Below are positions 1 to 64,000 of a stretch of 64,000 nucleotides of DNA, one piece after another. The notes below the pieces were generated by a model. That model was not told where the DNA came from and did not search any database. It saw only the letters and a list, made by a program, of their open reading frames with translations. The stretch covers positions 8,425,501 to 8,489,500 of the forward strand of contig NZ_CP163518.1 of the NCBI RefSeq assembly GCF_041080625.1. The letters run 5' to 3'. This DNA comes from Streptomyces sp. CG1 (GTDB taxonomy: Bacteria > Actinomycetota > Actinomycetes > Streptomycetales > Streptomycetaceae). Each line of letters begins with the position of its first letter. Position 1 is the first letter of the stretch. Both the position numbers and the translations under genes were made by a program.

Positions 1-218
1 ACGACGAGGTGCGCGGCTCCCTTGGCGATGGAGTACAGGGTCGTCAGCGAGTCCCCGTCGATGCCGTCGCCGCCCCACAGGTCCACCACGCGCCGCCCGT
101 GCCGGTACACCACGAGCTGGGCGCCCGGATCGTCCCGCTCCTCGGCGAGCACCGCCGCGAACTCCTCGCGTACGCCCTCGAATCCCTCCGCGACCGTGCC
201 GTGCACGTCGATCGTCAT
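1..218 (-). CDS. Serine hydrolase of the class C beta-lactamase/esterase family, 5' part only
   Basis: The first 72 residues of a protein that runs off the left edge. It begins MTIDVHGTVAEGFEGVREEF and contains LVVYRHGRRVVDLWGG, then TLYSIAKGAAH. SIAK (about residues 64-67) fits the SxxK nucleophile motif of the beta-lactamase/DD-peptidase/EstB fold, preceded by the usual strand pair and WGG turn. Family members are esterases, carboxypeptidases or related hydrolases, mostly cytoplasmic when, as here, no signal peptide is present. The YxN and C-terminal motifs lie outside the window, so neither substrate nor integrity can be judged. The ATG at 218 is the only good start. About 210 bases without a recognised gene separate it from the protease downstream. 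Confidence 0.8.
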   Translation of the reverse strand, partial: MTIDVHGTVAEGFEGVREEFAAVLAEERDDPGAQLVVYRHGRRVVDLWGGDGIDGDSLTTLYSIAKGAAHLV

Positions 219-427
219 ACGTCGTTCCCCCTGTCCGGTGATAACCAACGGAGATCGTCAACGGGCAGTGGCCGCCGGGCATTCCCGCATGCAGCCGTCG
301 ATCGCGGTGGTCTTCCGGAGCGCGTCCGTGACCGGTGCGGCGGCGGGGTGTCCGTGCCCGGTGCCGGCGGTGCTCTCCGCCTCGCCGTTGTGGATCCCCA
401 GGCCCGGGTCGCCGGCGAACACAACGG

Positions 428-2233
428 TCAGGTGCCCGGCAGGACCAGCGTGTTCTCGGTGCCGAGTGCCTTGGCGCCGGTTCCGGCGTACAACGAGGTC
501 TCGCCGTCGGACCAGCGCACGACCAGGTCGTTGCCGGTGTGGTCGGCGGTGAGGTCGCCGGCGGTCATGACCTGGGCGTGCTGCCATGTGCCGTTCGGGC
601 CGAGCAGCCGGGACCGGGTGCCGAGCCCGGCGGACGAGACGCCGGTGTAGCTGTCGAGCGAGCCGTCGGACCAGCGCACGAGCAGGTCCGCGCCGGCCGT
701 GCCGTTGAGGGCGACGCCGGTCAGCAGCGCGGCCTTGGTCCAGGTGCCGTTCGCCGCGACGATACGCTTGCCGGTGCCGAAAGAGCCGGAGCGGATCCCC
801 GTGTACAGGTTCAGGCTGCCGTCGGTCCGGCGCACCAGCAGATCGGTCGCGCCCTTGGCGCCGTGGAACTGCCCGGCGGTGAGCTGCACGGCGTTCTTCC
901 AGTCGGAGTTGGGCTTCGCCATCTGCACTTCCCTGCCCACGCCGGAGGCGGAAAGGTCCGGGTACAGGGAGACCTCGCCGTCGGACCAGCGCACCAGCAG
1001 GCCGGGCCGGCCGCCGCCGAAGGTCCCGCCGGTGATGCTCCGGGCGTGCGTCCAGGTGGTGTTGGCCGCCAACAGCCGCTGCTCGGCCCCGAACCCGCCC
1101 TGGCCGTCCCCCGGATACAGCGTGACCCCGCCGTCGGACCAGACGACGAGTAGATCGCCGAGGTTGTCGCCGGTGTAGTCGGCGGCGGCCATCAGCGCCG
1201 CCTTCTGCCAGCGGGCCGCACCACCGGGCAACTGCAGGCCCGGGTACGGCGGCAGAGCGGAGTCCGGGTCCTGGCCGGCCACCGCGTTCGCGAGGAGGTT
1301 CGCGGCGTCGGCGCCGAACGCCGGGGCGTAGCTGACGTAGTCGACGTTCGCGTCGTTGCCGCCGCCGTTGTAGCCGCCCAGGTTGCCGATGACGTGCCCG
1401 CTGCGGCCGTCGTCCTGGTAGTCGGTGATCCACGGGCTGCCGGATGTGCCGCCGTAGTAGCCGCCGCAGCTCATGGACAGCTGTCGGTAGCCGGGGAGCT
1501 GCGTCGTCGGCACGGTGCACTTGACGGCCTGTCCCGTGCCGTTGTGCTGGTACGAGGGGTACCCGACGACGGTGACGTTCTTCTGCGTGTAGCCGCCGGC
1601 CTGGGTGAAGGTCAGTCCGCCGCCCACCGCGTCCTGGAGGGTCTGGCCGTTCTGGTTGGGCGAGACCCGGGCGAACGCCGTGTCCAGGTCGGACGAGGGA
1701 CCCTTGGTGGTCGACGAGCCCTTGTCGGGCGTGTACCGGGGGTCGCTGTAGATGTGCTGGATGTGGAAGATGCCGTACGGCTGCTGGTCGGGACCGGCGC
1801 CCTGCGCGAACTGCGGGACGAAGATGTAGTCGCCCTTCATGTTCAGCGCACAGTGGGCCGCGGTGAGGACGACGTTCCGTACGGAGGTGTCGATGACGCT
1901 GCCCGTGCAGTGCCAGGTGGTGCCGCCCGGCCCGTCCGACCCGAAGAACGTCCCCACCAGCCGGGTCCCCTTGAACAGGGTGCCCTGCGGCCGGGCCGCC
2001 CCCGCCACCCCCGGTCCGGTCCCGGCCGGTGCCGTCCGGCCCCCGTCCAGCGGCTTGGCGTCCGCCATGCGCTGCGCGGTCCAGAACCGGGCCGCCTTGC
2101 GGGCCTCCTGTCCGGCGGACGAGCCCGGCGGGGCGGGCGACGCCGCCTGTGCGGCCGGCGCCGCGAGTCCGACCGCCGCCCCGCACACCGCGGCCACGGT
2201 CACGGCCGTCCAACGTATTCTGTACGACAACAC
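428..2233 (-). CDS. Secreted trypsin-like serine protease with C-terminal FG-GAP/VCBS-like repeats
   Basis: A 601-residue exported protein. Residues 1-30 form a Sec-type signal peptide ending AAQA. The protease domain follows: the His motif is LTAAHC (H127), the Asp lies in SDLDTAF (about D174), and the Ser is in GGTSGSPW (S254), which aligns with GDSGGP. From about residue 330 there are five or more repeats with the pattern DLLVRWSDG-x-SLY, each about 50 residues long. These look like FG-GAP/VCBS blades of a beta-propeller, which in this family bind ligands or surfaces. The GTG start at 2233 has GGGGAG six bases upstream. The same gene type is common in Streptomyces as an extracellular peptidase of unknown substrate. 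Three 9-bp iterations lie about 150 bases upstream. Confidence 0.9.
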   Translation of the reverse strand: MLSYRIRWTAVTVAAVCGAAVGLAAPAAQAASPAPPGSSAGQEARKAARFWTAQRMADAKPLDGGRTAPAGTGPGVAGAARPQGTLFKGTRLVGTFFGSDGPGGTTWHCTGSVIDTSVRNVVLTAAHCALNMKGDYIFVPQFAQGAGPDQQPYGIFHIQHIYSDPRYTPDKGSSTTKGPSSDLDTAFARVSPNQNGQTLQDAVGGGLTFTQAGGYTQKNVTVVGYPSYQHNGTGQAVKCTVPTTQLPGYRQLSMSCGGYYGGTSGSPWITDYQDDGRSGHVIGNLGGYNGGGNDANVDYVSYAPAFGADAANLLANAVAGQDPDSALPPYPGLQLPGGAARWQKAALMAAADYTGDNLGDLLVVWSDGGVTLYPGDGQGGFGAEQRLLAANTTWTHARSITGGTFGGGRPGLLVRWSDGEVSLYPDLSASGVGREVQMAKPNSDWKNAVQLTAGQFHGAKGATDLLVRRTDGSLNLYTGIRSGSFGTGKRIVAANGTWTKAALLTGVALNGTAGADLLVRWSDGSLDSYTGVSSAGLGTRSRLLGPNGTWQHAQVMTAGDLTADHTGNDLVVRWSDGETSLYAGTGAKALGTENTLVLPGT

Positions 2234-2383
2234 ACTTGCTCCCCGTCGGTCTGATGGAACCGGACCAGGGAGAACAGCCGGGCGGCGCCGGTCGGGCGCG
2301 CGCCGAGGTCCTGCGGCGCCTGCCCTGTGCTGAGGTCCCCCTGGTCGTGCGGGGTGATCTTCGCACGAAGCCCGCAGTGCGGG

Positions 2384-2410
2384 CCAACAGGGTTAACGGG
2401 GTTAACAGGG
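2384..2410 (-). promoter_or_regulatory. Three tandem 9-bp iterations upstream of the protease gene
   Basis: Read on the minus strand the units are CCCTGTTAA, CCCCGTTAA and CCCTGTTGG, head to tail. They sit 151-177 bases upstream of the protease start, next to a small palindrome (GCCCGCA-g-TGCGGGC, just below). Phased direct repeats like this are often activator sites, but no cognate protein is evident. The function is a guess. Confidence 0.35.
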
Positions 2411-2433
2411 GCAAAGCGTAGGCGGCGCCGGGG

Positions 2434-3198
2434 CTATGCCCCGGTCCGCCGCAGATCGCGGCCGGCGCCGATCGCCGCGGCCGCGAGGAGACTGAGCGCC
2501 AGGGTGCCGGTGAGCGAGTCCGGGTGAGGCGCGGTCCGGACAAGGGCGAGGAGGTTCTGGCCTGCCGCGAGGGCGAGTCCGGTCCCGAGGGACAGCAGGG
2601 CCGTGGCCAGCCGGCGCGTGGTCGGCAGGGCGGCGGTCCGGGTGACATGGGCGACGACGGTGCACAGCCGGAGTGCGACGAATCCGAGCGTGAGCCAGTA
2701 GAAGAGGACCATGGCGGCGTCGGCCGGGCCGGTGACGTGGTCGGCCAGGCCGCTCCATGCCGTCAGACACAGAGTCAGGACCGCGGCGGCCGGGGCGGCC
2801 AGGGCCCGGACCGCCGCGGCGGTCAGGCGACGGAGCGCCGCGAGGCGAAGCGGCGGAAGCGGGACCGCGAGCCCGACGCCCACCAGGAGTGGGACCAGCC
2901 AGACGCTGCCGGCGGGGTGATGGACATCTGCCGTCAGGGTGGTGGACGGCTCGGCCGAGCGCAGCAGCAGCCCGGTGGCCGCGGTGAGCCCGAACAGGGC
3001 GACGGTCAGGACGCGCCGGGTCTGGCCGGTGCACGTCTCGGGCCAGTCCCCGGGGTGCAGCCAGAGCCGTACGGCGCCCACGAGGGTGTCGGGCCAGGAG
3101 CGGATTCCCGATGCGGACACCTCGTGATTGATGTCCGCGCCCCAGCGCTCGCGTACCGCCGGCGGGTAGAGCCGGGTCAGGAGCGTGGCCGCGTTCAT
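2434..3198 (-). CDS. Integral membrane protein translationally coupled to a PadR regulator
   Basis: A 254-residue protein starting MNAATLLTRLYPPAVRERWG. The N-terminal amphipathic stretch (LYPPAVRERWGADINHE) resembles the short HAAS-like leader seen on membrane partners of PadR regulators. It is followed by about six hydrophobic segments. Its ATG overlaps the PadR stop codon in an ATGA (3195-3198), so the two are made from one mRNA. This pairing is common in actinobacteria: the PadR protein represses its own operon and the membrane protein is an effector of unknown activity. The longer open frame that continues upstream is only read-through inside padR and has no start signal. No enzyme motif is visible. 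Confidence 0.75.
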   Translation of the reverse strand: MNAATLLTRLYPPAVRERWGADINHEVSASGIRSWPDTLVGAVRLWLHPGDWPETCTGQTRRVLTVALFGLTAATGLLLRSAEPSTTLTADVHHPAGSVWLVPLLVGVGLAVPLPPLRLAALRRLTAAAVRALAAPAAAVLTLCLTAWSGLADHVTGPADAAMVLFYWLTLGFVALRLCTVVAHVTRTAALPTTRRLATALLSLGTGLALAAGQNLLALVRTAPHPDSLTGTLALSLLAAAAIGAGRDLRRTGA

Positions 3199-3506
3199 GC
3201 CGGGGTGATCCCGAGCGCGCGCAGGCCGGCGGCGGAGACGCGGGCCATCTGCTGGAGTTCGGCGCGCAGTTGGTCGCGGCCCTCGTCGGTGATCCGCATG
3301 GTGCGATGGCGTTCCTGGGCGTCGGCCGCCTCGTCCGCGGGCCGGATCAGCTCGCGCGCCTCCAGCCGGGACAGCGCTCCGTAGAGGCTGCCGGGGCCGA
3401 GTCTGCGGCCGGTGAGTTCCTCGATCGCGGTGTTGATGGCGTATCCGTGCAGCGGCCCGCCCGCGAGGACGGTGAGCACGAGCATCTGGGCGTCGTTGCT
3501 GTGCAT
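3195..3506 (-). CDS. PadR-family transcriptional repressor
   Basis: A 103-residue winged-helix protein. MLVLTVLAGGPLHGYAINTAIEEL is the typical first helix of PadR proteins, followed by the recognition region LGPGSLYGALSRLEARELI and a basic wing ending RRTMRITDEGRDQL-like. The short C-terminal helix is as in the small PadR-s2 subfamily. It has a GGGAGG Shine-Dalgarno about 12 bases before the ATG at 3506. It overlaps the downstream membrane-protein gene by four bases and is divergent from another membrane-protein gene at 3601. The intervening 94 bases hold a doubled TACT-N8-AGTA motif, the arrangement expected for a PadR dimer operator. Confidence 0.9.
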   Translation of the reverse strand: MHSNDAQMLVLTVLAGGPLHGYAINTAIEELTGRRLGPGSLYGALSRLEARELIRPADEAADAQERHRTMRITDEGRDQLRAELQQMARVSAAGLRALGITPA

Positions 3507-3548
3507 GGGTCTTCTTGCCTCCCGCCGCCATGGTACGAAGCGCGATGC

Positions 3549-3579
3549 TACTTGTCACGTAGTACTTGTCACGTAGTAC
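3549..3579. promoter_or_regulatory. Putative PadR operator: overlapping duplicated inverted repeat
   Basis: The 14-bp unit TACTTGTCACGTAG occurs twice in perfect tandem (3549-3562 and 3563-3576), followed by TAC. This makes two overlapping inverted repeats of the form TACT-N8-AGTA (3549-3564 and 3563-3578). The second extends to GTACT-N8-AGTAC (3562-3579). PadR operators typically have short arms separated by about 8 bases. The site lies between padR and the gene at 3601 and covers the likely -35 element of the latter. Confidence 0.65.
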
Positions 3580-3593
3580 GAGGCGCGTACTAT
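3566..3593 (+). promoter_or_regulatory. Putative promoter giving a leaderless transcript for the gene at 3601
   Basis: TTGTCA (3566-3571), 16 bases, then TACTAT (3588-3593). The expected start of transcription is 7-8 bases on, at or next to the ATG at 3601, and there is no Shine-Dalgarno. The -35 element lies inside the PadR-type operator, so binding there should block transcription. Confidence 0.5.
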
Positions 3594-3600
3594 TCCAGTC

Positions 3601-4602
3601 ATGAAAACTGCGGACGACGACGAACGGGCCTCGACGGCCACGATCCGCGCCGGCCTCGGCGTGGCCGGTGTGTTCGAGGCGTGGACGGTGCTGGCGACTC
3701 AGGACAAGACGGTCAGGGCGGCCAGCCCATGGCAGGACGACCCCTACGACGTGGTGGTGTCGCTCACACAGTTCACGGTGCCGGCGCTCGCGCTGGTGAT
3801 CGCGTTACGACTTCTCGCGTGGCAGGCGCCGGGCGGCCCGGACCGGGCGCGGCAGACGGTACGCGCGGCGGCGGCGATGATCACGCTGGTCGGGCTCACG
3901 CTCGCGACCGAGTGGGCGGCGGTCGCCGTCAAGGCCCCCTCGTTCACGGGGACATGGGCCTCGGTGCTCATCGGCGGGTTGGCCGTGAACTCCGTACTCA
4001 CCGTGCTGGTGGCCGTATTGCTCGTACGACGGCGCCGAGGGCGCGGCCGGGCCGGCGAGCGGCGGAGCGACTGGCGGCACGACTGGCTCGGCGACGCCGT
4101 CTTCATCTGCGGACGGATTCCCGTACTGCGCCGTCTGGTCGGTCCGGACACCGCGGACTGGGTGCGCCGCCACGCGATGACGGTGTTCGTCGTGCTGAGC
4201 GCGCTGGCGGCGGCTGGCATCACTGGCGCCCAGGCCGTCGGCGAAGGCTGGACGGATCCGCTGCTCATCGCCTGGATGCTGATCGTCGTGGCGACCTCCG
4301 ACCTGGCGTTCTGCGTGATCAGCAACGCGGTCGCCGGATTCGTGGCCCGGCCCCCGCGCCCCCGGTCCCGCCGCATCGCCGAGGCGTCGGTGGTCGCCGG
4401 ATGCGTCGCGATCAGTGGGGCGACGGCGTTCCGCGACACCCTGTGGCCGCTGTTCGGGACGGGATCGCTGACGTCCGTTCCGGCCCTGGCCGCCCTCACC
4501 CTCGGCGCCGGCCTGACCACGTCCGTGGCCACGGCCGCTCTCCTGCTGACCCGCACCTCCGCCGTGCCTCCGCCCGGCCACGACGGCGCCACCGCGGTGT
4601 GA
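3601..4602 (+). CDS. Integral membrane protein of unknown function with a TTA codon
   Basis: A 333-residue protein with about seven to eight hydrophobic segments (roughly 15-35, 57-78, 90-110, 123-145, 195-215, 222-250, 270-285, 298-320). An arginine-rich cytoplasmic loop occurs near 146-165. I recognise no catalytic motif. It is divergent from the PadR operon and shares its operator region. Codon 69 (position 3805) is TTA, which in Streptomyces usually makes translation depend on the bldA tRNA, so expression is probably developmentally delayed. The ATG is probably at the 5' end of the mRNA. It is followed by an 86-base convergent gap. Confidence 0.75.
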   Translation: MKTADDDERASTATIRAGLGVAGVFEAWTVLATQDKTVRAASPWQDDPYDVVVSLTQFTVPALALVIALRLLAWQAPGGPDRARQTVRAAAAMITLVGLTLATEWAAVAVKAPSFTGTWASVLIGGLAVNSVLTVLVAVLLVRRRRGRGRAGERRSDWRHDWLGDAVFICGRIPVLRRLVGPDTADWVRRHAMTVFVVLSALAAAGITGAQAVGEGWTDPLLIAWMLIVVATSDLAFCVISNAVAGFVARPPRPRSRRIAEASVVAGCVAISGATAFRDTLWPLFGTGSLTSVPALAALTLGAGLTTSVATAALLLTRTSAVPPPGHDGATAV

Positions 4603-4688
4603 CCACGGCGTGACCGCCACCCGGTCACCCTCGAACTCACCTCCGGTGATCCGGCCCGAACCGCACAGCGACCGCCCGCCCGGTGCTC

Positions 4689-5465
4689 CTACGCCTCGGC
4701 CACGACGATGTAGAACGTCACCGCCGCGAGAAAGGGCCCCCGGCTGAGATGGGTGAGCCAGGCCTGTGCCGCCTGCTCGCTGAAGTAGCCGGCCTCGACG
4801 GCTCGCCGGGTGGTGCGTTCCAGGCCGAGGACCCGGTCCGCGACCCGGACGTCCCGGAAGACCGGCGTGACGGGGATGACCTGGGGCACGGTGAAGCCGG
4901 TCTCGGTCGCCAGGCGCGCGAGCTGCCTGCCGATGGCCGCGTTGCGGACCACCCGTTCGGCCACATGGCGGGTGTAAGCATGCGTCAGGTCACTGTCGGG
5001 GTGGTCGACGGCCAGGGTCTCCCAGTCGGGCTCGCCCATGACGAGCCGCCCGCCCGGCCGCAGGACCCGGCGCATCTCACCGAGTGCCACCAGGGGATCG
5101 GCGACGTGCTGCAGCACCCGGTCGGTCCGGGCGCGGTCGGCGGTGTGGTCCGGCACCGGCAGGTCGTGGATGTCCGCGTGCCGGACGTCCACCACGGTCT
5201 GACCGGCGGTGCGCGCCCGGGCGGCGTCCACCATCTTCCGGTCGTGGTCGACGCCGATGACGGAGCCGGCCGGGGTGACCGCCTCGGCCAGCGCCTCGAG
5301 GTCGGTGCCGGGGCCGCAGCCGAGGTCGAGCACCACGTGCCCCGCACACACCTCGAGTTCGTCGAGCATGCGCTGCTTGTAGGAGCGGCCGAGATCGCTC
5401 GCGGCGAGCCGGTCGAGATAGGTGACGGAATCGGGCCTGGTCGTCTCGAACGCGGATGACGTCAT
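4689..5465 (-). CDS. Class I SAM-dependent methyltransferase
   Basis: A 258-residue protein. Motif I of the Rossmann fold is VLDLGCGPGTDLEAL (about 45-59), the acidic residue after strand 2 is in GVDHDRKMV, and the post-motif region RADIHDLPVPDHT precedes VLQHVADPLVALGEMRRVLRPGGRLVM, typical of the UbiE/Methyltransf_11 group. Members methylate small molecules such as quinones or secondary metabolites, and the acceptor cannot be predicted here. It lies 58 bases downstream of the aminotransferase gene on the same strand and may be cotranscribed with it. Confidence 0.85.
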   Translation of the reverse strand: MTSSAFETTRPDSVTYLDRLAASDLGRSYKQRMLDELEVCAGHVVLDLGCGPGTDLEALAEAVTPAGSVIGVDHDRKMVDAARARTAGQTVVDVRHADIHDLPVPDHTADRARTDRVLQHVADPLVALGEMRRVLRPGGRLVMGEPDWETLAVDHPDSDLTHAYTRHVAERVVRNAAIGRQLARLATETGFTVPQVIPVTPVFRDVRVADRVLGLERTTRRAVEAGYFSEQAAQAWLTHLSRGPFLAAVTFYIVVAEA

Positions 5466-5523
5466 GCGCCCCAGTCAACCAACTGCCGTACGGGAGCCGG
5501 TACCGGGCTCGGAGCCACGGGCC

Positions 5524-6732
5524 CTACTGCCGGTACCCGCCGAGGAAGCGGCCGATCCGGCCGATCGCGGCCTCGAGGTCCTCCGCGTGCGGCAGGGTGA
5601 GGATGCGGAAGTGGTCGGGGGAGGGCCAGTTGAAACCGGTGCCCTGGACCACCTGGATCTTCTCGCGCAGCAGCAGGTCCAGGACGAACTTCTCGTCGTC
5701 GTGGATCCGGTGCACCTTCGGGTCGATGCGCGGGAACGCGTACAGCGCGCCCTTCGGCTTCACACAGGACACGCCGGGGATCTCGTTGAGCTTCTCCCAG
5801 GCCACGTTCCGCTGCTCGTGCAACCTGCCGCCGGGCAGCGTCAGTTCGCGGATGGACTGGCGGCCGCCGAGCGCGGCCTGGATGGCGTACTGCGCGGGAG
5901 CGTTGGCGCACAGCCGCATGGAGGCCAGCATGGTCAGGCCCTCCAGGTAGTCCTTCGCGTGCTGCTTGGGGCCGGTCACGGCCAGCCAGCCGGAGCGGAA
6001 GCCCGCCACCCGGTATGTCTTCGACAGACCGCAGAAGGTGAGGACGACCAGGTCGGGAGCGAGGGACGCGGCCGAGTGGTGGACCGCGTCGTCGTACAGG
6101 ATCTGGTCGTAGATCTCGTCGGCGAACACCATCAGACCGTGCCGGCGGGCGAGGTCGAGGATGCCCTCGACGACCTCCTTGGGGTAGACCGCGCCGGTCG
6201 GGTTGTTCGGGTTGATGATCACGACCGCCTTCGTCCGGTCGGTGATCTTCGCCGCCATGTCGGCCAGGTCCGGGTTCCAGTCGGCCTGTTCGTCGCACAG
6301 GTAGTGGACCGCCTTGCCGCCGGCCAGGGTCGTCACGGCCGTCCAGAGCGGGAAGTCCGGGGCGGGGATGAGGATTTCGTCGCCGTCCTCCACGAGCGCG
6401 GTGACGGCCATGGAGACCAGCTCCGACACGCCGTTGCCGAGGAAGACGTCGTCGACGCCCACCTCCAGGCCCAGGTTCTGATAGCGCTGGGCGACCGCGC
6501 GGCGGGCGGAGAGGATGCCGCGCGAGTCGGTGTAGCCGTGCGCCTGCGGCAGCATCCGGATCATGTCCTGGAGGATCTCCTCCGGTGCCTCGAAACCGAA
6601 GGCCGCGGGGTTGCCGGTGTTCAGGCGCAGCACGCTGTGCCCCGCCTTCTCCAGCGCGTTGGCGTGCTCGATCACCGGGCCGCGGATCTCGTAACAGACC
6701 TCGCTGAGCTTGTTCGACTGCCGGAACTCCAT
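5524..6732 (-). CDS. alaA: Alanine aminotransferase, AlaA type (PLP fold type I)
   Basis: A 402-residue class I/II aminotransferase that should convert pyruvate and glutamate to alanine and 2-oxoglutarate. It is colinear with E. coli AlaA as I remember it: EVCYEIRGPV at the N-terminus, IINPNNPTGAVYPKE (172-185), FADEIYDQILYDD, then LSKTYRVAGFRSGW with the PLP lysine K238, and MLASMRLCANAPAQYAIQ. The C-terminal LPHAEDLEAAIGRI matches too. The start ATG at 6732 has GGAGGGG at the proper distance. It is divergent from an HxlR regulator, and a perfect 15-base palindrome lies between the two genes, suggesting local control of amino-acid metabolism. Confidence 0.92.
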   Translation of the reverse strand: MEFRQSNKLSEVCYEIRGPVIEHANALEKAGHSVLRLNTGNPAAFGFEAPEEILQDMIRMLPQAHGYTDSRGILSARRAVAQRYQNLGLEVGVDDVFLGNGVSELVSMAVTALVEDGDEILIPAPDFPLWTAVTTLAGGKAVHYLCDEQADWNPDLADMAAKITDRTKAVVIINPNNPTGAVYPKEVVEGILDLARRHGLMVFADEIYDQILYDDAVHHSAASLAPDLVVLTFCGLSKTYRVAGFRSGWLAVTGPKQHAKDYLEGLTMLASMRLCANAPAQYAIQAALGGRQSIRELTLPGGRLHEQRNVAWEKLNEIPGVSCVKPKGALYAFPRIDPKVHRIHDDEKFVLDLLLREKIQVVQGTGFNWPSPDHFRILTLPHAEDLEAAIGRIGRFLGGYRQ

Positions 6733-6756
6733 GCGCCCCTCCGGAAACTTGTGTTG

Positions 6757-6771
6757 CTTGGTTTTACCAAG
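6757..6771. promoter_or_regulatory. Palindrome in the alaA/hxlR divergent promoter region
   Basis: CTTGGT-TTT-ACCAAG, a perfect 6-bp inverted repeat with a 3-base centre, in the 81-base gap between the two start codons. A second GCTTGG (6777-6782) lies exactly 21 bases, two helical turns, from the GCTTGG at 6756-6761. This is consistent with dimer binding by the adjacent HxlR protein, but that is inference. Confidence 0.5.
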
Positions 6772-6778
6772 TGGGAGC

Positions 6779-6806
6779 TTGGAAAGTCCAACAACATGTC
6801 TAGACT
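6779..6806 (+). promoter_or_regulatory. Putative promoter of the HxlR gene
   Basis: TTGGAA (6779-6784), 16 bases, TAGACT (6801-6806). The predicted start of transcription is at or one base before the ATG at 6814, making a leaderless mRNA. This is why I prefer 6814 over the in-frame ATG at 6796, which would lie upstream of the -10 box. Confidence 0.45.
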
Positions 6807-6813
6807 GCGTCGC

Positions 6814-7440
6814 ATGTCACCACGCCGAAGCTACGACCAGTACTGTTCCGCCGCCCGCGCCCTCGACCTCGTCGGCGACCGCTGGACCCTGCTGATCGTC
6901 CGGGAACTGCTGGCCGGCCCCCGGCGCTACACGGACCTGCACGCGGACCTGCCCGGCGTGAGCACGGACGTCCTCGCCTCCCGGCTGAAGGACATGGAGC
7001 GCGACGGCCTCACGACCCGTCGCCGGCTGCCCCCACCGGGCGCGGCCTATGTGTACGAACTCACCGGGCGCGGGCGGGAGTTGCTCCCCGTACTGCAGGC
7101 GCTGGGCAGCTGGGGCGAGGCCGAGCTGGGGGAGCGGCGGCCGACCGACGCGGTCCGCGCCCACTGGTTCGCCCTGCCGCTGCTGCGCGGCTTGGACGGT
7201 GAGGGGCTCGTCGAAGTCCGGCTCGAGGAGGGAGACTTCCATCTGTGGGTCGGTGCGGAGGAGGGCCCGGTGTACGGCGACGGCCCCGCGCCCACCGAGG
7301 CCGATGCCCGCCTGTCGATGGACGCGGCGACCTGCGAGGCCGTGGCGCGTGGAGAGCTGGGCCTGACGGAGGCGGTACGGCTCGGGCGGGTGACGGTGAC
7401 GGGGGACGGCACCCTGGCAAAGGCCCTGCGGGAGGGGTGA
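6814..7440 (+). CDS. HxlR-family transcriptional regulator with C-terminal SCP2-like extension
   Basis: A 208-residue protein. RSYDQYCSAARALDLVGDRW is the signature start of HxlR winged helices, followed by TLLIVRELLAGPRRYTDLHA and the recognition helix LPGVSTDVLASRLKDMERDGL. The wing is RRRLPPPGAAYVYELTGRG. Classic HxlR proteins end near residue 110. The extra 100 residues (LVEVRLEEGDFHLWVGAEEG ... ARLSMDAATCEAVARGELGL ... RVTVTGDGTLAKALREG) look like a sterol-carrier/SCP2-type ligand pocket, seen on many actinobacterial members. It is divergent from alaA. Its last codons are part of a three-copy tandem repeat that continues past the stop. Confidence 0.85.
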   Translation: MSPRRSYDQYCSAARALDLVGDRWTLLIVRELLAGPRRYTDLHADLPGVSTDVLASRLKDMERDGLTTRRRLPPPGAAYVYELTGRGRELLPVLQALGSWGEAELGERRPTDAVRAHWFALPLLRGLDGEGLVEVRLEEGDFHLWVGAEEGPVYGDGPAPTEADARLSMDAATCEAVARGELGLTEAVRLGRVTVTGDGTLAKALREG

Positions 7441-7500
7441 AAACGGCTTGGCAAAGGCGCTGCGGGAGGGATGAAACGGCCTGGCCAAGGCGCTGCGGAA
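7416..7500 (+). repeat. Three tandem copies of the 3' end of the HxlR gene (33-34 bp period)
   Basis: GGCAAAGGCCCTGCGGGAGG, which encodes the C-terminal residues before the stop, recurs at 7450 and, diverged, at 7483 (intervals 34 and 33). The first copy is coding; the others lie after the stop codon. This looks like slippage or duplication at the gene end, immediately next to the 39-bp minisatellite. Confidence 0.7.
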
Positions 7501-7522
7501 GGCGAAACGCCGCGTCGGTTCA

Positions 7523-7988
7523 CGGCAGACCTTCCAGCCGACCGAGCGTCATCGCCGCCCGGCTCAGGCCTTCCAGCTGAGTGAGTGTTGTCGCTGCCTG
7601 GCTCAGGCTTTCCGGTCGAGTGAGTGTTGTCGCTGCCCGGCTCAGGCTTTCCGGCCGACCGAGTGTTGTCGCTGCCCGGCTCAGGCCGTCCAGCCGACCG
7701 AGCGTTATGGCTGCCCGGCTCAGGCCTTCCAGTCGACTGAGTGTTGTCGCTGCCTGGATCAAGCCTTCCAGTCGACCGAGCGTCATCACCCCGGCTCAGG
7801 CTTTCCAGCCGACCAAGCGTCATCGCCCCCCGGCTCAGGCCTTCCAGCCGACTGACTGCCCTCGCTGCTCGGTTCAGGCCTACCAGTCGACCGGGCGTTG
7901 TCGCTGCCCGGCTCAGGCCTTCCAGTCGACCGAGCGTCATCGCCGCCCGGCCTCGACCTTCCAGCTCGCCGAGTCGGGCGGGTGGGCG
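7523..7988. repeat. 39-bp minisatellite, about 12 tandem units
   Basis: Units begin at 7523, 7562, 7601, 7640, 7679, 7718, 7757, 7794, 7833, 7872, 7911 and 7950. All are 39 bp except the unit at 7757, which is 37 bp. The core is GCTCAGGCCTTCCAGTCGAC followed by CGAGYGTTGTCGCTGCCCG. Because 39 is a multiple of three, long frames stay open on both strands. On the minus strand the unit reads RAATTLGRLEGLS, on the plus strand SVVAARLRPSSRP. Substitutions change residues freely (L to P, G to S) and the 37-bp unit shifts the frame, so I regard it as non-coding. It fills the space between a gene and a strong bidirectional terminator. Confidence 0.85.
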
Positions 7989-7993
7989 AAAAG

Positions 7994-8019
7994 GAAGGCC
8001 CGCCGAGAGGCGGGCCTTC
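7994..8019. terminator. Bidirectional terminator hairpin
   Basis: GAAGGCCCGCC-GAGA-GGCGGGCCTTC: perfect 11-bp arms with a 4-base loop. It sits between the plus-strand HxlR/minisatellite region and the convergent minus-strand gene ending at 8031. Confidence 0.85.
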
Positions 8020-8030
8020 ACCGTGGTGGG

Positions 8031-8834
8031 TCAGACGCCCGGCGGTACCCGGGACGGCCGGCCGGAACCCCGCGTCAGCGCATACCCCCCGATCCCGGCG
8101 AGAGCCGCCAGCACGGCCCCGATCCCGGTCCACACCCACCGGTCGGACCACCAGCCGGAGGACCAGCCGTCGTGCGAACCGAAGCTGGACAGCACCGCTG
8201 ACTTCGAACCGTCCGTCTTCTCCCCGGACTTGACGGCGATACCGGGCACCAGGGGCTTGCCCAGCGAGCCGTCCGCCGCGGCCGCACCGCCGATGTCCTT
8301 GGAGTCGACGCGCACCTCGGCGCTCACCGGCTGACCGAGGTCGGTGGCGCCGAGGTCCACGACGGTCAGCCGGACGTAGTACGTGCCCGGCAGCGGGTCG
8401 TTGGCCGACGGCTCCGCCCAGCCGCGCACCGTACGCAGCACACAGGCCAGCTCGACCGAGGAGGCGTCCTGCGCGGCGGTACGGGGGTCGGCGCCGTACT
8501 GGCAGGCCTGCCGGCGCCGCAGCCCGTCGTACACGTCGAGCTGCCAGCTCTGCGCGCCGTGTGTCCGCGGGAGCTTCACCGTCGCCTTGACGGTGGGCCG
8601 CTGGCCGATGTCCGCCGGGAACGACCAGTACAGGTAGTCACCGGTGGAGCCGGAGGCGGTGGCCTGCTGGCCCTGTTCCAGCTCCGTCGCCGTACGGAAG
8701 GAGGTGCCCGCCTTGGTGGGCGCCGAGCCGTCGGCGGACGCGCTCGGCGAAGGGCTCGGGGTGTCGGCGGCGGCCGGCCCGGCGGCCAGGCCCAGCGCCA
8801 GCAGCGCGCCGCCCAGTACACGAGTGATCCGCAT
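8031..8834 (-). CDS. Exported, C-terminally membrane-anchored protein coupled to a VWA protein
   Basis: A 267-residue protein. Residues 1-24 form a signal peptide (MRITRVLGGALLALGLAAGP, cut near AAADT), then a Ser/Pro-rich linker. A beta-rich domain (GDYLYWSFPADIGQRPTVKA ... YYVRLTVVDLG) resembles the pre-peptidase C-terminal/bacterial Ig-like folds. A single C-terminal helix (WVWTGIGAVLAALAGIGGYAL) precedes a basic tail. Its ATG overlaps the stop of the VWA gene by one base (TGATG), so the two products are made together and probably form a cell-surface pair. The matching topology, with an exported domain and C-terminal anchor in both, supports this. Its function is unknown. Confidence 0.75.
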   Translation of the reverse strand: MRITRVLGGALLALGLAAGPAAADTPSPSPSASADGSAPTKAGTSFRTATELEQGQQATASGSTGDYLYWSFPADIGQRPTVKATVKLPRTHGAQSWQLDVYDGLRRRQACQYGADPRTAAQDASSVELACVLRTVRGWAEPSANDPLPGTYYVRLTVVDLGATDLGQPVSAEVRVDSKDIGGAAAADGSLGKPLVPGIAVKSGEKTDGSKSAVLSSFGSHDGWSSGWWSDRWVWTGIGAVLAALAGIGGYALTRGSGRPSRVPPGV

Positions 8835-10096
8835 CAGTTCGTCCTCCAGATCGCGACCCGCCAGCGCGACAGCCAGCCCCACAGCAGACCCGCGAGGAAG
8901 CCGATCAGCACCAGCGCGCCCAGCAGCCACCAGCCGCGGCCGAGACCGAAGGACGCCACGTCGTGATGGCCCGACGGCCCGTCCACGACGTCGACGGTCA
9001 GCTCCAGTGGCAGCCCCGGCGTGGTCTTGACGCCCGCGTCGGCCGCGAAGGAGTTGGTGACCTGCAGACACACGCTCTCCGCGGGCGCGTTGTCGTCGTC
9101 GCTCGCTGCCTTCGGATAGCGCAGACCCGTCGAGATCACGTCCGTACGCCCCGTGCCGGCGCCCTCGCCGCGCACGATCTCCCGTCCGTTCGCGGTCACC
9201 GCCCGCAGCAGCACCCCGTAGTTCGGGCCCACGGCACGGTCGTCGGCCACGCTCACCGAGGCGCGCAGCTCCTTGCCGGGACCGACGTCGACCTTGTACC
9301 AGCGCTGTTGCCCGAACTCCTCGCGGTCCGTGTACAGCCCGGACTTCAGCGTCGGCGCCTTCTCGCACTGCGCGGCACCCTCGGTGGCCACCGGCGTCAC
9401 CACCGGATCGGCCGCCCGGTCGACCAACTGCCCGACACGGCTGCTGAGTTGCTCCTTGTGCCGTACGTCGGTGTAGGTGCCGCCGGTGGCGTCCGCGATG
9501 CAGCTGAGCTGGTCGCGGGTCTTGGCGTCCGGCACCAGACCGAGGGTGTCGATGGTCAGCCCGACGCCCTTGGCCGCTATCTCGCGGGCCACCTCGCACG
9601 GGTCGAGCGGCTGGCAGGTGTCCTCGCCGTCGGTGATGAGGACGATGCGGCGCGTTCCGCCGCCGCTGTTCAGGTCGTCCGCCGCCTTCAGCAGCGCGGG
9701 CCCGATCGGCGTCCAGCCGGTGGGCTGCAGCGTGGCCACCGCCGTCTTCGCGTCGGTCCGGTTCAGCGGGCCGACCGGGTAGAGCTGCGCGGTGTCCTTG
9801 CAGCCCTCCTTGCGGTCGTTGCCACGGTAGTTGGCGCCCAGGGTGCGGATGCCGAGCTGGACCTCCTGCGGGGTCGCGTCCAGCACCTCGTTGAACGCCT
9901 GCTTCGCCGCGGCCATCCGGGAGCCGCCGTCGATGTCCCGCGTCTGCATCGAACCGCTGACGTCCAGCACGAGTTCGACCTTCGGCGCGGCCGCCTGTGT
10001 CTCGTCGGCGACGGCTCCGCCGGGAAACGCGATCCCGGCCGCCAGAGCGGCGAGCAGCGCACAGACCCCCGCCGCCAGCCGTTGTCTTGTGATCAT
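8834..10096 (-). CDS. Exported von Willebrand factor A domain protein with C-terminal anchor
   Basis: A 420-residue protein. Signal peptide residues 1-30. VWA domain from about 38 with an intact MIDAS: DVSGS (45-49), the conserved Thr in LQPTGWTPIGPAL, and Asp in LITDGEDTCQ. This predicts divalent-metal-dependent protein or ligand binding outside the membrane. A second beta-rich domain (about 240-385) precedes a transmembrane helix (WWLLGALVLIGFLAGLLWGW) and a short basic tail. The next gene, overlapping by one base, has the same topology. VWA proteins of this kind act as adhesion or assembly factors, and the partner is likely the coupled protein. Confidence 0.88.
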   Translation of the reverse strand: MITRQRLAAGVCALLAALAAGIAFPGGAVADETQAAAPKVELVLDVSGSMQTRDIDGGSRMAAAKQAFNEVLDATPQEVQLGIRTLGANYRGNDRKEGCKDTAQLYPVGPLNRTDAKTAVATLQPTGWTPIGPALLKAADDLNSGGGTRRIVLITDGEDTCQPLDPCEVAREIAAKGVGLTIDTLGLVPDAKTRDQLSCIADATGGTYTDVRHKEQLSSRVGQLVDRAADPVVTPVATEGAAQCEKAPTLKSGLYTDREEFGQQRWYKVDVGPGKELRASVSVADDRAVGPNYGVLLRAVTANGREIVRGEGAGTGRTDVISTGLRYPKAASDDDNAPAESVCLQVTNSFAADAGVKTTPGLPLELTVDVVDGPSGHHDVASFGLGRGWWLLGALVLIGFLAGLLWGWLSRWRVAIWRTN

Positions 10097-10105
10097 CGCC
10101 GGATC

Positions 10106-11617
10106 CTATTGATCAGACGGGCCGGGCTCCAAAACGAGCGGATTCGGCAGGGACGTCCACTGGTCGCCCTGCGTTCCCGGGGACAACCGCATCAGGGTCA
10201 ACGCCTTCGCGGGCAGCGGCCCTTCGCGCAGGGCGCGCAGATCCGCGGTGTCCGGCAGGTCCGGTACGGCGGCGCACAGCGCCGCCCCGAGCGCCGGGCC
10301 CGAACCCGCCGTACCGGCCAGGGCGCCCCCCACCAGAGAGCCGAACAGCTTGCGGCGCAGGGCCGTTTCGTCGTCGGTGATCAGCCGGCCGGTGAGCGGC
10401 GGCGGAGCGATGCCGTGCCGCCTCAGCCGGGCCGGACTGATCCGGATGTCGGCCAGATCGCGGTAGACGAGCCGCACGGGGGTGCCGTCGGCCGCCAGGA
10501 TCACCAGCAGGTTCTGCCCGTGCGCCTCCAGCGCCACGCCGAGCTCGAGCAGCCGCAGGCCCACGGTCAGCGCCAGCCGGGTGAGCGCGGCCAGCCAGTC
10601 CGGCGCCTCCGGCAGGCCGGTCAGGGCGAGCGCGGCCACCGGAACGACCCGCTCACCCGGACCCGCGCACCCCTGCGGCGACTCCCGCAGCAGCGCGGCA
10701 AGATCGGGGGAGTGGGCCGAGACCGCGCCCAGCGTGCGGGTGATGTGCAGCAGGCCGTCGGTGCGCGCCGCCAGCTCCTCGGCGAGAGCGGACAGCGGCG
10801 CGGCGGCCCGCACCGAGTACAGGGAGATGTCCCGCACGGAGGACGTCAGCCGGGCGCTCAGCGCGGTCTTCACATGCGGGCCGTCGGCCGGCGCGAGGGT
10901 GCGCAGGGACAGCAGCGGACGGGCCGGGCGCCAGGGGTCGTACGGCTGCTTGAGGACGTGCTCGGCCTGCCAGGGGTGCACCGGCACCAGCACCCGCCCG
11001 CCGTCCCGCAGTTCCGCCGGCCAGTCGCCGCTCACCAGGCACTCGTCCACCGGCACCGGCACCGTCCCCAGCTCCGCCACCGGCCGGTGCTCCGGGCCGT
11101 ACGCCAGCTGCTCCGCCACCGAGAAGCCGGGCCGGGAACGGCAGTTGGGGTGGAACGGATGGCCGTCGGTCACCCGCTGCTCCCACGCCCAGTCCTGCTC
11201 CGGCCACTCCTTCGAGTGATCCGCGTCGGCCCGGGACAACGCCAACGAGGCCACGCTGCCAGCCAGTTCGGCAGCGAAGGCGGCGGCGTGCGGCACCGCC
11301 AGGGCGGTCATCAGCTCGGCCGGATCCACCTGGCGCTCCCGGCCCAGGCGGACCCCGGTGACGTACGCGCTCGTGGCGTACGGGTCCGCGTGCGGCCCGT
11401 ACAGCGTCCGTCCGTCGGCGAGGCGCAGGGCGAGGCTGTGCGCGCCCCGCACCCGGCCGGTGATCCACGGCAGCGGCTCATGGGCCAGCGCCCGCCACAG
11501 CCGGGTCAGTACGGCGGCACGGGCGCCCGGCAGCTCCGCCGTGTACCGGGGCACCAGCTCGCGCCGGACGGCGGCCAGCTCCTCGGCGACGGCTTCGGCG
11601 GCGGGGGGACGGTGCAC
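10106..11617 (-). CDS. IucA/IucC-family NIS siderophore synthetase
   Basis: A 503-residue NRPS-independent siderophore synthetase, which would use ATP to activate a carboxylate (citrate, succinate or similar) and couple it to an amine or alcohol. Family motifs present: DGHPFHPNCRSRPGF (substrate loop), VPVHPWQAEHVL, KTALSARLTSSVRDI (ATP/citrate contacts) and LEAHGQNLLVIL. The C-terminal FhuF-like helical part (about 390-495) is complete. I chose the GTG at 11617 because GAGGAG lies 6 bases upstream; the longer open frame crosses the divergent gene. It is divergent, 93 bases apart, from a second synthetase of the same family, so the two probably build one product. Confidence 0.88.
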   Translation of the reverse strand: MHRPPAAEAVAEELAAVRRELVPRYTAELPGARAAVLTRLWRALAHEPLPWITGRVRGAHSLALRLADGRTLYGPHADPYATSAYVTGVRLGRERQVDPAELMTALAVPHAAAFAAELAGSVASLALSRADADHSKEWPEQDWAWEQRVTDGHPFHPNCRSRPGFSVAEQLAYGPEHRPVAELGTVPVPVDECLVSGDWPAELRDGGRVLVPVHPWQAEHVLKQPYDPWRPARPLLSLRTLAPADGPHVKTALSARLTSSVRDISLYSVRAAAPLSALAEELAARTDGLLHITRTLGAVSAHSPDLAALLRESPQGCAGPGERVVPVAALALTGLPEAPDWLAALTRLALTVGLRLLELGVALEAHGQNLLVILAADGTPVRLVYRDLADIRISPARLRRHGIAPPPLTGRLITDDETALRRKLFGSLVGGALAGTAGSGPALGAALCAAVPDLPDTADLRALREGPLPAKALTLMRLSPGTQGDQWTSLPNPLVLEPGPSDQ

Positions 11618-11652
11618 GGCGGCTCCTCGGGGACGCGGGCGGCGGAGGACGA

Positions 11653-11675
11653 TTGTCAGGGACGAGAGACATACT
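11653..11675 (+). promoter_or_regulatory. Possible TTGTCAG-N10 promoter for the plus-strand synthetase
   Basis: TTGTCAG (11653-11659), 10 bases, CATACT (11670-11675). The spacing is that of PafBC/RecA-NDp DNA-damage promoters (compare the site at 35246), but the -10 is imperfect and such control of a siderophore gene would be unexpected. I saw no copy of the DmdR/IdeR iron box (TTAGGTTAGSCTAACCTAA) in this gap. Confidence 0.25.
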
Positions 11676-11710
11676 GAGCGCGACGACCCCCGACGAAACG
11701 AACGGATCGC

Positions 11711-13201
11711 GTGGACCTCACACTCCCCACCGGCGCCGTCGGCCCCCGCGCCGACGCCTACGCGGCCGTACCCCTGCTGAACTGCCTGCTGCGCGAGGTG
11801 GCCGAGCCGCTCGCGGCCCCCGGGGACCCGTGGGTCCACCGGCTGCCGAGCGGGCGGCTGCTGCGGGTGCGGGCCGGCCGCCGCCCCGCCGACCCCGAGG
11901 TGTGCGCGACCGGGACCTGGCACCGCGTCGGCCACAGCGAGCTGGTCAAACTGGTGGCGGAGGAACTGCGCGGCTACACCGGGCTGCCGGGCGGCGACCT
12001 GCCCGCCGAGATGGTCGACAGCCGGGACGCGGTCGCCGCGCTGCTCACCGCCCGCGCCCGGGCGACGGCACCCGAGGACCCCTATCTGCGCTCCGAGCAG
12101 TCCCTGATAACCGGCCATCCGTACCACCCGGCGCCCAAGGCGCGCGGTGGCGGCCCGGTCGCGTCCTGGCTGCCCTACGCCCCCGAGGCGCACGCCCGCT
12201 TCCCGCTGGTGCTGCTCGCCGTCCGCGAGGACCAGGTCGCCGAGGAGGGCGACACGAGCGCCCTGGACGCCCTCGGCACGGCACCGCCCGGCTACCGGCT
12301 GCTGCCGGCCCACCCCTGGCAGTTGGACCTGGTGGGCCGGGAGCTGGCGGAGGCCTTCGCGGACGGCCGGCTGCTCCGCCTCGGCACGACCGCCTTCGCA
12401 TCCTGGCCGACGGCGGCGATCCGCACGGTGTACGAGCCCGGGCGCGATCTGTTCCTGAAGTTCAGCCTGGACGTCCGCATCACCAACGACATCCGCCGGC
12501 TGTGGAGCCACGACCTGCGCAGACTGCGCCGTACCGACTCGGCCGCCCGGGACGCCTTCGCGGCGCTGGGCGCACCCGCGGCCTGGCTGAGCGACCGCGG
12601 TTACCGCACGGCCGCCTTCGCCTTCGAGGAACTGGCCGTCCTCGTCCGGGACGGGCTGCGCGGCCATCTGCTGCCGGGCACCACCGCGCTGCTCGCCGCC
12701 GGCCTCACCGAGGGCTTCGACGGCAGCCCGCTGGCCGCCGCGCCCGATCCGGCGTCCTGGTGGGAGGCGTATCTGCGCCAGGTCGTTCCGCCCGCGCTGA
12801 AGGCCTTCGACGACCACGGGGTCGTCCTCGAAGCCCACTTGCAGAACACCCTCGTCGCCGTCGACGCCGCCGGCCTGCCCGTCCAGGCGCTGTTCCGGGA
12901 CGCCGAGGGCGCCAAGCTGCTGCCCGAGGTGACCCGGGCCGCCGGCTGGGAGCGGCTGGTGTACTGCCTGGTCGTCAACCATCTCACCGAGATCGCCGCC
13001 GCCCTCGCCGAACACCACCCCGGCCTCGATCCCTGGCCCGCCGCACGCCGTGAACTGGCCCGGCACGATCTGCCCGAGATCCCGGCCCTGCTGGCCTCGC
13101 CCACCCTGCCCGGCAAGACCAACCTGCTGCTGCGCTGGACCGGAGCGGACGGCGCGGCCGCCCGCTACCTGCCCGTACCGAACCCGCTGGCGGGCCGCTG
13201 A
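11711..13201 (+). CDS. IucA/IucC-family NIS siderophore synthetase (second, divergent)
   Basis: A 496-residue paralogue of the divergent gene. Motifs in the same order: LITGHPYHPAPKARGG, LLPAHPWQLDLVG, LKFSLDVRITNDIRRL, DDHGVVLEAHLQNTLVAVD, and a C-terminal FhuF-like region. It is clearly a full-length NIS synthetase, but its loops differ from the partner enough to suggest a different substrate in the pathway. Start GTG at 11711 with no convincing Shine-Dalgarno, so the exact start is uncertain. No amine-supplying enzyme, exporter or uptake system lies beside the pair, so the precursor must come from elsewhere. A strong hairpin follows the stop. Confidence 0.88.
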   Translation: MDLTLPTGAVGPRADAYAAVPLLNCLLREVAEPLAAPGDPWVHRLPSGRLLRVRAGRRPADPEVCATGTWHRVGHSELVKLVAEELRGYTGLPGGDLPAEMVDSRDAVAALLTARARATAPEDPYLRSEQSLITGHPYHPAPKARGGGPVASWLPYAPEAHARFPLVLLAVREDQVAEEGDTSALDALGTAPPGYRLLPAHPWQLDLVGRELAEAFADGRLLRLGTTAFASWPTAAIRTVYEPGRDLFLKFSLDVRITNDIRRLWSHDLRRLRRTDSAARDAFAALGAPAAWLSDRGYRTAAFAFEELAVLVRDGLRGHLLPGTTALLAAGLTEGFDGSPLAAAPDPASWWEAYLRQVVPPALKAFDDHGVVLEAHLQNTLVAVDAAGLPVQALFRDAEGAKLLPEVTRAAGWERLVYCLVVNHLTEIAAALAEHHPGLDPWPAARRELARHDLPEIPALLASPTLPGKTNLLLRWTGADGAAARYLPVPNPLAGR

Positions 13202-13207
13202 CCCGGG

Positions 13208-13227
13208 CCGGGCCCACGGGGGCCCGG
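13208..13227. terminator. Terminator between convergent genes
   Basis: CCGGGCCC-ACGG-GGGCCCGG, perfect 8-bp arms, immediately after the synthetase stop and before the convergent CAP-domain gene. Confidence 0.7.
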
Positions 13228-13232
13228 TGGGG

Positions 13233-13973
13233 TCATTGGGCCGTGCCGAAGTCCTGGGTCCAGTAGCTGCCCGGCTGCGCGAGACCGACGCCGATCTGCT
13301 TGAACGAGCAGTTGAGGATGTTGGCCCGGTGGCCCGGGCTGGACATCCAGCCCGCCATGACCTGGTCCGCGGTGGCGTAGCCGTAGGCGACGTTCTCGCC
13401 GTAGGTGCTCCAGTCGAAGCCGGCCCGCGTGATGCGGTCACCCGGGGACGAGCCGTCGGATCCGGTGTGCGACATGTTCTGGTGGGCCGCCATGTCCGCG
13501 CTGTGCTCCTGCGCGGCCTTGGCCAGCGCCGAGTTCAGGGTCAGGTCCTGGCATCCCGCCTTGGCGCGCTCGGCGTTGACGAGCTGCAGGATGCGCGCGA
13601 CGGCCCCGGACGCCGCGGCGGTGGGCTTCGGGGTGCTCGGCGCGGCGGGGGCCTTGGAAGCGGTCGCGGCCGGCTCGGGGGCGGCGGTCCGCTGGGGCTG
13701 GTGAGCCGTGGCCTTGTTCTCCGTGCCCGGGTGAGCGGTCGCCCGCGGCGTGCCGGTGTGGTGGTGGCCGTTGCGATGGTGATGCGGGTGGCCGTGGTGC
13801 CTCTGTTGCTGGGGCGTGCTCGTCGCGGCGACCTCGGCCCGGTCCGTCCGGTCCGCCCTGCCGTACGGCCAGTCGGAACAGGCCAGCGCGACGGACGGTA
13901 CGCCCACGGCGCCGATGGCGACGGACGCGATGACTATTCGCCGGAAACGCTGCGTCTTGCGGTGCTTGGCCAT
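13233..13973 (-). CDS. Secreted CAP/SCP-domain protein with histidine-rich linker
   Basis: A 246-residue exported protein. The signal peptide spans about 1-31 (basic KHRKTQRFRR then IVIASVAIGAVGVPSVALA, followed by C32). A low-complexity linker (about 50-115) contains HHGHPHHHRNGHHH, a possible metal-binding segment. The CAP domain (about 122-246) has ILQLVNAERAKAGCQDLTLN, HSADMAAHQNMSHTG, YGENVAYGYATADQVMAGWM and SPGHRANILN, the four diagnostic blocks with the conserved His and Glu residues. Bacterial CAP proteins are extracellular and of mostly unknown activity. A lipobox is not convincing even though Cys32 follows ALA. It is transcribed away from the HipA-like gene. Confidence 0.9.
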   Translation of the reverse strand: MAKHRKTQRFRRIVIASVAIGAVGVPSVALACSDWPYGRADRTDRAEVAATSTPQQQRHHGHPHHHRNGHHHTGTPRATAHPGTENKATAHQPQRTAAPEPAATASKAPAAPSTPKPTAAASGAVARILQLVNAERAKAGCQDLTLNSALAKAAQEHSADMAAHQNMSHTGSDGSSPGDRITRAGFDWSTYGENVAYGYATADQVMAGWMSSPGHRANILNCSFKQIGVGLAQPGSYWTQDFGTAQ

Positions 13974-14365
13974 GCGTGAACCTCACTCGGTGATCGCCGA
14001 GCGCCCATTTTCAGAACGGCCTCACATGGAGCGCAAAGGGCGCTTCTACTATGTCACCTCGTAGATTCGGACGGCTCTTGCCAGAAGGGCCGCGAGATGC
14101 CGCCTTCGCGCCCGCGACGTTTGCTTGCGCCTGGCGCCCCGTCAGGAGGACTCTGTGGGCGACGAATACGGGAGGGCGTCGCGCGGGCGAACTGCGGCTG
14201 TCCGCTGGGGCGCCTCATGTCCACAGCAAGACGGACAAATCCCCTATGTCGCCGGAGCCGTGTCTACTATCCGGCACACCTAGTTGCAGAGGTGACTGTG
14301 ATGGATGTCACGACGGAAGGCGCAACCGATCCGGCTCTCCCGGCGGAGCGCATACGCTGATCGAT
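13974..14365. other. 392-base divergent intergenic region without a recognised gene
   Basis: It holds the promoters of the CAP gene (minus) and HipA-like gene (plus). A stretch near 14031-14070 is less GC-rich than its surroundings and contains TACTAT, a plausible -10 box. A 12-codon open frame (MERKGRFYYVTS) begins at 14026 but has no support as a gene. Confidence 0.4.
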
Positions 14366-15280
14366 GTGCTGCGCGACGTGACTGCTGTTCGATACGTGAC
14401 CCCGCTGCGGTCCGGCGGCTCCGTGCCCGGCGTCGTCGAGGCCGACGACGACGGCACCTACGTCGTGAAGTTCACCGGCTCGGCGCAGGGGCACAAGGCG
14501 CTGGTCGCGGAGGTGATCGTCGGCGAACTCGCCCGCGCGCTCGGCCTGCGCTTCCCCGAGCTGGTCCTCGTCCACTTCGACCCCGCGATCGCCGCCGCCG
14601 AACCGCACCACGAGGTGCGGGAGCTGCACGGCGCGAGCGCGGGCGTGAACCTCGGCATGGACTATCTGCCGGGCGCCCGCGACTTCACTCCGGAGATCGC
14701 GAAGAGCTTCCCCGTGGACCCGCTGGAAGCCGGCCGGATCGTCTGGCTGGACGCGCTGACCGTCAACGTGGACCGCACGGTGCACAGCTCCAACCTCATG
14801 GTCTGGCCCACGCTCGGCACCGTACCGCCGCGCCTGTGGCTCATCGACCACGGCGCCGCCCTCGTCTTCCACCACCGCTGGGACACCACGACTCCGGGCA
14901 AGAGGTACGACTTCCGGCACCACGCCCTCGGCCACTACGGCCCCGACGTCCGCGCCGCCGACGCCGAGCTGGCCCCACGGGTGACCGGGGAACTGCTGCG
15001 TGGCATCGTCGCCGAGGTCCCGGATGCCTGGCTGGCCGAGGACGCCGGCTTCGCGACCCCGGACGACGTCCGCGCCGCCTATGTCGACTATCTGCTGGCC
15101 CGGGTGCGCCTGTCGCAGGAGTGGCTGCCCGCCGACTTCCCGAGCCGCGAGCAGCTCGCCGCCGAGGAGGCCCTCCGCACGGCGAAGCGCCAGGCGGGCC
15201 GCCCGGCCTGGCTCAAGCAGGTCCCCGACCTGCACGGCGAGCCCGCCGCGGAACAGGACTGGTCGGTCCACCTGGGCTGA
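14366..15280 (+). CDS. HipA-like protein kinase family protein, standalone
   Basis: About 304 residues, starting VLRDVTAVRYVTPLRSGGSV. GVVEADDDGTYVVKFTGSAQ is the glycine-rich/lysine strand of the HipA-like kinase fold, followed by ALVAEVIVGELARALGLRFPELVLVHFD. The catalytic region is DALTVNVDRTVHSSNLMV and the metal-binding motif is LWLIDHGAALVFHH, equivalent to the DFG-like Asp. No HipB-type antitoxin with a helix-turn-helix is adjacent, so this belongs to the standalone actinobacterial group rather than to a classic toxin-antitoxin operon. The start is uncertain: GTG 14366 fits family length and lies 8 bases after a TACGCT -10-like hexamer, while the open frame extends much further upstream without homology. 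Confidence 0.75.
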   Translation: MLRDVTAVRYVTPLRSGGSVPGVVEADDDGTYVVKFTGSAQGHKALVAEVIVGELARALGLRFPELVLVHFDPAIAAAEPHHEVRELHGASAGVNLGMDYLPGARDFTPEIAKSFPVDPLEAGRIVWLDALTVNVDRTVHSSNLMVWPTLGTVPPRLWLIDHGAALVFHHRWDTTTPGKRYDFRHHALGHYGPDVRAADAELAPRVTGELLRGIVAEVPDAWLAEDAGFATPDDVRAAYVDYLLARVRLSQEWLPADFPSREQLAAEEALRTAKRQAGRPAWLKQVPDLHGEPAAEQDWSVHLG

Positions 15281-15289
15281 GAAACGGCC

Positions 15290-15320
15290 GAGCGGCCCCG
15301 GAAGGTTCCCGGGGCCGCTC
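15290..15320. terminator. Strong bidirectional terminator
   Basis: GAGCGGCCCCGG, 7-base loop, CCGGGGCCGCTC: perfect 12-bp arms between the convergent HipA-like and malate synthase genes. Confidence 0.85.
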
Positions 15321-15344
15321 GTGCACGCCTCGCACGCGCGAGGC

Positions 15345-16970
15345 TCAGCCCTTGAGCTGCTCGTACGCCGGCAGGGTGAGGAAGTCGGCGTAGTTCTCGT
15401 CCAGGGAGACCCGCAGCAGCAGGTCGTGGGCCTCCTGCCAGTGGCCGGCGGCGAAGGCCTGCTCGCCGATCTCCTGGCGGATGTTGGACAGTTCCTCGGC
15501 GGCGACCTTGCGGGCCAGTTCCGGCGTGGCCTTGTCGCCGTTCTCGAACTCGACCCCCGCGTTGATCCACTGCCAGATCTGCGAGCGGGAGATCTCCGCG
15601 GTGGCCGCGTCCTCCATCAGGTTGAAGATGGCGACCGCGCCGAGCCCGCGCAGCCAGGCTTCGATGTACCGGATGCCGACCTGGACGGCGTTGACGAGAC
15701 CGTGGTACGTCGGCTTCGCGTGCAGCGAGTCGATCGCGATGAGGTCGGCCGCCTCGACGTGGACGTCCTCGCGCAGCCGGTCCTTCTGGTTCGGCTTGTC
15801 GCCGAGGACCTTGTCGAAGGACTCCATGGCGATCGGGACGAGGTCGGGGTGGGCGACCCAGGAGCCGTCGAAACCGTCGTTCGCCTCGCGGTCCTTGTCG
15901 GCGCGGACCTTCTCGAAGGCCACCTTGTTGACCTCGGCGTCCCTGCGGGACGGGATGAAGGCCGCCATGCCGCCGATCGCGTGCGCGCCGCGCTTGTGGC
16001 AGGTGCGGACGAGGAGTTCGGTGTACGCCCGCATGAACGGGGCCGTCATCGTGACCGCGTTGCGGTCCGGCAGGACGAACCTGGCGCCGCCGTCACGGAA
16101 GTTCTTGACGATGGAGAACAGGTAGTCCCAGCGGCCGGCGTTCAACCCGGCGGCGTGGTCGCGGAGTTCGTAGAGGATCTCCTCCATCTCGTACGCGGCC
16201 GTGATCGTCTCGATCAGGACGGTGGCGCGGACGGTGCCCTGCGGGAGGCCGACGTAGTCCTGCGCGAACACGAACACGTCGTTCCACAGCCGCGCCTCGA
16301 GGTGCGACTCGGTCTTCGGCAGGTAGAAGTACGGGCCCTTGCCGAGGTCCAGCAGCCGCTGGGCGTTGTGGAAGAAGTAGAGGCCGAAGTCGACGAAGGC
16401 ACCGGGGACCGGTGTGCCGTCGGCGTCGACGAGGTGCCGCTCGTTCAGGTGCCAGCCGCGCGGCCGCATGACGACCGTCGCCAGCTCCTCGTTCGGGCGC
16501 AGGGCGTACGACTTCCCGGAACCCGGGTCGGTGAAGTCGATGTTCCGGGTGTAGGCGTCGGTCAGGTTGACCTGGCCGAGGATCACGTTCTCCCAGGTCG
16601 GCGCGGAGGCGTCCTCGAAGTCGGCGAGCCAGACCTTCGCGCCCGAGTTCAGCGCGTTGATGGTCATCTTGCGGTCGGTGGGGCCGGTGATCTCGACCCG
16701 GCGGTCGTTCAGCGCGGCCGGGGCCGGGGCGACCTTCCAGGAGTCGTCCGCGCGGACGGCGGCCGTCTCGGGGAGGAAGTCGAGCGTGGAGGTGCGGGCG
16801 ATCTCGGCGCGGCGCTCGGCCCGGCGGGCGAGGAGTTCGTCACGGCGCGGGGTGAACCGTCGGTGCAGCTCCGCCACGAAGGCGAGCGCCGCGTCCGTGA
16901 GGACCTCTTCCTGCCGGGGCAGGGGCTCGGCGTCGACGATGGCCAGCGGGGACGGCGCTGGTGCGGACAT
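15345..16970 (-). CDS. aceB: Malate synthase A
   Basis: A 541-residue enzyme condensing glyoxylate with acetyl-CoA to malate. [20 protein letters not shown] and [13 protein letters not shown] (about 95-126) form the signature region. [37 protein letters not shown] (active-site Glu strand) and NVDYIF-like [13 protein letters not shown] follow, then MGGMAAFIP as [10 protein letters not shown], typical of the A isoform. In this location it serves glyoxylate released from allantoin as well as C2 growth. Upstream (17053-17088) are two 15-bp boxes 21 bp apart that match those between allR and allB, so I infer control by the IclR regulator encoded nearby. No isocitrate lyase gene is in the window. 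Confidence 0.95.
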
Positions 16971-17052
16971 GAGCTGTCACTTCCTTCAGCGGTGGCACCG
17001 GGTGCCTAGTGGCACGAATAGGGCAAACAGCGCCGACTGTGCGGGCAGGCGC

Positions 17053-17088
17053 TTCTGAACAGTGGATAGTAGTTTTCTCATTGTGGAA
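17053..17088. promoter_or_regulatory. Paired IclR-type boxes upstream of aceB
   Basis: TTCTGAACAGTGGAT (17053-17067) and TTTCTCATTGTGGAA (17074-17088), spaced exactly 21 bp start to start. The second shares 12 of 15 bases with TTCCGCTTTGTGGAA at 19355. The same two-box, 21-bp architecture occurs between allR and allB. The inner edge is 83 bases from the aceB start. Confidence 0.6.
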
Positions 17089-17154
17089 CTTCAATGGTTT
17101 GTTGATGTCGAGATTCTCTGAGTCGAGGCAAGGTGGCGCCCAGTGCCACCCTCT

Positions 17155-17757
17155 TCACTCAAGGTGGCGTAGGTCGGCCTCGGTGTCGATGTCATACGGT
17201 GCGGCCACGTCCGCGCACTCCACGAGCCGGATCTGAGCCGCGTGCTCCTTCAGATAGGCGCGGGCGCCACGATCCCCGGTGGCGGTCGCCGCGATGTCCG
17301 CCCAGTGGGCCGCGCCGAACAGCACCGGATGCCCGCGCGTGCCGTCGTAGGCGGCCGAGACCAGCGATTTCTCGTCCTCGTAGGCGCCGAGTACCCGCGC
17401 CACGGCCGCCGGCCCGATGCCCGGCTGGTCGACGAGGCTCACCAGGGCCGCGCGCGCCCCCGTACCGGCGAGCGAGGCCAGTCCGGCCCGCAGTGAGGAA
17501 CCCATACCCTCGGCCCAGTCGGGGTTGTCCACGAGCACACAGCCGTTCAGGTCGGCCCGCGCCCGCACGTCGTCCGCCCGGGCGCCCAGCACGACGTGCA
17601 CCCGCGTGCACCCGGCCGCGCGCAGCACCTCCACCGCATGCTCGACCAGCGGCCGCCCCCGGTGCGTCAGCAGCGCCTTGGGCCGCCCGCCGAGCCGTCT
17701 GCCCCCGCCCGCGGCGAGCAGCAGCCCGGCGACCTCTTCATGGTGGTTCTGCGTCAT
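17155..17757 (-). CDS. MobA-like nucleotidyltransferase (molybdenum cofactor cytidylyl/guanylyltransferase family)
   Basis: A 200-residue NTP-transferase. VAGLLLAAGGGRRLGGRPKALL (about 9-30) is the nucleotide-binding P-loop-like motif with the conserved Lys. LVEHAVEVLRAAG, VLVDNPDWAEGMGSSLRAGL and LVSLVDQPGIGPAAV (metal/nucleotide Asp) complete the pattern, and GHPVLFGAAHW is typical of MocA/MobA-like enzymes. These add CMP or GMP to molybdopterin. In a purine-degradation neighbourhood the obvious client is xanthine dehydrogenase, but its genes are not here, so this link is inference. It lies upstream of aceB on the same strand. Confidence 0.82.
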   Translation of the reverse strand: MTQNHHEEVAGLLLAAGGGRRLGGRPKALLTHRGRPLVEHAVEVLRAAGCTRVHVVLGARADDVRARADLNGCVLVDNPDWAEGMGSSLRAGLASLAGTGARAALVSLVDQPGIGPAAVARVLGAYEDEKSLVSAAYDGTRGHPVLFGAAHWADIAATATGDRGARAYLKEHAAQIRLVECADVAAPYDIDTEADLRHLE

Positions 17758-17886
17758 GCGTCCTGCATACCTGACGAAGGGCGGGGCGGCTGGTTCCCTT
17801 GGGCTGAATTTCGGTCCGCGCTGTGGCGCTCCCGGACGCGGTGGCGTTTACTGGCCCGCGCACGACGGCGTGTGAGGGGGAGGGCT

Positions 17887-18201
17887 GTGTTGCGGAGCTT
17901 GGGGCAGAGACCGGTGACCGGCAGCTACGAGGACCCGAGAGTGGCGGAACTGCGGACCGCGGTGTCCCGGCTGCGCCGCGAACTGGCCGCGCTCCCGTCC
18001 GAGTTCCCCGACCGCGTCATCGCCGAGGACGAACTGGCGGCGCTGGCGGCGATGGTCTCGGGCGGTTCCCCGGAGACTCCGCGTCTGCGCAGTTCCCTGT
18101 TACTGATCGCGGGGGCGATCGGCTCGGTGAGTGCGCTGTCGAGGGGCCTCAAGGGCGTACGTGAGGCGGTGGATCTCTTCGGCGAACCGCCGCGAACTTG
18201 A
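17887..18201 (+). CDS. DUF5955-type small protein with a TTA codon
   Basis: A 104-residue protein of a Streptomyces-specific family, I believe DUF5955. It begins VLRSLGQRPVTGSYEDPRV. A predicted long helix VAELRTAVSRLRRELAALPSEF is followed by AEDELAALAAMVSGG and a hydrophobic segment RSSLLLIAGAIGSVSALS. The start GTG at 17887 has a GGGGGAGGG Shine-Dalgarno just upstream. Codon 72 (18100) is TTA, suggesting dependence on bldA. The role is unknown. It is transcribed opposite to both neighbours and is separated from allR by 256 bases with nothing recognisable. Confidence 0.7.
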   Translation: MLRSLGQRPVTGSYEDPRVAELRTAVSRLRRELAALPSEFPDRVIAEDELAALAAMVSGGSPETPRLRSSLLLIAGAIGSVSALSRGLKGVREAVDLFGEPPRT

Positions 18202-18457
18202 AGGCGTGGGGTGCGTCGGCCCACCCGGGGTCTGTCCGGCGGATCCTGCCGCGGACGCGGCGGCCGGAACGCCCTCCCCCACTGCCTCAAGGGTATGGGG
18301 GCACCCCAGCGGCGTTGTCGTCGGCTGCCGACTCCCGCACGCTCGGCTGTGCTCGCGCGGGAGGGGCCCCATCGCCCCCGCTCACCTGTGCGGCGACCCC
18401 GCGTGGGCGCGACAGCCCCGACGCGTACACGCCGGCAAACGATCGCGCCCCGAGCTC

Positions 18458-19252
18458 TCAGGCTCCTGAACTGGCCAACGCCTGGGACAACTCAAGGGCG
18501 ATCTGCTGCAACACCGGCACGATCTTGTCGGTCGCGGCTTCGGTGACCCGTCCGGCAGGCCCGGAGATCGAAATCGCCGCAGCCGTCGGAGACTCGGGCA
18601 CGGACACCGCGAGGCACCGCACCCCGATCTCCTGCTCGTTGTCGTCGACGGCGTACCCGGTGCGTCGCACATCCTCCAGCGCCGCCAGGAACCCCTCAGG
18701 CGTGGTGATGGTCTTCTCCGTGGCCGCAGGCATCCCGGTACGCGCCAGCAACGCCCGCACGTCGTCGTCCGGCACCCCGGCGAGCAGTGCCTTTCCGACG
18801 CCGGTGGAGTGAGGAAGCACCCGGCGGCCCACTTCCGTGAACATCCGCATCGAGTGCTTCGACGGCACCTGCGCCACGTACACGATCTCGTCGCCGTCGA
18901 GCAGCGCCATGTTCGCGGTCTCGCCGGTCTCCTCTACCAGCCGGGCGAGATACGGCCGCGCCCATGTGCCGAGCAGCCGGGACGCCGACTCGCCGAGCCG
19001 GATGAGCCGGGGGCCGAGCGCGTACCGCCGGTTCGGCTGCTGACGGACGTAGCCGCAGGCGACCAGCGTGCGCATCAGTCGGTGGATGGTCGGCAGCGGC
19101 AGCCCGCTGGTCGCGGACAGCTCGCTCAGGCCGACCTCGCCACCCGCGTCCGCCATGCGCTCGAGCAGGTCGAAGGCGCGCTCCAGGGACTGGACACCGC
19201 CCCCGGCGGAGGGCTTGGCGGAGTCGGTGGTGCTGGCGCTGGACGTCGGCAC
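18458..19252 (-). CDS. allR: IclR-family regulator of allantoin catabolism (AllR type)
   Basis: A 264-residue regulator. Winged helix: GGVQSLERAFDLLERMAD, VGLSELSATSGLPLPTIHRL, MRTLVACGYVRQQPNRRYALG. The effector domain has ANMALLDGDEIVYVAQVPS, LPHSTGVGKALLAGVPDDDV and YAVDDNEQEIGVRCLAVSV, the standard IclR ligand-pocket blocks. In S. coelicolor the IclR protein next to allantoinase (AllR) represses the allantoin genes and responds to a pathway intermediate; this gene has the same position and orientation. Two 15-bp boxes lie 82-117 bases upstream of its start, almost exactly the same distance as the matching boxes upstream of aceB. Confidence 0.9.
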   Translation of the reverse strand: MPTSSASTTDSAKPSAGGGVQSLERAFDLLERMADAGGEVGLSELSATSGLPLPTIHRLMRTLVACGYVRQQPNRRYALGPRLIRLGESASRLLGTWARPYLARLVEETGETANMALLDGDEIVYVAQVPSKHSMRMFTEVGRRVLPHSTGVGKALLAGVPDDDVRALLARTGMPAATEKTITTPEGFLAALEDVRRTGYAVDDNEQEIGVRCLAVSVPESPTAAAISISGPAGRVTEAATDKIVPVLQQIALELSQALASSGA

Positions 19253-19333
19253 GGCGCGTTCCTTTCGGGGGCTGGCAGGAGTTGCAGAAGCCTACCCGGC
19301 AGTCGGTTGACTCCCTGCTTGTACGTAGCTACG

Positions 19334-19369
19334 TTCTGCTTGCTGGAATTCTAATTCCGCTTTGTGGAA
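19334..19369. promoter_or_regulatory. Paired IclR-type boxes between allR and allB
   Basis: TTCTGCTTGCTGGAA (19334-19348) and TTCCGCTTTGTGGAA (19355-19369), spaced exactly 21 bp and sharing 12 of 15 bases. The second is a near-perfect palindrome (TTCCRC-N3-GYGGAA). Another inverted repeat, GGAATT-CT-AATTCC (19345-19358), bridges them. The likely ligand is the IclR protein encoded alongside. Confidence 0.65.
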
Positions 19370-19446
19370 ACGTCCAGAGTGGATGCGGGGTGCAGGCTGT
19401 CCAGCAGTGTGCCCCTTGACGGCGGAGAAGTGGGAGTGAAGACTCC

Positions 19447-19463
19447 TTCAACAGAACGTTGAA
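19447..19463. promoter_or_regulatory. Perfect inverted repeat upstream of allB
   Basis: TTCAAC-AGAAC-GTTGAA, 65 bases before the allB start. It differs from the paired 15-bp boxes, so it may be a second site for the IclR protein or a site for another regulator. Confidence 0.45.
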
Positions 19464-19500
19464 ATCCGTTACGTGGGTGTAAATCCCGTTTCTGGGGCGT
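19462..19500 (+). promoter_or_regulatory. Imperfect direct repeat with a GlnR-like site, allB promoter
   Basis: AAATCCGTTACGTGGGTGT is followed immediately by AAATCCCGTTTCTGGGGCGT. Inside is GTTAC-GTGGGT-GTAAA (19468-19483), close to the GlnR element gTnAc-n6-GaAAc. Nitrogen control of an allantoin gene would make sense, but this rests on a single half-site match. Confidence 0.35.
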
Positions 19501-19527
19501 AAAACGGCGGTACAGAGAGGGGTTCGG

Positions 19528-20865
19528 GTGTCCGACGCTGAACTGGTCCTGCGCTCGACGCGTGTCATCACTCCGGAAGGGACGCGGGCCGCCTCGGTCG
19601 CCGTGTCGGCCGGGAAGATCACGGCCGTCCTGCCGTACGACACGGAGATCCCGGCCGGCGCACGGCTGGAGGACTTCGGCGACCACGTCCTGCTGCCCGG
19701 CCTGGTCGACACCCATGTGCACGTCAACGACCCGGGCCGCACCGAGTGGGAGGGCTTCTGGACCGCCACCCGCGCGGCGGCGGCCGGCGGCATCACCACG
19801 CTGATCGACATGCCGCTCAACTCCCTCCCGCCGACCACCACGGTCGCGAACCTGCGGGTCAAGCAGCAGGTCGCGGCCGACAAGGCGCACATCGACGTCG
19901 GCTTCTGGGGCGGCGCCCTGCCCGACAACGTCAAGGACCTGCGCCCGCTGCACGACGCCGGCGTCTTCGGCTTCAAGGCGTTCCTGTCCCCGTCCGGCGT
20001 GGACGAGTTCCCGCACCTGGACCAGGACCGGCTCGCCCAGTCCCTGGCGGAGATCGCCGGCTTCGGCGGCCTGCTGATCGTGCACGCCGAGGACCCGCAC
20101 CACCTGGCCGCCGCCCCGCAGCACGGCGGCCCCAAGTATGCCGACTTCCTCGCCTCCCGCCCGCGCGACGCCGAGGACACGGCCATCGCGAACCTCATCG
20201 CGCAGGCCAAGCGGCTCCGTGCGCGCGTGCACGTCCTGCATCTGTCCTCCAGCGACGCGCTGCCGCTGATCCGCGCCGCCCGCGCCGAGGGTGTCCAGAT
20301 CACCGTGGAGACCTGCCCGCACTACCTCACCCTCACCGCCGAGGAAGTCCCGGACGGCGCCAGCGAGTTCAAGTGCTGCCCGCCCATCCGCGAGGCCGCC
20401 AACCAGGACCTGCTCTGGGAGGCGCTGGCCGACGGCACCATCGACTGTGTCGTCACCGACCACTCGCCCTCCACCGCCGACCTGAAGACCGCCGACTTCG
20501 CCACCGCCTGGGGCGGCATCTCCGGTCTCCAGCTCAGCCTGTCCGCCGTATGGACCGAGGCACGCGCGCGTGGATACGGCCTGGAGGACATCGTGCGCTG
20601 GATGTCCACGCAGACGGCCGCCCTGGCCGGCCTGCGCGACAAGGGCGCCATCGAGGCCGGCCGCGACGCCGACTTCGCCGTCCTCGCCCCCGACGAGACC
20701 TTCACCGTCGACCCGGCCGGCCTCCAGCACCGCAACCGGGTCACCGCGTACGCCGGCAAGACCCTGTACGGCGTCGTGAAGTCCACCTGGCTGCGCGGCG
20801 AACGCGTCGTCGACGGCGGCGAGTTCACCGAGCCCAAGGGCACGCTGCTCGCCCGCCCCCAGTAA
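19528..20865 (+). CDS. allB: Allantoinase
   Basis: A 445-residue dihydroorotase-like amidohydrolase that opens the hydantoin ring of allantoin to allantoate. Metal ligands are visible: VDTHVHV (H63, H65), the carbamylated lysine in [10 protein letters not shown] (K150), HAEDP and HLSSSDALP for the further His residues, and VVTDHSPS for the Asp. [18 protein letters not shown] is the allantoinase-specific MPLNS loop. The GTG start at 19528 has AGAGAGGGG upstream. It is followed after 54 bases by allantoicase on the same strand, forming the operon. The promoter region carries several candidate operators. Confidence 0.95.
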
Positions 20866-20919
20866 GCCACCCCGGCCACCGGCAACCGGCCGACGCCCAG
20901 AAAGGAACCCCTGATCACC

Positions 20920-22050
20920 GTGACGGCGCTGCATCAATCGAGTTTGGCCAGCTTCACCGGCGACGCGAACCCCTACGGAGGCGGCGACCCGTACGCGGAC
21001 TACCGCACCGCCGACTTCCCCTTCACCCAGTACGCCAACCTCGCCGACCGGCAGCTCGGCGCCGGTGTCATCGCCGCCAACGACGAGTTCTTCGCCCAGC
21101 GCGAGAACCTGCTGGTGCCCGAGCGGGCCGAGTTCGACCCCGAGCACTTCGGGCACAAGGGCAAGATCATGGACGGCTGGGAGACCCGCCGCCGGCGCGG
21201 CGTGTCCGCCGAGCACCCGTGGCCGACCGCGGAGGACCACGACTGGGCGCTGGTCCGCCTCGGCGCGCCCGGCGTCATCCGCGGGATCGTCGTCGACACC
21301 GCCCACTTCCGCGGCAACTACCCGCAGGCCGTCTCCGTCGAGGCCGCCTCGGTACCGGGCTCGCCCTCGCCCGAAGAGCTGCTCTCCGGCGAGGTGAAGT
21401 GGACGACGCTCGTCCCGCGCACCCCGGTCGGCGGCCACGCGGCGAATGGTTTCTCCGTATCGGTCGAGCAGAGCTTCACGCACCTGCGGGTCAACCAGCA
21501 CCCCGATGGCGGCATCGCCCGCCTGCGGGTGTACGGCGAGGTCGTCCCCGACCCCCGGTGGCTGTCGGTCCTGGGCACCTTCGACGTGGTCGCCCTGGAG
21601 AACGGCGGCCGGGTCGAGGACGCCTCCAACCTCTTCTACTCCCCGGCGACCAACACCATCCAGCCGGGCCGCTCCCGCAAGATGGACGACGGCTGGGAGA
21701 CCCGCCGCCGCCGTGACCAGGGCAACGACTGGATCCGCTACCAGCTGGTGGCCCAGGCGCAGATCCGCGCCGTCGAGATCGACACCGCCTATCTGAAGGG
21801 CAACAGCGCGGGCTGGGCCTCGGTCTCCGTCAAGGACGGTGAGAGCGGCGAGTGGACCGAGATCCTCCCGCGCACCCGCCTCCAGCCCGACACCAACCAC
21901 CGCTTCGTCCTCCCGGCCCCGGCCGTGGGCACGCACGCGCGGGTCGACATCTTCCCCGACGGCGGCATCTCCCGCCTGCGCCTGTACGGCTCCCTCACCG
22001 ACCACGGCACGGCAGGCCTCGCGGCCCGGCACCAGGAACTGGGCGGCTGA
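20920..22050 (+). CDS. alc: Allantoicase
   Basis: A 376-residue enzyme that hydrolyses allantoate to ureidoglycolate and urea. It has the two homologous beta-sandwich repeats of the family, each carrying MDGWETRRRR or MDDGWETRRRR (near 86 and 255), an ID/VDTAxxKGN-like motif (VVDTAHFRGNYPQ and IDTAYLKGNSAGW) and an RxNxxPDGGIxRLRxYG block (HLRVNQHPDGGIARLRVYGE and RVDIFPDGGISRLRLYG). Start GTG at 20920 with AAAGGAA upstream. Cotranscribed with allB. No ureidoglycolate lyase or urease gene is in the window, so the final step to glyoxylate must be encoded elsewhere. Confidence 0.95.
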   Translation: MTALHQSSLASFTGDANPYGGGDPYADYRTADFPFTQYANLADRQLGAGVIAANDEFFAQRENLLVPERAEFDPEHFGHKGKIMDGWETRRRRGVSAEHPWPTAEDHDWALVRLGAPGVIRGIVVDTAHFRGNYPQAVSVEAASVPGSPSPEELLSGEVKWTTLVPRTPVGGHAANGFSVSVEQSFTHLRVNQHPDGGIARLRVYGEVVPDPRWLSVLGTFDVVALENGGRVEDASNLFYSPATNTIQPGRSRKMDDGWETRRRRDQGNDWIRYQLVAQAQIRAVEIDTAYLKGNSAGWASVSVKDGESGEWTEILPRTRLQPDTNHRFVLPAPAVGTHARVDIFPDGGISRLRLYGSLTDHGTAGLAARHQELGG

Positions 22051-22065
22051 CCCACCCCGCACGCG

Positions 22066-22105
22066 CGCGGGGCGCCCCGGCCTGGACAGCACCGGGCGCC
22101 CCGCG
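22066..22105 (+). terminator. Terminator of the allB-alc operon
   Basis: CGCGGGGCGCCCCGG, 11-base loop, CCGGGCGCCCCGCG: long GC stem with one bulged base, 15 bases after the alc stop. Confidence 0.75.
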
Positions 22106-22173
22106 TGTCACCCGTACGGACCCGGTTCCCGCCCTCTGGAACTTACGGGTCCGTCTCCCGCGTTCTTTCCCAC

Positions 22174-22989
22174 GTGACCCTTCAGCAAGAGATCGTCGGC
22201 AACGCCATGCAGATGGCGGTCGTCAACCTGCAGATCGGCCAGACCGTGTACTGCGAGGCCGGAAAGTTCCTGTTCAAGACGACGAACGTGACCATGGAGA
22301 CGCGGCTGTCGGGCCCGTCGGGCAACGGCGGCCAGCAGCAGAGCGGCTCAGGCGGCGGCATGGGCGGCATGCTGCGCCAGGCCATGGGCACCGCCATGCA
22401 GGTCGGCCAGCGCATGCTGGCCGGCGAGTCGATGGCGTTCCAGTACTTCACCTCCCAGGGCGGCGAGGGCACGGTCGGCTTCGCCGGCGTGCTCCCCGGC
22501 GAGATGCGAGCCCTGGAACTCGACGGCACGCGCGCCTGGTTCGCCGAGAAGGACGCCTTCGTGGCCGCCGAGTCCACCGTCGACTTCGGTATCGCCTTCG
22601 CCGGCGGCCGCACCGGCATGAGCGGCGGCGAGGGCTTCATCCTGGAGAAATTCACCGGGTACGGCACGGTGATCATCGCCGGCGCGGGCAATTTCATCGA
22701 CCTCAACCCGGCGGACTTCGGCGGCCGCATCGAGGTGGACACGGGCTGCGTGGTCGCCTTCGAGGAGGGCATCCAGTACGGCGTCCAGCGCATCGGCGGC
22801 CTCAACCGCCAGGGGATCATGAACGCCGTGTTCGGCGGCGAGGGCCTGTCCCTGGCCACCCTGGAGGGCAACGGCCGCGTGATCCTGCAGTCCCTCACCA
22901 TCGAGAGCCTCGCCAACGCCCTGAAGAAGGCCCAGGGCGGCGACAAGCAGGGCCCGACCGGCGGACTGTTCTCCACCCACGCCGGATGA
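22174..22989 (+). CDS. AIM24/TIGR00266 family protein
   Basis: About 271 residues from the GTG at 22174 (VTLQQEIVGNAMQMAVVNLQ). The beta-helical AIM24 fold is shown by AGKFLFKTTNVTMETRL, GGEGTVGFAGVLPGEMRALEL, AWFAEKDAFVAAESTVDFGI, GGEGFILEKFTGYGTVIIAG and EVDTGCVVAFEEGIQYGVQ. A glycine-rich loop (SGSGGGMGGML) and MGTAMQVGQRMLAGESMAF sit near residues 50-85. Function in bacteria is unknown; mitochondrial relatives scaffold membrane complexes. The open frame extends to 22105, but that part overlaps the preceding terminator and lacks family similarity. Confidence 0.85.
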   Translation: MTLQQEIVGNAMQMAVVNLQIGQTVYCEAGKFLFKTTNVTMETRLSGPSGNGGQQQSGSGGGMGGMLRQAMGTAMQVGQRMLAGESMAFQYFTSQGGEGTVGFAGVLPGEMRALELDGTRAWFAEKDAFVAAESTVDFGIAFAGGRTGMSGGEGFILEKFTGYGTVIIAGAGNFIDLNPADFGGRIEVDTGCVVAFEEGIQYGVQRIGGLNRQGIMNAVFGGEGLSLATLEGNGRVILQSLTIESLANALKKAQGGDKQGPTGGLFSTHAG

Positions 22990-23001
22990 ACCGATGAGTT
23001 G

Positions 23002-23047
23002 CGGGTGCCCGTGGGGTCTGCACTGATGACCACAGACCCCGCACCCG
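23002..23047 (+). terminator. Hairpin after the AIM24 gene
   Basis: CGGGTGC-cc-GTGGGGTCTG ... CAGACCCC-GCACCCG: two stacked stems with a 12-base loop, lying between two plus-strand genes only 75 bases apart. It may be a terminator or may lie in the leader of the next gene. Confidence 0.55.
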
Positions 23048-23063
23048 GAAGAAGGCACCCACC

Positions 23064-23690
23064 ATGGGCAAGCTCGTCTCCACCATCTTCGTCACCCTCG
23101 ACGGCGTGTACCAGGCGCCCGGCGGCCCCCAGGAGGACACCAGGGGCGGCTTCACCCACGGCGGCTGGAGCTTTGTGTACGGCGACGAGGACTTCGGCCG
23201 CTTCGTCACCGAGGTCTTCGACGGCGTCGGCGCCTTCCTGCTCGGCCGCCGTACGTACGACATCTTCGCCGGCTACTGGCCGAAGGTGACCAACCCGGCC
23301 AACCTGATCGCCGCCCGGCTCAACGCACGCCCGAAGTATGTCGTCTCCTCCACCCTCCAAGCCCCGCAGTGGTCCGGCACCACCGTGATCGGCGGCGACC
23401 TCGCCAAGGAGGTGCAGGCACTGAAGGAGCAGACGGACGGCGAACTCCAGGTCCACGGCAGCGGCGTCCTGGTCCGCTCCTTGATCGACCTCCGGCTCCT
23501 GGACACCCTGCACCTGCTGACGTTCCCGGTCGTCCTCGGCACCGGCCACCGCCTGTTCACCGAGGGCACGGTCCCCACCGGCTTCCGGCACACCGGCGGC
23601 CGCGTCACGGGCGCGGGTGTCTCCATCCAGACGTACGACCTGGCAGGCGACCCCGAGTACGGCTCGTACGAACTCCCCGAGGACGCGTGA
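23064..23690 (+). CDS. Dihydrofolate reductase family (RibD C-terminal-like) protein
   Basis: A 208-residue single-domain protein starting MGKLVSTIFVTLDGVYQAPG. Typical blocks of the RibD_C/DHFR-like fold: FVTLDGVYQAPGGPQ, FDGVGAFLLGRRTYDIFAGYW, KYVVSSTLQAPQW, ELQVHGSGVLVRSLIDLRLLDTL and LTFPVVLGTGHRLF. It should bind NADPH and reduce an unidentified substrate, as it lacks the specific riboflavin-pathway context. It has an AGAAGG Shine-Dalgarno before the ATG at 23064. Such stand-alone members are abundant in Streptomyces. Confidence 0.88.
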   Translation: MGKLVSTIFVTLDGVYQAPGGPQEDTRGGFTHGGWSFVYGDEDFGRFVTEVFDGVGAFLLGRRTYDIFAGYWPKVTNPANLIAARLNARPKYVVSSTLQAPQWSGTTVIGGDLAKEVQALKEQTDGELQVHGSGVLVRSLIDLRLLDTLHLLTFPVVLGTGHRLFTEGTVPTGFRHTGGRVTGAGVSIQTYDLAGDPEYGSYELPEDA

Positions 23691-23856
23691 GTCGCCGCGC
23701 CCCCTGACCGGAGAGCGTCACCGCGCCGATACGTGTGGGGGTCGCGTGGCGGCGCGGGTCGGCAGGTTAATTCCCCGAAAACTCATCGGACTTGACGGGA
23801 AAATCTTCAACTTTGTCGTTGACATGCCAATGTCTACGCGCGTCATCATGGGAGGC

Positions 23857-24252
23857 ATGAGATTCCCCCCACGCGCAACTCGCATCGGCGCCGCAGCCGC
23901 GCTCCTGTCCGCCCTCCTCGTCGGCGGCACCGTCTCCGCCACCACGGCGAACGCCGCGCCCGACTCGGTCGGCAGCATCTGCTACAACGCCCTGCCGTCG
24001 CAGGCTCACGACACCCTGGACCTGATCGCCCAGGGCGGCCCGTACCCGTACTCGCAGGACGGCACCGTCTTCACGAACAAGGAAGGCGTCCTGCCCAGCC
24101 AGTCGAGCGGCTACTACCACGAGTACACGGTGATCACCCCCGGCGCCCCCACCCGCGGTGCCCGACGCATCGTCACCGGTGAGCAGAGCCAGGAGGACTA
24201 CTACACCTCCGACCACTACGCCACGTTCAACCTGATCGACTTCAGCTGCTGA
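23857..24252 (+). CDS. Secreted guanyl-specific ribonuclease, RNase Sa type
   Basis: A 131-residue precursor: signal peptide 1-34 (RFPPRATRIGAAAALLSALL, ending TTANAA) and a 97-residue enzyme very close to RNase Sa. The catalytic residues align: Glu in YYHEYTVITPG (E89 of the precursor, E54 of RNase Sa), Arg in TRGARRIVTG (R100, R65) and His in SDHYATF (H120, H85). The disulfide cysteines C42 and C131 are present. It cleaves extracellular RNA after G. The start could also be the in-frame ATG at 23848 or 23824; a TTGACA lies at 23819. No barstar-like inhibitor gene is adjacent. Confidence 0.92.
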   Translation: MRFPPRATRIGAAAALLSALLVGGTVSATTANAAPDSVGSICYNALPSQAHDTLDLIAQGGPYPYSQDGTVFTNKEGVLPSQSSGYYHEYTVITPGAPTRGARRIVTGEQSQEDYYTSDHYATFNLIDFSC

Positions 24253-24363
24253 ACCGGTCGGCAGGACCACAGGGAACAGCGCGACACATGTGACACACAG
24301 GCCCGCCCCGCGGCAGACCCCCCACGCCCATGGCCGCGGGCAGGGCAGGCGCTCCATGTCACG

Positions 24364-24398
24364 AGCGGGCCACCGGGAATCCGCCCCGGTGGCCCGCT
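24364..24398. terminator. Strong terminator after the RNase gene
   Basis: AGCGGGCCACCGGG, 7-base loop, CCCGGTGGCCCGCT: perfect 14-bp arms, 112 bases after the RNase stop and also downstream of the minus-strand AfsA remnant. Confidence 0.85.
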
Positions 24399-24469
24399 GT
24401 CCTGCGCTACGGATGTGCCGAGCGCGGCACGGGGCTCCTGACGGACCTGGCAAGGAGGTCGGCGCGGCC

Positions 24470-24840
24470 CGGCCCCCGGCGGCCCGGGTCACGGCCTCGA
24501 GCAGCACGATGCCCGGCAGATGGTCGTGCGGATGGCCGAAGAAACACGGAGTCCGGGGTGTCCGTACGCAATTGGCAGCGCTGCGGCTCGGACGTGGGTG
24601 TGATGACGACGTCCCCGGGGCCGCTGTGGTCGGCCGGGGACGGCGTGACGAGCGGCGTCGGTGGCAGCGAGGCGGCGAACGTCCGCTGCGCGTCGGCGTA
24701 TTCCTCGCGCAGACGGTCGTGGATGACGTACCGGATCCCGGAGGAGCCGAGGAAGTCGCCTCGACACGGGCGGTCAGCCGGACCGTGCCGAGCCGGCGCC
24801 GGGTGATGTCGCTGCGTGACGCGCAGTTCGACGTCCGTGC
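24470..24840 (-). pseudogene. Decayed AfsA/ScbA-family (gamma-butyrolactone synthase-like) gene
   Basis: Minus-strand pieces in different frames make sense only when joined. They are RTDVELRV, then RRRLGTVRLTARVEA, then GDFLGSSGIRYVIHDRLREE followed by YADAQRTFAASLPPTPLV and PQRCQLRTDTPDS. After a further frameshift near 24545 comes FFGHPHDHLPGIVLLEAVTR. The last piece matches the start of the second hot-dog repeat of AfsA proteins (FFDHPxDHxPGMVLLEAxRQ), and the rest fits the inter-repeat segment. The first repeat and the end of the second are missing. AfsA enzymes make gamma-butyrolactone signals. At least three frameshifts mean it is a fossil. It fills most of the 780-base gap before the histidine kinase. 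Confidence 0.7.
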
Positions 24841-25035
24841 GTGCCGTGCGTGCGGTGCGCGGCCGGAAGACCGCCGGCGCGAAGGCACAGCGGGCTCACT
24901 CCCAGCCCCATGCGTCCGCGACGCGCGAGAGCCCCTGCTTCCCCGACTGCCGAAAGTCCATGCGGCCGCGACTTTGGTAGCCGATTCCGTGCGGGATGCG
25001 GCCGGCGCCCCGCGCCCTGCGTAGATTGGTCGACC

Positions 25036-26313
25036 GTGAACGAGAACGGGCTGGGCCACACCATGGCGAGCGAGGCAGGAGCCCGCCGGTGGATGCTGCC
25101 CTCGGCCCTGCTGCACGGGCTCGACCCCGACTCCGGCCCCGACGGCCGGCCGCCCCGGCGCACCGCACGGGACTGGGTCGTCGACACCTGCTGCTTCCTG
25201 CTGGCCGTCCTGCTGTACCTCGCGACCGCCGCCGTTCTGTTCGAGCACCCGGACGTGCCCGAAGGCCTCGTCGTCCTCGATGTGGTGCTCGGCGGCCTGT
25301 CCTGCGGCACCGTCTGGGTGCGCCGCCGCTGGCCGGTCGCTCTCGCGGCCGCGATGGTCGCCGTCGGCCTGGTGTCCTCCACCGCGGGCGGCGCGAGCCT
25401 GGTCGCCCTGTTCACCCTGGCCGTGCACCGGCCCTTCCGCTACGTCGCCTGGATCGGCGGGGTGAACCTGGCCCTCGTACCCCTCTACTACTGGCTGCGC
25501 CCGGACAACGACCTGCCCTACGCGGGATCGGTCGTGTTCGCCGTGCTGCTCGCCGTCTCCGTCATCGGCTGGGGCATGTTCGTACGCTCCAAGCGGCTGC
25601 TGATGCTGAGCCTGCGCGAACGGGCCCGCCGGGCGGAGAGCGAGGCCCGGCTGCGCGCCGAGCAGGCGCAGCGGCTCGCCCGTGAGGCCATCGCGCGCGA
25701 GATGCACGACGTCCTCGCCCACCGGCTCACCCTGCTCAGCGTGCACGCGGGCGCCCTGGAGTTCCGGCCGGACGCGCCGCGCGAGGAGATCGTCCGGGCC
25801 GCCGGGGTGATCCGGGAGAGCGCGCACGAGGCGCTGCAGGATCTGCGGGAGATCATCGGTGTCCTGCGGGCCGGGGAGTCCGAGGACACGGCCGGCGAGC
25901 GGCGCCAGCCGACCCTGGCCGCACTGGACGCCCTCGTCGCCGAATGCCGCGAGGCGGGCATGAAGGTAACCCTGGACCACCGCGTCGCCGACCCGGCCGC
26001 GGTCCCCGCCTCCGTGGGCCGCACCGCCTACCGCATCGCCCAGGAAGCGCTGACCAACGCCCGTAAACACGCCCCCGGCGCCGAGGTCACCCTGAGCCTC
26101 ACCGGTACCCCCGGCGACGGCCTCACCCTCACGGTCATCAACCCGCCGCCCACCGCCGAGCCCACGCTCGTCCCCGGCTCCGGCCAGGGCCTGATCGGCC
26201 TCACCGAACGCGCGACCCTCACCGGCGGCCGCCTGGAGCACGGCAGCACGGCCGACGGCGGGTTCGCGGTCCGGGCCTGGCTGCCGTGGGGACAGACCGG
26301 ACCGACGCCCTGA
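25036..26313 (+). CDS. Two-component sensor histidine kinase (NarL/DesK type)
   Basis: A 425-residue membrane kinase. Four to six helices occupy residues 47-180, a coiled coil RSKRLLMLSLRERARRAESE follows, then the HisKA_3 dimerisation box REAIAREMHDVLAHRL with H224. HATPase motifs: AYRIAQEALTNARKHAPG (N box) and GSGQGLIGLTERATLTGGRL (G boxes). It lacks an obvious extracellular sensor, so the stimulus is probably sensed in the membrane. The response regulator starts 63 bases downstream. I chose GTG 25036 because TAGATT (25022-25027) is a well-placed -10 box for a leaderless start; ATG 25063 is an alternative. Confidence 0.88.
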   Translation: MNENGLGHTMASEAGARRWMLPSALLHGLDPDSGPDGRPPRRTARDWVVDTCCFLLAVLLYLATAAVLFEHPDVPEGLVVLDVVLGGLSCGTVWVRRRWPVALAAAMVAVGLVSSTAGGASLVALFTLAVHRPFRYVAWIGGVNLALVPLYYWLRPDNDLPYAGSVVFAVLLAVSVIGWGMFVRSKRLLMLSLRERARRAESEARLRAEQAQRLAREAIAREMHDVLAHRLTLLSVHAGALEFRPDAPREEIVRAAGVIRESAHEALQDLREIIGVLRAGESEDTAGERRQPTLAALDALVAECREAGMKVTLDHRVADPAAVPASVGRTAYRIAQEALTNARKHAPGAEVTLSLTGTPGDGLTLTVINPPPTAEPTLVPGSGQGLIGLTERATLTGGRLEHGSTADGGFAVRAWLPWGQTGPTP

Positions 26314-26376
26314 CGACGACGCCCGTACGCCGATACACCCCCCACGCGCCGCCCGCACCGTGATTACGTAAGGCCC

Positions 26377-27048
26377 ATGACGCCGATCAGACTCCTCCTT
26401 GTCGACGACGACCCGCTGGTCCGGGCCGGACTGGCTCTGATGATCGGCGGGGCCGAGGACATCGAGATCGTCGGGGAGGCCGCGGACGGCGCCCAGGCCG
26501 AGGAACTCGTCGCGCAGACCCGGCCCGACGTCGTCCTCATGGACATCCGTATGCCGTCGGTGGACGGGCTCACCGCGACCGAGCGGCTGCGTGCACGGCC
26601 CGACGCCCCGCAGGTCGTGGTGCTCACCACCTTCCACGCCGACGAGCAGGTGCTGCACGCCCTGCGCGCGGGCGCCGCCGGATTCGTGCTGAAGGACACC
26701 CCGCCCGCCGAGATCGTCGACGCCGTGCGCCGGGTCGCGGCCGGCGATCCCGTGCTGTCGCCCGCCGTCACCCGGCAGTTGATGCGGCACGCCGCCGGCA
26801 GCGCCGCCGACGCACGCCAGGCACGCGCGCGTGACCGGCTCGCCGTTCTCAACGACCGCGAGCGCGAGGTCGCCGTCGCCGTCGGCCGCGGCCTCGCCAA
26901 CGCCGCGATCGCCGCCGACCTGTTCATGAGCGTGGCCACGGTCAAGACCCACGTCTCCCGCATCCTCGCCAAGCTCGACCTGGACAACCGGGTACAGATC
27001 GCGCTGCTGGCGTACGACGCCGGACTCCTCGAGGACGGCGGGCACTGA
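26377..27048 (+). CDS. NarL/FixJ-family response regulator
   Basis: A 223-residue regulator paired with the upstream kinase. Receiver domain: acidic pocket LLVDDDPLV (D10-D12), phosphorylation site VVLMDIRMPS (D56), Thr in VVLTTFHADE and Lys in GFVLKDTPP. The LuxR-type helix-turn-helix (about 155-215) has LNDREREVAVAVGRGLANA, IAADLFMSVATVKTHVSRIL and AKLDLDNRVQIALLAYDAG. The ATG at 26377 has no Shine-Dalgarno and follows TTACGTAA, so the mRNA may be leaderless with its own promoter. Targets are unknown; the P450 gene 78 bases downstream is a candidate. Confidence 0.92.
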   Translation: MTPIRLLLVDDDPLVRAGLALMIGGAEDIEIVGEAADGAQAEELVAQTRPDVVLMDIRMPSVDGLTATERLRARPDAPQVVVLTTFHADEQVLHALRAGAAGFVLKDTPPAEIVDAVRRVAAGDPVLSPAVTRQLMRHAAGSAADARQARARDRLAVLNDREREVAVAVGRGLANAAIAADLFMSVATVKTHVSRILAKLDLDNRVQIALLAYDAGLLEDGGH

Positions 27049-27126
27049 TCGCGCGCTCGGGACGTTGTCGGTGCATGGGGTGCTGAGTCCTGGCCTCGGG
27101 GGCCGCTACGGGAGGACGGGAAGGTC

Positions 27127-28308
27127 ATGGAACGGATCGATCTGGGGGAGTACGCCGACGAACTGCGCCGCGATCCGCACGCGGTGTACGCCCGGCTGCG
27201 CGAGCAGGGCCCGGTCCACCTCGTCCGGCCCCCGGGCGCCGAGGAGGGCTACGCGAGCTGGCTCGTCGTCGGATACGAGGAGGCGCGCGCCGCACTCGCC
27301 GACCCCCGCCTGTCCAAGGACGGCAGCAAGATCGATGTGCGGTTTCTCGACGAGGACCTGATCGGCCCGAACCTGCTCACCGTCGACCCACCGCAGCACA
27401 CCCGGCTGCGCGGCCTCGTCGCCCGCGCGTTCACGATGCGCCGGGTGGAGCGGCTGCGCCCGCGCATCCAGCAGATCACCGACGATCTGCTGGACGAGAT
27501 GCTGCCGGCCGGCCGGGCCGACCTCATCGGCGCCCTCGCCTATCCGCTGCCCATCACCGTCATCTGTGAACTGCTCGGCGTCCCCGAGATCGACCGCGAC
27601 GAGTTCCGCGGCATGTCGACGGAGGTGGTCGCACCGACCAACTCACAGACCGAGTACGACGCCATGGTCCGCCTCGCCGAGTACCTGACGGAGCTGATCG
27701 GGGACAAGCAGCGCTCCGGTCCGGCCGACGACCTGCTCAGCGACCTGATCCGCACCACCGCCGAGGACGGCGACCGGCTCTCGCCGGAGGAACTGCGCGG
27801 CATGGCCTTCCTGCTGCTGATCGCAGGCCATGAGACCACGGTCAACCTCATCGGCAACGGCGTCCTGGCCCTGCTCACCCACCCCGGCCAACTCGCCGCC
27901 CTGCGCGCCGACATGGGCCTGCTGGACGGCGCGATCGAGGAGATGCTCCGCTACGAAGGCCCGGTGGAGACCGCCACGTTCCGCTATGCCGCCGAGCCGA
28001 TGGAGATCGCAGGCGTCCCCGTCAAGCAGGGCGACCACGTGATGGTCGGCCTCACCGCGGCCCAGCGAGACGCCGTCCGCTACGCAGCACCGGACCGCTT
28101 CGACATCCGCCGTGACCCCCGCGGCCACCTGGCCTTCGGCCACGGCATCCACTTCTGCCTGGGCGCCCCCCTGGCCCGCCTGGAGGGCCGCACGGCCATA
28201 GCCACCCTCCTGCGCCGAGCCCCCGCCCTCACCCTCGACGGCCACCCCACCGACTGGCTCCCCGGCCTCCTGATGAGAGGCGTACGCACCCTGCCGGTCC
28301 GCTGGTAA
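27127..28308 (+). CDS. Cytochrome P450 monooxygenase (class I, CYP107-like)
   Basis: A 393-residue soluble P450. Oxygen-activation helix I AGHETT (233-238), ExxR in EEMLRYEG (271-275), and the haem loop FGHGIHFCLGAPLARLE with cysteine ligand C344. LTVDPPQHTRLRGLVARAF is the helix C motif. It needs a ferredoxin and reductase; neither is adjacent. An unusual detail is TAAQRDAVRYAAPDRFDI, where most members have ANRDPxxFxxPDxFD, suggesting a divergent meander before the haem loop. The substrate is unknown. It follows the two-component pair on the same strand and ends in a hairpin. Confidence 0.92.
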   Translation: MERIDLGEYADELRRDPHAVYARLREQGPVHLVRPPGAEEGYASWLVVGYEEARAALADPRLSKDGSKIDVRFLDEDLIGPNLLTVDPPQHTRLRGLVARAFTMRRVERLRPRIQQITDDLLDEMLPAGRADLIGALAYPLPITVICELLGVPEIDRDEFRGMSTEVVAPTNSQTEYDAMVRLAEYLTELIGDKQRSGPADDLLSDLIRTTAEDGDRLSPEELRGMAFLLLIAGHETTVNLIGNGVLALLTHPGQLAALRADMGLLDGAIEEMLRYEGPVETATFRYAAEPMEIAGVPVKQGDHVMVGLTAAQRDAVRYAAPDRFDIRRDPRGHLAFGHGIHFCLGAPLARLEGRTAIATLLRRAPALTLDGHPTDWLPGLLMRGVRTLPVRW

Positions 28309-28310
28309 CC

Positions 28311-28334
28311 GCAGACGCCTCCGCCTGCGTCTGC
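28311..28334 (+). terminator. Terminator after the P450 gene
   Basis: GCAGACGC, 8-base loop, GCGTCTGC, two bases after the stop codon. Confidence 0.65.
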
Positions 28335-28423
28335 ATCGCCGACGCGGCTGCCCACGCCGGTCGGCACCCGGCACCCGGCACTCGACCGATCGGCCCCCGG
28401 CCCTCGTCACATCGCGGGCGGGA

Positions 28424-29446
28424 TCAGGCCTGGGGCGCGCGGGGGCGGTCCGGGATCTCTGCGAGGGCCACCGGGCGGTGTTCGTGGCGGGAGAGTTCGC
28501 AGGCCTCGGCCACCCGGAGGGCCTGCAGGGCCTCGTGGCCGTCGCACGGGTTGGGACGCTCGCCGAGCACCACGTCCACGAAGGCGTTCAGCTCGGCGTC
28601 GTACGCGGGCCCGAACCGCTCCAGGAAGCCCGTCCACGGCTTGTCCGCGGGCGGGGGCCCGGTCGGCTCGGTGGACGCGATCGGCGTACGGTCGTCCAGG
28701 CCCACCACGACCGTGTCCTGCTCCCCGGCCAGCTCCATGCGCACGTCGTACCCGGCGCCGTTCAGCCGCGTCGCCGTGGCCGTGGCGAGCGTGCCGTCGT
28801 CCAGGGTGAGCAGCGCCGCGCCCGTGCCGACGTCGCCGGCCTCGCGGAACATCGCGGGCCCGCCGTCCGACCCGCACGCGTACACATCGGCCACCTCACG
28901 CCCCGTCACCCAGCGCAGCACGTCGAAGTCGTGGATCAGTGTGTCCCGGAACAGCCCGCCGGACAGCGCCAGCCACTCCGCCGGGGGAGGGGACTGGTCG
29001 CAGGTCATCGCGCGTACGGTGTGCAGCCGCCCGAGCCGCCCCGCGCGCACGGCCTCGCGGGCGCCCGCGTATCCCGCGTCGAAGCGCCGCTGGAACCCCA
29101 TCTGCAGGATCGTTCCCGCCGTCTCCACCTCGGCGAGCGCGGCCAGCGTGCCCGGCAGATCGAGCGCGATCGGCTTCTCGCAGAAGACCGGCAGGCCCGA
29201 GCGCGCCGCCCGCCCGATCAGCTCCGCATGGGCCGGCGTCGCGGTGGTGATCACCACCGCGTCCACGCCCCAGGTGAAGATCTCGTCCACCCCCGGTGCC
29301 GCCGTCTCGCCCAGCCGGTGCGCCAGCGCCTGCGCCCGCGCCGGATCCGCGTCCGTCAGGATCAGTGATCCGACGTCACGGTGGCGGCTGAGCGTTCTCG
29401 CGTGAAGGGTGCCGATGCGGCCCGTACCGATGACCCCGATGCGCAT
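28424..29446 (-). CDS. Gfo/Idh/MocA-family NAD(P)-dependent oxidoreductase (inositol dehydrogenase-like)
   Basis: A 340-residue sugar or cyclitol dehydrogenase. MRIGVIGTGRIGTLHARTL is the Rossmann GxGxxG motif, DAVVITTATPAHAELI follows, and VFCEKPIALDL carries the catalytic EKP lysine. GFQRRFDAGYAGAREAVRAG and LFRDTLIHDFDVLRWVTG (catalytic Asp-His) are typical of the IolG branch. It oxidises a hydroxyl on inositol or a sugar. Start ATG 29446; an upstream in-frame ATG would run into the GntR operator. It is divergent from the GntR gene, and the shared 18-bp operator suggests it belongs to the same sugar regulon as the ABC operon. Confidence 0.9.
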   Translation of the reverse strand: MRIGVIGTGRIGTLHARTLSRHRDVGSLILTDADPARAQALAHRLGETAAPGVDEIFTWGVDAVVITTATPAHAELIGRAARSGLPVFCEKPIALDLPGTLAALAEVETAGTILQMGFQRRFDAGYAGAREAVRAGRLGRLHTVRAMTCDQSPPPAEWLALSGGLFRDTLIHDFDVLRWVTGREVADVYACGSDGGPAMFREAGDVGTGAALLTLDDGTLATATATRLNGAGYDVRMELAGEQDTVVVGLDDRTPIASTEPTGPPPADKPWTGFLERFGPAYDAELNAFVDVVLGERPNPCDGHEALQALRVAEACELSRHEHRPVALAEIPDRPRAPQA

Positions 29447-29487
29447 GGAAACAAAGTGAGGGCGGAGCCCGGGCGCTGTCAATGTGT

Positions 29488-29505
29488 ATGTCCGGACAAT
29501 CGGAC
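29488..29505. promoter_or_regulatory. GntR operator, copy 1
   Basis: ATGTCCGGACAATCGGAC: a perfect 10-bp palindrome TGTCCGGACA (29489-29498) followed by a second CGGAC 8 bp on. It lies between the divergent oxidoreductase and GntR genes and differs from the copy at 30339 by a single base. Confidence 0.7.
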
Positions 29506-29549
29506 TACACAACTTCCCGTCAACCGATCACGGGGCTACGCTCGAGCCC

Positions 29550-30314
29550 GTGCCGAAACCAGATGTGGACCCGACCGTCGCGCTCGACCTCCGCGTGGAC
29601 CGTAGCTCCCCGGTGCCGCTGTACTTCCAGCTCTCCCAGCAGCTGGAGGCCGCCATCGAGCACGGCAGCCTCACCCCGGGCAGCCTGCTGGGCAACGAGA
29701 TCGAGCTTGCCGCGCGGCTCGGCCTGTCCCGGCCGACCGTCCGCCAGGCCATCCAGTCCCTCGTCGACAAGGGGCTCCTCGTGCGCCGCCGCGGCGTCGG
29801 TACGCAGGTGGTGCACAGCCAGGTCAAGCGACCGCTGGAGCTGAGCAGCCTCTACGACGACCTCGAGGCGGCCGGTCAGCGCCCCGCGACCAAGGTGCTG
29901 GTCAACACCGTGCTGCCGGCCGGCGCCACCGTCGCCGCCGCGCTCGGCGTCCCCGAGGGCAGCGATGTGCACCGCATCGAGCGGCTGCGTCTCGCCCACG
30001 GCGAGCCGATGGCGTACCTGATCAACCACCTCCCGACGGGCCTGCTCGACCTGGACACCGAGCAACTGGAGGCCACCGGCCTGTACCGCCTGATGCGCTC
30101 CGCCGGCATCACCCTGCACAGTGCCCGCCAGTCCATCGGCGCCCGCGCGGCCACGGCCGCCGAGGCCGAGCGGCTCGCCGAGGCCGAGGGAGCCCCGCTG
30201 CTCACCATGCAGCGCACCACCTTCGACGACACGGGCCGCGCGGTCGAGTTCGGTGACCACATCTACCGTCCGACGCGCTACTCCTTCGAGTTCCAGCTGC
30301 TCGTCCGGCCCTGA
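29550..30314 (+). CDS. GntR-family regulator, HutC subfamily with UTRA domain
   Basis: A 254-residue regulator. Winged helix: SPVPLYFQLSQQLEAAIEHG, ELAARLGLSRPTVRQAIQSL, VDKGLLVRRRGVGTQVVHS. UTRA effector domain: VPEGSDVHRIERLRLAHGEP, MAYLINHLPTGLLDL, SIGARAATAAEAERLAEAEG, RAVEFGDHIYRPTRYSFEF. UTRA domains bind small molecules, often sugar phosphates. The start GTG at 29550 lies 8 bases after TACGCT (29537-29542), a probable -10 of a leaderless mRNA. Identical operator sequences before and after the gene suggest that it controls itself, the oxidoreductase and the ABC operon. Confidence 0.9.
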   Translation: MPKPDVDPTVALDLRVDRSSPVPLYFQLSQQLEAAIEHGSLTPGSLLGNEIELAARLGLSRPTVRQAIQSLVDKGLLVRRRGVGTQVVHSQVKRPLELSSLYDDLEAAGQRPATKVLVNTVLPAGATVAAALGVPEGSDVHRIERLRLAHGEPMAYLINHLPTGLLDLDTEQLEATGLYRLMRSAGITLHSARQSIGARAATAAEAERLAEAEGAPLLTMQRTTFDDTGRAVEFGDHIYRPTRYSFEFQLLVRP

Positions 30315-30338
30315 CCGACGGCGGCCGGGCACGTCGCA

Positions 30339-30356
30339 ATGTCCGGACAAGCGGAC
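30339..30356. promoter_or_regulatory. GntR operator, copy 2, upstream of the sugar ABC operon
   Basis: ATGTCCGGACAAGCGGAC, 17 of 18 bases identical to the copy at 29488. It lies 137 bases before the binding-protein start, directly after the GntR gene. Confidence 0.7.
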
Positions 30357-30415
30357 GGGCGGCGGCACCCCCGGCTGTGTCATGAGTGTTCCCCGTGTTC
30401 GATACTGGAGCGTTT

Positions 30416-30442
30416 GGGGCTGCCGAGGTGATCGGCAGCCCC
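30416..30442 (+). promoter_or_regulatory. Hairpin in the leader of the sugar ABC operon
   Basis: GGGGCTGCCGA-GGTGA-TCGGCAGCCCC, perfect 11-bp arms, ending 50 bases before the binding-protein start and followed by TCTCG. It could attenuate or stabilise the transcript, or terminate read-through from the GntR gene; it lies after the operator. Confidence 0.55.
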
Positions 30443-30492
30443 TCTCGTCCGTCGGAACACAGCAAGAACACAGCAAGAAGGGGCACCGCCTC

Positions 30493-31497
30493 GTGGCACG
30501 GTTTCGGACCTGGGCAGTCATCGCGCTGGCAGGGACATCTTTGCTGTCCTTGTCGGCGTGCAGCAGCACCGGAGGCAAGCGGGCCGAGGACGCCCGCGCG
30601 GCCGCCGCGGCCCAGGGAAGAGCGGCGGTGAACACTCCGCGCTGGACGTTCGCGATGATCACCCACTCGGGAGACGGCGACACCTTCTGGGACATCGTGC
30701 AGAACGGCGCCAAGCAGGCCGCCGTCAAGGACAACATCAACTTCCTGTACTCGCACAACGACGCGGCCCAGCAGCAGGCCCAGCTGGTGGACGCGGCGGT
30801 CGACAAGAAGGTCGACGGCATCATCGTCACCCTCGCCAAGCCGGACGCCATGAAGGCCGCCGTGGCCCGCGCCGAGAAGGCCGGCATCCCGGTCGTCACG
30901 GTGAACTCCGGCTCCGCCGAGTCCAAGGCCTTCGGCGCCCTCACTCACATCGGCCAGGACGAGACCATCGCCGGCGAGGCCGTCGGCGACGAGCTGAACA
31001 AGCGCGGCAGGAAGAAGGCCCTGTGCGTGCTGCACGAGCAGGGCAACGTCGGCCACGAGCAGCGCTGCGACGGCGTCGCCAAGACCTTCCGCGGCACCCT
31101 GCAGAAGCTCTACGTCAACGGCACCAACATGCCCGACGTCCAGTCCGCGATCGAGGCCAAGCTCCAGGCCGACACCTCTCTCGACGCCGTGGTCACCCTC
31201 GGCGCCCCCTACGCCGACACCGCCGTGAAGGCGAAGGGCGACGCGGGCAGCAAGGCCGAGATCGACACCTTCGACCTCAACGCCCAGGTCGCCGCCGAGC
31301 TGAAGAACGGCACCCTGGGCTTCGCCGTGGACCAGCAGCCGTACCTCCAGGGCTACGAGGCGGTCGACCTGCTGTGGGCCTACAAGTACAACGGCGACGT
31401 CCTCGGCGGCGGCAAGCCGGTCCTGACCGGCCCGCAGATCATCACCAAGGACCAGGCTGCCGCGCTGGCCGCGTACACCGAGCGGGGCACCCGATGA
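30493..31497 (+). CDS. Sugar ABC transporter substrate-binding lipoprotein (ribose/inositol class)
   Basis: A 334-residue lipoprotein. The n-region is ARFRTW, the hydrophobic core ends in the lipobox LSLSAC (Cys lipidated), and the mature part is a Peripla_BP_4 fold: TFAMITHSGDGDTFWDIVQN, AAVDKKVDGIIVTLAKPDAM, AGIPVVTVNSG, DAVVTLGAPYADTAVKAKGD, GTLGFAVDQQPYLQGYEAVD. Members bind aldopentoses, inositol or similar. Start GTG 30493 with AAGAAGGGG upstream. Its stop overlaps the permease ATG (ATGA). The frame and spacing show one operon with permease, ATPase, kinase and a small membrane protein. Confidence 0.93.
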   Translation: MARFRTWAVIALAGTSLLSLSACSSTGGKRAEDARAAAAAQGRAAVNTPRWTFAMITHSGDGDTFWDIVQNGAKQAAVKDNINFLYSHNDAAQQQAQLVDAAVDKKVDGIIVTLAKPDAMKAAVARAEKAGIPVVTVNSGSAESKAFGALTHIGQDETIAGEAVGDELNKRGRKKALCVLHEQGNVGHEQRCDGVAKTFRGTLQKLYVNGTNMPDVQSAIEAKLQADTSLDAVVTLGAPYADTAVKAKGDAGSKAEIDTFDLNAQVAAELKNGTLGFAVDQQPYLQGYEAVDLLWAYKYNGDVLGGGKPVLTGPQIITKDQAAALAAYTERGTR

Positions 31498-32549
31498 GCG
31501 CGACGATCGACAGGACGGCCGATGAGAAATCGGCTGATGAAAGGATTCTGCAGACCTCTCCGCTGAAGAAGCTCCTCTCCCGCCCCGAACTGGGCTCGGT
31601 CGTCGGCGCCCTCGCCGTCTTCGTCTTCTTCGCCCTCGCCGCCGACGGCTTCCTCAATGCCGCCAGCCTCAGCACGGTCCTGTACGCCTCCTCGGCCATC
31701 GGCATCATGGCCGTACCCGTGGCCCTGCTGATGATCGGCGGCGAGTTCGACCTGTCGGCGGGCGTCCTGGTGACGTCGTCCGCGCTGATCTCCTCGATGT
31801 TCAGCTATCAGATGACGGCGAACACCTGGGTCGGCGTAGGAGTGTCCCTCCTCGTGACGCTGGCCATCGGCGCCTTCAACGGCTTCATGCTCACCCGCAC
31901 CAAGCTGCCCAGCTTCATCATCACGCTCGGCACCTTCCTGATGCTGACCGGTATGAACCTCGGCTTCACCAAGCTGATCGACGGCACGGTGTCGACGAAG
32001 ACCATCGGAGACATGGAGGGCTTCCCCTCCGCCCACGCCCTCTTCGCCTCGGCCCTCAGCGTCGGCGGCGTCGACTTCAAGGTCACGATCCTGTGGTGGC
32101 TGGGCCTGGTCGCCCTCGCCTCCTGGATCCTGCTGCGCACCCGCGCGGGCAACTGGATCTTCGCCGTCGGCGGCAACCAGGACGCGGCCCGCGCGGTCGG
32201 CGTCCCGGTCGCCAGGACCAAGATCGGCCTCTACATGGGCGTGGCGTTCGGCGCCTGGATCTCCGGCCAGCACCTGCTCTTCTCGTTCGACTCCGTCCAG
32301 TCCGGCGAAGGCGTCGGCAACGAGCTGATCTACATCATCGCGGCCGTCATCGGCGGCTGTCTGATCACCGGCGGCTACGGCAGCGCGATCGGCTCCGCCG
32401 TGGGCGCCTTCCTCTTCGGCATGACCAGCAAGGGCATCGTTTTCGCCGAGTGGAACCCCGACTGGTTCAAGTTCTTCCTCGGAGCGATGCTGCTCCTCGC
32501 GACCCTGCTCAACGCCTGGGTCAAGAAGCGCGCGGAGGCGACGACATGA
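31494..32549 (+). CDS. Sugar ABC transporter permease, RbsC/XylH family
   Basis: A 351-residue BPD_transp_2 permease with about nine to ten helices. [20 protein letters not shown] is the family signature just before [37 protein letters not shown] and [20 protein letters not shown] (the ATPase-contacting loop) follow, then [23 protein letters not shown] 31494 overlaps the upstream stop and its own stop overlaps the ATPase start, both as ATGA, so translation is coupled throughout. It should act as a homodimer in the membrane. Confidence 0.94.
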
Positions 32550-33361
32550 CCGACCACGTGACCGACGGCATGACCGGCACCGCCGAGCGCACGCCGCTGG
32601 TCGAACTGAGCGACGCCGGCAAGCAGTACGGCAACGTCCGCGCCCTCGAGGGTGTCTCCCTGGAGGTCCACGCGGGCGAGATCACCTGCGTCCTCGGCGA
32701 CAACGGCGCCGGCAAGTCGACCCTGATCAAGATGATCGCGGGCCTGCACCGGCACGACGCCGGCACTCTGCGCATCGAGGGCGAGGAGACCCGCCTCGCC
32801 TCTCCGCGTGAGGCCCTGGACCGTGGCATCGCCACGGTCTACCAGGACCTGGCGGTCGTCCCGCTGATGCCGGTCTGGCGCAACTTCTTCCTGGGCTCCG
32901 AGCCCCGCAAGGGCGTCGGCCCCTTCAAGCGCCTGGACACCGACCTCATGCGCCGCACCACCCGCGAGGCACTGCTGCGCATGGGCATCGACCTCCGCGA
33001 CGTGGACCAGCCCATCGGTACCCTCTCCGGCGGCGAACGCCAGTGCGTGGCCATCGCCCGCGCGGTCCATTTCGGCGCGAAGGTCCTCGTCCTCGACGAG
33101 CCGACGGCGGCACTGGGCGTGAAGCAGTCCGGTGTGGTCCTCAAATATGTGGCCGCGGCACGCGACGAGGGCCTGGGCGTCGTCCTGATCACCCACAACC
33201 CGCACCACGCGTACTTGGTGGGCGACCGCTTCGTGCTCCTGAGGAGGGGCACGATGGTGGGCAATTACACACGGGACGAGATCACACTGGACGAGCTGAC
33301 GAAGCAGATGGCGGGCGGAGCCGACCTGGACGCTCTGGTCCACGAACTGCAGCGAACATGA
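32546..33361 (+). CDS. Sugar ABC transporter ATP-binding protein, single-domain type
   Basis: A 271-residue ATPase. Walker [11 protein letters not shown]-loop [20 protein letters not shown], signature [15 protein letters not shown], Walker [14 protein letters not shown]-loop [11 protein letters not shown]. RbsA/XylG ATPases of this transporter class normally have two fused domains of about 500 residues. This is the single-domain (FrcA-like) version and would work as a homodimer. [20 protein letters not shown] is typical of that group. Start ATG 32546 overlaps the permease stop. A 130-base gap then separates it from the ROK kinase. Confidence 0.93.
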
Positions 33362-33491
33362 GGGGCACGAGCGAAGCCGAGAACCTGGGGGAGCGACAAG
33401 CCACCGTGCACCCGCAGACGGCAATGCTCGCGCACCCCCTCCCCCTTGCCCGTACGGCACCCCTACCGACGGTGAGGCAGAATCGAGCCCG

Positions 33492-34637
33492 ATGAGCACC
33501 TACCGCGACCTCACCGCCCCCATCGGCTCCCGCAGGGCCCCCGTGCTCCGAACGGTGGGCACCAGGGAACGCCGCTCCCACCTGACCGCACCCCGTGTGC
33601 CGACGGTCGGTATCGACATCGGCGGCACCAAGGTCATGGCGGGCGTCGTGGACGCCGACGGCAACATCCTGGAGAAGCTCCGCGCGGAGACCCCGGACAA
33701 GTCCAAGAGTCCCAAGGTCGTCGAGGACACCATCGTCGAACTGGTCCTGGACCTGTCCGACCGGCACGACGTGCACGCGGTCGGCATCGGCGCGGCCGGC
33801 TGGGTCGACGCCGACCGCAACCGCGTCCTGTTCGCACCCCATCTGTCCTGGCGCAACGAACCACTGCGTGACCGCCTCAGCGGTCGCCTCTCCGTGCCGG
33901 TCCTGGTGGACAACGACGCCAACACCGCCGCCTGGGCGGAGTGGCGCTTCGGCGCCGGCCGCGGCGAGGACCACCTCGTCATGATCACCCTCGGCACCGG
34001 CATCGGCGGCGCCATCCTGGAGGACGGCCAGGTCAAGCGCGGCAAGTACGGCGTCGCCGGTGAGTTCGGCCATATGCAGGTCGTGCCCGGCGGGCACCGC
34101 TGCCCGTGCGGCAACCGCGGCTGCTGGGAGCAGTACAGCTCCGGCAACGCCCTCGTCCGCGAGGCCAAGGAGCTGGCCGCCGCCGACTCGCCCGTCGCCT
34201 ACGGCATCATCGAGCACGTCAAGGGCAACATCGCCGACATCACCGGCCCGATGATCACCGAGCTGGCCCGCGAGGGCGACGCCATGTGCATCGAGCTGCT
34301 CCAGGACATCGGCCAGTGGCTCGGCGTCGGCATCGCCAACCTCGCCGCCGCCCTCGACCCGTCCTGCTTCGTCATCGGCGGCGGGGTCTCGGCCGCCGAC
34401 GACCTGCTCATCGGCCCGGCCCGGGACGCCTTCAAGCGCCATCTCACCGGCCGCGGCTACCGCCCCGAGGCCCGCATCACCCGCGCCCAGCTCGGCCCCG
34501 AGGCCGGCATGGTCGGCGCCGCCGACCTGGCCCGGCTGGTCGCCCGCCGGTTCCGCCGCGCCAAGCGCCGCCGGGTGGAGCGGTACGAGCGCTACGAGCG
34601 GTACACCCAGGCCCGTCGCGACCGGGACAGCGCATGA
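33492..34637 (+). CDS. ROK-family sugar kinase (glucokinase-like)
   Basis: A 381-residue kinase. TVGIDIGGTKVMAGVVDADG is the ATP phosphate-binding motif. VDNDANTAAWAEWRFGAGRG holds the catalytic Asp, ITLGTGIGGAILEDG follows, and CPCGNRGCWEQYSSG is the zinc-binding ROK signature. The core (about 36-350) matches glucokinases of this family. Two additions are unusual: an N-terminal extension (STYRDLTAPIGSRRAPVLRT) and a very basic C-terminal tail with RRRVERYERYERYTQARRDR. It presumably phosphorylates the sugar brought in by the upstream transporter. Its stop overlaps the next ATG (ATGA). Confidence 0.9.
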   Translation: MSTYRDLTAPIGSRRAPVLRTVGTRERRSHLTAPRVPTVGIDIGGTKVMAGVVDADGNILEKLRAETPDKSKSPKVVEDTIVELVLDLSDRHDVHAVGIGAAGWVDADRNRVLFAPHLSWRNEPLRDRLSGRLSVPVLVDNDANTAAWAEWRFGAGRGEDHLVMITLGTGIGGAILEDGQVKRGKYGVAGEFGHMQVVPGGHRCPCGNRGCWEQYSSGNALVREAKELAAADSPVAYGIIEHVKGNIADITGPMITELAREGDAMCIELLQDIGQWLGVGIANLAAALDPSCFVIGGGVSAADDLLIGPARDAFKRHLTGRGYRPEARITRAQLGPEAGMVGAADLARLVARRFRRAKRRRVERYERYERYTQARRDRDSA

Positions 34638-35215
34638 CCCCGTCGCTGCCCCACCAGGGCGGCCCGCCGGACGAGCCGCGGCGCTCCGCCGAAGACGGCC
34701 GGCACAAGGCCAGACGCCGCGCGCTCACCTTGCTGATCATCGTCCTGCTGATCGGTGTCCCGGCCGGTTACCTGGTGATCTCCGCCAACCAGAGCCGCAA
34801 CAGCGGCAAGGACAAGGAGGCGAAGTACTCGGCGACCGGCCTCAGCGCGGGCTGGCCGTCGAAGGTACAGCGCCGCCTCTACCAGGTGACCGTCCCGCAC
34901 CCCGCCGACCACGTCGCCTACTACGAGACGAACAACTGGAAGACCAGCCGTCTCTATATGCAGTTCAGCACCAACGCCGCGGGTCTGGACAGCTTCCTGC
35001 AGACCATGGGCGCCCGCCGGGACCAGCTCAAGAAGGACGACATCGCCATCGGCGTCCGCGACCAGAGGGTCAGCGGCTGGCACTTCACCGGCCCCGGTCC
35101 CTGGTGGGGCCTCACCCACGCGCAGAAGAACCCGGCGCCCACCCAGGACGTCGTCGTGAACCTGTCCGACCCGGACAACCCGATGGTCTTCGTCGTCTCC
35201 CGCACGGTGCCGTGA
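34634..35215 (+). CDS. Membrane-anchored protein of unknown function, coupled to the ROK kinase
   Basis: A 193-residue protein with a basic N-terminus (GRHKARRRA), one transmembrane helix (LTLLIIVLLIGVPAGYLVIS, about 30-50) and an outward-facing domain of about 140 residues (WPSKVQRRLYQVTVPHPADH, YYETNNWKTSRLYMQFSTNA, GWHFTGPGPWWGLTHAQKNP, DVVVNLSDPDNPMVFVVSRT). I do not recognise the domain. The four-base overlap with the kinase stop argues that it belongs to the sugar operon. It might be an accessory or surface component, but there is no direct evidence. Confidence 0.75.
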   Translation: MTPSLPHQGGPPDEPRRSAEDGRHKARRRALTLLIIVLLIGVPAGYLVISANQSRNSGKDKEAKYSATGLSAGWPSKVQRRLYQVTVPHPADHVAYYETNNWKTSRLYMQFSTNAAGLDSFLQTMGARRDQLKKDDIAIGVRDQRVSGWHFTGPGPWWGLTHAQKNPAPTQDVVVNLSDPDNPMVFVVSRTVP

Positions 35216-35245
35216 ACACCCGCCCCGGCCGGTCTCCGGGACCCG

Positions 35246-35268
35246 TTGTCAGACCCCGCCCGTAGAGT
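35246..35268 (+). promoter_or_regulatory. DNA-damage-type (PafBC/RecA-NDp) promoter upstream of the helicase
   Basis: TTGTCAG (35246-35252), exactly 10 bases, TAGAGT (35263-35268), 44 bases before the ATG at 35313. The known LexA-independent damage promoter of actinobacteria is TTGTCAGTG-N8-TANNNT, the same spacing. The element lacks the following TG but is otherwise a good match. Confidence 0.6.
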
Positions 35269-35312
35269 CGAAGACGGCTGATCCGACACATCGGCGGGAG
35301 GTGGCAGGACGT

Positions 35313-38171
35313 ATGAGCGGCGGCACGGCGGCACTGGCCGAGCACACGGGAGGTACCGGGCAGGCCGGACCTCCCCTTCCGGTGCGCCTCGCGTCCGTCT
35401 ATCTCCCCGCGCCCCTCCCGCGCGAGGGCCGCATCGCCTTCTGGGACCCCGACGGCGGCACCCTGCCCGCCCGGCCGGGCACCGAGCGCGACACATCCGA
35501 GCTGACGGTCGTACGACGTCATGGAACCGGCGTGCGCCGCCGCCGGGTGCCCGCGCTGACCCTGACGCTCGCCGAGGCCCTCCCGCTGCTCGTCCAGGCC
35601 CGCCGCGACCCGGCCGCCCATCCGGCCACGGCCTGCTGGGGCGCCGCCGCGCTGCACGCGCTGCGCCTGGTCGCGCGCGGCCGGCTGCTGCCGGGCCTGA
35701 CCCCGGCCGGTCAGGACGCCTGGCGGGCCGGCCCGCTGGAGCCCGATGACATCGCGCACCTGCGTGCGGTGGCCGCGGCCCTGCCCCCCGAGGGCCACGC
35801 CGTGCCGCTCCCGGAACCCGGCCCGCTCCGGCTGCCCGAGCCGGAGGCCCTGATCCGCTCCTTCCTGGACGCGGTCGCCGACACCCTGCCCCGCACCCCG
35901 GCCGCCCCGCACACCTCCGGCCGGCCCTTCGCCGCCCGGGAACCCGTGGCCCTGCCGCAGGCCCACGAGTGGGCGGCCGAGGTCGCCGCCGGCATGGACG
36001 CCGGCGTGCGGATCTCGCTGCGCCTGGACCTGTCCTCGTACGACGTCTTCGACGCCGGCGTGCACGACGGCGCCCGCGCCGCCGGAGCGGCCATCGTGCA
36101 GGTGCACAGCCTCGCGGACCCCACCCTGGTGGCGGACGCGGCGGCCCTGTGGGCCGGGGAGGCCGACACGGCGTTCGGGTCCCGCGCCCGCGTGGACGCC
36201 GCCCTCGCCGTGCGGCGCGCGGCCCGACTCTGGCCGCCCCTGGACCGGTTCGCCGAGCAGGAGGTGCCGGACGTCCTCGCCCTGTCCGAGGAGGAGCTGG
36301 GTGAGCTGCTCGGCATCGGCGCCGCACGGCTGGCTGCCGCCGGGGTCGCCGTGCACTGGCCCCGTGACCTGGCCCGCAATCTGACGGCCGCCGCGGTGGT
36401 CCGCCCGGCACCCGGTTCGGCGACCGACGGCACCGGCTTCTTCGAGAGCGAGGACCTGCTCCAGTTCCGCTGGCAGCTGGCGCTCGGCGGAGAGCCGCTC
36501 AGCGAGGCCGAGATGGACGCCCTCGCCGAGGCCCACCGTCCGGTCGTACGACTCCGGGACCGCTGGGTGCTGGTCGACCCGGCCCTCGTCCGCAAGGCCC
36601 GCAAGCGCGAACTGGGCCTGCTCGACCCGGTCGACGCGCTGTCCGTGGCGCTCACCGGCACCGCCGACGTCGACGGCGAGACCGTCGAAGCCGTCCCCGT
36701 GGGCGCGCTGGCGGCCCTGCGCGACCGCCTCACGGCAGGCCTGCACCCGGCCGACCCGCCCGCGGGGTTGGCCGCCACTCTCCGCGACTACCAACTGCGC
36801 GGTCTCGCCTGGCTGGACCTCATGACCTCGCTCGGCCTCGGCGGCTGCCTCGCCGACGACATGGGCCTCGGCAAGACCGTCACCCTCATCGCCCTGCATC
36901 TGAAGCGCGCCCGCACCGAGCCGACCCTCGTGGTCTGCCCGGCCTCCCTGCTCGGCAACTGGCAGCGGGAGATCACCCGTTTCGCACCCGGCGTGCCCGT
37001 CCGCCGCTTCCACGGCCCCGATCGCACCCTGGACGGCCTCGACGGCGGCTTCGTCCTCACCACGTACGGCACGATGCGGTCGGCGGCCGCACAACTCGCC
37101 GACCGCCCCTGGGGCATGGTCGTCGCCGACGAGGCCCAGCATGTGAAGAACCCGTACTCCGCCACGGCCAAGGCGCTGCGCACGATCCCGGCACCCGCGC
37201 GGGTGGCGCTCACCGGAACCCCGGTCGAGAACAACCTCTCCGAACTGTGGGCCCTGCTCGACTGGACCACCCCCGGACTCCTCGGCCCCCTCAAGTCGTT
37301 CCGCGCCCGCCACGCCCGCGCCGTGGAGAACGGCGAGGACCAGGCGGCGGTCGACCGGCTGGCCCGCCTGGTCCGCCCCTTCCTGCTGCGCCGCAAGAAG
37401 TCCGACCCCGGCATCGTGCCCGAACTGCCGCCCAAGACCGAGACGGACCACCCGGTCCCGCTCACCCGGGAACAGGCCGCGCTGTACGAGGCGGTGGTGC
37501 GCGAGTCGATGCTGGCCATCGAGACCGCCGAGGGCATCGCCCGCCGGGGCCTGGTCCTGAAGCTGCTCGGCGCCCTGAAGCAGATCTGCGACCACCCGGC
37601 GTTGTACCTGAAGGAGGAGGCCGACACCCACCGCCTCGTCCACCGCTCCGGCAAACTCGCGCTGCTGGACGAGCTGTTGGACACCCTGCTGGCCGAGGAC
37701 GGCTCGGCGCTCGTCTTCACCCAGTACGTCGGCATGGCCCGCCTCATCACCGCCCACCTCTCCGCCCGCGCGATCCCGGTCGACCTGCTGCACGGCGGCA
37801 CGCCGGTCCCGGAGCGCGAGCGCATGGTGGACCGCTTCCAGAGCGGCGAGACCCCGGTCCTGGTGCTCTCCCTGAAGGCCGCCGGCACTGGCCTGAACCT
37901 CACCCGCGCGGGCCATGTCGTCCACTTCGACCGCTGGTGGAACCCGGCCGTCGAGGAGCAGGCCACCGACCGCGCGTACCGCATCGGCCAGACCCAGCCC
38001 GTCCAGGTCCACCGCCTGGTCACCGAGGGCACGGTCGAGGACCGCATCGCGGAGATGCTGGCGGCCAAGCGCGCCCTCGCGGATGCCATCCTCGGCTCCG
38101 GCGAGGCGGCTCTCACCGAACTGACCGACCGTGAGCTGTCCGACCTCGTCTCCCTCCGGAGGACATCATGA
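35313..38171 (+). CDS. SNF2/Rad54-family DEAD/DEAH helicase
   Basis: A 952-residue ATPase. The N-terminal half is the actinobacterial SNF2_N-associated region of unknown function (about 1-480). The motor begins LRDYQLRGLAWLDLMTSLGL, then motif I DDMGLGKTVTLIALHLK (about 513-530), VVCPASLLGNWQREI, motif II VVADEAQHVKNP, motif III ALTGTPVENNLSELWALLD. C-terminal lobe: LVFTQYVGMARLITAHL, LSLKAAGTGLNLTRAGHVVH, DRWWNPAVEEQATDRAYRIG. It translocates on double-stranded DNA and remodels protein-DNA complexes. ATG 35313 is chosen because GGGAGG lies 13-18 bases and GGCAGG 5-10 bases upstream; GTG 35301 is possible. Its stop overlaps the SWIM gene (ATGA). Confidence 0.93.
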   Translation: MSGGTAALAEHTGGTGQAGPPLPVRLASVYLPAPLPREGRIAFWDPDGGTLPARPGTERDTSELTVVRRHGTGVRRRRVPALTLTLAEALPLLVQARRDPAAHPATACWGAAALHALRLVARGRLLPGLTPAGQDAWRAGPLEPDDIAHLRAVAAALPPEGHAVPLPEPGPLRLPEPEALIRSFLDAVADTLPRTPAAPHTSGRPFAAREPVALPQAHEWAAEVAAGMDAGVRISLRLDLSSYDVFDAGVHDGARAAGAAIVQVHSLADPTLVADAAALWAGEADTAFGSRARVDAALAVRRAARLWPPLDRFAEQEVPDVLALSEEELGELLGIGAARLAAAGVAVHWPRDLARNLTAAAVVRPAPGSATDGTGFFESEDLLQFRWQLALGGEPLSEAEMDALAEAHRPVVRLRDRWVLVDPALVRKARKRELGLLDPVDALSVALTGTADVDGETVEAVPVGALAALRDRLTAGLHPADPPAGLAATLRDYQLRGLAWLDLMTSLGLGGCLADDMGLGKTVTLIALHLKRARTEPTLVVCPASLLGNWQREITRFAPGVPVRRFHGPDRTLDGLDGGFVLTTYGTMRSAAAQLADRPWGMVVADEAQHVKNPYSATAKALRTIPAPARVALTGTPVENNLSELWALLDWTTPGLLGPLKSFRARHARAVENGEDQAAVDRLARLVRPFLLRRKKSDPGIVPELPPKTETDHPVPLTREQAALYEAVVRESMLAIETAEGIARRGLVLKLLGALKQICDHPALYLKEEADTHRLVHRSGKLALLDELLDTLLAEDGSALVFTQYVGMARLITAHLSARAIPVDLLHGGTPVPERERMVDRFQSGETPVLVLSLKAAGTGLNLTRAGHVVHFDRWWNPAVEEQATDRAYRIGQTQPVQVHRLVTEGTVEDRIAEMLAAKRALADAILGSGEAALTELTDRELSDLVSLRRTS

Positions 38172-40402
38172 CTCTCCCACCGGAGGACGCCATGAGTCTC
38201 CCGCCGGAGGCCCCCACGACGGCCGACGGGCCACGCCCCGCCGACGCTGCCCGCCGCGCCTTGCGGGCGGCACGGGAACGCGTGGGGACCGAGCGCGCAC
38301 AGGCATCGGAGGGGACTGGGGAAGCGGCACCCTCGGCACCGGGCGGCGGAGGGCCGCCCGGTGCCGGGGAGAAGGCTGAGGAAGCGGCAGTCTTCGCACA
38401 GGGTGACGGACGCACGCAGGTACCGGAGAACACCGAAGAACCGGCACCCCTCGCACAGGCCGACGGAGCGTCGCAGGCACCGGCGGACCCCGCCGACCCC
38501 GCTGTGAAGCGTCCGGCCGGCGGCGGGCCGATGCGCCTCGCCGAGCCCGCGGCCGCACGCCAGACCGGCACCGGGCCGAGGCCCGCCGACGCGGCGCGGG
38601 CGGCACTCAGGGCCACCGTCACCGCACCGTCCGCTGCAGCCGAACGGTCCGCTGCGACGGCATCGCCCGCCGCGGCCGCCGCGGCCGAGGACGTGCACCC
38701 CGTCCCACCGGCCGGCCCGGCCGCCGCGCAGGGTGGGCGTCCTGCCGACGTGGCCCGGGAAGCGCTGCGCGCGGCCCGGCGGGAGGCTCAGCGGGCCGAG
38801 GCCGGGGCGGCGGAGGCCGCCGCGCGCGGCAAGCGGATGGCCGAACCCGGTACCGGGCGCGGGCCGCGCGCCGGCGGGAGTTCCGCCGACCCCGCCCCGC
38901 ACACGTCACCCGTTCCCGGAGGAGACCCGCGGACCGCCCGTGTCAAGGCCGCCCGGGACATGCGGTACTACCTGGCCAACGCCTTCCGGATGCCGACGGG
39001 GTCCGACCTCCCGGAGTCCGACACCCCGGAGGATGAGTGGACACAGCCCCCGGAGACCACCGGTGACTCCACCGACCGCACCGAACCGGACCACCCCGCC
39101 CCCGCGCCCGCGTCCCCGCACCTGCCCGCCACCATGGCCGCCCCGCACCGCGACACCGAACTGAGGCGTACGTTCCCGGCGTTCGCGCCGCGTGCGGCCA
39201 CCGCAGAGGGCAGGGCGTTCGCCGCGACCTGGTGGGGCAACGCATGGGCGGACGCGCTGGAGCAGGGTGCGCTGGACGCCAAGAGGGTGGCACGGGGCCG
39301 CGGTTATGCCGACCAGGGGCATGTCGACGCGATCACCGTGACCCCGGGGCTCGTGCTGGCGTACGTACGCGGGAGCCGGCCCCGCCCGTACCGGGTGCAG
39401 GTGCGGGTCCGCACGCTGGAGGACGAGGACTGGGCGCGCTTCCTGGACACGGCCGCCGACCGGCCGGGGCACATTGCCGCGCTGCTCGACAAGGAGCTGC
39501 CCCAGTCCCTCGCCGACTGCGGGGTCCCCCTGCTGCCCGGCCCCGGTGACCTCGCCCCGCGCTGCAGTTGTCCCGACTCCGGTCACCCCTGCAAGCACGC
39601 GGCCGCGCTCTGCTACCAGACGGCGCGGCTGCTCGACGCCGACCCGTTCGTCCTGCTCCTGCTGCGCGGTCGTAGCGAGAAGGACCTGGTCGACGCGTTG
39701 TCCCGGCGCAGTGCCGCCCGCGCGGCCCGTGCCGCCCAGGACCGGCAGCCGGACTCCCTGCCGGGCGTACGCGCCACCGATGCCCTCGCCCCACGCCAAC
39801 TCCCGCCGCTGCCACCGCCGTTGCCGACGCCCCCGCATCCCGAGCAGCCACCGGTGTATCCGGCGGCGCCCGGCGGCCCGGACCCCTTCGCACTGGACCA
39901 GCTGGCGACCGACGCCGCCGCCCGCGCCCATGCGCTGCTCGCCACGGGACACGACCCGGTGGGCGAGCTGACCCTGTGGCAGGACGCGGTGCGGCTGGCC
40001 GCGGCCCGCCCCGGTTCCGGTCTCACGGCCACCACCCGCACGCTCTATGCCACGCTCGCCACGGCCGTCGGCCGCACCCCGGCCGACCTCGCGCGTGCCG
40101 TCGCGGCCTGGCGCCAGGGCGGGCTCGCGGGACTGGCGGTCCTGGAGGAGGCATGGGACCCGCCGGCCGGCCGCTTCGACCGGGCCCGCCCGCTGCTGCT
40201 CGCCGCCGACCTCCCGGCGTTCCGCCCCTGGCGCAACCGCCTCACCCACCCACGCGGCCACGTCCAGCTCCGCCTCGGCCACGACGGCCTGTGGTACGCC
40301 TACGAGTCGGAGCCCGGCCAGGACGACTGGTGGCCCCGCGGCACCCCCGACCTGGACCCGGTGGGCGCACTCACCGGCCTCGGCACACCGGACGACCTCT
40401 AG
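38168..40402 (+). CDS. SWIM zinc-finger protein paired with the SNF2 helicase
   Basis: A 744-residue protein. Residues 1-255 are low-complexity and probably disordered, but hold three copies of a short helix-like motif: GPRPADAARRALRAARE (21-37), GPRPADAARAALRAT (136-150) and GGRPADVAREALRAARRE (189-206). The conserved part starts near 325 (ATWWGNAWADALEQGALDAK, GRGYADQGHVDAITVTPGLV). The SWIM finger is RCSCPDSGHPCKHAAALCY (about 465-483, C-x-C-x6-C-x-H). SWIM domains bind DNA or proteins, and this SNF2-SWIM pairing is common in actinobacteria. The ATGA overlap with the helicase stop implies stoichiometric production as a complex. Confidence 0.88.
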   Translation: MTLPPEDAMSLPPEAPTTADGPRPADAARRALRAARERVGTERAQASEGTGEAAPSAPGGGGPPGAGEKAEEAAVFAQGDGRTQVPENTEEPAPLAQADGASQAPADPADPAVKRPAGGGPMRLAEPAAARQTGTGPRPADAARAALRATVTAPSAAAERSAATASPAAAAAAEDVHPVPPAGPAAAQGGRPADVAREALRAARREAQRAEAGAAEAAARGKRMAEPGTGRGPRAGGSSADPAPHTSPVPGGDPRTARVKAARDMRYYLANAFRMPTGSDLPESDTPEDEWTQPPETTGDSTDRTEPDHPAPAPASPHLPATMAAPHRDTELRRTFPAFAPRAATAEGRAFAATWWGNAWADALEQGALDAKRVARGRGYADQGHVDAITVTPGLVLAYVRGSRPRPYRVQVRVRTLEDEDWARFLDTAADRPGHIAALLDKELPQSLADCGVPLLPGPGDLAPRCSCPDSGHPCKHAAALCYQTARLLDADPFVLLLLRGRSEKDLVDALSRRSAARAARAAQDRQPDSLPGVRATDALAPRQLPPLPPPLPTPPHPEQPPVYPAAPGGPDPFALDQLATDAAARAHALLATGHDPVGELTLWQDAVRLAAARPGSGLTATTRTLYATLATAVGRTPADLARAVAAWRQGGLAGLAVLEEAWDPPAGRFDRARPLLLAADLPAFRPWRNRLTHPRGHVQLRLGHDGLWYAYESEPGQDDWWPRGTPDLDPVGALTGLGTPDDL

Positions 40403-40621
40403 GGGCCTTGGCGCCGGATCTCGCAGCCCTGATCGGAACGAAGGGCCCCGGCCGACGGCATGACGGCATGACGGCATGAGCCTGACCGCCGGGGGCCGTG
40501 AGGAGTGCCCCTGATCTTTGCGGGTCCCGTGTGGTGGGCCGGGGGGCGCGCCGGCGCCCGCTGGGCCGATGGCATCATGGCCGGCCGGCCGACCGGATCG
40601 GCATCGGGGGGACGGGGAGAC

Positions 40622-41239
40622 GTGACACCGGTGGGGGCGGGGAAGGGGCGCACGGTGAGGTCCGGAAGCGTGCCGAAGACGGTGCCGGGCCGCATCGCGA
40701 TGGCGCTGTTCATGCTGTTCGCCGGGGTGTTGTTCGGCGCCCTCGGGGTCGTCGGAGGCGTGGGCCTCGCCGACGGCCTGAAGTACTCAACGCGGCTATC
40801 CGGCACCCCGGGGCTGCTGACGATAGAGGGCTGCTTCACCTCGGGCACGGGCAAACAGCGCCATACCGAGTGCTTCGGTTTCTTCCGCTCCGACCATCAC
40901 CATGTGGTGGACCAGTTCGCCTCCATCGACGACTCCTACCAGAAGGGGACGGTGCTGTCTGTCCAGCAGGACGCGAGCGGCCACTGCTATCTGGTCGGGG
41001 TGGCCCCGACCGCCGGACGGCTGGCCGGAATCTGCGCCTGCGTGGTGGCCCTCGTCCTCGGCCTGACCTTGTCGTCCGGTGCGTTCGCCATCGCGATGCC
41101 ACGGCTGGGCAGCCGGATCGGCACGGCGCTGTGGTCACCGGGGGCCGGGCGGATGCTGCGCCGGCTGCTCACGGCCTGTTGCGTCGGTTTCGCCCTGTCC
41201 GGCCTGGTCGGTGTGATCGGCTGGCTGGCCATGCCCTGA
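40622..41239 (+). CDS. Small membrane protein of unknown function
   Basis: About 205 residues from GTG 40622, which has GGGGAGA just upstream; the open frame continues to 40505 but without start signals. Transmembrane helices at about 25-50 (MALFMLFAGVLFGALGVVGG), 133-158 and 180-203. Between the first two is an exposed segment with cysteines (IEGCFTSGTGKQRHTECFGF and GHCYLVGVAP) that could form a disulfide outside the membrane. The pattern resembles DUF3592-like proteins, but I am not certain. It stands alone between the SWIM gene and the MFS operon. Confidence 0.65.
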   Translation: MTPVGAGKGRTVRSGSVPKTVPGRIAMALFMLFAGVLFGALGVVGGVGLADGLKYSTRLSGTPGLLTIEGCFTSGTGKQRHTECFGFFRSDHHHVVDQFASIDDSYQKGTVLSVQQDASGHCYLVGVAPTAGRLAGICACVVALVLGLTLSSGAFAIAMPRLGSRIGTALWSPGAGRMLRRLLTACCVGFALSGLVGVIGWLAMP

Positions 41240-41340
41240 CGGTGCGCCGTCGGCCTCGGTGGTCGGCACGGGGGTGATGGAGCCTGGTCTCCGCCAGGAC
41301 CTACACTCAGTTGGTAGCCGCAAGCAACGGAACGTAAGTG

Positions 41341-41556
41341 ATGATCGGCACGGGCCATCGGAGGGGCCGAGTGGGAGCCGTGCGCTCGCACGTCGATCGG
41401 GGGCGGAACAAGCTCCTCGACCGGAGGTTGGTGAAGCTCCTCCGTCGGGGACCGGTGAAGCGTCTCGACGACGACCTGGTGGACCGTACAGACATGAGCC
41501 TCGAAGCCGGGCAGCGTCCGGGCGGTGAGGCGAGGCAAGGAGATCCGCACGCATGA
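41341..41556 (+). CDS. Possible small ORF coupled to the MFS exporter
   Basis: A 71-codon frame starting MIGTGHRRGRVGAVRSHVDR whose TGA overlaps the ATG of the exporter (ATGA at 41553-41556). That kind of overlap is usual for genuine coupled genes. The protein is basic and helical (NKLLDRRLVKLLRRGPVKRL) and could be the stump of a MarR-type repressor, often found in this position, but no winged helix remains. TACACT (41302-41307) and an inverted repeat GTTG-N11-CAAC follow in the leader. The coding status is uncertain. Confidence 0.4.
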   Translation: MIGTGHRRGRVGAVRSHVDRGRNKLLDRRLVKLLRRGPVKRLDDDLVDRTDMSLEAGQRPGGEARQGDPHA

Positions 41557-44228
41557 CCACGTCCGCATCCCCGGCCCGCGGGGGAACCGCAGCGATAGCC
41601 GGGTCGGCGTTGCCGGCCGACGGCAGGCTGACGCACCGTCAGATCATGACGATCCTCAGCGGCCTGATGCTGGGGATGTTCCTCGCGGCGCTCGACCAGA
41701 CCATCGTCAGCACCTCGATCCGTACGATCGCGGACGATCTGCACGGCCTGAGCGCACAGGCGTGGGTCACCACCGCGTATCTGATCACCTCCACCATCAG
41801 CACGCCGCTGTACGGCAAGCTGTCCGACCTCTACGGCCGTAAACCCTTCTTCCTGGCGGCCATCACGATCTTCATCGCGGGCTCGGCGGCCTGTTCGTTC
41901 GCCACCTCGATGACCGAGCTGTCCGCTTTCCGGGCCTTCCAGGGCATCGGCGCGGGCGGCCTGATGTCCCTGGCGCTGGCGATCATCGGTGACATCGTCC
42001 CGCCCCGCGAACGGGCCCGGTACCAGGGCTACATGCTCGCGATGTTCGGCTCCTCCAGCGTGCTCGGCCCGCTGATCGGCGGCTTCCTGGCCGGTCGCAG
42101 CAGCATCCTGACCATCGCCGGCTGGCGCTGGGTGTTCCTGGTCAACGTGCCGGTCGGCATCATCGCGCTGTTCGTCGTCGCCAAGGTGCTGAACCTCCCG
42201 CACACCCGGCGCGAGCACCGCATCGACTGGTGGGGCGCGCTCACCATAGCCATCGGCGTGGTGCCGCTGCTGCTCGTGGCCGAGCAGGGCCAGTCCTGGG
42301 GCTGGACCTCCACGAAGGCGTACACCTGCTACGCGGTTGGCGTGGTCGGCCTGATCGCATGGGTCTTCGTCGAACGGGCCATGGGCGAGGAGGCCCTGAT
42401 CCCGATGCGGCTGTTCCGCAGCGCGGTGTTCAGCAAGATGAGCCTGCTGTCCGTGATCATCGGCATGGGCATGTTCGGCGGGATGATGATGGTCCCGCTG
42501 TATCTGCAGATCGTGAAGGGCGTCAGCCCCACCAGGTCCGGTCTGCTGATGCTGCCGTTGATGGTCGGGATGATCGCCGGGACCATCGTGGTCGGCGGCA
42601 TCATCCAGAAGACCGGCAAGTACAAGATCTTCCCGGTCATCGGCTCGCTGCTGATCATCGCCGCCATGCTGCTGTTCCACTACCGGGTGCAGTGGAACAC
42701 GGCACTGCCCGAGACCATGGCCTACATGGCGCTGTTCGGCATCGGCCTCAGCGGATGCATGCAGATCCTCACCTTGGCCGTGCAGAACGCCGTAGAGCCC
42801 AAGGACATGGGCGTGGCGACCGCGTCGGCCACCTTCTTCCGGCAGATGGGCGGCACCGCCGGTACCGCGATCTTCCTTTCCGTGCTGTTCAGCACCGTCG
42901 GTGACAAGATCGGCTCCGCTTTCCGGTCCGCCGCCGGGACGCCCGCCTTCCAGGCCGCGCTCCATGACCCGGCCGTGCGTGCCAACCCGGCGAACGCGCC
43001 GGTGCTGGAGATGTTCAAGCATCCCGGGGCGAGCGGCGGCAGCGGCTCGGGTGTGCTCGACGACTCCTCGTTCATCCAGCGGCTCGACCCGCGCCTGGCC
43101 CAGCCGTTCAAGGCCGGCTTCACCGACTCGATGCAGCTCGTGTTCCTCATCGCGGCGGCCGTGATGGTCCTGGGTTTCCTGGTCGCGGTATGGACCAAGG
43201 AGGTGCCGCTGCGCCAGGTCTCCGGACTGGAGGCGCGGGCGGCGGAGGAGAACGGAGGCCCGGCACCGGAGCCGGCCCCGACCACCGCGGCCGAGCCTGC
43301 CGCCGGCGTGCCTGCCGCCGCGGAGCTTGCCGGCATGGAGCTTGCCGGCGTGGAGCCCACGCCCGCCGCATCGGCACCGGCCGCCGAACCGGCACCCACC
43401 GGGAGCCACCCCGATGCCGCCCCGGCGGCCGACCGGTTCGAACCCGTGCCCAGTGCCCCGCGGTACGGCGTCCGCGGCCGGGTGCTGGACGGTGCGGGCG
43501 CACCGGTCGCGCAGGCCGTGATCACCCTGATCGACGTCGGCGGACGGCAGCGCGGCCGTGCCGTCAGCGGCGAGCACGGCGGCTACGACCTGGCCGTCAC
43601 CGGCCCCGGCACCTATGTGCTGATCGGCGCCGCCGGCGCCCGGCAGCCGCAGGCCGTCACGGTCGTGGTCGGCGACGGGCCGGTCGAGTGCGACCTCGCG
43701 CTCAGCGGCACCGTCCACCTCACCGGGTCGGTCCGCGACGCCGTGGACGGACACCCGCTGGCAGGGGCCCTGCTGGTCGCCACCGACGTCCGCGGCGAGG
43801 TCGTGTCCTCCGGAACCTCGGCCGCCGACGGCGCCTTCGCGCTCGCCGACCTGGTCCCCGGCGGCTACACCCTCGTGGTGAGCGCGCCCGGATACCGCCC
43901 GGCCGCCCTCCCGGTCGACGTCACCCCGGGCGCCATGGACGCCTGCGACATCCGCCTCGAACCGGGCGCCCGGCTCCGTGGCGTCGTCACCGCAGCCACC
44001 GGCGACCCGCTCGACGAAGCCAAGGTCACGCTGCTGGACGCGGCCGGCAACGTGGTCGGCACCACGATCACCGGCTCCGACGGCGCCTACGGGTTCACCG
44101 ACCTGGACGGCGGCGAATACACCGTCATCGCCAGCGGCTACGCCCCGGTCGCCGCCTCGCTGCGTCTGGACGGCAGCGGCGTCACCGGCTTCGACCTCGA
44201 ACTGTCCCACCAGGACGAGTCCCGGTAG
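41553..44228 (+). CDS. DHA2-family drug efflux MFS transporter with C-terminal carboxypeptidase-regulatory-like repeats
   Basis: An 891-residue protein. Residues 30-550 are a 14-helix DHA2/EmrB-type exporter: FLAALDQTIVSTSIRTIADD (motif D1), STPLYGKLSDLYGRKPFFLA (motif A), RAFQGIGAGGLMSLALAIIG and the conserved GSSSVLGPLIGGFLAG motif C. After an Ala/Pro/Glu linker (about 555-640), residues 644-891 contain three beta-sandwich repeats of the CarboxypepD_reg/CNA-B type: VRGRVLDGAGAPVAQAVITL, LTGSVRDAVDGHPLAGALLV and LRGVVTAATGDPLDEAKVTL, each ending GGYxL or GEYTV. The tail's role is unknown. Shine-Dalgarno GCAAGGAG before ATG 41553. It likely expels toxic organic molecules. Confidence 0.92.
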   Translation: MTTSASPARGGTAAIAGSALPADGRLTHRQIMTILSGLMLGMFLAALDQTIVSTSIRTIADDLHGLSAQAWVTTAYLITSTISTPLYGKLSDLYGRKPFFLAAITIFIAGSAACSFATSMTELSAFRAFQGIGAGGLMSLALAIIGDIVPPRERARYQGYMLAMFGSSSVLGPLIGGFLAGRSSILTIAGWRWVFLVNVPVGIIALFVVAKVLNLPHTRREHRIDWWGALTIAIGVVPLLLVAEQGQSWGWTSTKAYTCYAVGVVGLIAWVFVERAMGEEALIPMRLFRSAVFSKMSLLSVIIGMGMFGGMMMVPLYLQIVKGVSPTRSGLLMLPLMVGMIAGTIVVGGIIQKTGKYKIFPVIGSLLIIAAMLLFHYRVQWNTALPETMAYMALFGIGLSGCMQILTLAVQNAVEPKDMGVATASATFFRQMGGTAGTAIFLSVLFSTVGDKIGSAFRSAAGTPAFQAALHDPAVRANPANAPVLEMFKHPGASGGSGSGVLDDSSFIQRLDPRLAQPFKAGFTDSMQLVFLIAAAVMVLGFLVAVWTKEVPLRQVSGLEARAAEENGGPAPEPAPTTAAEPAAGVPAAAELAGMELAGVEPTPAASAPAAEPAPTGSHPDAAPAADRFEPVPSAPRYGVRGRVLDGAGAPVAQAVITLIDVGGRQRGRAVSGEHGGYDLAVTGPGTYVLIGAAGARQPQAVTVVVGDGPVECDLALSGTVHLTGSVRDAVDGHPLAGALLVATDVRGEVVSSGTSAADGAFALADLVPGGYTLVVSAPGYRPAALPVDVTPGAMDACDIRLEPGARLRGVVTAATGDPLDEAKVTLLDAAGNVVGTTITGSDGAYGFTDLDGGEYTVIASGYAPVAASLRLDGSGVTGFDLELSHQDESR

Positions 44229-44237
44229 CACCCACGG

Positions 44238-44268
44238 CCGGTCGCGAGCGCACCGTGCTCGCGACCGG
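44238..44268 (+). terminator. First terminator after the MFS gene
   Basis: CCGGTCGCGAGC, 7-base loop, GCTCGCGACCGG; perfect 12-bp arms. Confidence 0.75.
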
Positions 44269-44279
44269 GACACGACGAC

Positions 44280-44309
44280 GAAGCCCCGCCGGAATGCCGG
44301 CGGGGCTTC
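44280..44309 (+). terminator. Second terminator after the MFS gene
   Basis: GAAGCCCCGCCGG-AATG-CCGGCGGGGCTTC; perfect 13-bp arms. Two strong hairpins in tandem isolate the exporter from the degraded region downstream. From 44310 to 44550 I see no gene, only a short CTCCAGACCCTTGGCCTGTT-like tandem run near 44430-44475. Confidence 0.8.
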
Positions 44310-44549
44310 CGCGCGAAGCGGGCTGCCACCACGAGCGTCGTCCGGCGCGGAACACCGGCAAGGAGGCGCCGACGACACGTCACGACCACGGACACCGGCA
44401 AGGAAACCGCTGCCGACGACTACCCGCCCTGCTCCAGACCCTTGGCCTGTTCCAGACCCGCGGCCTGCTCCAGAGCCCCGGCAAGCCGCTCCGTGGCCGA
44501 CGACTCCAAACGCGAGGCGCACAGTCGGCAGCTGTCGGCGAGGGCCTGT

Positions 44550-44900
44550 TCAGAGGGCCTGTTCAAGGGGTGCGACGGCGTCCGGTGCCTGGCCGAGGGC
44601 GAGGCGGTATTCGGCCTCCGAGACCCGGTTGGAGATCTCCAGCAGGGGCAGATTGCGGGCGACGGCCGGCCGGTGGCTCTCGGCGTGCAGATCCAGCGCC
44701 GTCTCCAGCCGCCCCTGGACCCGCGCGGTGACATCGAGGCTGCGCAGCGCGGTGCACTTCCCGTAGAGATCGCCGAGTTCCTCGAACGCCCGCAGCGCCG
44801 TACGGCCGGCCTGAAGGGCTTCTTCGGGGCGGACCCGGTGGAGATTCACCATGATGGAGACCTGCGCGTTGGCAGCAGATGACGATCTCCGCGCGCACCA
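44550..44900 (-). pseudogene. TPR fragment of an AfsR/LuxR-type regulator
   Basis: The minus strand reads EEALQAGRTALRAFEELGDL, YGKCTALRSLDVTARVQGRL, ETALDLHAESHRPAVARNLP, LLEISNRVSEAEYRLALGQA, PDAVAPLEQAL. These are consecutive TPR helices like those at the C-terminus of AfsR-type regulators. There is no start and the frame stops at 44550. It begins just inside the 16-bp repeat at 44912. A SARP/BTAD fragment on the same strand ends next to the inverted copy of that repeat at 47844. The two may be halves of one gene. Confidence 0.55.
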
Positions 44901-44911
44901 CCGCGTCATCC

Positions 44912-44927
44912 AGACGAATGAGTCCGA
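44912..44927 (+). repeat. 16-bp inverted repeat, left copy
   Basis: AGACGAATGAGTCCGA. Its exact reverse complement is at 47829-47844, 2.9 kb away, and the inner 11-mer CGAATGAGTCC recurs at 48254. The pair brackets the SnoaL-like gene and both insertion sequences, at the points where the TPR and SARP fragments end. Confidence 0.6.
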
Positions 44928-44937
44928 AGTCAGAGGC

Positions 44938-45399
44938 TCAAGGGCGGTCATTGAGGCTGGCGGCGATGGCCGTCAGTCGGCCCATGGCGTGGGCCACGCC
45001 CAGCCCGTCCATGTAGTCGCGGACGTGCAGGATCTGGCCGTTGCGGACCCGGATCACCAGGAGGCCCGGGAAGCTGAAGGGCTGGCCGGTCGTGGTCACG
45101 GTCCCGGTGACGAGCTGCTCGACGGTGATCACCTCTGGGTCGGTGCTCTGGTGCACGGCGACTTCGCGGATCTCCTGCGGCTGTGCCGGGCTTGCGCCCC
45201 AGGCGGCTCGGTAGCCCGCGCGGACCTCTTCGCGGCCCTGGTATCGCGTGGGCATGCCGGGGAAGAGGAAGGGGAACTCATGGACTGCATCGACCGCGTA
45301 CAGGTCGGCCAAATTGTCCGCGGACTTGTCGAGCATCGCCTGCTGGTAGCGGGTCAGAACCTCACGGGGGCCGGGAGTGGCGGAGATTGCGTCCGGCAT
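44938..45399 (-). CDS. SnoaL-like/NTF2-superfamily protein
   Basis: A 153-residue protein. REVLTRYQQAMLDKSADNLA, DLYAVDAVHEFPFLFPGMPT, YQGREEVRAGYRAAWG and LVIRVRNGQILHVRDYMD are the standard blocks of a SnoaL-like ketosteroid-isomerase/NTF2 cone fold. Members are polyketide cyclases, hydrolases or isomerases, or binding proteins; the substrate is unknown. It is intact but surrounded by mobile and decayed DNA, and lies inside the 16-bp inverted repeats, so it may have been carried in. Confidence 0.82.
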   Translation of the reverse strand: MPDAISATPGPREVLTRYQQAMLDKSADNLADLYAVDAVHEFPFLFPGMPTRYQGREEVRAGYRAAWGASPAQPQEIREVAVHQSTDPEVITVEQLVTGTVTTTGQPFSFPGLLVIRVRNGQILHVRDYMDGLGVAHAMGRLTAIAASLNDRP

Positions 45400-45498
45400 G
45401 AGGGTGGGCTCCGTTCGGTCAACGGCCGGCCGAGCTCATTTGAGTGAGAGGCCGGGGCTTCGGCGTGCGGACGTGGCGAGGGCCCCCAAGATCCGGTT

Positions 45499-46391
45499 GT
45501 GACGCCTGACTTGGAGACCCGCTTGACGGCACTGTACGTGAAGATCGACGACGGGATCGGAGGAATGCGCTGGATGGGACGCCCGCCCCTCCTCAGCGAC
45601 TCCGAGCTCATCTGCCTGGCGGTGGCCCAGGCTTGCTCGGATACCCCTGCGAGGCCCGGTGGCTGCGATTCGCCCGCAAGCACCTGGCTGGCATGTTCCC
45701 GTTTCTGCCGCAGCAGTCGGGCTACAACAAGCGCCTGCGGGCCGCCCTGCCGCTGGTCAAGCGCATGATCCGGGAGTTGGCCAGGGACAGCGACTTCTGG
45801 ACCGACAACGTTTGGATCACCGACTCCACGCCGGTCCCGTGCGGCATGTCCCGCCCGACCGTTAAGCGGCCGGACCTGGCTGGCTGGGCGGGCTATGGCT
45901 ACTGCGCCTCCCACTCCCGGTTCTTCTGGGGTCTGCGCCTGTATCTGGTGTGCACGCCGACCGGAATGCCGATCCTCTGGGCGCTGGCCAACCCTAAAAT
46001 CGACGAGCGCGAGGTCCTGACGGCCATGGTCGACGTCGATGCCGCGCTCGTCGCCAGTCGTAAGGCCATCCTTCTCATCTCCGATAAGGGCTTGGCGTCG
46101 AAAGTATCTGAGCAGGACCTTGCCCGGCTCGGCATCGAGCTGCTGCGGCCCTCGTTCAAGCGTGAGAAGAAGCGGTTCGGCGAACCGATGCTCAAGAAGG
46201 TGCGCCGGCTGATCGAATCGGTCAACGACACCCTCAAAGGGCAGCTCGACCTCGAACAACACGGCGGGCGAACCCTCGAGGGCGTCGCGATCCGGGTCGC
46301 CCAGCGCGTCCTCGCGCTGGCCGCAGGCATCTGGATGAACTGCAAGATCGACGCGCCGGTCACCCGTTCGCTGACCGCCTTCGATTCCTAA
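45499..46391 (+). pseudogene. IS982-family transposase, frameshifted
   Basis: The first part (from 45499: LETRLTALYVKIDDGIGGMR, RPPLLSDSELICLAVAQA) and the second part in the next frame (from about 45631: LLGYPCEARWLRFARKHLAG, MFPFLPQQSGYNKRLRAALP, DNVWITDSTPVPCGMSRPTV, YGYCASHSRFFWGLRLYLVC, LLRPSFKREKKRFGEPMLKK, ESVNDTLKGQLDLEQHGGRT) together form a complete IS982 transposase. A missing base near 45631 separates them, which either inactivates the gene or marks a frameshift site. DDE residues appear in ITDSTP, LISDKG and near ESVND. Its stop codon overlaps the ATTCCTAATC copy flanking the IS110 element, which therefore seems inserted at the end of this one. Confidence 0.82.
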
Positions 46392-46393
46392 TC
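46384..46393 (+). repeat. Left flank of the IS110 insertion
   Basis: ATTCCTAATC, repeated exactly at 47669-47678. IS110 elements duplicate a short target core on insertion, so these probably mark the junctions. Confidence 0.6.
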
Positions 46394-46399
46394 TCTTTG

Positions 46400-47590
46400 T
46401 CAAGCAGCGTTCGTGACGGGGGGTATGGGTTCGTAGCACCGCCCGTCGCGCAACAGGGCCCACAGGACGTTGACCCGGCGGCGGGCAAGGGCGAGGACGG
46501 CCTGGGTGTGCCGCTTGCCTTCGGCGCGTTTGCGGTCGTAGAAGCGGCGGGACTCGTCACAGCAGCGGATGCTGATCAGCGCGGAGGTGTAGAAGACGCG
46601 CTGGAGTCGACGACTGTAACGTCTGGGCCGGTGCAGATTTCCGCTGATCTTGCCCGAGTCGCGCGGAGCTGGGGCGACGCCGGCGAACCCGGCGAGGCGG
46701 TCCGGGCTCTCGAAAGCCGTCATGTCGCCGCCGGTGGCGGCGAGGAACTCGGCGCCGAGCAGGGGCCCGATGCCGGGCATGCTCGCGATCACCTCGGCGT
46801 GCTTGTGCTCGCGAAACCGCGCCTCGATGAGCTTGTCGGTTTCGGCGATCTGCTCGTTGAGGCGCATCACCTCCTTGGCGAGCGTGTGCACGAGCTGGGC
46901 CGTCGGCTTCTCCCCGGTCGCGCTGGTGTGCTGGCTCTCGGCGGCCGCCAGGGCTTTCTCGGCAAGCTCGGCAGCACCGCGGACTTTCCGGTTACGCAGC
47001 CAGGTCTCCAGCCTCCGGGCCCCGGTCCTGCGGATGGCGGCTGGGGTCTGGTAGCCGGTCAGCAGGATCAGCGGGCCGGTATTCGTGAGGTCCAGAGCCC
47101 GGTCCAGAGCGGGAAAGATGCTGGTGAGGTGATTGTGGAGCCGGTTGATCACGCGGGTGCGGTCGTCGGCGAGGTCGCGGCGATGGCCGGTGTGGACCTT
47201 GATCTCGGCGACCAGTTCGTCACCGGGAAGCAAGGGTTGCAGGTCCCGGCGGAGCCGGGTCTGGTCGGCGATGATCGCGGCGTCCTTGGCGTCGGTCTTG
47301 CCTTCACCCCGGTAGCCCTCGGAGGCGCGGCTGACGGCTCGGCCGGGGATGTAGAGCGTGTGCTGTCCGTGGTTGAGCAGCAGATCGATCAGCAGGGCGG
47401 CGCCGCCATCGGCCAGGTCGATGCCCCAGGTGACCTCATCGCCCAGGGCGAGGACGTCGGCCAGGAGCTTCAGCAACTCCGTCTCGTCGTTGGCCACTCG
47501 CCGCGACAGCAGCCGCTTGCCGGTGTCGTCGATCACCACGCAGTGGTGATGGGTCCTGCCGGCATCGATGCCGGCCCAGATCGCTGTCAC
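46400..47590 (-). CDS. IS110-family (DEDD) transposase
   Basis: A 396-residue recombinase. The RuvC-like N-terminal domain has AGIDAGRTHHHCVVID (first Asp), GIDLADGGAALLIDLLL, YRGEGKTDAKDAAIIADQTR (KTD-KDA motif) and VHTGHRRDLADDRTRVINRL. The C-terminal transposase_20 domain has IASMPGIGPLLGAEFLAATG, ESPDRLAGFAGVAPAPRDSG and RLQRVFYTSALISIRC with the catalytic serine region. It appears intact and potentially active. It acts by bridge-RNA-guided recombination according to what is known of the family. Confidence 0.93.
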   Translation of the reverse strand: MTAIWAGIDAGRTHHHCVVIDDTGKRLLSRRVANDETELLKLLADVLALGDEVTWGIDLADGGAALLIDLLLNHGQHTLYIPGRAVSRASEGYRGEGKTDAKDAAIIADQTRLRRDLQPLLPGDELVAEIKVHTGHRRDLADDRTRVINRLHNHLTSIFPALDRALDLTNTGPLILLTGYQTPAAIRRTGARRLETWLRNRKVRGAAELAEKALAAAESQHTSATGEKPTAQLVHTLAKEVMRLNEQIAETDKLIEARFREHKHAEVIASMPGIGPLLGAEFLAATGGDMTAFESPDRLAGFAGVAPAPRDSGKISGNLHRPRRYSRRLQRVFYTSALISIRCCDESRRFYDRKRAEGKRHTQAVLALARRRVNVLWALLRDGRCYEPIPPVTNAA

Positions 47591-47668
47591 GCGCTCTCCA
47601 CGGGTCGCTTGCTTACCTGCACCACAGACGACCTCGCTGGCGAGTCCCTACTCAGCGATCGGATCGCA

Positions 47669-47678
47669 ATTCCTAATC
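47669..47678 (+). repeat. Right flank of the IS110 insertion
   Basis: Second copy of ATTCCTAATC (see 46384-46393). Confidence 0.6.
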
Positions 47679-47695
47679 AGCAGCCGAGTCGTCGG

Positions 47696-47763
47696 GGGGT
47701 GTCGGGCGGCGAATCGTAGGAAGCCACGGACGGCAGACCACTGAAAGCCACACCCGACACCCC
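47696..47763. repeat. Inverted repeat next to the IS110 element
   Basis: GGGGTGTCGGG (47696-47706) and CCCGACACCCC (47753-47763) with a 46-base loop. A related GGGGGGTGTCGG recurs at 47862. This may be the end of an older insertion sequence. Nothing coding is seen from 47591 to 47845. Confidence 0.45.
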
Positions 47764-47828
47764 TGGGTGAGCCAACCCTACGAATGGCTCGCTCATCCCG
47801 ATCAACAAGGTAGGGACCACTGATCACA

Positions 47829-47844
47829 TCGGACTCATTCGTCT
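47829..47844 (-). repeat. 16-bp inverted repeat, right copy
   Basis: TCGGACTCATTCGTCT, the exact reverse complement of 44912-44927. Confidence 0.6.
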
Positions 47845-48180
47845 AGCGGAGCGAGTCCCGTGGGGGGTGTCGGTCAGCCCGCTGAGGGCGGGGCCGTGCC
47901 GCAGGTCGAGAGCGGGCCGGAGCCTCGCCGCGGCGGGCTCGTTATATGTGCGGACCCGGCCTCGGCGCTGTGCACCAGGGCGTCGAACACCTGGCACTCC
48001 ACCGCTTCGGGGGCGCCGGTGAGTTGATACCCGGACAGGTGGGTGGTGATGGTGAGAGGCAATCCCGAGAGGGTCTTGCGCAAGGCCGCGTCGTGCCCTG
48101 CAGGGCCGGCTTCGTGTGTGCGGTCCCACGTCGTCGCGAAGCTCCAAGGGGCCGAGGGGCGCGATACGAAGCGGGCTGAT
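47845..48180 (-). pseudogene. SARP-family regulator fragment (wHTH and BTAD remnants)
   Basis: Minus-strand pieces in two frames: RIAPLGPLELRDDVG fits the first strand of a SARP DNA-binding domain. LRKTLSGLPLTITTHLSGYQ and LTGAPEAVECQVFDALVHSA fit its end and the start of the BTAD domain. LRPALDLRHGPALSGLTDTP fits the BTAD segment LxxALxLWRGPAL. The recognition helix is deleted and the frame shifts at least once. It stops abruptly at the 16-bp repeat (47829-47844). With the TPR fragment at 44550-44900 it suggests a broken AfsR-like activator. Confidence 0.6.
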
Positions 48181-48190
48181 CTGGTTCACG

Positions 48191-48569
48191 CGCAGATGCG
48201 GCCCGAGCGCCTCGACTCGACACAGGCCAGAGTCCCGCTGGATCACGTATATCCGAATGAGTCCATATCTAGCCTTCGGTGACCGCACCGAACTCCTCGC
48301 CCTGGCTCCGGCGTTCCGCATAAGGCGTGGTGGCGTACGAGGCCCCCGCACTGCCGGCGCTGTCCGGCCGCCAAGGATTCACGGCGCGCCACGACTTGGC
48401 GGAACCTTGGCGGCCTGTTGGCGACGCCCTCCACTCTCCCGTACGGAACCGGGGGCGGCCTGGGCCGGAGATGGCCCCGAGCTGTCACGGCCGATTCCGA
48501 TCCCCCACGATCACACGACCAGGGAGTGTCCGATGGCCGTCCCCAGCGCCACCCTCGACCGGGAGTCGA
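48191..48569. other. 379 bases without a recognised gene
   Basis: Upstream of the SARP fragment. The only marked item is CGAATGAGTCC at 48254-48264, a third copy of the core of the 16-bp repeat, inverted relative to the one at 47831. Open frames here on both strands look like composition artefacts. Confidence 0.4.
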
Positions 48570-48774
48570 TGTCACGAGGGAGCCGGCCCGGCTGCCGGAG
48601 CGCCACAGGCGGGTGCTGGTCGAGCTGTACCTCAAGGACCGCACGGCCACCGAGGTCGCGACGCTCATCGCGGTGACCGTGGGCACGGTGAAATCCCGCA
48701 GTCACTACCACTACGCGACATGCACGCTCCGGCCGGTCCTAGAACGGTACGGACTCCCGCCCCAGTGCGCCTGA
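48570..48774 (+). pseudogene. C-terminal fragment of an ECF sigma factor (region 4 only)
   Basis: EPARLPERHRRVLVELYLKD, RTATEVATLIAVTVGTVKSR, SHYHYATCTLRPVLERYGLP is a sigma-70 region 4 helix-turn-helix with the usual PxxRxVLxLxYxxxxxxxEIAxxLxxxxGTVKSR pattern. The -10-binding region 2 is absent: upstream sequence in this frame is unrelated. It is too short to be a working sigma factor. It is followed 58 bases later by a lipoprotein gene. Confidence 0.65.
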
Positions 48775-48832
48775 ATCACCGCAGAGGGAACGGTATTCGG
48801 CATGATGACGAAGAATTCGAGAGACGGACGGA

Positions 48833-49360
48833 ATGCATAAATCCTTTCTGGCGGCGGGCATGACGCTGGCCGCCACCCTCACCGGCTGCACCACCGCACT
48901 TTCCCCGACGGGCCGACCCGGCTGGAACGCCGAGTCCGTGCGGGAAGCCACTGAGGAGTACACGTCCCTCTGTGCCGATCCCACCGGAATGCCGGGACCT
49001 GCCGGGGGTGTTCCACCGGTCGCGCCGGCCGTCGCGAGGACGGGCGAGGTGCCGGTCTTGGCAGGGAAGACAGGCTCCAGCGAAGGCGATGAACAGCCCA
49101 TGCCTCCCCTGCCGGTAGGAGCGGTCCTCGCCTTCTGCGTCTACGGCCCGCCCCCCACCTCCGTGCCCCCGGCCCAGGTACCCAACTCGCCGCCCTGTCC
49201 GGCCCGGCAGGTCTCCGCCGTACAGCCTAGGCCGGGGGTCGCCTGGGCCGTAGGGGCCGACGGCACCCTCACCCCCTTCCCGTACCCGCAGATCGGAGCC
49301 CCTGGCGAGGGGAACTGCGCCCCCGTCGTGGACGACGTCCAGGCGCGGTTATGGCGTTGA
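48833..49360 (+). CDS. Hypothetical lipoprotein with a TTA codon
   Basis: A 175-residue protein: MHKSFLAAGMTLAATLTGC has a short basic start, a hydrophobic core and the lipobox LTGC (Cys19). The rest is Pro/Gly/Val-rich and unfolded-looking (GPAGGVPPVAPAVARTGEVP, PLPVGAVLAFCVYGPPPTSV) with four later cysteines. Codon 173 (49349) is TTA, two codons before the end, implying bldA-dependent completion. I do not recognise the family. It may once have belonged with the ECF sigma remnant just upstream. Confidence 0.65.
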   Translation: MHKSFLAAGMTLAATLTGCTTALSPTGRPGWNAESVREATEEYTSLCADPTGMPGPAGGVPPVAPAVARTGEVPVLAGKTGSSEGDEQPMPPLPVGAVLAFCVYGPPPTSVPPAQVPNSPPCPARQVSAVQPRPGVAWAVGADGTLTPFPYPQIGAPGEGNCAPVVDDVQARLWR

Positions 49361-49727
49361 ACCTCCGGCCCCCGGCCCCCAGCCCCTGGATAGCCGGATC
49401 AGTCCGGAGAAGGGGAGAGCCGGGCGGGATGCTCCGGCCCCGAGCCGAGGGGCCGGCGGGCCAGCCGCAAGTGCCGGGGCGGCAGAGGCAGTCGGCCCGG
49501 CGGCTTCCGCAAGACGATCTACAAGCAAAACCTGGCGGTGAGGCGCTCGAAAACCAGTGGAACAGCGCCGCTGTGCACCATTACCGTGCTGCCGAACCAA
49601 GTCGTCCAGTCAAGGACCTGCCGTTGTACACCCTGTGAGACCTCCCGAGCGCTGATTTGTCGCGCGTCGCGCATGTGCGCCGCGCTCCTTTTTGCTGCGG
49701 ACTTCTCACTGAAACCGGTGTACTTCT
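49361..49727. other. 367 bases without a recognised gene
   Basis: A frame from 49351 to 49638 is open but has unusual codon use and no similarity I can recognise. From about 49500 the sequence is less GC-rich than its surroundings, which suggests acquired or decaying DNA. Confidence 0.35.
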
Positions 49728-50276
49728 GTGCTCAAAAGCTGGGTGGTCATGCCGACCTGCCTGCCGCTCGTTCTCCGCCGCTGCCACACGTGCGCTTCCG
49801 TGCACTTCCGGGCAAGCGGTAAATTTCGCGTCAACGCAAACCACAAGCTCATCGACGCCTGGCTCCTCGCGCTCTGTACCGCTTGCGGGGAAACTGCAAA
49901 GCTCACGGTCCTGGAGCGGATGAATGTGCGCTCCGTACGACCTGAGCTGCTGGACCGGCTGCATGACAACGACGCTGGCCTGACAGCTGAGCTGCTCCAG
50001 GATCCGGTCGTGCGGCGCCGAAATCGCATCACCCTCGACTGGGACAACGCCTGGCGCCTCGACACCGGCGGATCGGATCACCTGGGCCGCGAAGCGATCG
50101 ACGTCTCGGTCCGCTTTGCGGCGCGGATTCCTGTCCGGCCGGTGCGACTGATCGCTGAAGGGTTCGGTCTTTCACGGGCCGAGGTCGAGAGACTGATCAC
50201 GGAGGGGAATCTCGTTTCGGCAGTCCGGCTGAGCGGCAAGCTCTCCGGCGACTTCACCTTCACGCTCAAGCGCTGA
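49728..50276 (+). CDS. DUF1062 domain protein
   Basis: A 182-residue protein. WVVMPTCLPLVLRRCHTCAS, FRASGKFRVNANHKLIDAWL, LALCTACGETAKLTVLERMN, VRSVRPELLDRLHDNDAGLT and RRRNRITLDWDNAWRLD match DUF1062 as I know it. Two CxxC pairs (RRCHTC and LCTACG) suggest a zinc ribbon. The C-terminal LIAEGFGLSRAEVERLITEG looks like a helix-turn-helix or S4-like element. Start GTG 49728 with a weak Shine-Dalgarno. Function unknown. A very strong hairpin follows. Confidence 0.8.
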   Translation: MLKSWVVMPTCLPLVLRRCHTCASVHFRASGKFRVNANHKLIDAWLLALCTACGETAKLTVLERMNVRSVRPELLDRLHDNDAGLTAELLQDPVVRRRNRITLDWDNAWRLDTGGSDHLGREAIDVSVRFAARIPVRPVRLIAEGFGLSRAEVERLITEGNLVSAVRLSGKLSGDFTFTLKR

Positions 50277-50288
50277 GCCCTCCTCGGG

Positions 50289-50327
50289 CCAGGGCCTGTC
50301 CGGCAAGGTCCGCCGGACAGGCCCTGG
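50289..50327. terminator. Very strong terminator hairpin
   Basis: CCAGGGCCTGTCCGGC, 7-base loop, GCCGGACAGGCCCTGG; perfect 16-bp arms directly after the DUF1062 gene. Confidence 0.85.
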
Positions 50328-50814
50328 TTGTGCTGTCCGGAAGGTTGGTGACGCGGCTTGCCGGGGCGGGTCGGGGCCGTTTCAACGGCAAGGTGCGCGG
50401 TGTACGCAAGGCGGGAGTGGTCGTCGAGGGCTTCACCGGTCAGGCGAGCGCGCAACGGCTGGTCCGAGTCTGCCAGGCAGGCGGCTTCTTGCCCGTGCGA
50501 GTCGCGTGGGACGCGTCAGCCGTGACAGCGCTGGACGTCCAGCCGTCCGAACTCACCAACTGCCCACGGGAGCACGCCCAGCAGGGGCACCTGAAAGTTG
50601 GTTGAAAACGCGGGCCCGTTGGTACGCCACCGGCGACATCGCCGCCCGGATCGGCGGGGGCTACTCTGATCGTCCGCTGTGATCCGTCATCGCGGCGCGG
50701 CGTCGGGGCTCGCCGTACCCGAACCGCGGCATCGGTGCCGCCGACAGTCCCTACTTGCGATCGTGTGTGCCCGTGTACGCGTGCTGCGTGCGGGCTACGG
50801 CGAGTAGGGGACGT
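50328..50814. other. 487 bases without a recognised gene
   Basis: Open frames exist but match nothing I know. The part before the crcB remnant (50630-50810) was searched for the crcB fluoride riboswitch core, which I could not find. Confidence 0.35.
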
Positions 50815-51324
50815 ACGTTCACGACAGCCCCGAACCCCCAGGTGGACGAGTCCACGGACCCCGCCGTCGATCTGCCGTTCTTCGGGACCGGTGTGCTGGG
50901 CGGGTTCACGACCTTTTCGACGTACGCGGTAGATATTCAGAAGCGGGTCGACGGCGGTCGTCCTCGGGTCGCCCTGGCGTATCCGGCGGCGACGCTGGCA
51001 GCGGTGACGAGGCTGACGGGCAGGGCCCCGCGTGTGACGATCTTCATCGGCGAGAACGACGCCTTGCACCAGAAGCCGCTCACCAGCGAGATCGTGCACC
51101 GGGCGCAGAGGGCCGGCCTGGCCGGTGCGTCGGTGTTCCGCGGCGTGGAGGGCTTCGGTGCCTCCTCGCTGATCCCCACCCCGCGAACTGTTTCGCTGAG
51201 CGAGGATGGAGGAACTGGTCGGGGCGGGGCTGGTGATCCTCGACGACTGCGAGGTCGTCGTCTCCCGGTCTCGACTTCGTTCGACCGGGAGACCCTCACC
51301 GTGGGCAGGGAGAAGAAGGCGTGA
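50815..51324 (+). pseudogene. Collapsed crcB-DUF190 gene pair
   Basis: One frame joins three remnants. [17 protein letters not shown] resembles the N-terminus of Streptomyces CrcB. After a deletion, [23 protein letters not shown] is the C-terminal CrcB motif. [20 protein letters not shown] and [20 protein letters not shown] then come from a DUF190 protein, which reads [18 protein letters not shown] and loses frame. The DUF190 end ([18 protein letters not shown]) lies in another frame from 51206. Several deletions have thus fused a fluoride channel subunit to its usual DUF190 neighbour and wrecked both. The frame ends in a GTGA overlap with the intact crcB. Confidence 0.7.
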
Positions 51325-51710
51325 ACTGGCTGCTCGTCATCGTCGGGGCCATGGTCGGCGCACCGACGCGGTATCTGACCGACCGGGCCGTGCAGAAGCG
51401 GCACGACACGGACCGGCGGCGTCGTGTCTTCCCCTGGGGCACGTTCACCGTGAACGGGGTCGGCTGCCTGATCCTGGGTCTGCTGTCCGGCGCGGTGGCG
51501 GCCGGGGTCGCTTCCCCGCACGTGCAGTTGCTGCTCGGTACCGGGCTGTGCGGGGCGTTGACGACGTACCCGACGTTCTCGTACGAGACGCTGCGGCCGG
51601 CCGAGGACGGGGCCGGGCTCTACGCCGCCGCCAACGTCATCGCGGGCCCGGTGGCCGGCCTCGGGGCAGTGTCCGCCGGTGTGCCGTTCGCGGACGCGCT
51701 GTGGGTGTGA
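51321..51710 (+). CDS. crcB: Fluoride efflux channel CrcB (Fluc)
   Basis: A 129-residue protein with four helices. [20 protein letters not shown] carries the GTFxVN motif with the pore Asn, and [20 protein letters not shown] carries the phenylalanine-box/TTFST motif, here TTYPTFS with Pro in place of Ser. Near the N-terminus PTRYLTDR keeps the conserved Arg. Fluc channels are dual-topology dimers, but in actinobacteria two different CrcB proteins usually pair. Since the neighbouring crcB is destroyed, this one may lack its partner. Start GTG 51321, stop overlapping the MFS start (GTGA). Confidence 0.85.
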
Positions 51711-52924
51711 AGCCGCCGGCGTCCGACGAGAGCGGGGCGGACCGACCGGCGCGGATGGGGCCATGGCGGTTCGTGGTCTGGTTCGGCACGGTCAGCCTGC
51801 TCGCGGATGTCGTGTACGAGGGCGCCCGCTCGATCACCGGGCCCCTGCTCGCCTCGCTGGGCGCATCCGCCCTGGTCGTTGGCGTGGTCACCGGCGCCGG
51901 AGAGGCGGCGGCCCTCGCCTTGCGGCTGGTCTCCGGCCCGCTGGCGGACCGCACTCGCCGCTTCTGGGGTCTGGCGATCGCCGGGTACGCCCTGACGGTC
52001 GTCTCGGTGCCCCTGCTGGGCGTGGTCGGTGTGCTGTGGGCCGCATGTGTGCTGGTCGTCGCCGAACGCGTCGGCAAGGCGGTGCGCTCGCCCGCGAAGG
52101 ACACCCTGCTCTCGCACGCCACCGCCGCGACCGGGCGGGGACGCGGCTTCGCCGTCCACGAGGCGCTGGACCAGATCGGCGCCATCGCCGGCCCGCTGCT
52201 GGTGGCGGGCGTGCTCGCCCTCACCGGGAACGACTACGGCCCCGCGCTCGGCGTCCTCGCCGCCCCCGGCATCGCCGTACTGCTCCTGCTCTTCTGGCTG
52301 AGGGCACGAGTGCCGGACCCCGAAGCCTACGAACGCGAGACGCGAGCCTCACCGACTGCGGCACCACAGGCACAGGACGGGCGGCTGCCGAGGTCGTTCT
52401 GGACGTATGCCGCCTTCACGGCGGTCACCACGACCGGGTTCGCGACCTTCGGCGTCCTCTCCTACCACCTGGTCGCACGCCACCTGCTGGCCGCCGCCTG
52501 GGTCCCGGTGCTGTACGCGGCGGCGATGGCGGTGGACGCCGGTGCGGCGCTGGCCACGGGGTGGCTCTACGACCGCTTCGGCCCCCGTGTGCTGATCGCC
52601 CTGCCCGTGCTGACCGCGGGCGTGGTGGTGCTGGCGTTCACCGACACGGTCGCGATCGCCGTGGCCGGGTCGCTGGTGTGGGGCGCGGCCATGGGCATCC
52701 AGGAGTCCACTCTGCGCGCCACGGTCGCCGATCTGGTGCCCAGCGGGCGGCGGGCGACCGCGTACGGCCTGTTCGCCGGTGTGGTCGGTGCGGCGAGCCT
52801 GGCCGGCGGTGCGCTGATCGGCGGCCTGTACGGCTACTCGATCCCGGTCCTGATCACGGTGGTCGTCGGCATCCAAGTGCTGGCCGTGATGTTGTTGGCC
52901 GTCATGAGGGTCGGTCGACACTGA
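51707..52924 (+). CDS. MFS transporter coupled to crcB
   Basis: A 405-residue 12-helix transporter. WFGTVSLLADVVYEGARSIT, GPLLASLGASALVVGVVTGA and LRLVSGPLADRTRRFWGLAI (motif A-like) lead the N-half; KAVRSPAKDTLLSHATAATG is a family-specific loop, seen in MFS_1 proteins of the YqcE/YfmO-like group. The C-half has WLYDRFGPRVLIALPVLTAG and GAAMGIQESTLRATVADLVP. The GTG start at 51707 shares a GTGA overlap with the crcB stop, so the two are coproduced. The substrate is unknown. Confidence 0.85.
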   Translation: MKPPASDESGADRPARMGPWRFVVWFGTVSLLADVVYEGARSITGPLLASLGASALVVGVVTGAGEAAALALRLVSGPLADRTRRFWGLAIAGYALTVVSVPLLGVVGVLWAACVLVVAERVGKAVRSPAKDTLLSHATAATGRGRGFAVHEALDQIGAIAGPLLVAGVLALTGNDYGPALGVLAAPGIAVLLLLFWLRARVPDPEAYERETRASPTAAPQAQDGRLPRSFWTYAAFTAVTTTGFATFGVLSYHLVARHLLAAAWVPVLYAAAMAVDAGAALATGWLYDRFGPRVLIALPVLTAGVVVLAFTDTVAIAVAGSLVWGAAMGIQESTLRATVADLVPSGRRATAYGLFAGVVGAASLAGGALIGGLYGYSIPVLITVVVGIQVLAVMLLAVMRVGRH

Positions 52925-52961
52925 TATCAACGTTGTCGCTGGTTGCTCTGTTCGGAGCGGC

Positions 52962-53263
52962 TCAGACGCGGCCGGTCCCGGTGGCGCGGTCCTTGTGGAC
53001 CTCGTTCTCGTCGGGTCGGTGCTCGCCCTTCATGCACAGGACGAGCATGTCGAGGGGGTCGCCGTCCCGGCGGCGCGCGGGGAGGGGGAGGGGCGGTCAA
53101 GTGCGGGCACGGCTCCGCTGGTGAGGGTGCCATCCGGCGAGGCGTCATCGGGATCGGCCTTGCGCAGGGCGCGCAGCAGCCCGGGCGCGCGGTCGGCCGG
53201 CAGATCGATGACGGACCTCGCGTAGGCGTGGGCGGTACCGACGGCCGCATGCCGCGCCGGCAC
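52962..53263 (-). pseudogene. Possible small decayed gene, family unknown
   Basis: One minus frame reads MPARHAAVGTAHAYARSVID, LPADRAPGLLRALRKADPDD, ASPDGTLTSG. Another, after a shift near 53085, reads RRDGDPLDMLVLCMKGEHRP, DENEVHKDRATGTGRV and then a stop. Each piece has plausible protein composition while the other frames do not, suggesting a frameshifted gene of about 95 codons. I cannot name the family. The rest of the 466-base gap (52925-53390) shows nothing. Confidence 0.35.
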
Positions 53264-53390
53264 CCTTCAACGAGTCCTGGAACGCGCCGCGTTGACACTG
53301 ACGGCAAGGCCGACGCCTCCCCGCCCGTCCCCGCGGCACTTCCACACCCACATCAACCTGACCCGAACCTGTCCCGGACCTGACCCAGTT

Positions 53391-55439
53391 CTACCGGCTG
53401 TTGAGGGCCACCGTCTCGTCCGGCACCGCCGGTGACTGCGCGCCCGGCCCGCGCCCGGCGAACCGCATGGCGATGCACGCCCCCAGGTACAGCAGGGCGA
53501 CGATCAGCAGCAGCGCCTGATAGCCCGTCACCAGCGCCAGATATTCCAGCGCGCCCCCGGTCAGCGCGCCCAGCAGATTCGCGCCGAACGCGGATGTCGG
53601 GTCCGCGGCGAGCGCGAGGCGGTCCGAGAAGATGAGGTTGGCGCAGAAGATGGGGGCGAAGGCCAGGCCGATGGCGGCGGCGAGCCGGCCGGCGAAGGGC
53701 AGCGAGAGCACGGCGTGCGCAGGGACGAGCCAGGCTGCCGCGAGGGTGGCGAAAAGCAGGAGTTGCAGTGCCGGCTGGTTGACCCGCCGCAGCCGGCGCC
53801 GGATCTCGACCGCCGCGAGGACGGCGAGCAGGACGCCGATGAAGACCAGGGCGTTGACCAGCCAGGTCGTACCGAAGTAGAGCGCGAAGCCGATCACGTT
53901 CTTCGTTTCGAGCAACATGAAGGCCGCGCCCATCAGGAACATGTCGCTGTAGCGGACCGTGCTTCGGATCCGGACCCCGGTCAGGCGCACCGCCAGGAGT
54001 GTCACCAGCAGAATCGCACCCAGCGCGCCCAGGTAGAGCGTGGGAATGTCCCGGTGGAGCAGATACGGGAAAGGGTGGTCGTCGCTCGCGGCTGCCGGGA
54101 CCGCGCCGCTGGGCTGCCAGATCTGCCGGCACGACTGGTCGGTGGTCGTCATCCCGGTCACCAGCACGGCCGCGTTCTTGCCGAATGTCGTCATGCAGGG
54201 GGCGTGGCCGTAGATGTCATCGAGAGAGCCGGCGAAGCGGTCGACCAGCCAGCTCGTCCGGTAGTAGTTGTACATGGCGAACGCGCCGTTCGGCGCCAGG
54301 TGATCGCGCGCGGCCTCGAACGCCTGCCGGGTGAACAGGTAGCTCTCCAGGCGCAGATTGCTCGCCCCGGCCACCAGCGTCAGCGAGTCCGGCAGCGCCA
54401 GGACGACGAGGTCGTACTTGGCGTTCGTCCGCTCCAGGAAAGCCCGTCCGTCGTTGATGTAGACGTGCACCCGGGGGTCGTCGTACGGCTTCGCGGGGTG
54501 CAGCTGTGCGCCGATCTGCTGCAGCCGGGGATCGATCTCGACCGCGTCCACGCGCCGCGCTCCGTGCGCCAGCGCGACCGCGACGTCATTGCCGTTGCCG
54601 GCCCCGATGACCAGCACGCGCTGGTGCGGATTGCCGGGCGTACGGTCGTACGGCTGCCGATAGGGCGAGTTCCTTTGCATCAGCACCGGGAGCGGCGCGA
54701 TGCTCTGGTGCGGGACGCCGTTGGCGGAGATGCGATACTCCCGCGTGGTGGACGCCAACGGCGTGAGCTGGATCTTGTAGTAGGGCGACCAGGAGATACC
54801 GGCCGTCGCCGTCTCCACGAACAGCACGGCGGTCATCGCCATCAGGGGGACGCCGTACCGCACGGTGTTGCGTCGCCCGCCGAGGATCAGCAGGGCAGCG
54901 GCGGCGAGTACGCCCCATACGACCGACGGAGCGCGGAGCCAGGACACCAGGGCGAAGGACACCGAGCCGGTGATGCTGCCGAGCAGGTCGTAGCGGTAGG
55001 CGTCGAGCGAGGGGAGTCGGCGGAAGAGATCGGCGGCGATCTTGCCGATAGCAGCCATGATCACCGCGGTGAGCAGGAAGATGGCCGGCAGCGTCACCCA
55101 CTCGGGAAAGCCGGTGGTCTTCACAGCGGTGAAGTAGATGACCTGGCCGCTGCTTTGACGCACCTGCACCGGAAACTCGCGTACCAGGATGACGAGAATC
55201 GCGAGCGGCACCGGTGCCCATCGTGTGAGCCACTGCCCGCGCGTGGCGGGGGTCAGGAACCCGATGCCGATGCCCAGGAACGATCCCAGCAGGATGAAGT
55301 TCGAGAAGTAGCTGAGGTGGACGACGTTGGCGCCCGCCCATCTGATCAGCGCCAGCTCGACGAAGAGCATGGTGGCGCTGGCCAGCAGCAGCCTCCAGCG
55401 CACGGAGTGGTCGGTCTGTCTGGTTCCGGTCAGGTTCAC
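53391..55439 (-). CDS. Polytopic membrane protein with a spermidine-synthase-like methyltransferase-fold domain
   Basis: A 682-residue protein. About six helices (20-200) precede a soluble domain (about 260-420) with the spermidine synthase pattern: QRVLVIGAGNGNDVAVAL (SAM site), VDAVEIDPRLQQIG (acidic ribose contact), HVYINDGRAFLERTNAKYDL and VVLALPDSLTLVAG, where D replaces the usual DSSDP. A second set of seven or eight helices follows (440-680). It is predicted to use decarboxylated SAM or SAM at the membrane face, but the polyamine pocket is not evident, so the reaction is open. Start GTG 55439. It is monocistronic. Confidence 0.82.
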   Translation of the reverse strand: MNLTGTRQTDHSVRWRLLLASATMLFVELALIRWAGANVVHLSYFSNFILLGSFLGIGIGFLTPATRGQWLTRWAPVPLAILVILVREFPVQVRQSSGQVIYFTAVKTTGFPEWVTLPAIFLLTAVIMAAIGKIAADLFRRLPSLDAYRYDLLGSITGSVSFALVSWLRAPSVVWGVLAAAALLILGGRRNTVRYGVPLMAMTAVLFVETATAGISWSPYYKIQLTPLASTTREYRISANGVPHQSIAPLPVLMQRNSPYRQPYDRTPGNPHQRVLVIGAGNGNDVAVALAHGARRVDAVEIDPRLQQIGAQLHPAKPYDDPRVHVYINDGRAFLERTNAKYDLVVLALPDSLTLVAGASNLRLESYLFTRQAFEAARDHLAPNGAFAMYNYYRTSWLVDRFAGSLDDIYGHAPCMTTFGKNAAVLVTGMTTTDQSCRQIWQPSGAVPAAASDDHPFPYLLHRDIPTLYLGALGAILLVTLLAVRLTGVRIRSTVRYSDMFLMGAAFMLLETKNVIGFALYFGTTWLVNALVFIGVLLAVLAAVEIRRRLRRVNQPALQLLLFATLAAAWLVPAHAVLSLPFAGRLAAAIGLAFAPIFCANLIFSDRLALAADPTSAFGANLLGALTGGALEYLALVTGYQALLLIVALLYLGACIAMRFAGRGPGAQSPAVPDETVALNSR

Positions 55440-55722
55440 GCGTATTTACGGTGCCATCTTCGGCCCGATGAGTTGAGATGACTTGCCGATTTTATGACGA
55501 TATCGCCCTCACGGCCTTCAGTCGTCCGGACGCGGCCGCTGTCGAGCGCCGGGATGACGGTGTGCGGGTGAACGCCGCCGTCGCGGTGAAGGGCGTGCAT
55601 CGCCCCTTCGTCAGTCTGCCCGAGGCGGTTCCTCATGTCCTGGTTTTCGGGTCCGGCCCTCACGGGAATGCCGCGGCCTGAGCCCGTCCGCCGGCACCGG
55701 GTACCACTGGGATGATCTTCGT

Positions 55723-55850
55723 GTGGCTGGTTCGATCACGGCGTCCGAGCCGTCTTGGACGGTCCCCTTCACCGGCCTGAGCCCGCGCTGCTCCGGCAAA
55801 CCGGCCACCACGCTGCGGCGCGAAGGCGTGGGCCAGGCGCGTGGAGGGCT
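55723..55850 (+). pseudogene. IS5-type transposase, N-terminal fragment
   Basis: GTG-initiated frame VAGSITASEPSWTVPFTGLS, PRCSGKPATTLRREG matches the start of Streptomyces IS5-family transposases (as I recall, ITASxPSWxAPFTGLxxRxFxKLVTxLRREG). The helix-turn-helix and DDE domain that should follow are absent. This is the only identifiable item in the 534-base gap between the membrane protein and the LacI gene. Confidence 0.5.
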
Positions 55851-55973
55851 GACAACGCCTTGTCGGACAGGGCTCGGTGGGAGCGGCCGCCCAGCTCTCC
55901 GGGGCGCCCTGGCTGCTGACATCCCGAGGGAGACCGACACCTCTGACGGCCACCGGCGCTGCCGGCCGGACCT

Positions 55974-57041
55974 TCATCCGTGCAGCGACTCGCCGCGGGC
56001 ATCCTGCTCGTCCTGCGGACGAGGCGCCGGCGCGGTGGTGGCCCGAGGGATCACATGGGTGGGCAGGACGACATGCCGCTCGTGTTCCGCCTCGGAGTCG
56101 TCGATGAGCCTCAGGGCCAGTTCGCCGGCCGCACGGCCGATGTCCGAGGGTGACTGGGCCACCGTGGACAGGTCGAACCAGTCGGCGAGCGGCTGGTCGT
56201 CGAAGCCGAGGACGGAGATGCGTTCCGGCACCGCGATCTGCGTCCTGCGCAGGGTCCTGATGACCGCGGCCGCGACCTCGTCCTGTTCGGCGAAGACCGC
56301 GGTGGGCGGCTCGCGCAGGCTCAACAGCTTCCCGACGGCCTCGGCGATGCTGCGCTTGTCGCCGACCGGAGTGGCGACCACCAGGTCCTCGTCGAGGGGG
56401 ACGCCCGCTTCGGTGAGCGCTTGCTGGTAGCCGAGCAGCCGCTCGTTGGAGCTGAAGGAGAAGCCGCTGGCGCCCACGGTCTGGACGAAGGCGATCCGGC
56501 GGTGGCCGAGGTTGAGCAGGTGGCGGGTACCGTGCAGAGCACCCGCCACGTCGTCGACGTAGACGCTGGGCCGCCCGTCGACATGCTGGCTGACGTAGAT
56601 GACGGGCATACCGAGGTTGTCCAGGCGCTCGGTCTCCTCGTCGGTGAGGTCGAAGGAGAACACGAGCAGCGCGTCCGCGTTGCGCCGGGCCGGGAGCCGT
56701 TCGAAGAACGAGATGCGCTCGGCCATGTCGGGTATCACGTACACGATCAGTTCCATGCCCGCCGCCCGCAGCAGCGGGGCCAGGCTGGACAGGGCCGACC
56801 CCATGAACCACGCGTTGAGCGTGGGGACGAGTACGGCCACGTTCCCGGTCCTGCCGGTGACAAGGCTTGCAGCCTGCCGCGACACGGCGAAGTTCAGCTC
56901 GCGGGCGGCCTCCTCGACGCGGGCGCGTACCTCGGACGAGACGGTGGACAGGCCCCGCAGGGTGCGCGAGACGGTGGATGTGGAGACCCCGGCCCGTTCG
57001 GCCACGTCGGCCATCGTGGGGTGCCGCTGAGCTGGTGGCAT
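55974..57041 (-). CDS. LacI-family repressor of an alpha-glucoside operon
   Basis: A 355-residue regulator. Helix-turn-helix and hinge: TMADVAERAGVSTSTVSRTL, RGLSTVSSEVRARVEEAARE, LNFAVSRQAASLVTGRTGNV. Periplasmic-binding-like effector domain: VAVLVPTLNAWFMGSALSSL, GMPVIYVSQHVDG, DDVAGALHGTRHLLNLGHRR, PTAVFAEQDEVAAAVIRTLR, VLGFDDQPLADWFDLSTVAQ. It is divergent from the sugar ABC/GH13 operon. A perfect palindrome TGACAGCGCTGTCA, the classic LacI-family operator shape, lies 44 bases upstream. The effector is probably the transported oligosaccharide. Confidence 0.92.
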   Translation of the reverse strand: MPPAQRHPTMADVAERAGVSTSTVSRTLRGLSTVSSEVRARVEEAARELNFAVSRQAASLVTGRTGNVAVLVPTLNAWFMGSALSSLAPLLRAAGMELIVYVIPDMAERISFFERLPARRNADALLVFSFDLTDEETERLDNLGMPVIYVSQHVDGRPSVYVDDVAGALHGTRHLLNLGHRRIAFVQTVGASGFSFSSNERLLGYQQALTEAGVPLDEDLVVATPVGDKRSIAEAVGKLLSLREPPTAVFAEQDEVAAAVIRTLRRTQIAVPERISVLGFDDQPLADWFDLSTVAQSPSDIGRAAGELALRLIDDSEAEHERHVVLPTHVIPRATTAPAPRPQDEQDARGESLHG

Positions 57042-57084
57042 GAGCGGACGGTAGCACAGGCGACGTCTCGTTTGCGCCCTTAAA

Positions 57085-57098
57085 TGACAGCGCTGTCA
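57085..57098. promoter_or_regulatory. LacI-family operator
   Basis: TGACAGCGCTGTCA, a 14-bp perfect palindrome with the central CG of LacI-type sites, 44 bases before the repressor start. It lies in the 364-base divergent region shared with the ABC operon. Confidence 0.75.
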
Positions 57099-57178
57099 CG
57101 GCGTACATATCAGGGTGAACAGGCCAACTGAGCACCTCTCCCGCTCTGGTGTCCGCTCTATTACCCCGAAGTAACGCA

Positions 57179-57207
57179 TTGACTTCCGGAAAACGCCCCC
57201 CTAGCGT
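57179..57207 (+). promoter_or_regulatory. Promoter of the alpha-glucoside ABC operon
   Basis: TTGACT (57179-57184), 17 bases, TAGCGT (57202-57207). Transcription would start near 57214 and give a leader of about 190 bases. GCAAGCGTTGTC (57208-57219) at the start point looks like a degenerate LacI-type half-palindrome and could be a second repressor site. Confidence 0.55.
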
Positions 57208-57405
57208 GCAAGCGTTGTCTCGCGGACGTCGAAGCATCTCATTCGAGCCGACACTCAGAGCTTCGACCTGCAATGTTGATCTGCATAGGCGGTGACAACG
57301 CAGTCTCACAACAGAGTCATCTCAGAGCCGTCTCGGCAGCGAGCGCCCTACAGGGAAACCAGCCGCGACCTCGGTTCCGCACGACCAGGCCCGCCAGGAG
57401 AGACA

Positions 57406-58713
<1,308 letters not shown>

Positions 58714-58724
58714 GGGACGGGGCC

Positions 58725-59777
58725 ATGGCCAAGACCGAGATCCCGCCCGAGGCCGTCATCGACGACGACCGCACCCGGCCTCGCTCAACGCCGGTGAAAC
58801 GCGCGCGGCGCGCCCGGCGGCAGTCCGGGGCGACCGCCGGTTCGGGGCGGATGGCGGCGCTGCTGGTGTCCCCGACGCTGCTGGTGCTGTCGATCGTCGT
58901 GCTCTACCCGACGCTCATGGCGCTGAACGAGTCCCTGTACGGGCCGAAGGGGCTGGACCCGAAGACCGGATTCATCAGCCCCACCGAGCCGTTCGTCGGG
59001 TTGAAGAACTACGCCGACATCTTCGGCGCGGCCGCAGACCGGTTCTGGAACGCCTTCTGGAACACCACCTTCTTCGCCGTCGTCACGGTCGGACTGGAGA
59101 CGGTGATCGGTGTGGCCATGGCCTTGATCATGCACAAGGCGTTCCGTGGCCGCGCCCTGGTACGGGCCGGCATTCTCGTGCCCTGGGCGGTGCCCACGGC
59201 CATCTCCGGCCTGCTGTGGCGGTGGATCTTCAACAGCGACGGCATCGCCAACGCCCTGATCGGCCACCAGGTCCTGTGGACCACCGAGGGATTCCACGCC
59301 AAGGTCGCCGTCATCGTCGCTGAGGTGTGGAAGACCGCCCCCTTCATCGGGCTGCTGGTCCTCGCCGGCCTCCAGGTGATCCCTAAGGAGGTCTACGAGG
59401 CCGCCCGTATCGACGGATCCGGCGCCCTGCGGCAGTTCTGGCACATCACCCTGCCGCTGGTGAAGCCCGCGCTGCTGGTGGCGATGCTGTTCCGCTGCAT
59501 GGACGCGCTGCGCATGTTCGACCTGCCGTACATCCTCATCGGCGCCCAGAAGAACTCGGTGGAAACCCTGTCCATGCTCGCGCAGAACGAGGCGTCCAAC
59601 GTCCGCTTCGGACCGGCCTCCGCCTACGCGGTACTCCTCTTCCTCTACGTCTTCCTCGTCGCCCTGGCCTTCGTACGGCTGCTCGGCGCGGATCTCGTCG
59701 GAGACGGCGACGGACGCCCGAAGAACGGCAGGCGCTGGAGGATGCCCCTCGCGCGCCGTACGGAGGTGACCGCATGA
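58725..59777 (+). CDS. Sugar ABC transporter permease, MalF type
   Basis: A 350-residue permease with six helices after a basic N-terminus (RARRARRQSGAT). RMAALLVSPTLLVLSIVVLY, NTTFFAVVTVGLETVIGVAM, GILVPWAVPTAISGLLWRWI and the EAA loop EVYEAARIDGSGALRQFWHI (with TLPLVKPALL) are diagnostic. I chose ATG 58725 because GAGGGACGGGG precedes it; GTG 58710 is possible and overlaps the upstream stop. Its stop overlaps the second permease (ATGA at 59774). Confidence 0.93.
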   Translation: MAKTEIPPEAVIDDDRTRPRSTPVKRARRARRQSGATAGSGRMAALLVSPTLLVLSIVVLYPTLMALNESLYGPKGLDPKTGFISPTEPFVGLKNYADIFGAAADRFWNAFWNTTFFAVVTVGLETVIGVAMALIMHKAFRGRALVRAGILVPWAVPTAISGLLWRWIFNSDGIANALIGHQVLWTTEGFHAKVAVIVAEVWKTAPFIGLLVLAGLQVIPKEVYEAARIDGSGALRQFWHITLPLVKPALLVAMLFRCMDALRMFDLPYILIGAQKNSVETLSMLAQNEASNVRFGPASAYAVLLFLYVFLVALAFVRLLGADLVGDGDGRPKNGRRWRMPLARRTEVTA

Positions 59778-60613
59778 CGACCACCATCACGGCGAAGTGG
59801 CGCACCGGACTGCTGTACGCGGGCGTCGTCGCGGTCGTGGCCTACTGCCTGGCCCCGTTCTACTGGATGCTGGTCTCCAGCCTCCGCCGCACCTCGGACA
59901 TCTTCGACACCTCGCTGTTTCCCGCCCCGGTGTCGTTCGAGAACTACCGGGCGGTGTTCGACCCCGCACAGGGCTTCACGCGCGCGCTGCTCAACAGCCT
60001 GGTCGTCGCCGGCATCACGACCGCGCTGGCGCTGCTGCTGGCCACGTTCACCGCCTACGCCATGGCCCGGCTGGAGTTCCGCTACAAGCGACTGATCCTG
60101 ACCCTGATCATCGCGACCTCGATGTTCCCGGTGGTCTCGATCGTCGTCCCGCTGCTGAAGCTGTTCACCGACATCGGCTGGATCAACACCTACCAAGCCA
60201 TGATCGTGCCGAGCATGTCCTTCGCACTGCCGCTGGCCGTGTGGAACCTGACCACGTTCTTCCGGCAGATGCCGGACGAACTGGAGCACGCCGCCATGGT
60301 CGACGGCTGCACCCGCGGCCAGGCTTTCCGCAAGGTCATCATCCCGCTCGCCGCGCCCGGCATCGTCACCACCGCGATCATCACCTTCATCGCCGCCTGG
60401 AACGAGTTCCTCATCGCTCTGTCGATGACCAACAAGCCCGGCATGCAGACCGCACCGGTCGCCATTTCGAAGTTCACCGGCGCCACGACGTACGAGACCC
60501 CGTTCGGCAGCCAGATGGCCGCCGGCGTCCTGGTCACGATTCCGCTGGTGGTCATGGTGCTGCTCTTCCAGCGCCGCATCGTCGCCGGGCTCACCGCCGG
60601 CGCGGCGAAGTAG
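59774..60613 (+). CDS. Sugar ABC transporter permease, MalG type
   Basis: A 279-residue permease with six helices. LLYAGVVAVVAYCLAPFYWM at the N-terminus, FTRALLNSLVVAGITTALAL, the EAA loop ELEHAAMVDGCTRGQAFRKV then IIPLAAPGIVTTAI, and a C-terminal QMAAGVLVTIPLVVMVLLFQ. It pairs with the MalF-type partner. No ATPase is encoded in the operon, so a shared MsiK-type ATPase elsewhere in the genome must energise it, as is usual in Streptomyces. ATG overlaps the preceding stop by four bases. Confidence 0.93.
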   Translation: MTTTITAKWRTGLLYAGVVAVVAYCLAPFYWMLVSSLRRTSDIFDTSLFPAPVSFENYRAVFDPAQGFTRALLNSLVVAGITTALALLLATFTAYAMARLEFRYKRLILTLIIATSMFPVVSIVVPLLKLFTDIGWINTYQAMIVPSMSFALPLAVWNLTTFFRQMPDELEHAAMVDGCTRGQAFRKVIIPLAAPGIVTTAIITFIAAWNEFLIALSMTNKPGMQTAPVAISKFTGATTYETPFGSQMAAGVLVTIPLVVMVLLFQRRIVAGLTAGAAK

Positions 60614-60652
60614 ACGCCCTCTCCCCACCGACTCCCAAGGAGCAAGACAACC

Positions 60653-62293
60653 GTGTCCCCCACCGCCGCACCCTGGTGGCGCAGCGCCGTCATCTACCAG
60701 GTCTACATCCGCAGCTTCGCCGACGGTAACGGCGACGGCGTCGGCGACATCGCCGGCATCCGCTCCCGACTGCCGTACCTCAAGTCACTTGGCGTGGACG
60801 CCATCTGGATCAACCCCTGGTACAAGTCCCCGATGGCGGACCACGGTTACGACGTGGCCGACTTCCGCGAGATCGACCCGCTCTTCGGCACCGTCGCCCA
60901 GGCGGAGCAGCTCATCGAGGAGGCACACGAGCACGGGATCCGCGTCATCCCCGACATCGTGCCCAACCACACCTCCGACCAGCACGCCTGGTTCCGGGCG
61001 GCACTCGCGGCCGGGCCGGGCAGCGCGGAGCGCGAGCGCTACGTCTTCCGCCCCGGCCGCGGCCCCGGCGGCGCCGAGCCCCCCAACAACTGGGTCTCCT
61101 GCTTCGGCGGCCCCGCCTGGACGCGTCTGCCCGATGGTGACTGGTACCTCCACCTGTTCGCCCCCGAGCAGCCGGACCTCAACTGGGAACACCCCGAGGT
61201 GAGGGCCGAGTTCGAGTCGGTCCTGCGGTTCTGGTTCAGCCGGGGCGTGGACGGGTTCCGCATCGACGTCGCGCACGGGTTGATCAAGCACCCGGAACTG
61301 CCCGACCTGCCGACCCGTGCCCAGGAAGAGGACGGCCCCCGGCAGCACGTCGACCACCCCCACTGGGACCGCGACGAGGTCCACGGCGTCTTCCGCGCCT
61401 GGCGCACGGTGGCCGACGAGTTCCCCGGCGACCGCTCCTTCGTCGCCGAGGCATGGGCGGACACTCCCGAGCGGCTCGCGGCCTACGTCCGCTCCGACGG
61501 CCTGCACACCGCCTTCAACTTCGATTTCCTCATGACCGACTGGGATCCGAAGGCACTGCGCGCGGTCATCGACGACACGCTGGCGATGCTCGGCTCGGTC
61601 GGTGCCCCGGCCACCTGGGTCATGTCCAACCACGACGTCGTACGCCACCCCAGCCGCTACGGCCGTAAGGCCGCGAGGAAATGGCTGGCCAACGAGCCCT
61701 ACCGGCCCGACGGCCCGGCGAACCTGGAACTGGGCACGCGCCGCGCACGCGCCGCCGCCCTGCTCATGCTCGCCCTGCCCGGCGGCGCCTACATCTACCA
61801 GGGCGAGGAACTCGGCCTGCCCGAGGTCGAAGACCTGCCCGAGTCCGTGCTCCAGGACCCCATCTGGGAACGCTCCGGCCGCACCGAGCGCGGTCGCGAC
61901 GGCTGCCGGGTCCCCATTCCCTGGTCCGGGCACGCTTCACCGTACGGCTTCAGCCCGGAGGGCACAGAGGCCGCACCCTGGCTGCCCCAGCCCGCCGACT
62001 GGGCCGAGCGGAGCGTGACGGCACAGACCGGGGACGTGTCGTCGATGCTGGAGCTCTACCGCAGCGCCCTGCGCGTCCGCCGCGAGCAGCCCGCACTCGG
62101 TGACGGCACCCTCACCTGGCTCGACGCCCCCACCGGAGTCCTCGCCTTCCGCCGCGAACCCGGCTTCGTCTGCGTGGTCAACCTCTCGGCCGAGCCGTAC
62201 CCACTGCCCGAGCGCACCTCGATCCTGCTGACCAGCGAACCCGTCGAGGACGGCCACCTGGCCCCGGACCAGGCGGCCTGGCTCGCGGTGTAA
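60653..62293 (+). CDS. GH13 alpha-glucosidase
   Basis: A 546-residue cytoplasmic glycoside hydrolase. Region I DIVPNHTSDQHAWF (about 101-114), nucleophile in GVDGFRIDVAHGL (D205), acid/base in FVAEAWAD (E266) and stabiliser in SNHDVVRH (D328). WWRSAVIYQVYIRSFADGNG and IWINPWYKSPMADHGYDVAD are typical of the oligo-1,6-glucosidase/alpha-glucosidase subfamilies. It hydrolyses the imported alpha-glucoside (maltose, isomaltose, sucrose or trehalose-like). Start GTG 60653 with AAGGAG upstream. It is last in the LacI-controlled operon. Confidence 0.93.
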   Translation: MSPTAAPWWRSAVIYQVYIRSFADGNGDGVGDIAGIRSRLPYLKSLGVDAIWINPWYKSPMADHGYDVADFREIDPLFGTVAQAEQLIEEAHEHGIRVIPDIVPNHTSDQHAWFRAALAAGPGSAERERYVFRPGRGPGGAEPPNNWVSCFGGPAWTRLPDGDWYLHLFAPEQPDLNWEHPEVRAEFESVLRFWFSRGVDGFRIDVAHGLIKHPELPDLPTRAQEEDGPRQHVDHPHWDRDEVHGVFRAWRTVADEFPGDRSFVAEAWADTPERLAAYVRSDGLHTAFNFDFLMTDWDPKALRAVIDDTLAMLGSVGAPATWVMSNHDVVRHPSRYGRKAARKWLANEPYRPDGPANLELGTRRARAAALLMLALPGGAYIYQGEELGLPEVEDLPESVLQDPIWERSGRTERGRDGCRVPIPWSGHASPYGFSPEGTEAAPWLPQPADWAERSVTAQTGDVSSMLELYRSALRVRREQPALGDGTLTWLDAPTGVLAFRREPGFVCVVNLSAEPYPLPERTSILLTSEPVEDGHLAPDQAAWLAV

Positions 62294-62468
62294 AACCCCT
62301 CGGCCCTCCCGAACCGCCAGGGCACATCCAGGGCAAGGGGATGCCCCGCGGCGCACAAGGTCGTAGTCCTTCGATCTGGTAGCGCCTCGTGGATCTCAAG
62401 CCCGCTCGAAGGGGGCTGCGGCGCTTCACCGGATGGCCGGGCGGGGCGGCCGGCTGAGCGCGCCGCCC

Positions 62469-63311
62469 TCAACTGTTCCGGTTCAGGTACTGGAGGAATG
62501 TGGACACATAGGTCCGATCGGCGGCTTGCGAGCAGGGAAATGTCGCCACGGCGGCATCGAGTTCCGATTGATGGAACTTCCGCCACGTAGGATTCTGAGC
62601 GGCCAGCGCCGCCAATCGGTCCTGGGGCAGTACTTGGTCCCCACCTTGAATGCCGGCCATCACGGACGTGTATTCCTTGCGCAGGTCCGTGATGAGCGCG
62701 AGACGGGATTGCGCCGGATGACCGGCCGCCGCCGCACAGGATCTCCACGTCTCAAGTGCCGATCGGTAACGTCTGTCGTGTTGCACCTCACCGTCCACCC
62801 GAGCCCACTCGGAGTTCGCCTCCGGGATTCCGTATTCCTTTTCGGTCGTGCGCTGTGAGCTGTCTACGCATCCGGGAAGGGCCGCATCGTAAGCCTTGAG
62901 GGAAGCAGCTGAAAGGGCCTTCAGGTAGCTCTTGGCTGTCGTGGCCTCAGGGGTGAAGTGGGGAAACACTGATATTCCGAATCCGTGCTTGCGCGCGTAG
63001 TCGAGGCTCGAGAAGTCTGATGCGTCCTCGACATCAACTACGCTGTGCGGGTTCTTGGGCAGGTACTGGAAGCCGTGCGACTTCATGCATGTGGATGTCA
63101 GGGCCTCCGTGCGAGCGGCAACCTCGAGGTCGAATTCTTCCGACTCCGACTGGCCGGAAGCACCTGCCAGGATCAGCACGAAACGGCGGGTGTTGGCCGT
63201 CGCCCGGGCCGTCTGGCCGCCGTCGGACGGGAAATAGGCGAACCCCGCCGCGACCATCGCGGCAAGGATCACGGCCAGTGTGACCGCAAGGGTCTTGTGT
63301 CTGCCCAGCAT
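62469..63311 (-). CDS. Membrane-anchored or exported protein of unknown function
   Basis: About 280 residues from ATG 63311, which has GGAGGAGG at good distance; the longer frame to 63395 overlaps a hairpin. LAVTLAVILAAMVAAGFAYF (about 8-27) is a signal anchor. The exported part has four spaced cysteines (TSTCMKSHGFQYLP, LPGCVDSSQRTTEK, WRSCAAAAGHPAQS, FPCSQAADRTYVST) that could form two disulfides, and is mainly helical. I do not recognise it beyond the general class of Streptomyces surface proteins with a CMKxxGFxY motif. It lies downstream of a small secreted-protein gene on the same strand. Confidence 0.7.
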   Translation of the reverse strand: MLGRHKTLAVTLAVILAAMVAAGFAYFPSDGGQTARATANTRRFVLILAGASGQSESEEFDLEVAARTEALTSTCMKSHGFQYLPKNPHSVVDVEDASDFSSLDYARKHGFGISVFPHFTPEATTAKSYLKALSAASLKAYDAALPGCVDSSQRTTEKEYGIPEANSEWARVDGEVQHDRRYRSALETWRSCAAAAGHPAQSRLALITDLRKEYTSVMAGIQGGDQVLPQDRLAALAAQNPTWRKFHQSELDAAVATFPCSQAADRTYVSTFLQYLNRNS

Positions 63312-63339
63312 CGTCCGGGCCTCCTCCTTCGACTGGTGT

Positions 63340-63374
63340 GCCCTGGTGCGCTCCGAACCGGGGCGCACCAGGGC
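63340..63374 (-). terminator. Terminator after the small secreted protein
   Basis: GCCCTGGTGCGC, 11-base loop, GCGCACCAGGGC; perfect 12-bp arms between two minus-strand genes, overlapping the upstream end of the longer frame of the downstream gene. Confidence 0.7.
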
Positions 63375-63398
63375 TTCCGCTGCCTGCTCAGGCACCTG

Positions 63399-63800
63399 TC
63401 ACCAGTTGCTCAGGTCGACGCCCACCTGGTCGAAACCCTGGTTGTAGGTGCCGTTGTTGGTGCAGTCGTAGTGCGAGGAGTTCGTACCGTTGCGCGCGAC
63501 GATCGAGGACTCGTACCAGTTTGCTCCGCCGTTGCCCCGGAGGCAGTGGGCCATGTCCTTGCCTCCGTCCTGCCCGGACACCCAGACGAGCGACTGCTGG
63601 TAGCGCTGGTAGCGGCTGTCCCAATTGTTCGCCACGAACTGGTAGTTGCCGGTTCTGCCGAAGTCGTTGTACGAACCGAGTTCCGTGACGTTGCTGGTCT
63701 TTATTTGCGTCTGCGCCTCAGCGGTGCCCGTGGTGAGGCCGATCGTGGCGCAGCAACCTGCGACTGCCAGTGCGCCGAAGGTCCTCCAGTTGCGAGCCAT
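63399..63800 (-). CDS. Small secreted protein of unknown function
   Basis: A 133-residue precursor: MARNWRTFGALAVAGCCATI then GLTTGTAEA is the signal peptide, giving a mature protein of about 100 residues rich in Asn, Tyr, Gln and Gly (ELGSYNDFGRTGNYQFVANN, WDSRYQRYQQSLVWVSGQDG, MAHCLRGNGGANWYESSIVA, YDCTNNGTYNQGFDQVGVDL). Two cysteines (AHC and YDC) may form a disulfide. ATG 63800 has AAGGAG 11 bases upstream. I do not recognise the family; the composition suggests a stable extracellular beta protein. The remaining 200 bases to the window end show no gene. Confidence 0.7.
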   Translation of the reverse strand: MARNWRTFGALAVAGCCATIGLTTGTAEAQTQIKTSNVTELGSYNDFGRTGNYQFVANNWDSRYQRYQQSLVWVSGQDGGKDMAHCLRGNGGANWYESSIVARNGTNSSHYDCTNNGTYNQGFDQVGVDLSNW

Positions 63801-64000
63801 GGTTGATGAGTGCTCCTTCTGTCGTCTTGCCGATCGGAAGTGGTGCGGCGGTGCGTGTGCGGCGCAGTGCGCCGGCCGGGCCACCCCGCGACGAGCTTCA
63901 GGGGGCAACCGGTCCCCCCATGGGGCGTCCGCACCCATTGCCTGCCCACGCGTCTTCGGTGAGCCGTGCTGCAGAGACGCTATGGACACAGATCCGTCGG

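Follow-up and report, generated by a model that had tools for sequence, protein, structure and literature searches.

A predicted AllR operator pair shared by allantoin, glyoxylate and malate synthase genes in Streptomyces

Does a single regulator tie the breakdown of allantoin to the use of glyoxylate by malate synthase in Streptomyces? The question is raised by the 64,000-nucleotide stretch of Streptomyces sp. CG1 DNA analysed here (the window), in which a first-pass annotation had seen two 15-mers 21 bp apart both upstream of aceB and between allR and allB, and had proposed one IclR-type protein for both. All four boxes are found at the positions given for them (Table 1) and the second boxes of the two pairs are identical at 12 of 15 bases, as had been claimed; the first boxes share 9 of 15 bases, counted by eye. 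The pairs had also been compared by their near-equal distance to the start codons. The values of 83 bases (to 16970) and 82 bases (to 19252), measured start to start, are correct, but the gap between operator and aceB start ranges from 31 to 156 bp among aceB loci with a pair score of at least 17; the agreement is a coincidence, and was rejected as evidence because the distance varies between loci.

Table 1. Features of the window, numbered from its first base
Feature	Position	Strand	Basis or remark
aceB operator, AllR-type box 1 (17053-17067) and box 2 (17074-17088)	17053..17088	-	17/20 to the TTCYRN5YGGAA pair
allR/allB operator, boxes 19334-19348 and 19355-19369	19334..19369	.	20/20
aceB, malate synthase A	15345..16970	-	TIGR01344, 846.8 bits, cutoff 594.5
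allR, IclR-family regulator	18458..19252	-	PF09339 and PF01614
allB, allantoinase	19528..20865	+	TIGR03178, 635 bits, cutoff 357.85
Allantoicase	20920..22050	+	TIGR02961, 413.6 bits, cutoff 277.9
Predicted aceB promoter, -35 TTGAAG (17089-17094), 17 bp, -10 TACTAT (17066-17071)	17066..17094	-	By eye
Predicted allR promoter, TGGACG (19371-19376), 17 bp, TAGAAT (19348-19353)	19348..19376	-	Sole promoter-like site of the consensus scan
Predicted allB promoter P1, TTGACT-17-TACGTT	19307..19335	+	By eye
Predicted allB promoter P2, TTGACG-17-AAGACT	19416..19444	+	By eye
Second palindrome at aceB, ATCAACAAACCATTGAA, overlapping the -35	17090..17106	-	Column conservation 0.963 versus 0.764 for the rest
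Second palindrome at allB, TTCAACAGAACGTTGAA, just past the P2 -10	19447..19463	+	Column conservation 0.956 versus 0.691 for the rest

Pairs were scored by their matches to TTCYRN5YGGAA taken twice at 21 bp, with a maximum of 20 defined positions. By this score the allR/allB and aceB sites are the two best 21-bp pairs in the 64-kb window, the next reaching only 15. Across the 11.1-Mb genome, the strict pattern TTCYRN5YGGAA-N6-TTCYRN5YGGAA with at most one mismatch occurs at three places: upstream of gcl (glyoxylate carboligase), upstream of hyi, which is followed by glxR and best matches hydroxypyruvate isomerase (312.2 bits, short of the 353.45 cutoff), and in the allR-allB intergenic region. 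The many unrelated genomic matches that had been named in advance as damaging to the proposal were not found for strong sites. A pattern built from the aceB and allR/allB sites recovers both of these, together with hyi at one mismatch. The aceB copy needs three mismatches to the palindrome, a level at which the genome holds 12 forward and 14 reverse matches versus 8 and 8 for the control, the pattern reversed. By the palindrome alone it is not significant genome-wide, and since these matches exceed the control by no great margin, the case for aceB rests on comparative support. Single-box scans were unspecific (38 forward matches versus 14 in the control, and 56 versus 23), so that only the paired pattern was usable; one single box, at 62562 of the window, falls within or close to a reading frame distant from the allantoin and glyoxylate genes. 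Among weaker pairs in the genome, that at 3596056 (two mismatches) overlaps the start codon of an AMP-binding-enzyme gene, and at 683399 and 4163445 (three mismatches) a related gene was looked for by eye and none was seen. The genome scan suggested by the first-pass annotation thus returned gcl, hyi and allR/allB, but aceB only at the relaxed level, and the urease and ureidoglycolate genes that had been expected were absent from the own-genome pair matches examined.

In a sample of 61 Streptomyces genomes (60 drawn, plus that of CG1) the strict pair is present in 56, with 127 forward-strand matches versus 0 in the reversed control. The 30 loci listed, the best of each genome for 30 of the 56, are all at expected genes (hyi, 11; gcl, 10; allR/allB, 9) with a few other matches elsewhere, which makes the pair a specific sequence signature for the predicted regulon of AllR, the IclR-family protein encoded beside the 20/20 site. 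Further pair matches include one at a DUF6986 gene (G039:C3) and others outside the named genes, in G033:C52 and G021:C16, which were counted against reading the pair as an AllR operator; the genes near G033:C52:57589 matched no query protein. The five genomes without the strict pair all encode AllR (77-84% identical), and G050, a genome 82% complete, has the pair at hyi, with AllR not found. In an alignment sample made up of the CG1 locus and 20 loci from genomes with listed pair matches, the gcl operator scores 20 in 18 of 20 loci, the remaining two being 50-54% matches, and 14 of 21 hyi operators score 19-20. For the seven remaining ones the inferred hyi start apparently lies inside or past the operator, and each of these genomes has a pair near the cluster among the matches listed.

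The comparison for aceB was based on 80 named AllR loci, 71 of which contain the gene; with the window added these provide 72 aceB regions, and 79 loci and the window provide 80 allR-allB regions. A best pair of at least 17 is found in 69 of the 72 aceB regions, whereas a single one of 2160 dinucleotide shuffles (0.05%) reaches it; for the allR-allB regions the figures are 78 of 80 versus 0.17% of 2400 shuffles. Both counts include the window, and the loci are related, hence not independent. When spacings of 18-24 bp were tried, scores of at least 18 were reached at 21 bp in 65 of 72 aceB and 78 of 80 allR-allB regions, and at the other spacings in 0 and at most 4, respectively. Moreover, column conservation is higher inside the operators than in the rest of the upstream DNA (0.946 versus 0.764 at aceB; 0.881 versus 0.691 at allR/allB). 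The sites, their spacing, their conservation and the restriction of strong matches to these genes are all read directly from the DNA, and the two pairs look like real operators.

The aceB copy deviates from the palindrome in a conserved manner (GGAT, and T at position 5): across the 72 regions box 1 usually reads TTCTGNNCAGTGGAT and box 2 usually reads TTCCTCATNGTGGAA. Such deviations may mean a low affinity or recognition by a different factor. Its score is only 14 in three of the 72 regions (L032 of S. violaceoruber, L067 and L085), and at the first of these, a single locus, box 1 has been lost. Upstream of allR, 8 of 18 further loci, a sample partly picked for absence of the pair, score below 17; these are the Streptomyces loci G010, G037, G043, G055, G060 and G257, together with G106 and G113. 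In the 3.8-kb locus of G257 allB is missing, and so is an operator beside allR. In G106, an actinobacterium of another family, allR (62%) and aceB (68%) are divergent genes, and the DNA separating them has one box, TTCCGTATCATGGAA, for which there is no convincing second box at the 21-bp spacing (pair score 14).

AllR belongs to the IclR family by both of its domains (PF09339, 67.5 bits; PF01614, 141.3 bits; each over its cutoff) and is 99% identical to the nearest named Streptomyces locus and 93% to the S. violaceoruber protein of L032. Its best NCBIfam match is BhcR (200.8 bits, below the cutoff of 350), with 167.4 bits against the NCBIfam IclR model (cutoff 380); the E. coli-type AllR (NF007548) was rejected as a family name at 123.4 bits versus a cutoff of 406. 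The protein keeps four of the five glyoxylate-oxygen residues of IclR (G160, D212, S239 and S241, with A161 replaced by V) and one of the four hydrophobic-patch residues (M146, among 143, 146, 154 and 220), in the IclR numbering of a table in the available part of PMC11323563. The same part of that paper states that glyoxylate lowers DNA binding by E. coli AllR and releases IclR, and for S. coelicolor an excerpt of the citing paper PMC11438217 says that allantoic acid inhibited DNA binding by AllR to a lesser extent.

Taken together, these data make it likely that both pairs are operators of the repressor AllR, which would jointly repress the allantoin, glyoxylate and malate synthase genes. 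The idea of one regulator acting on allantoin and glyoxylate through malate synthase retains the shared operator, the neighbouring IclR-type AllR and the link between the genes, but the aceB copy is the weaker of the two. Alternatively, a different member of the IclR family, for example one dedicated to the bypass, could read the aceB pair, whose similarity to the AllR site would then be a family likeness only; the bypass meant is that of glyoxylate. The genome encodes 20 IclR-like stretches besides AllR (21 in all), and the conserved deviations of the aceB boxes would suit such a reader. However, the allR/allB site, 2.3 kb from the aceB pair, has the same spacing and half-sites; most of the AllR loci fetched contain aceB; and the distant family represented by G106 has aceB divergent to allR with a box between. 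A second IclR-type reader is therefore unlikely.

The placement of the operators relative to predicted promoters is consistent with control by AllR. At aceB, box 2 sits in the spacer and box 1 overlaps and lies downstream of the -10; the -35 (TTGAAC/G) is found in 72 of 72 regions and the -10 (TAGTAT or TACTAT) in 69, and this promoter is absent from the consensus-scan calls. Overlap between the conserved GGAT of box 1 and this -10 may account for the way that box departs from the AllR-type palindrome. The arrangement at the predicted allR promoter is the same, its -10 being located between the two boxes, with TGGACG in 55 and TAGAAT in 38 of 80 regions. For allB, the operator starts at the -10 end of P1 (TTGACT in 57 of 80 regions, TACGTT in 66), and P2 has GAAGACT in 64 of 80 and at least 95% conservation of each TTGACG column. 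At the predicted gcl (TTGACG-17-TACATT) and hyi (TTGACA-18-CAATCT) promoters the operator sits either immediately past the -10 or at its end. Operator placement at all of these promoters fits a repressor. Each operator can be viewed as four half-sites (TTCYR, YGGAA, TTCYR, YGGAA) spaced by roughly a helical turn, to which AllR would bind as a tetramer or a pair of dimers. At aceB and allR one box fills the -35/-10 spacer and the other lies past the -10; the operators of allB, gcl and hyi begin at or just past the predicted -10. Bound AllR would block RNA polymerase. Release of AllR by a pathway product, glyoxylate and/or allantoate, would then jointly induce allantoin breakdown and both exits from glyoxylate, malate synthase and carboligase-hyi-glxR.

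Conservation at aceB might also be due mainly to the promoter and to a second palindrome, TTCAAC-N5-GTTGAA, the AllR-like boxes having no function of their own. The predicted -35 and -10 and this palindrome do overlap or abut the boxes. Box 1, past the -10, and box 2 nevertheless each keep a predominant sequence across the 72 regions, and an explanation by promoter and second palindrome is very unlikely. Chance similarity of the two pairs, with which the genome-wide insignificance of the aceB copy would agree, is negligible in view of a single shuffle in 2160 reaching a score attained in 69 of 72 regions.

The second palindrome, which is present at both the aceB and allB promoters and had been missed by the first-pass annotation, is common to aceB, allB, uraD-uraH-uricase and catalase. 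A pattern widened to take in aceB (WTCAACN5RTTGAM) finds nine places in the CG1 genome versus control values of 2 and 2. Besides aceB, allB and uraD, these include the catalase gene situated between gcl and glxR and a Cyclophil_like gene; at the remaining four a related gene was looked for by eye and none was seen. Among the 61 Streptomyces genomes TTCAACN5GTTGAM occurs in 59, with 154 forward matches versus 26 in the control, and the 30 loci listed comprise uraD (8), allB (7), the Cyclophil_like gene (PF04126; 5), catalase (4) and six others, including one DUF6986 gene. The palindrome is found upstream of uraD in 18 of 18 cluster loci and of catalase in 15 of 16. Its right arm coincides with the predicted -35 at uraD, catalase and aceB, and at allB the site follows the P2 -10, placements that fit a repressor. 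No regulator for this palindrome was met in the literature searched for one, which was available in part, and the print record may still hold it. As far as the accessible parts of these papers go, the uricase operon (SCO6209-6211) is changed in the HbpS-SenS-SenR system and a predicted SenR site before SCO6209 differs in sequence from the second palindrome (PMC4991794), and ArgR boxes are predicted for SCO6205-SCO6206 (PMC5839063).

A candidate reader is a 120-amino acid HTH_22 protein whose gene lies between uraD and a thiamine-binding-like gene (24.1 bits, slightly under the cutoff of 24.9); the protein has no PDB sequence relative at E <= 0.01. Judging from gene order, it should be SCO6208 of S. 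coelicolor, labelled a putative transposase in the part of PMC3897704 that was available. Among 296 genomes sampled at class level, the HTH_22 gene occurs in 25 of the 28 Streptomyces among the matches listed, and the palindrome (at least 10 of 12) lies inside the locus in 23 of these 25, the other two loci being without uraD. The three Streptomyces without the gene are G257 and G335, which have no uricase match and are uninformative, and G211, which retains uricase; there the thiamine-binding-like gene is reduced to its first 33 residues, with no HTH_22 and no strict palindrome genome-wide. The allB site of G211 is still a palindrome, TTCGACGAAACGTCGAA, with symmetrical changes, a hint that the site continues to have a reader. 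In G106, an HTH_22 domain 57-60% identical is apparently fused to a thiamine-binding-like domain, followed by TTCAACAAACTGTTGAC and uricase; in G113 uricase is present, the HTH_22 match is weak (39%) and the motif is absent. The domain was unseen in the short loci of G035 and G010 and is present in longer stretches (whole in G035, residues 68-114 in G010), and G010 has the palindrome at one further mismatch. One natural loss and one distant retention are no more than suggestive of HTH_22 as the reader. Tentatively, an HTH_22 repressor could read TTCAAC-N5-GTTGAA at uraD-uraH-uricase, catalase, allB and aceB, such that two overlapping regulons from urate to malate would join at aceB and allB, with DUF6986 a further member and perhaps a glyoxylate enzyme. 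Repression is favoured because the allB site lies just past the predicted -10 and the site elsewhere covers the predicted -35; the two-regulon proposal is weakened because G211, without the HTH_22 gene, keeps the altered allB palindrome.

For DUF6986, three genomes were seen: an AllR-type pair lies 16-17 bp before the gene in CG1 (17/20) and G039 (19/20), and in G051 the second palindrome is upstream and the pair absent. The protein has a weak, sub-cutoff match to HpcH/HpaI and a very weak one to malyl-CoA lyase (28.7 bits, cutoff 500). On sequence grounds, the regulon would consist of gcl, hyi-glxR, allR/allB, aceB and perhaps DUF6986. The earlier interpretation of an allantoin-glyoxylate-malate link appears largely right and would extend a published regulator, with malate synthase as an added conserved member of the predicted AllR regulon; the newer part is the second palindrome and its possible reader. 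Both a possible second purine regulator and DUF6986 as a candidate enzyme are leads. Separately, G106 carries a 20/20 pair together with the second palindrome, both within 131 bp upstream of an apparent small membrane protein and a sodium:solute symporter, families assigned by eye.

Among known systems, AllR of S. coelicolor reportedly regulates the allantoin pathway genes, as the title of Navone et al. 2015 (AEM 81:6649) has it, and we take it to be of the IclR type and to adjoin allB. S. violaceoruber is a close relative of S. coelicolor. At its locus L032, allR is seen directly beside allB, and the S. coelicolor group is perhaps a poor one for seeing the aceB link, half of that operator having been lost at this one locus. 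An operator of at least 17 stands between allR and the allantoinase gene in 78 of 80 regions, the comparison being to S. violaceoruber and not to S. coelicolor's own sequence. The likeness to S. coelicolor AllR as an allantoin-pathway regulator is known here through that title and excerpts of citing papers. One of these, PMC12772271, bears in part on its type and place and states, in the part available, that the homologue was shown to repress allantoin genes (worded as 'allantoin biosynthesis'), in agreement with the first-pass annotation. E. coli AllR represses allantoin and glyoxylate genes and binds the gcl promoter (PMC11323563, in part), and likewise has GGAA/TTCC half-sites (PMC8222616, Table 1, in part); its motif is a single GGAA...TTCC palindrome, whereas the Streptomyces operator has four half-sites in the outer order TTCC...GGAA. 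E. coli IclR likewise controls malate synthase, at aceBAK, for which the available part of PMC8222616 gives TGGAAATNATTTCCA, and its glyoxylate-oxygen residues are mostly kept in AllR; IclR governs the glyoxylate bypass, whereas in Streptomyces malate synthase would be joined with the allantoin genes. Finally, BhcR of Paracoccus denitrificans, the best NCBIfam match, is also glyoxylate-responsive but differs in running the beta-hydroxyaspartate cycle (PMC11323563, in part).

The second palindrome, TTCAAC-N5-GTTGAA, was common to four places, namely uraD-uraH-uricase, catalase, aceB and allB. Directly 5' of a Cyclophil_like (PF04126) gene, flanked by hisC-like and cydA-like genes as identified by eye, lies TTCAACANNNTGTTGAA (L149 4184-4200; also L120, L129, L130, L132 and L143).

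Positions of putative operators and of the candidate reader gene (L, fetched loci with their own coordinates)
Feature	Locus	Position	Pair score (of 20)
Second palindrome, uraD-uraH-uricase	L003	10533-10549	
Second palindrome, catalase	L003	7776-7792	
Second palindrome, aceB	window	17090-17106	
Second palindrome, allB	window	19447-19463	
Additional 15-mer pair before allB	window	19469-19504	15
AllR-type pair before DUF6986 gene	L007	3572-3607	
AllR-type pair before DUF6986 gene	L258	2034-2069	
Second palindrome before DUF6986 gene	L260	2934-2950	
Both operator types, transporter-like gene, G106	L263	1935-1970 and 2049-2065	
Small HTH_22 gene	L003	10109-10471	

The small HTH_22 gene, encoding a candidate reader of this palindrome, has uraD on one side and a thiamine-binding-like gene on the other (L003). 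It is fusion-like in G106, an actinobacterium of another family (L199), and none was found at locus L255 of G211, a Streptomyces with uricase.

The additional pair 5' of allB comprises two like 15-mers, TTACGTGGGTGTAAA and TTCTGGGGCGTAAAA, spaced 21 bp apart, the second being gapped in most relatives in the alignment. Upstream of catalase, an AllR-like pair scored 17/20 in three of 16 loci (L155, L171 and L173) and 11-15 in the remaining 13. In S. violaceoruber, box 1 of the aceB operator is lost (L032). Upstream of the DUF6986 gene, the AllR-type pair was observed in two genomes and the second palindrome in a third, and in G106 both lie near each other 5' of a transporter-like gene.
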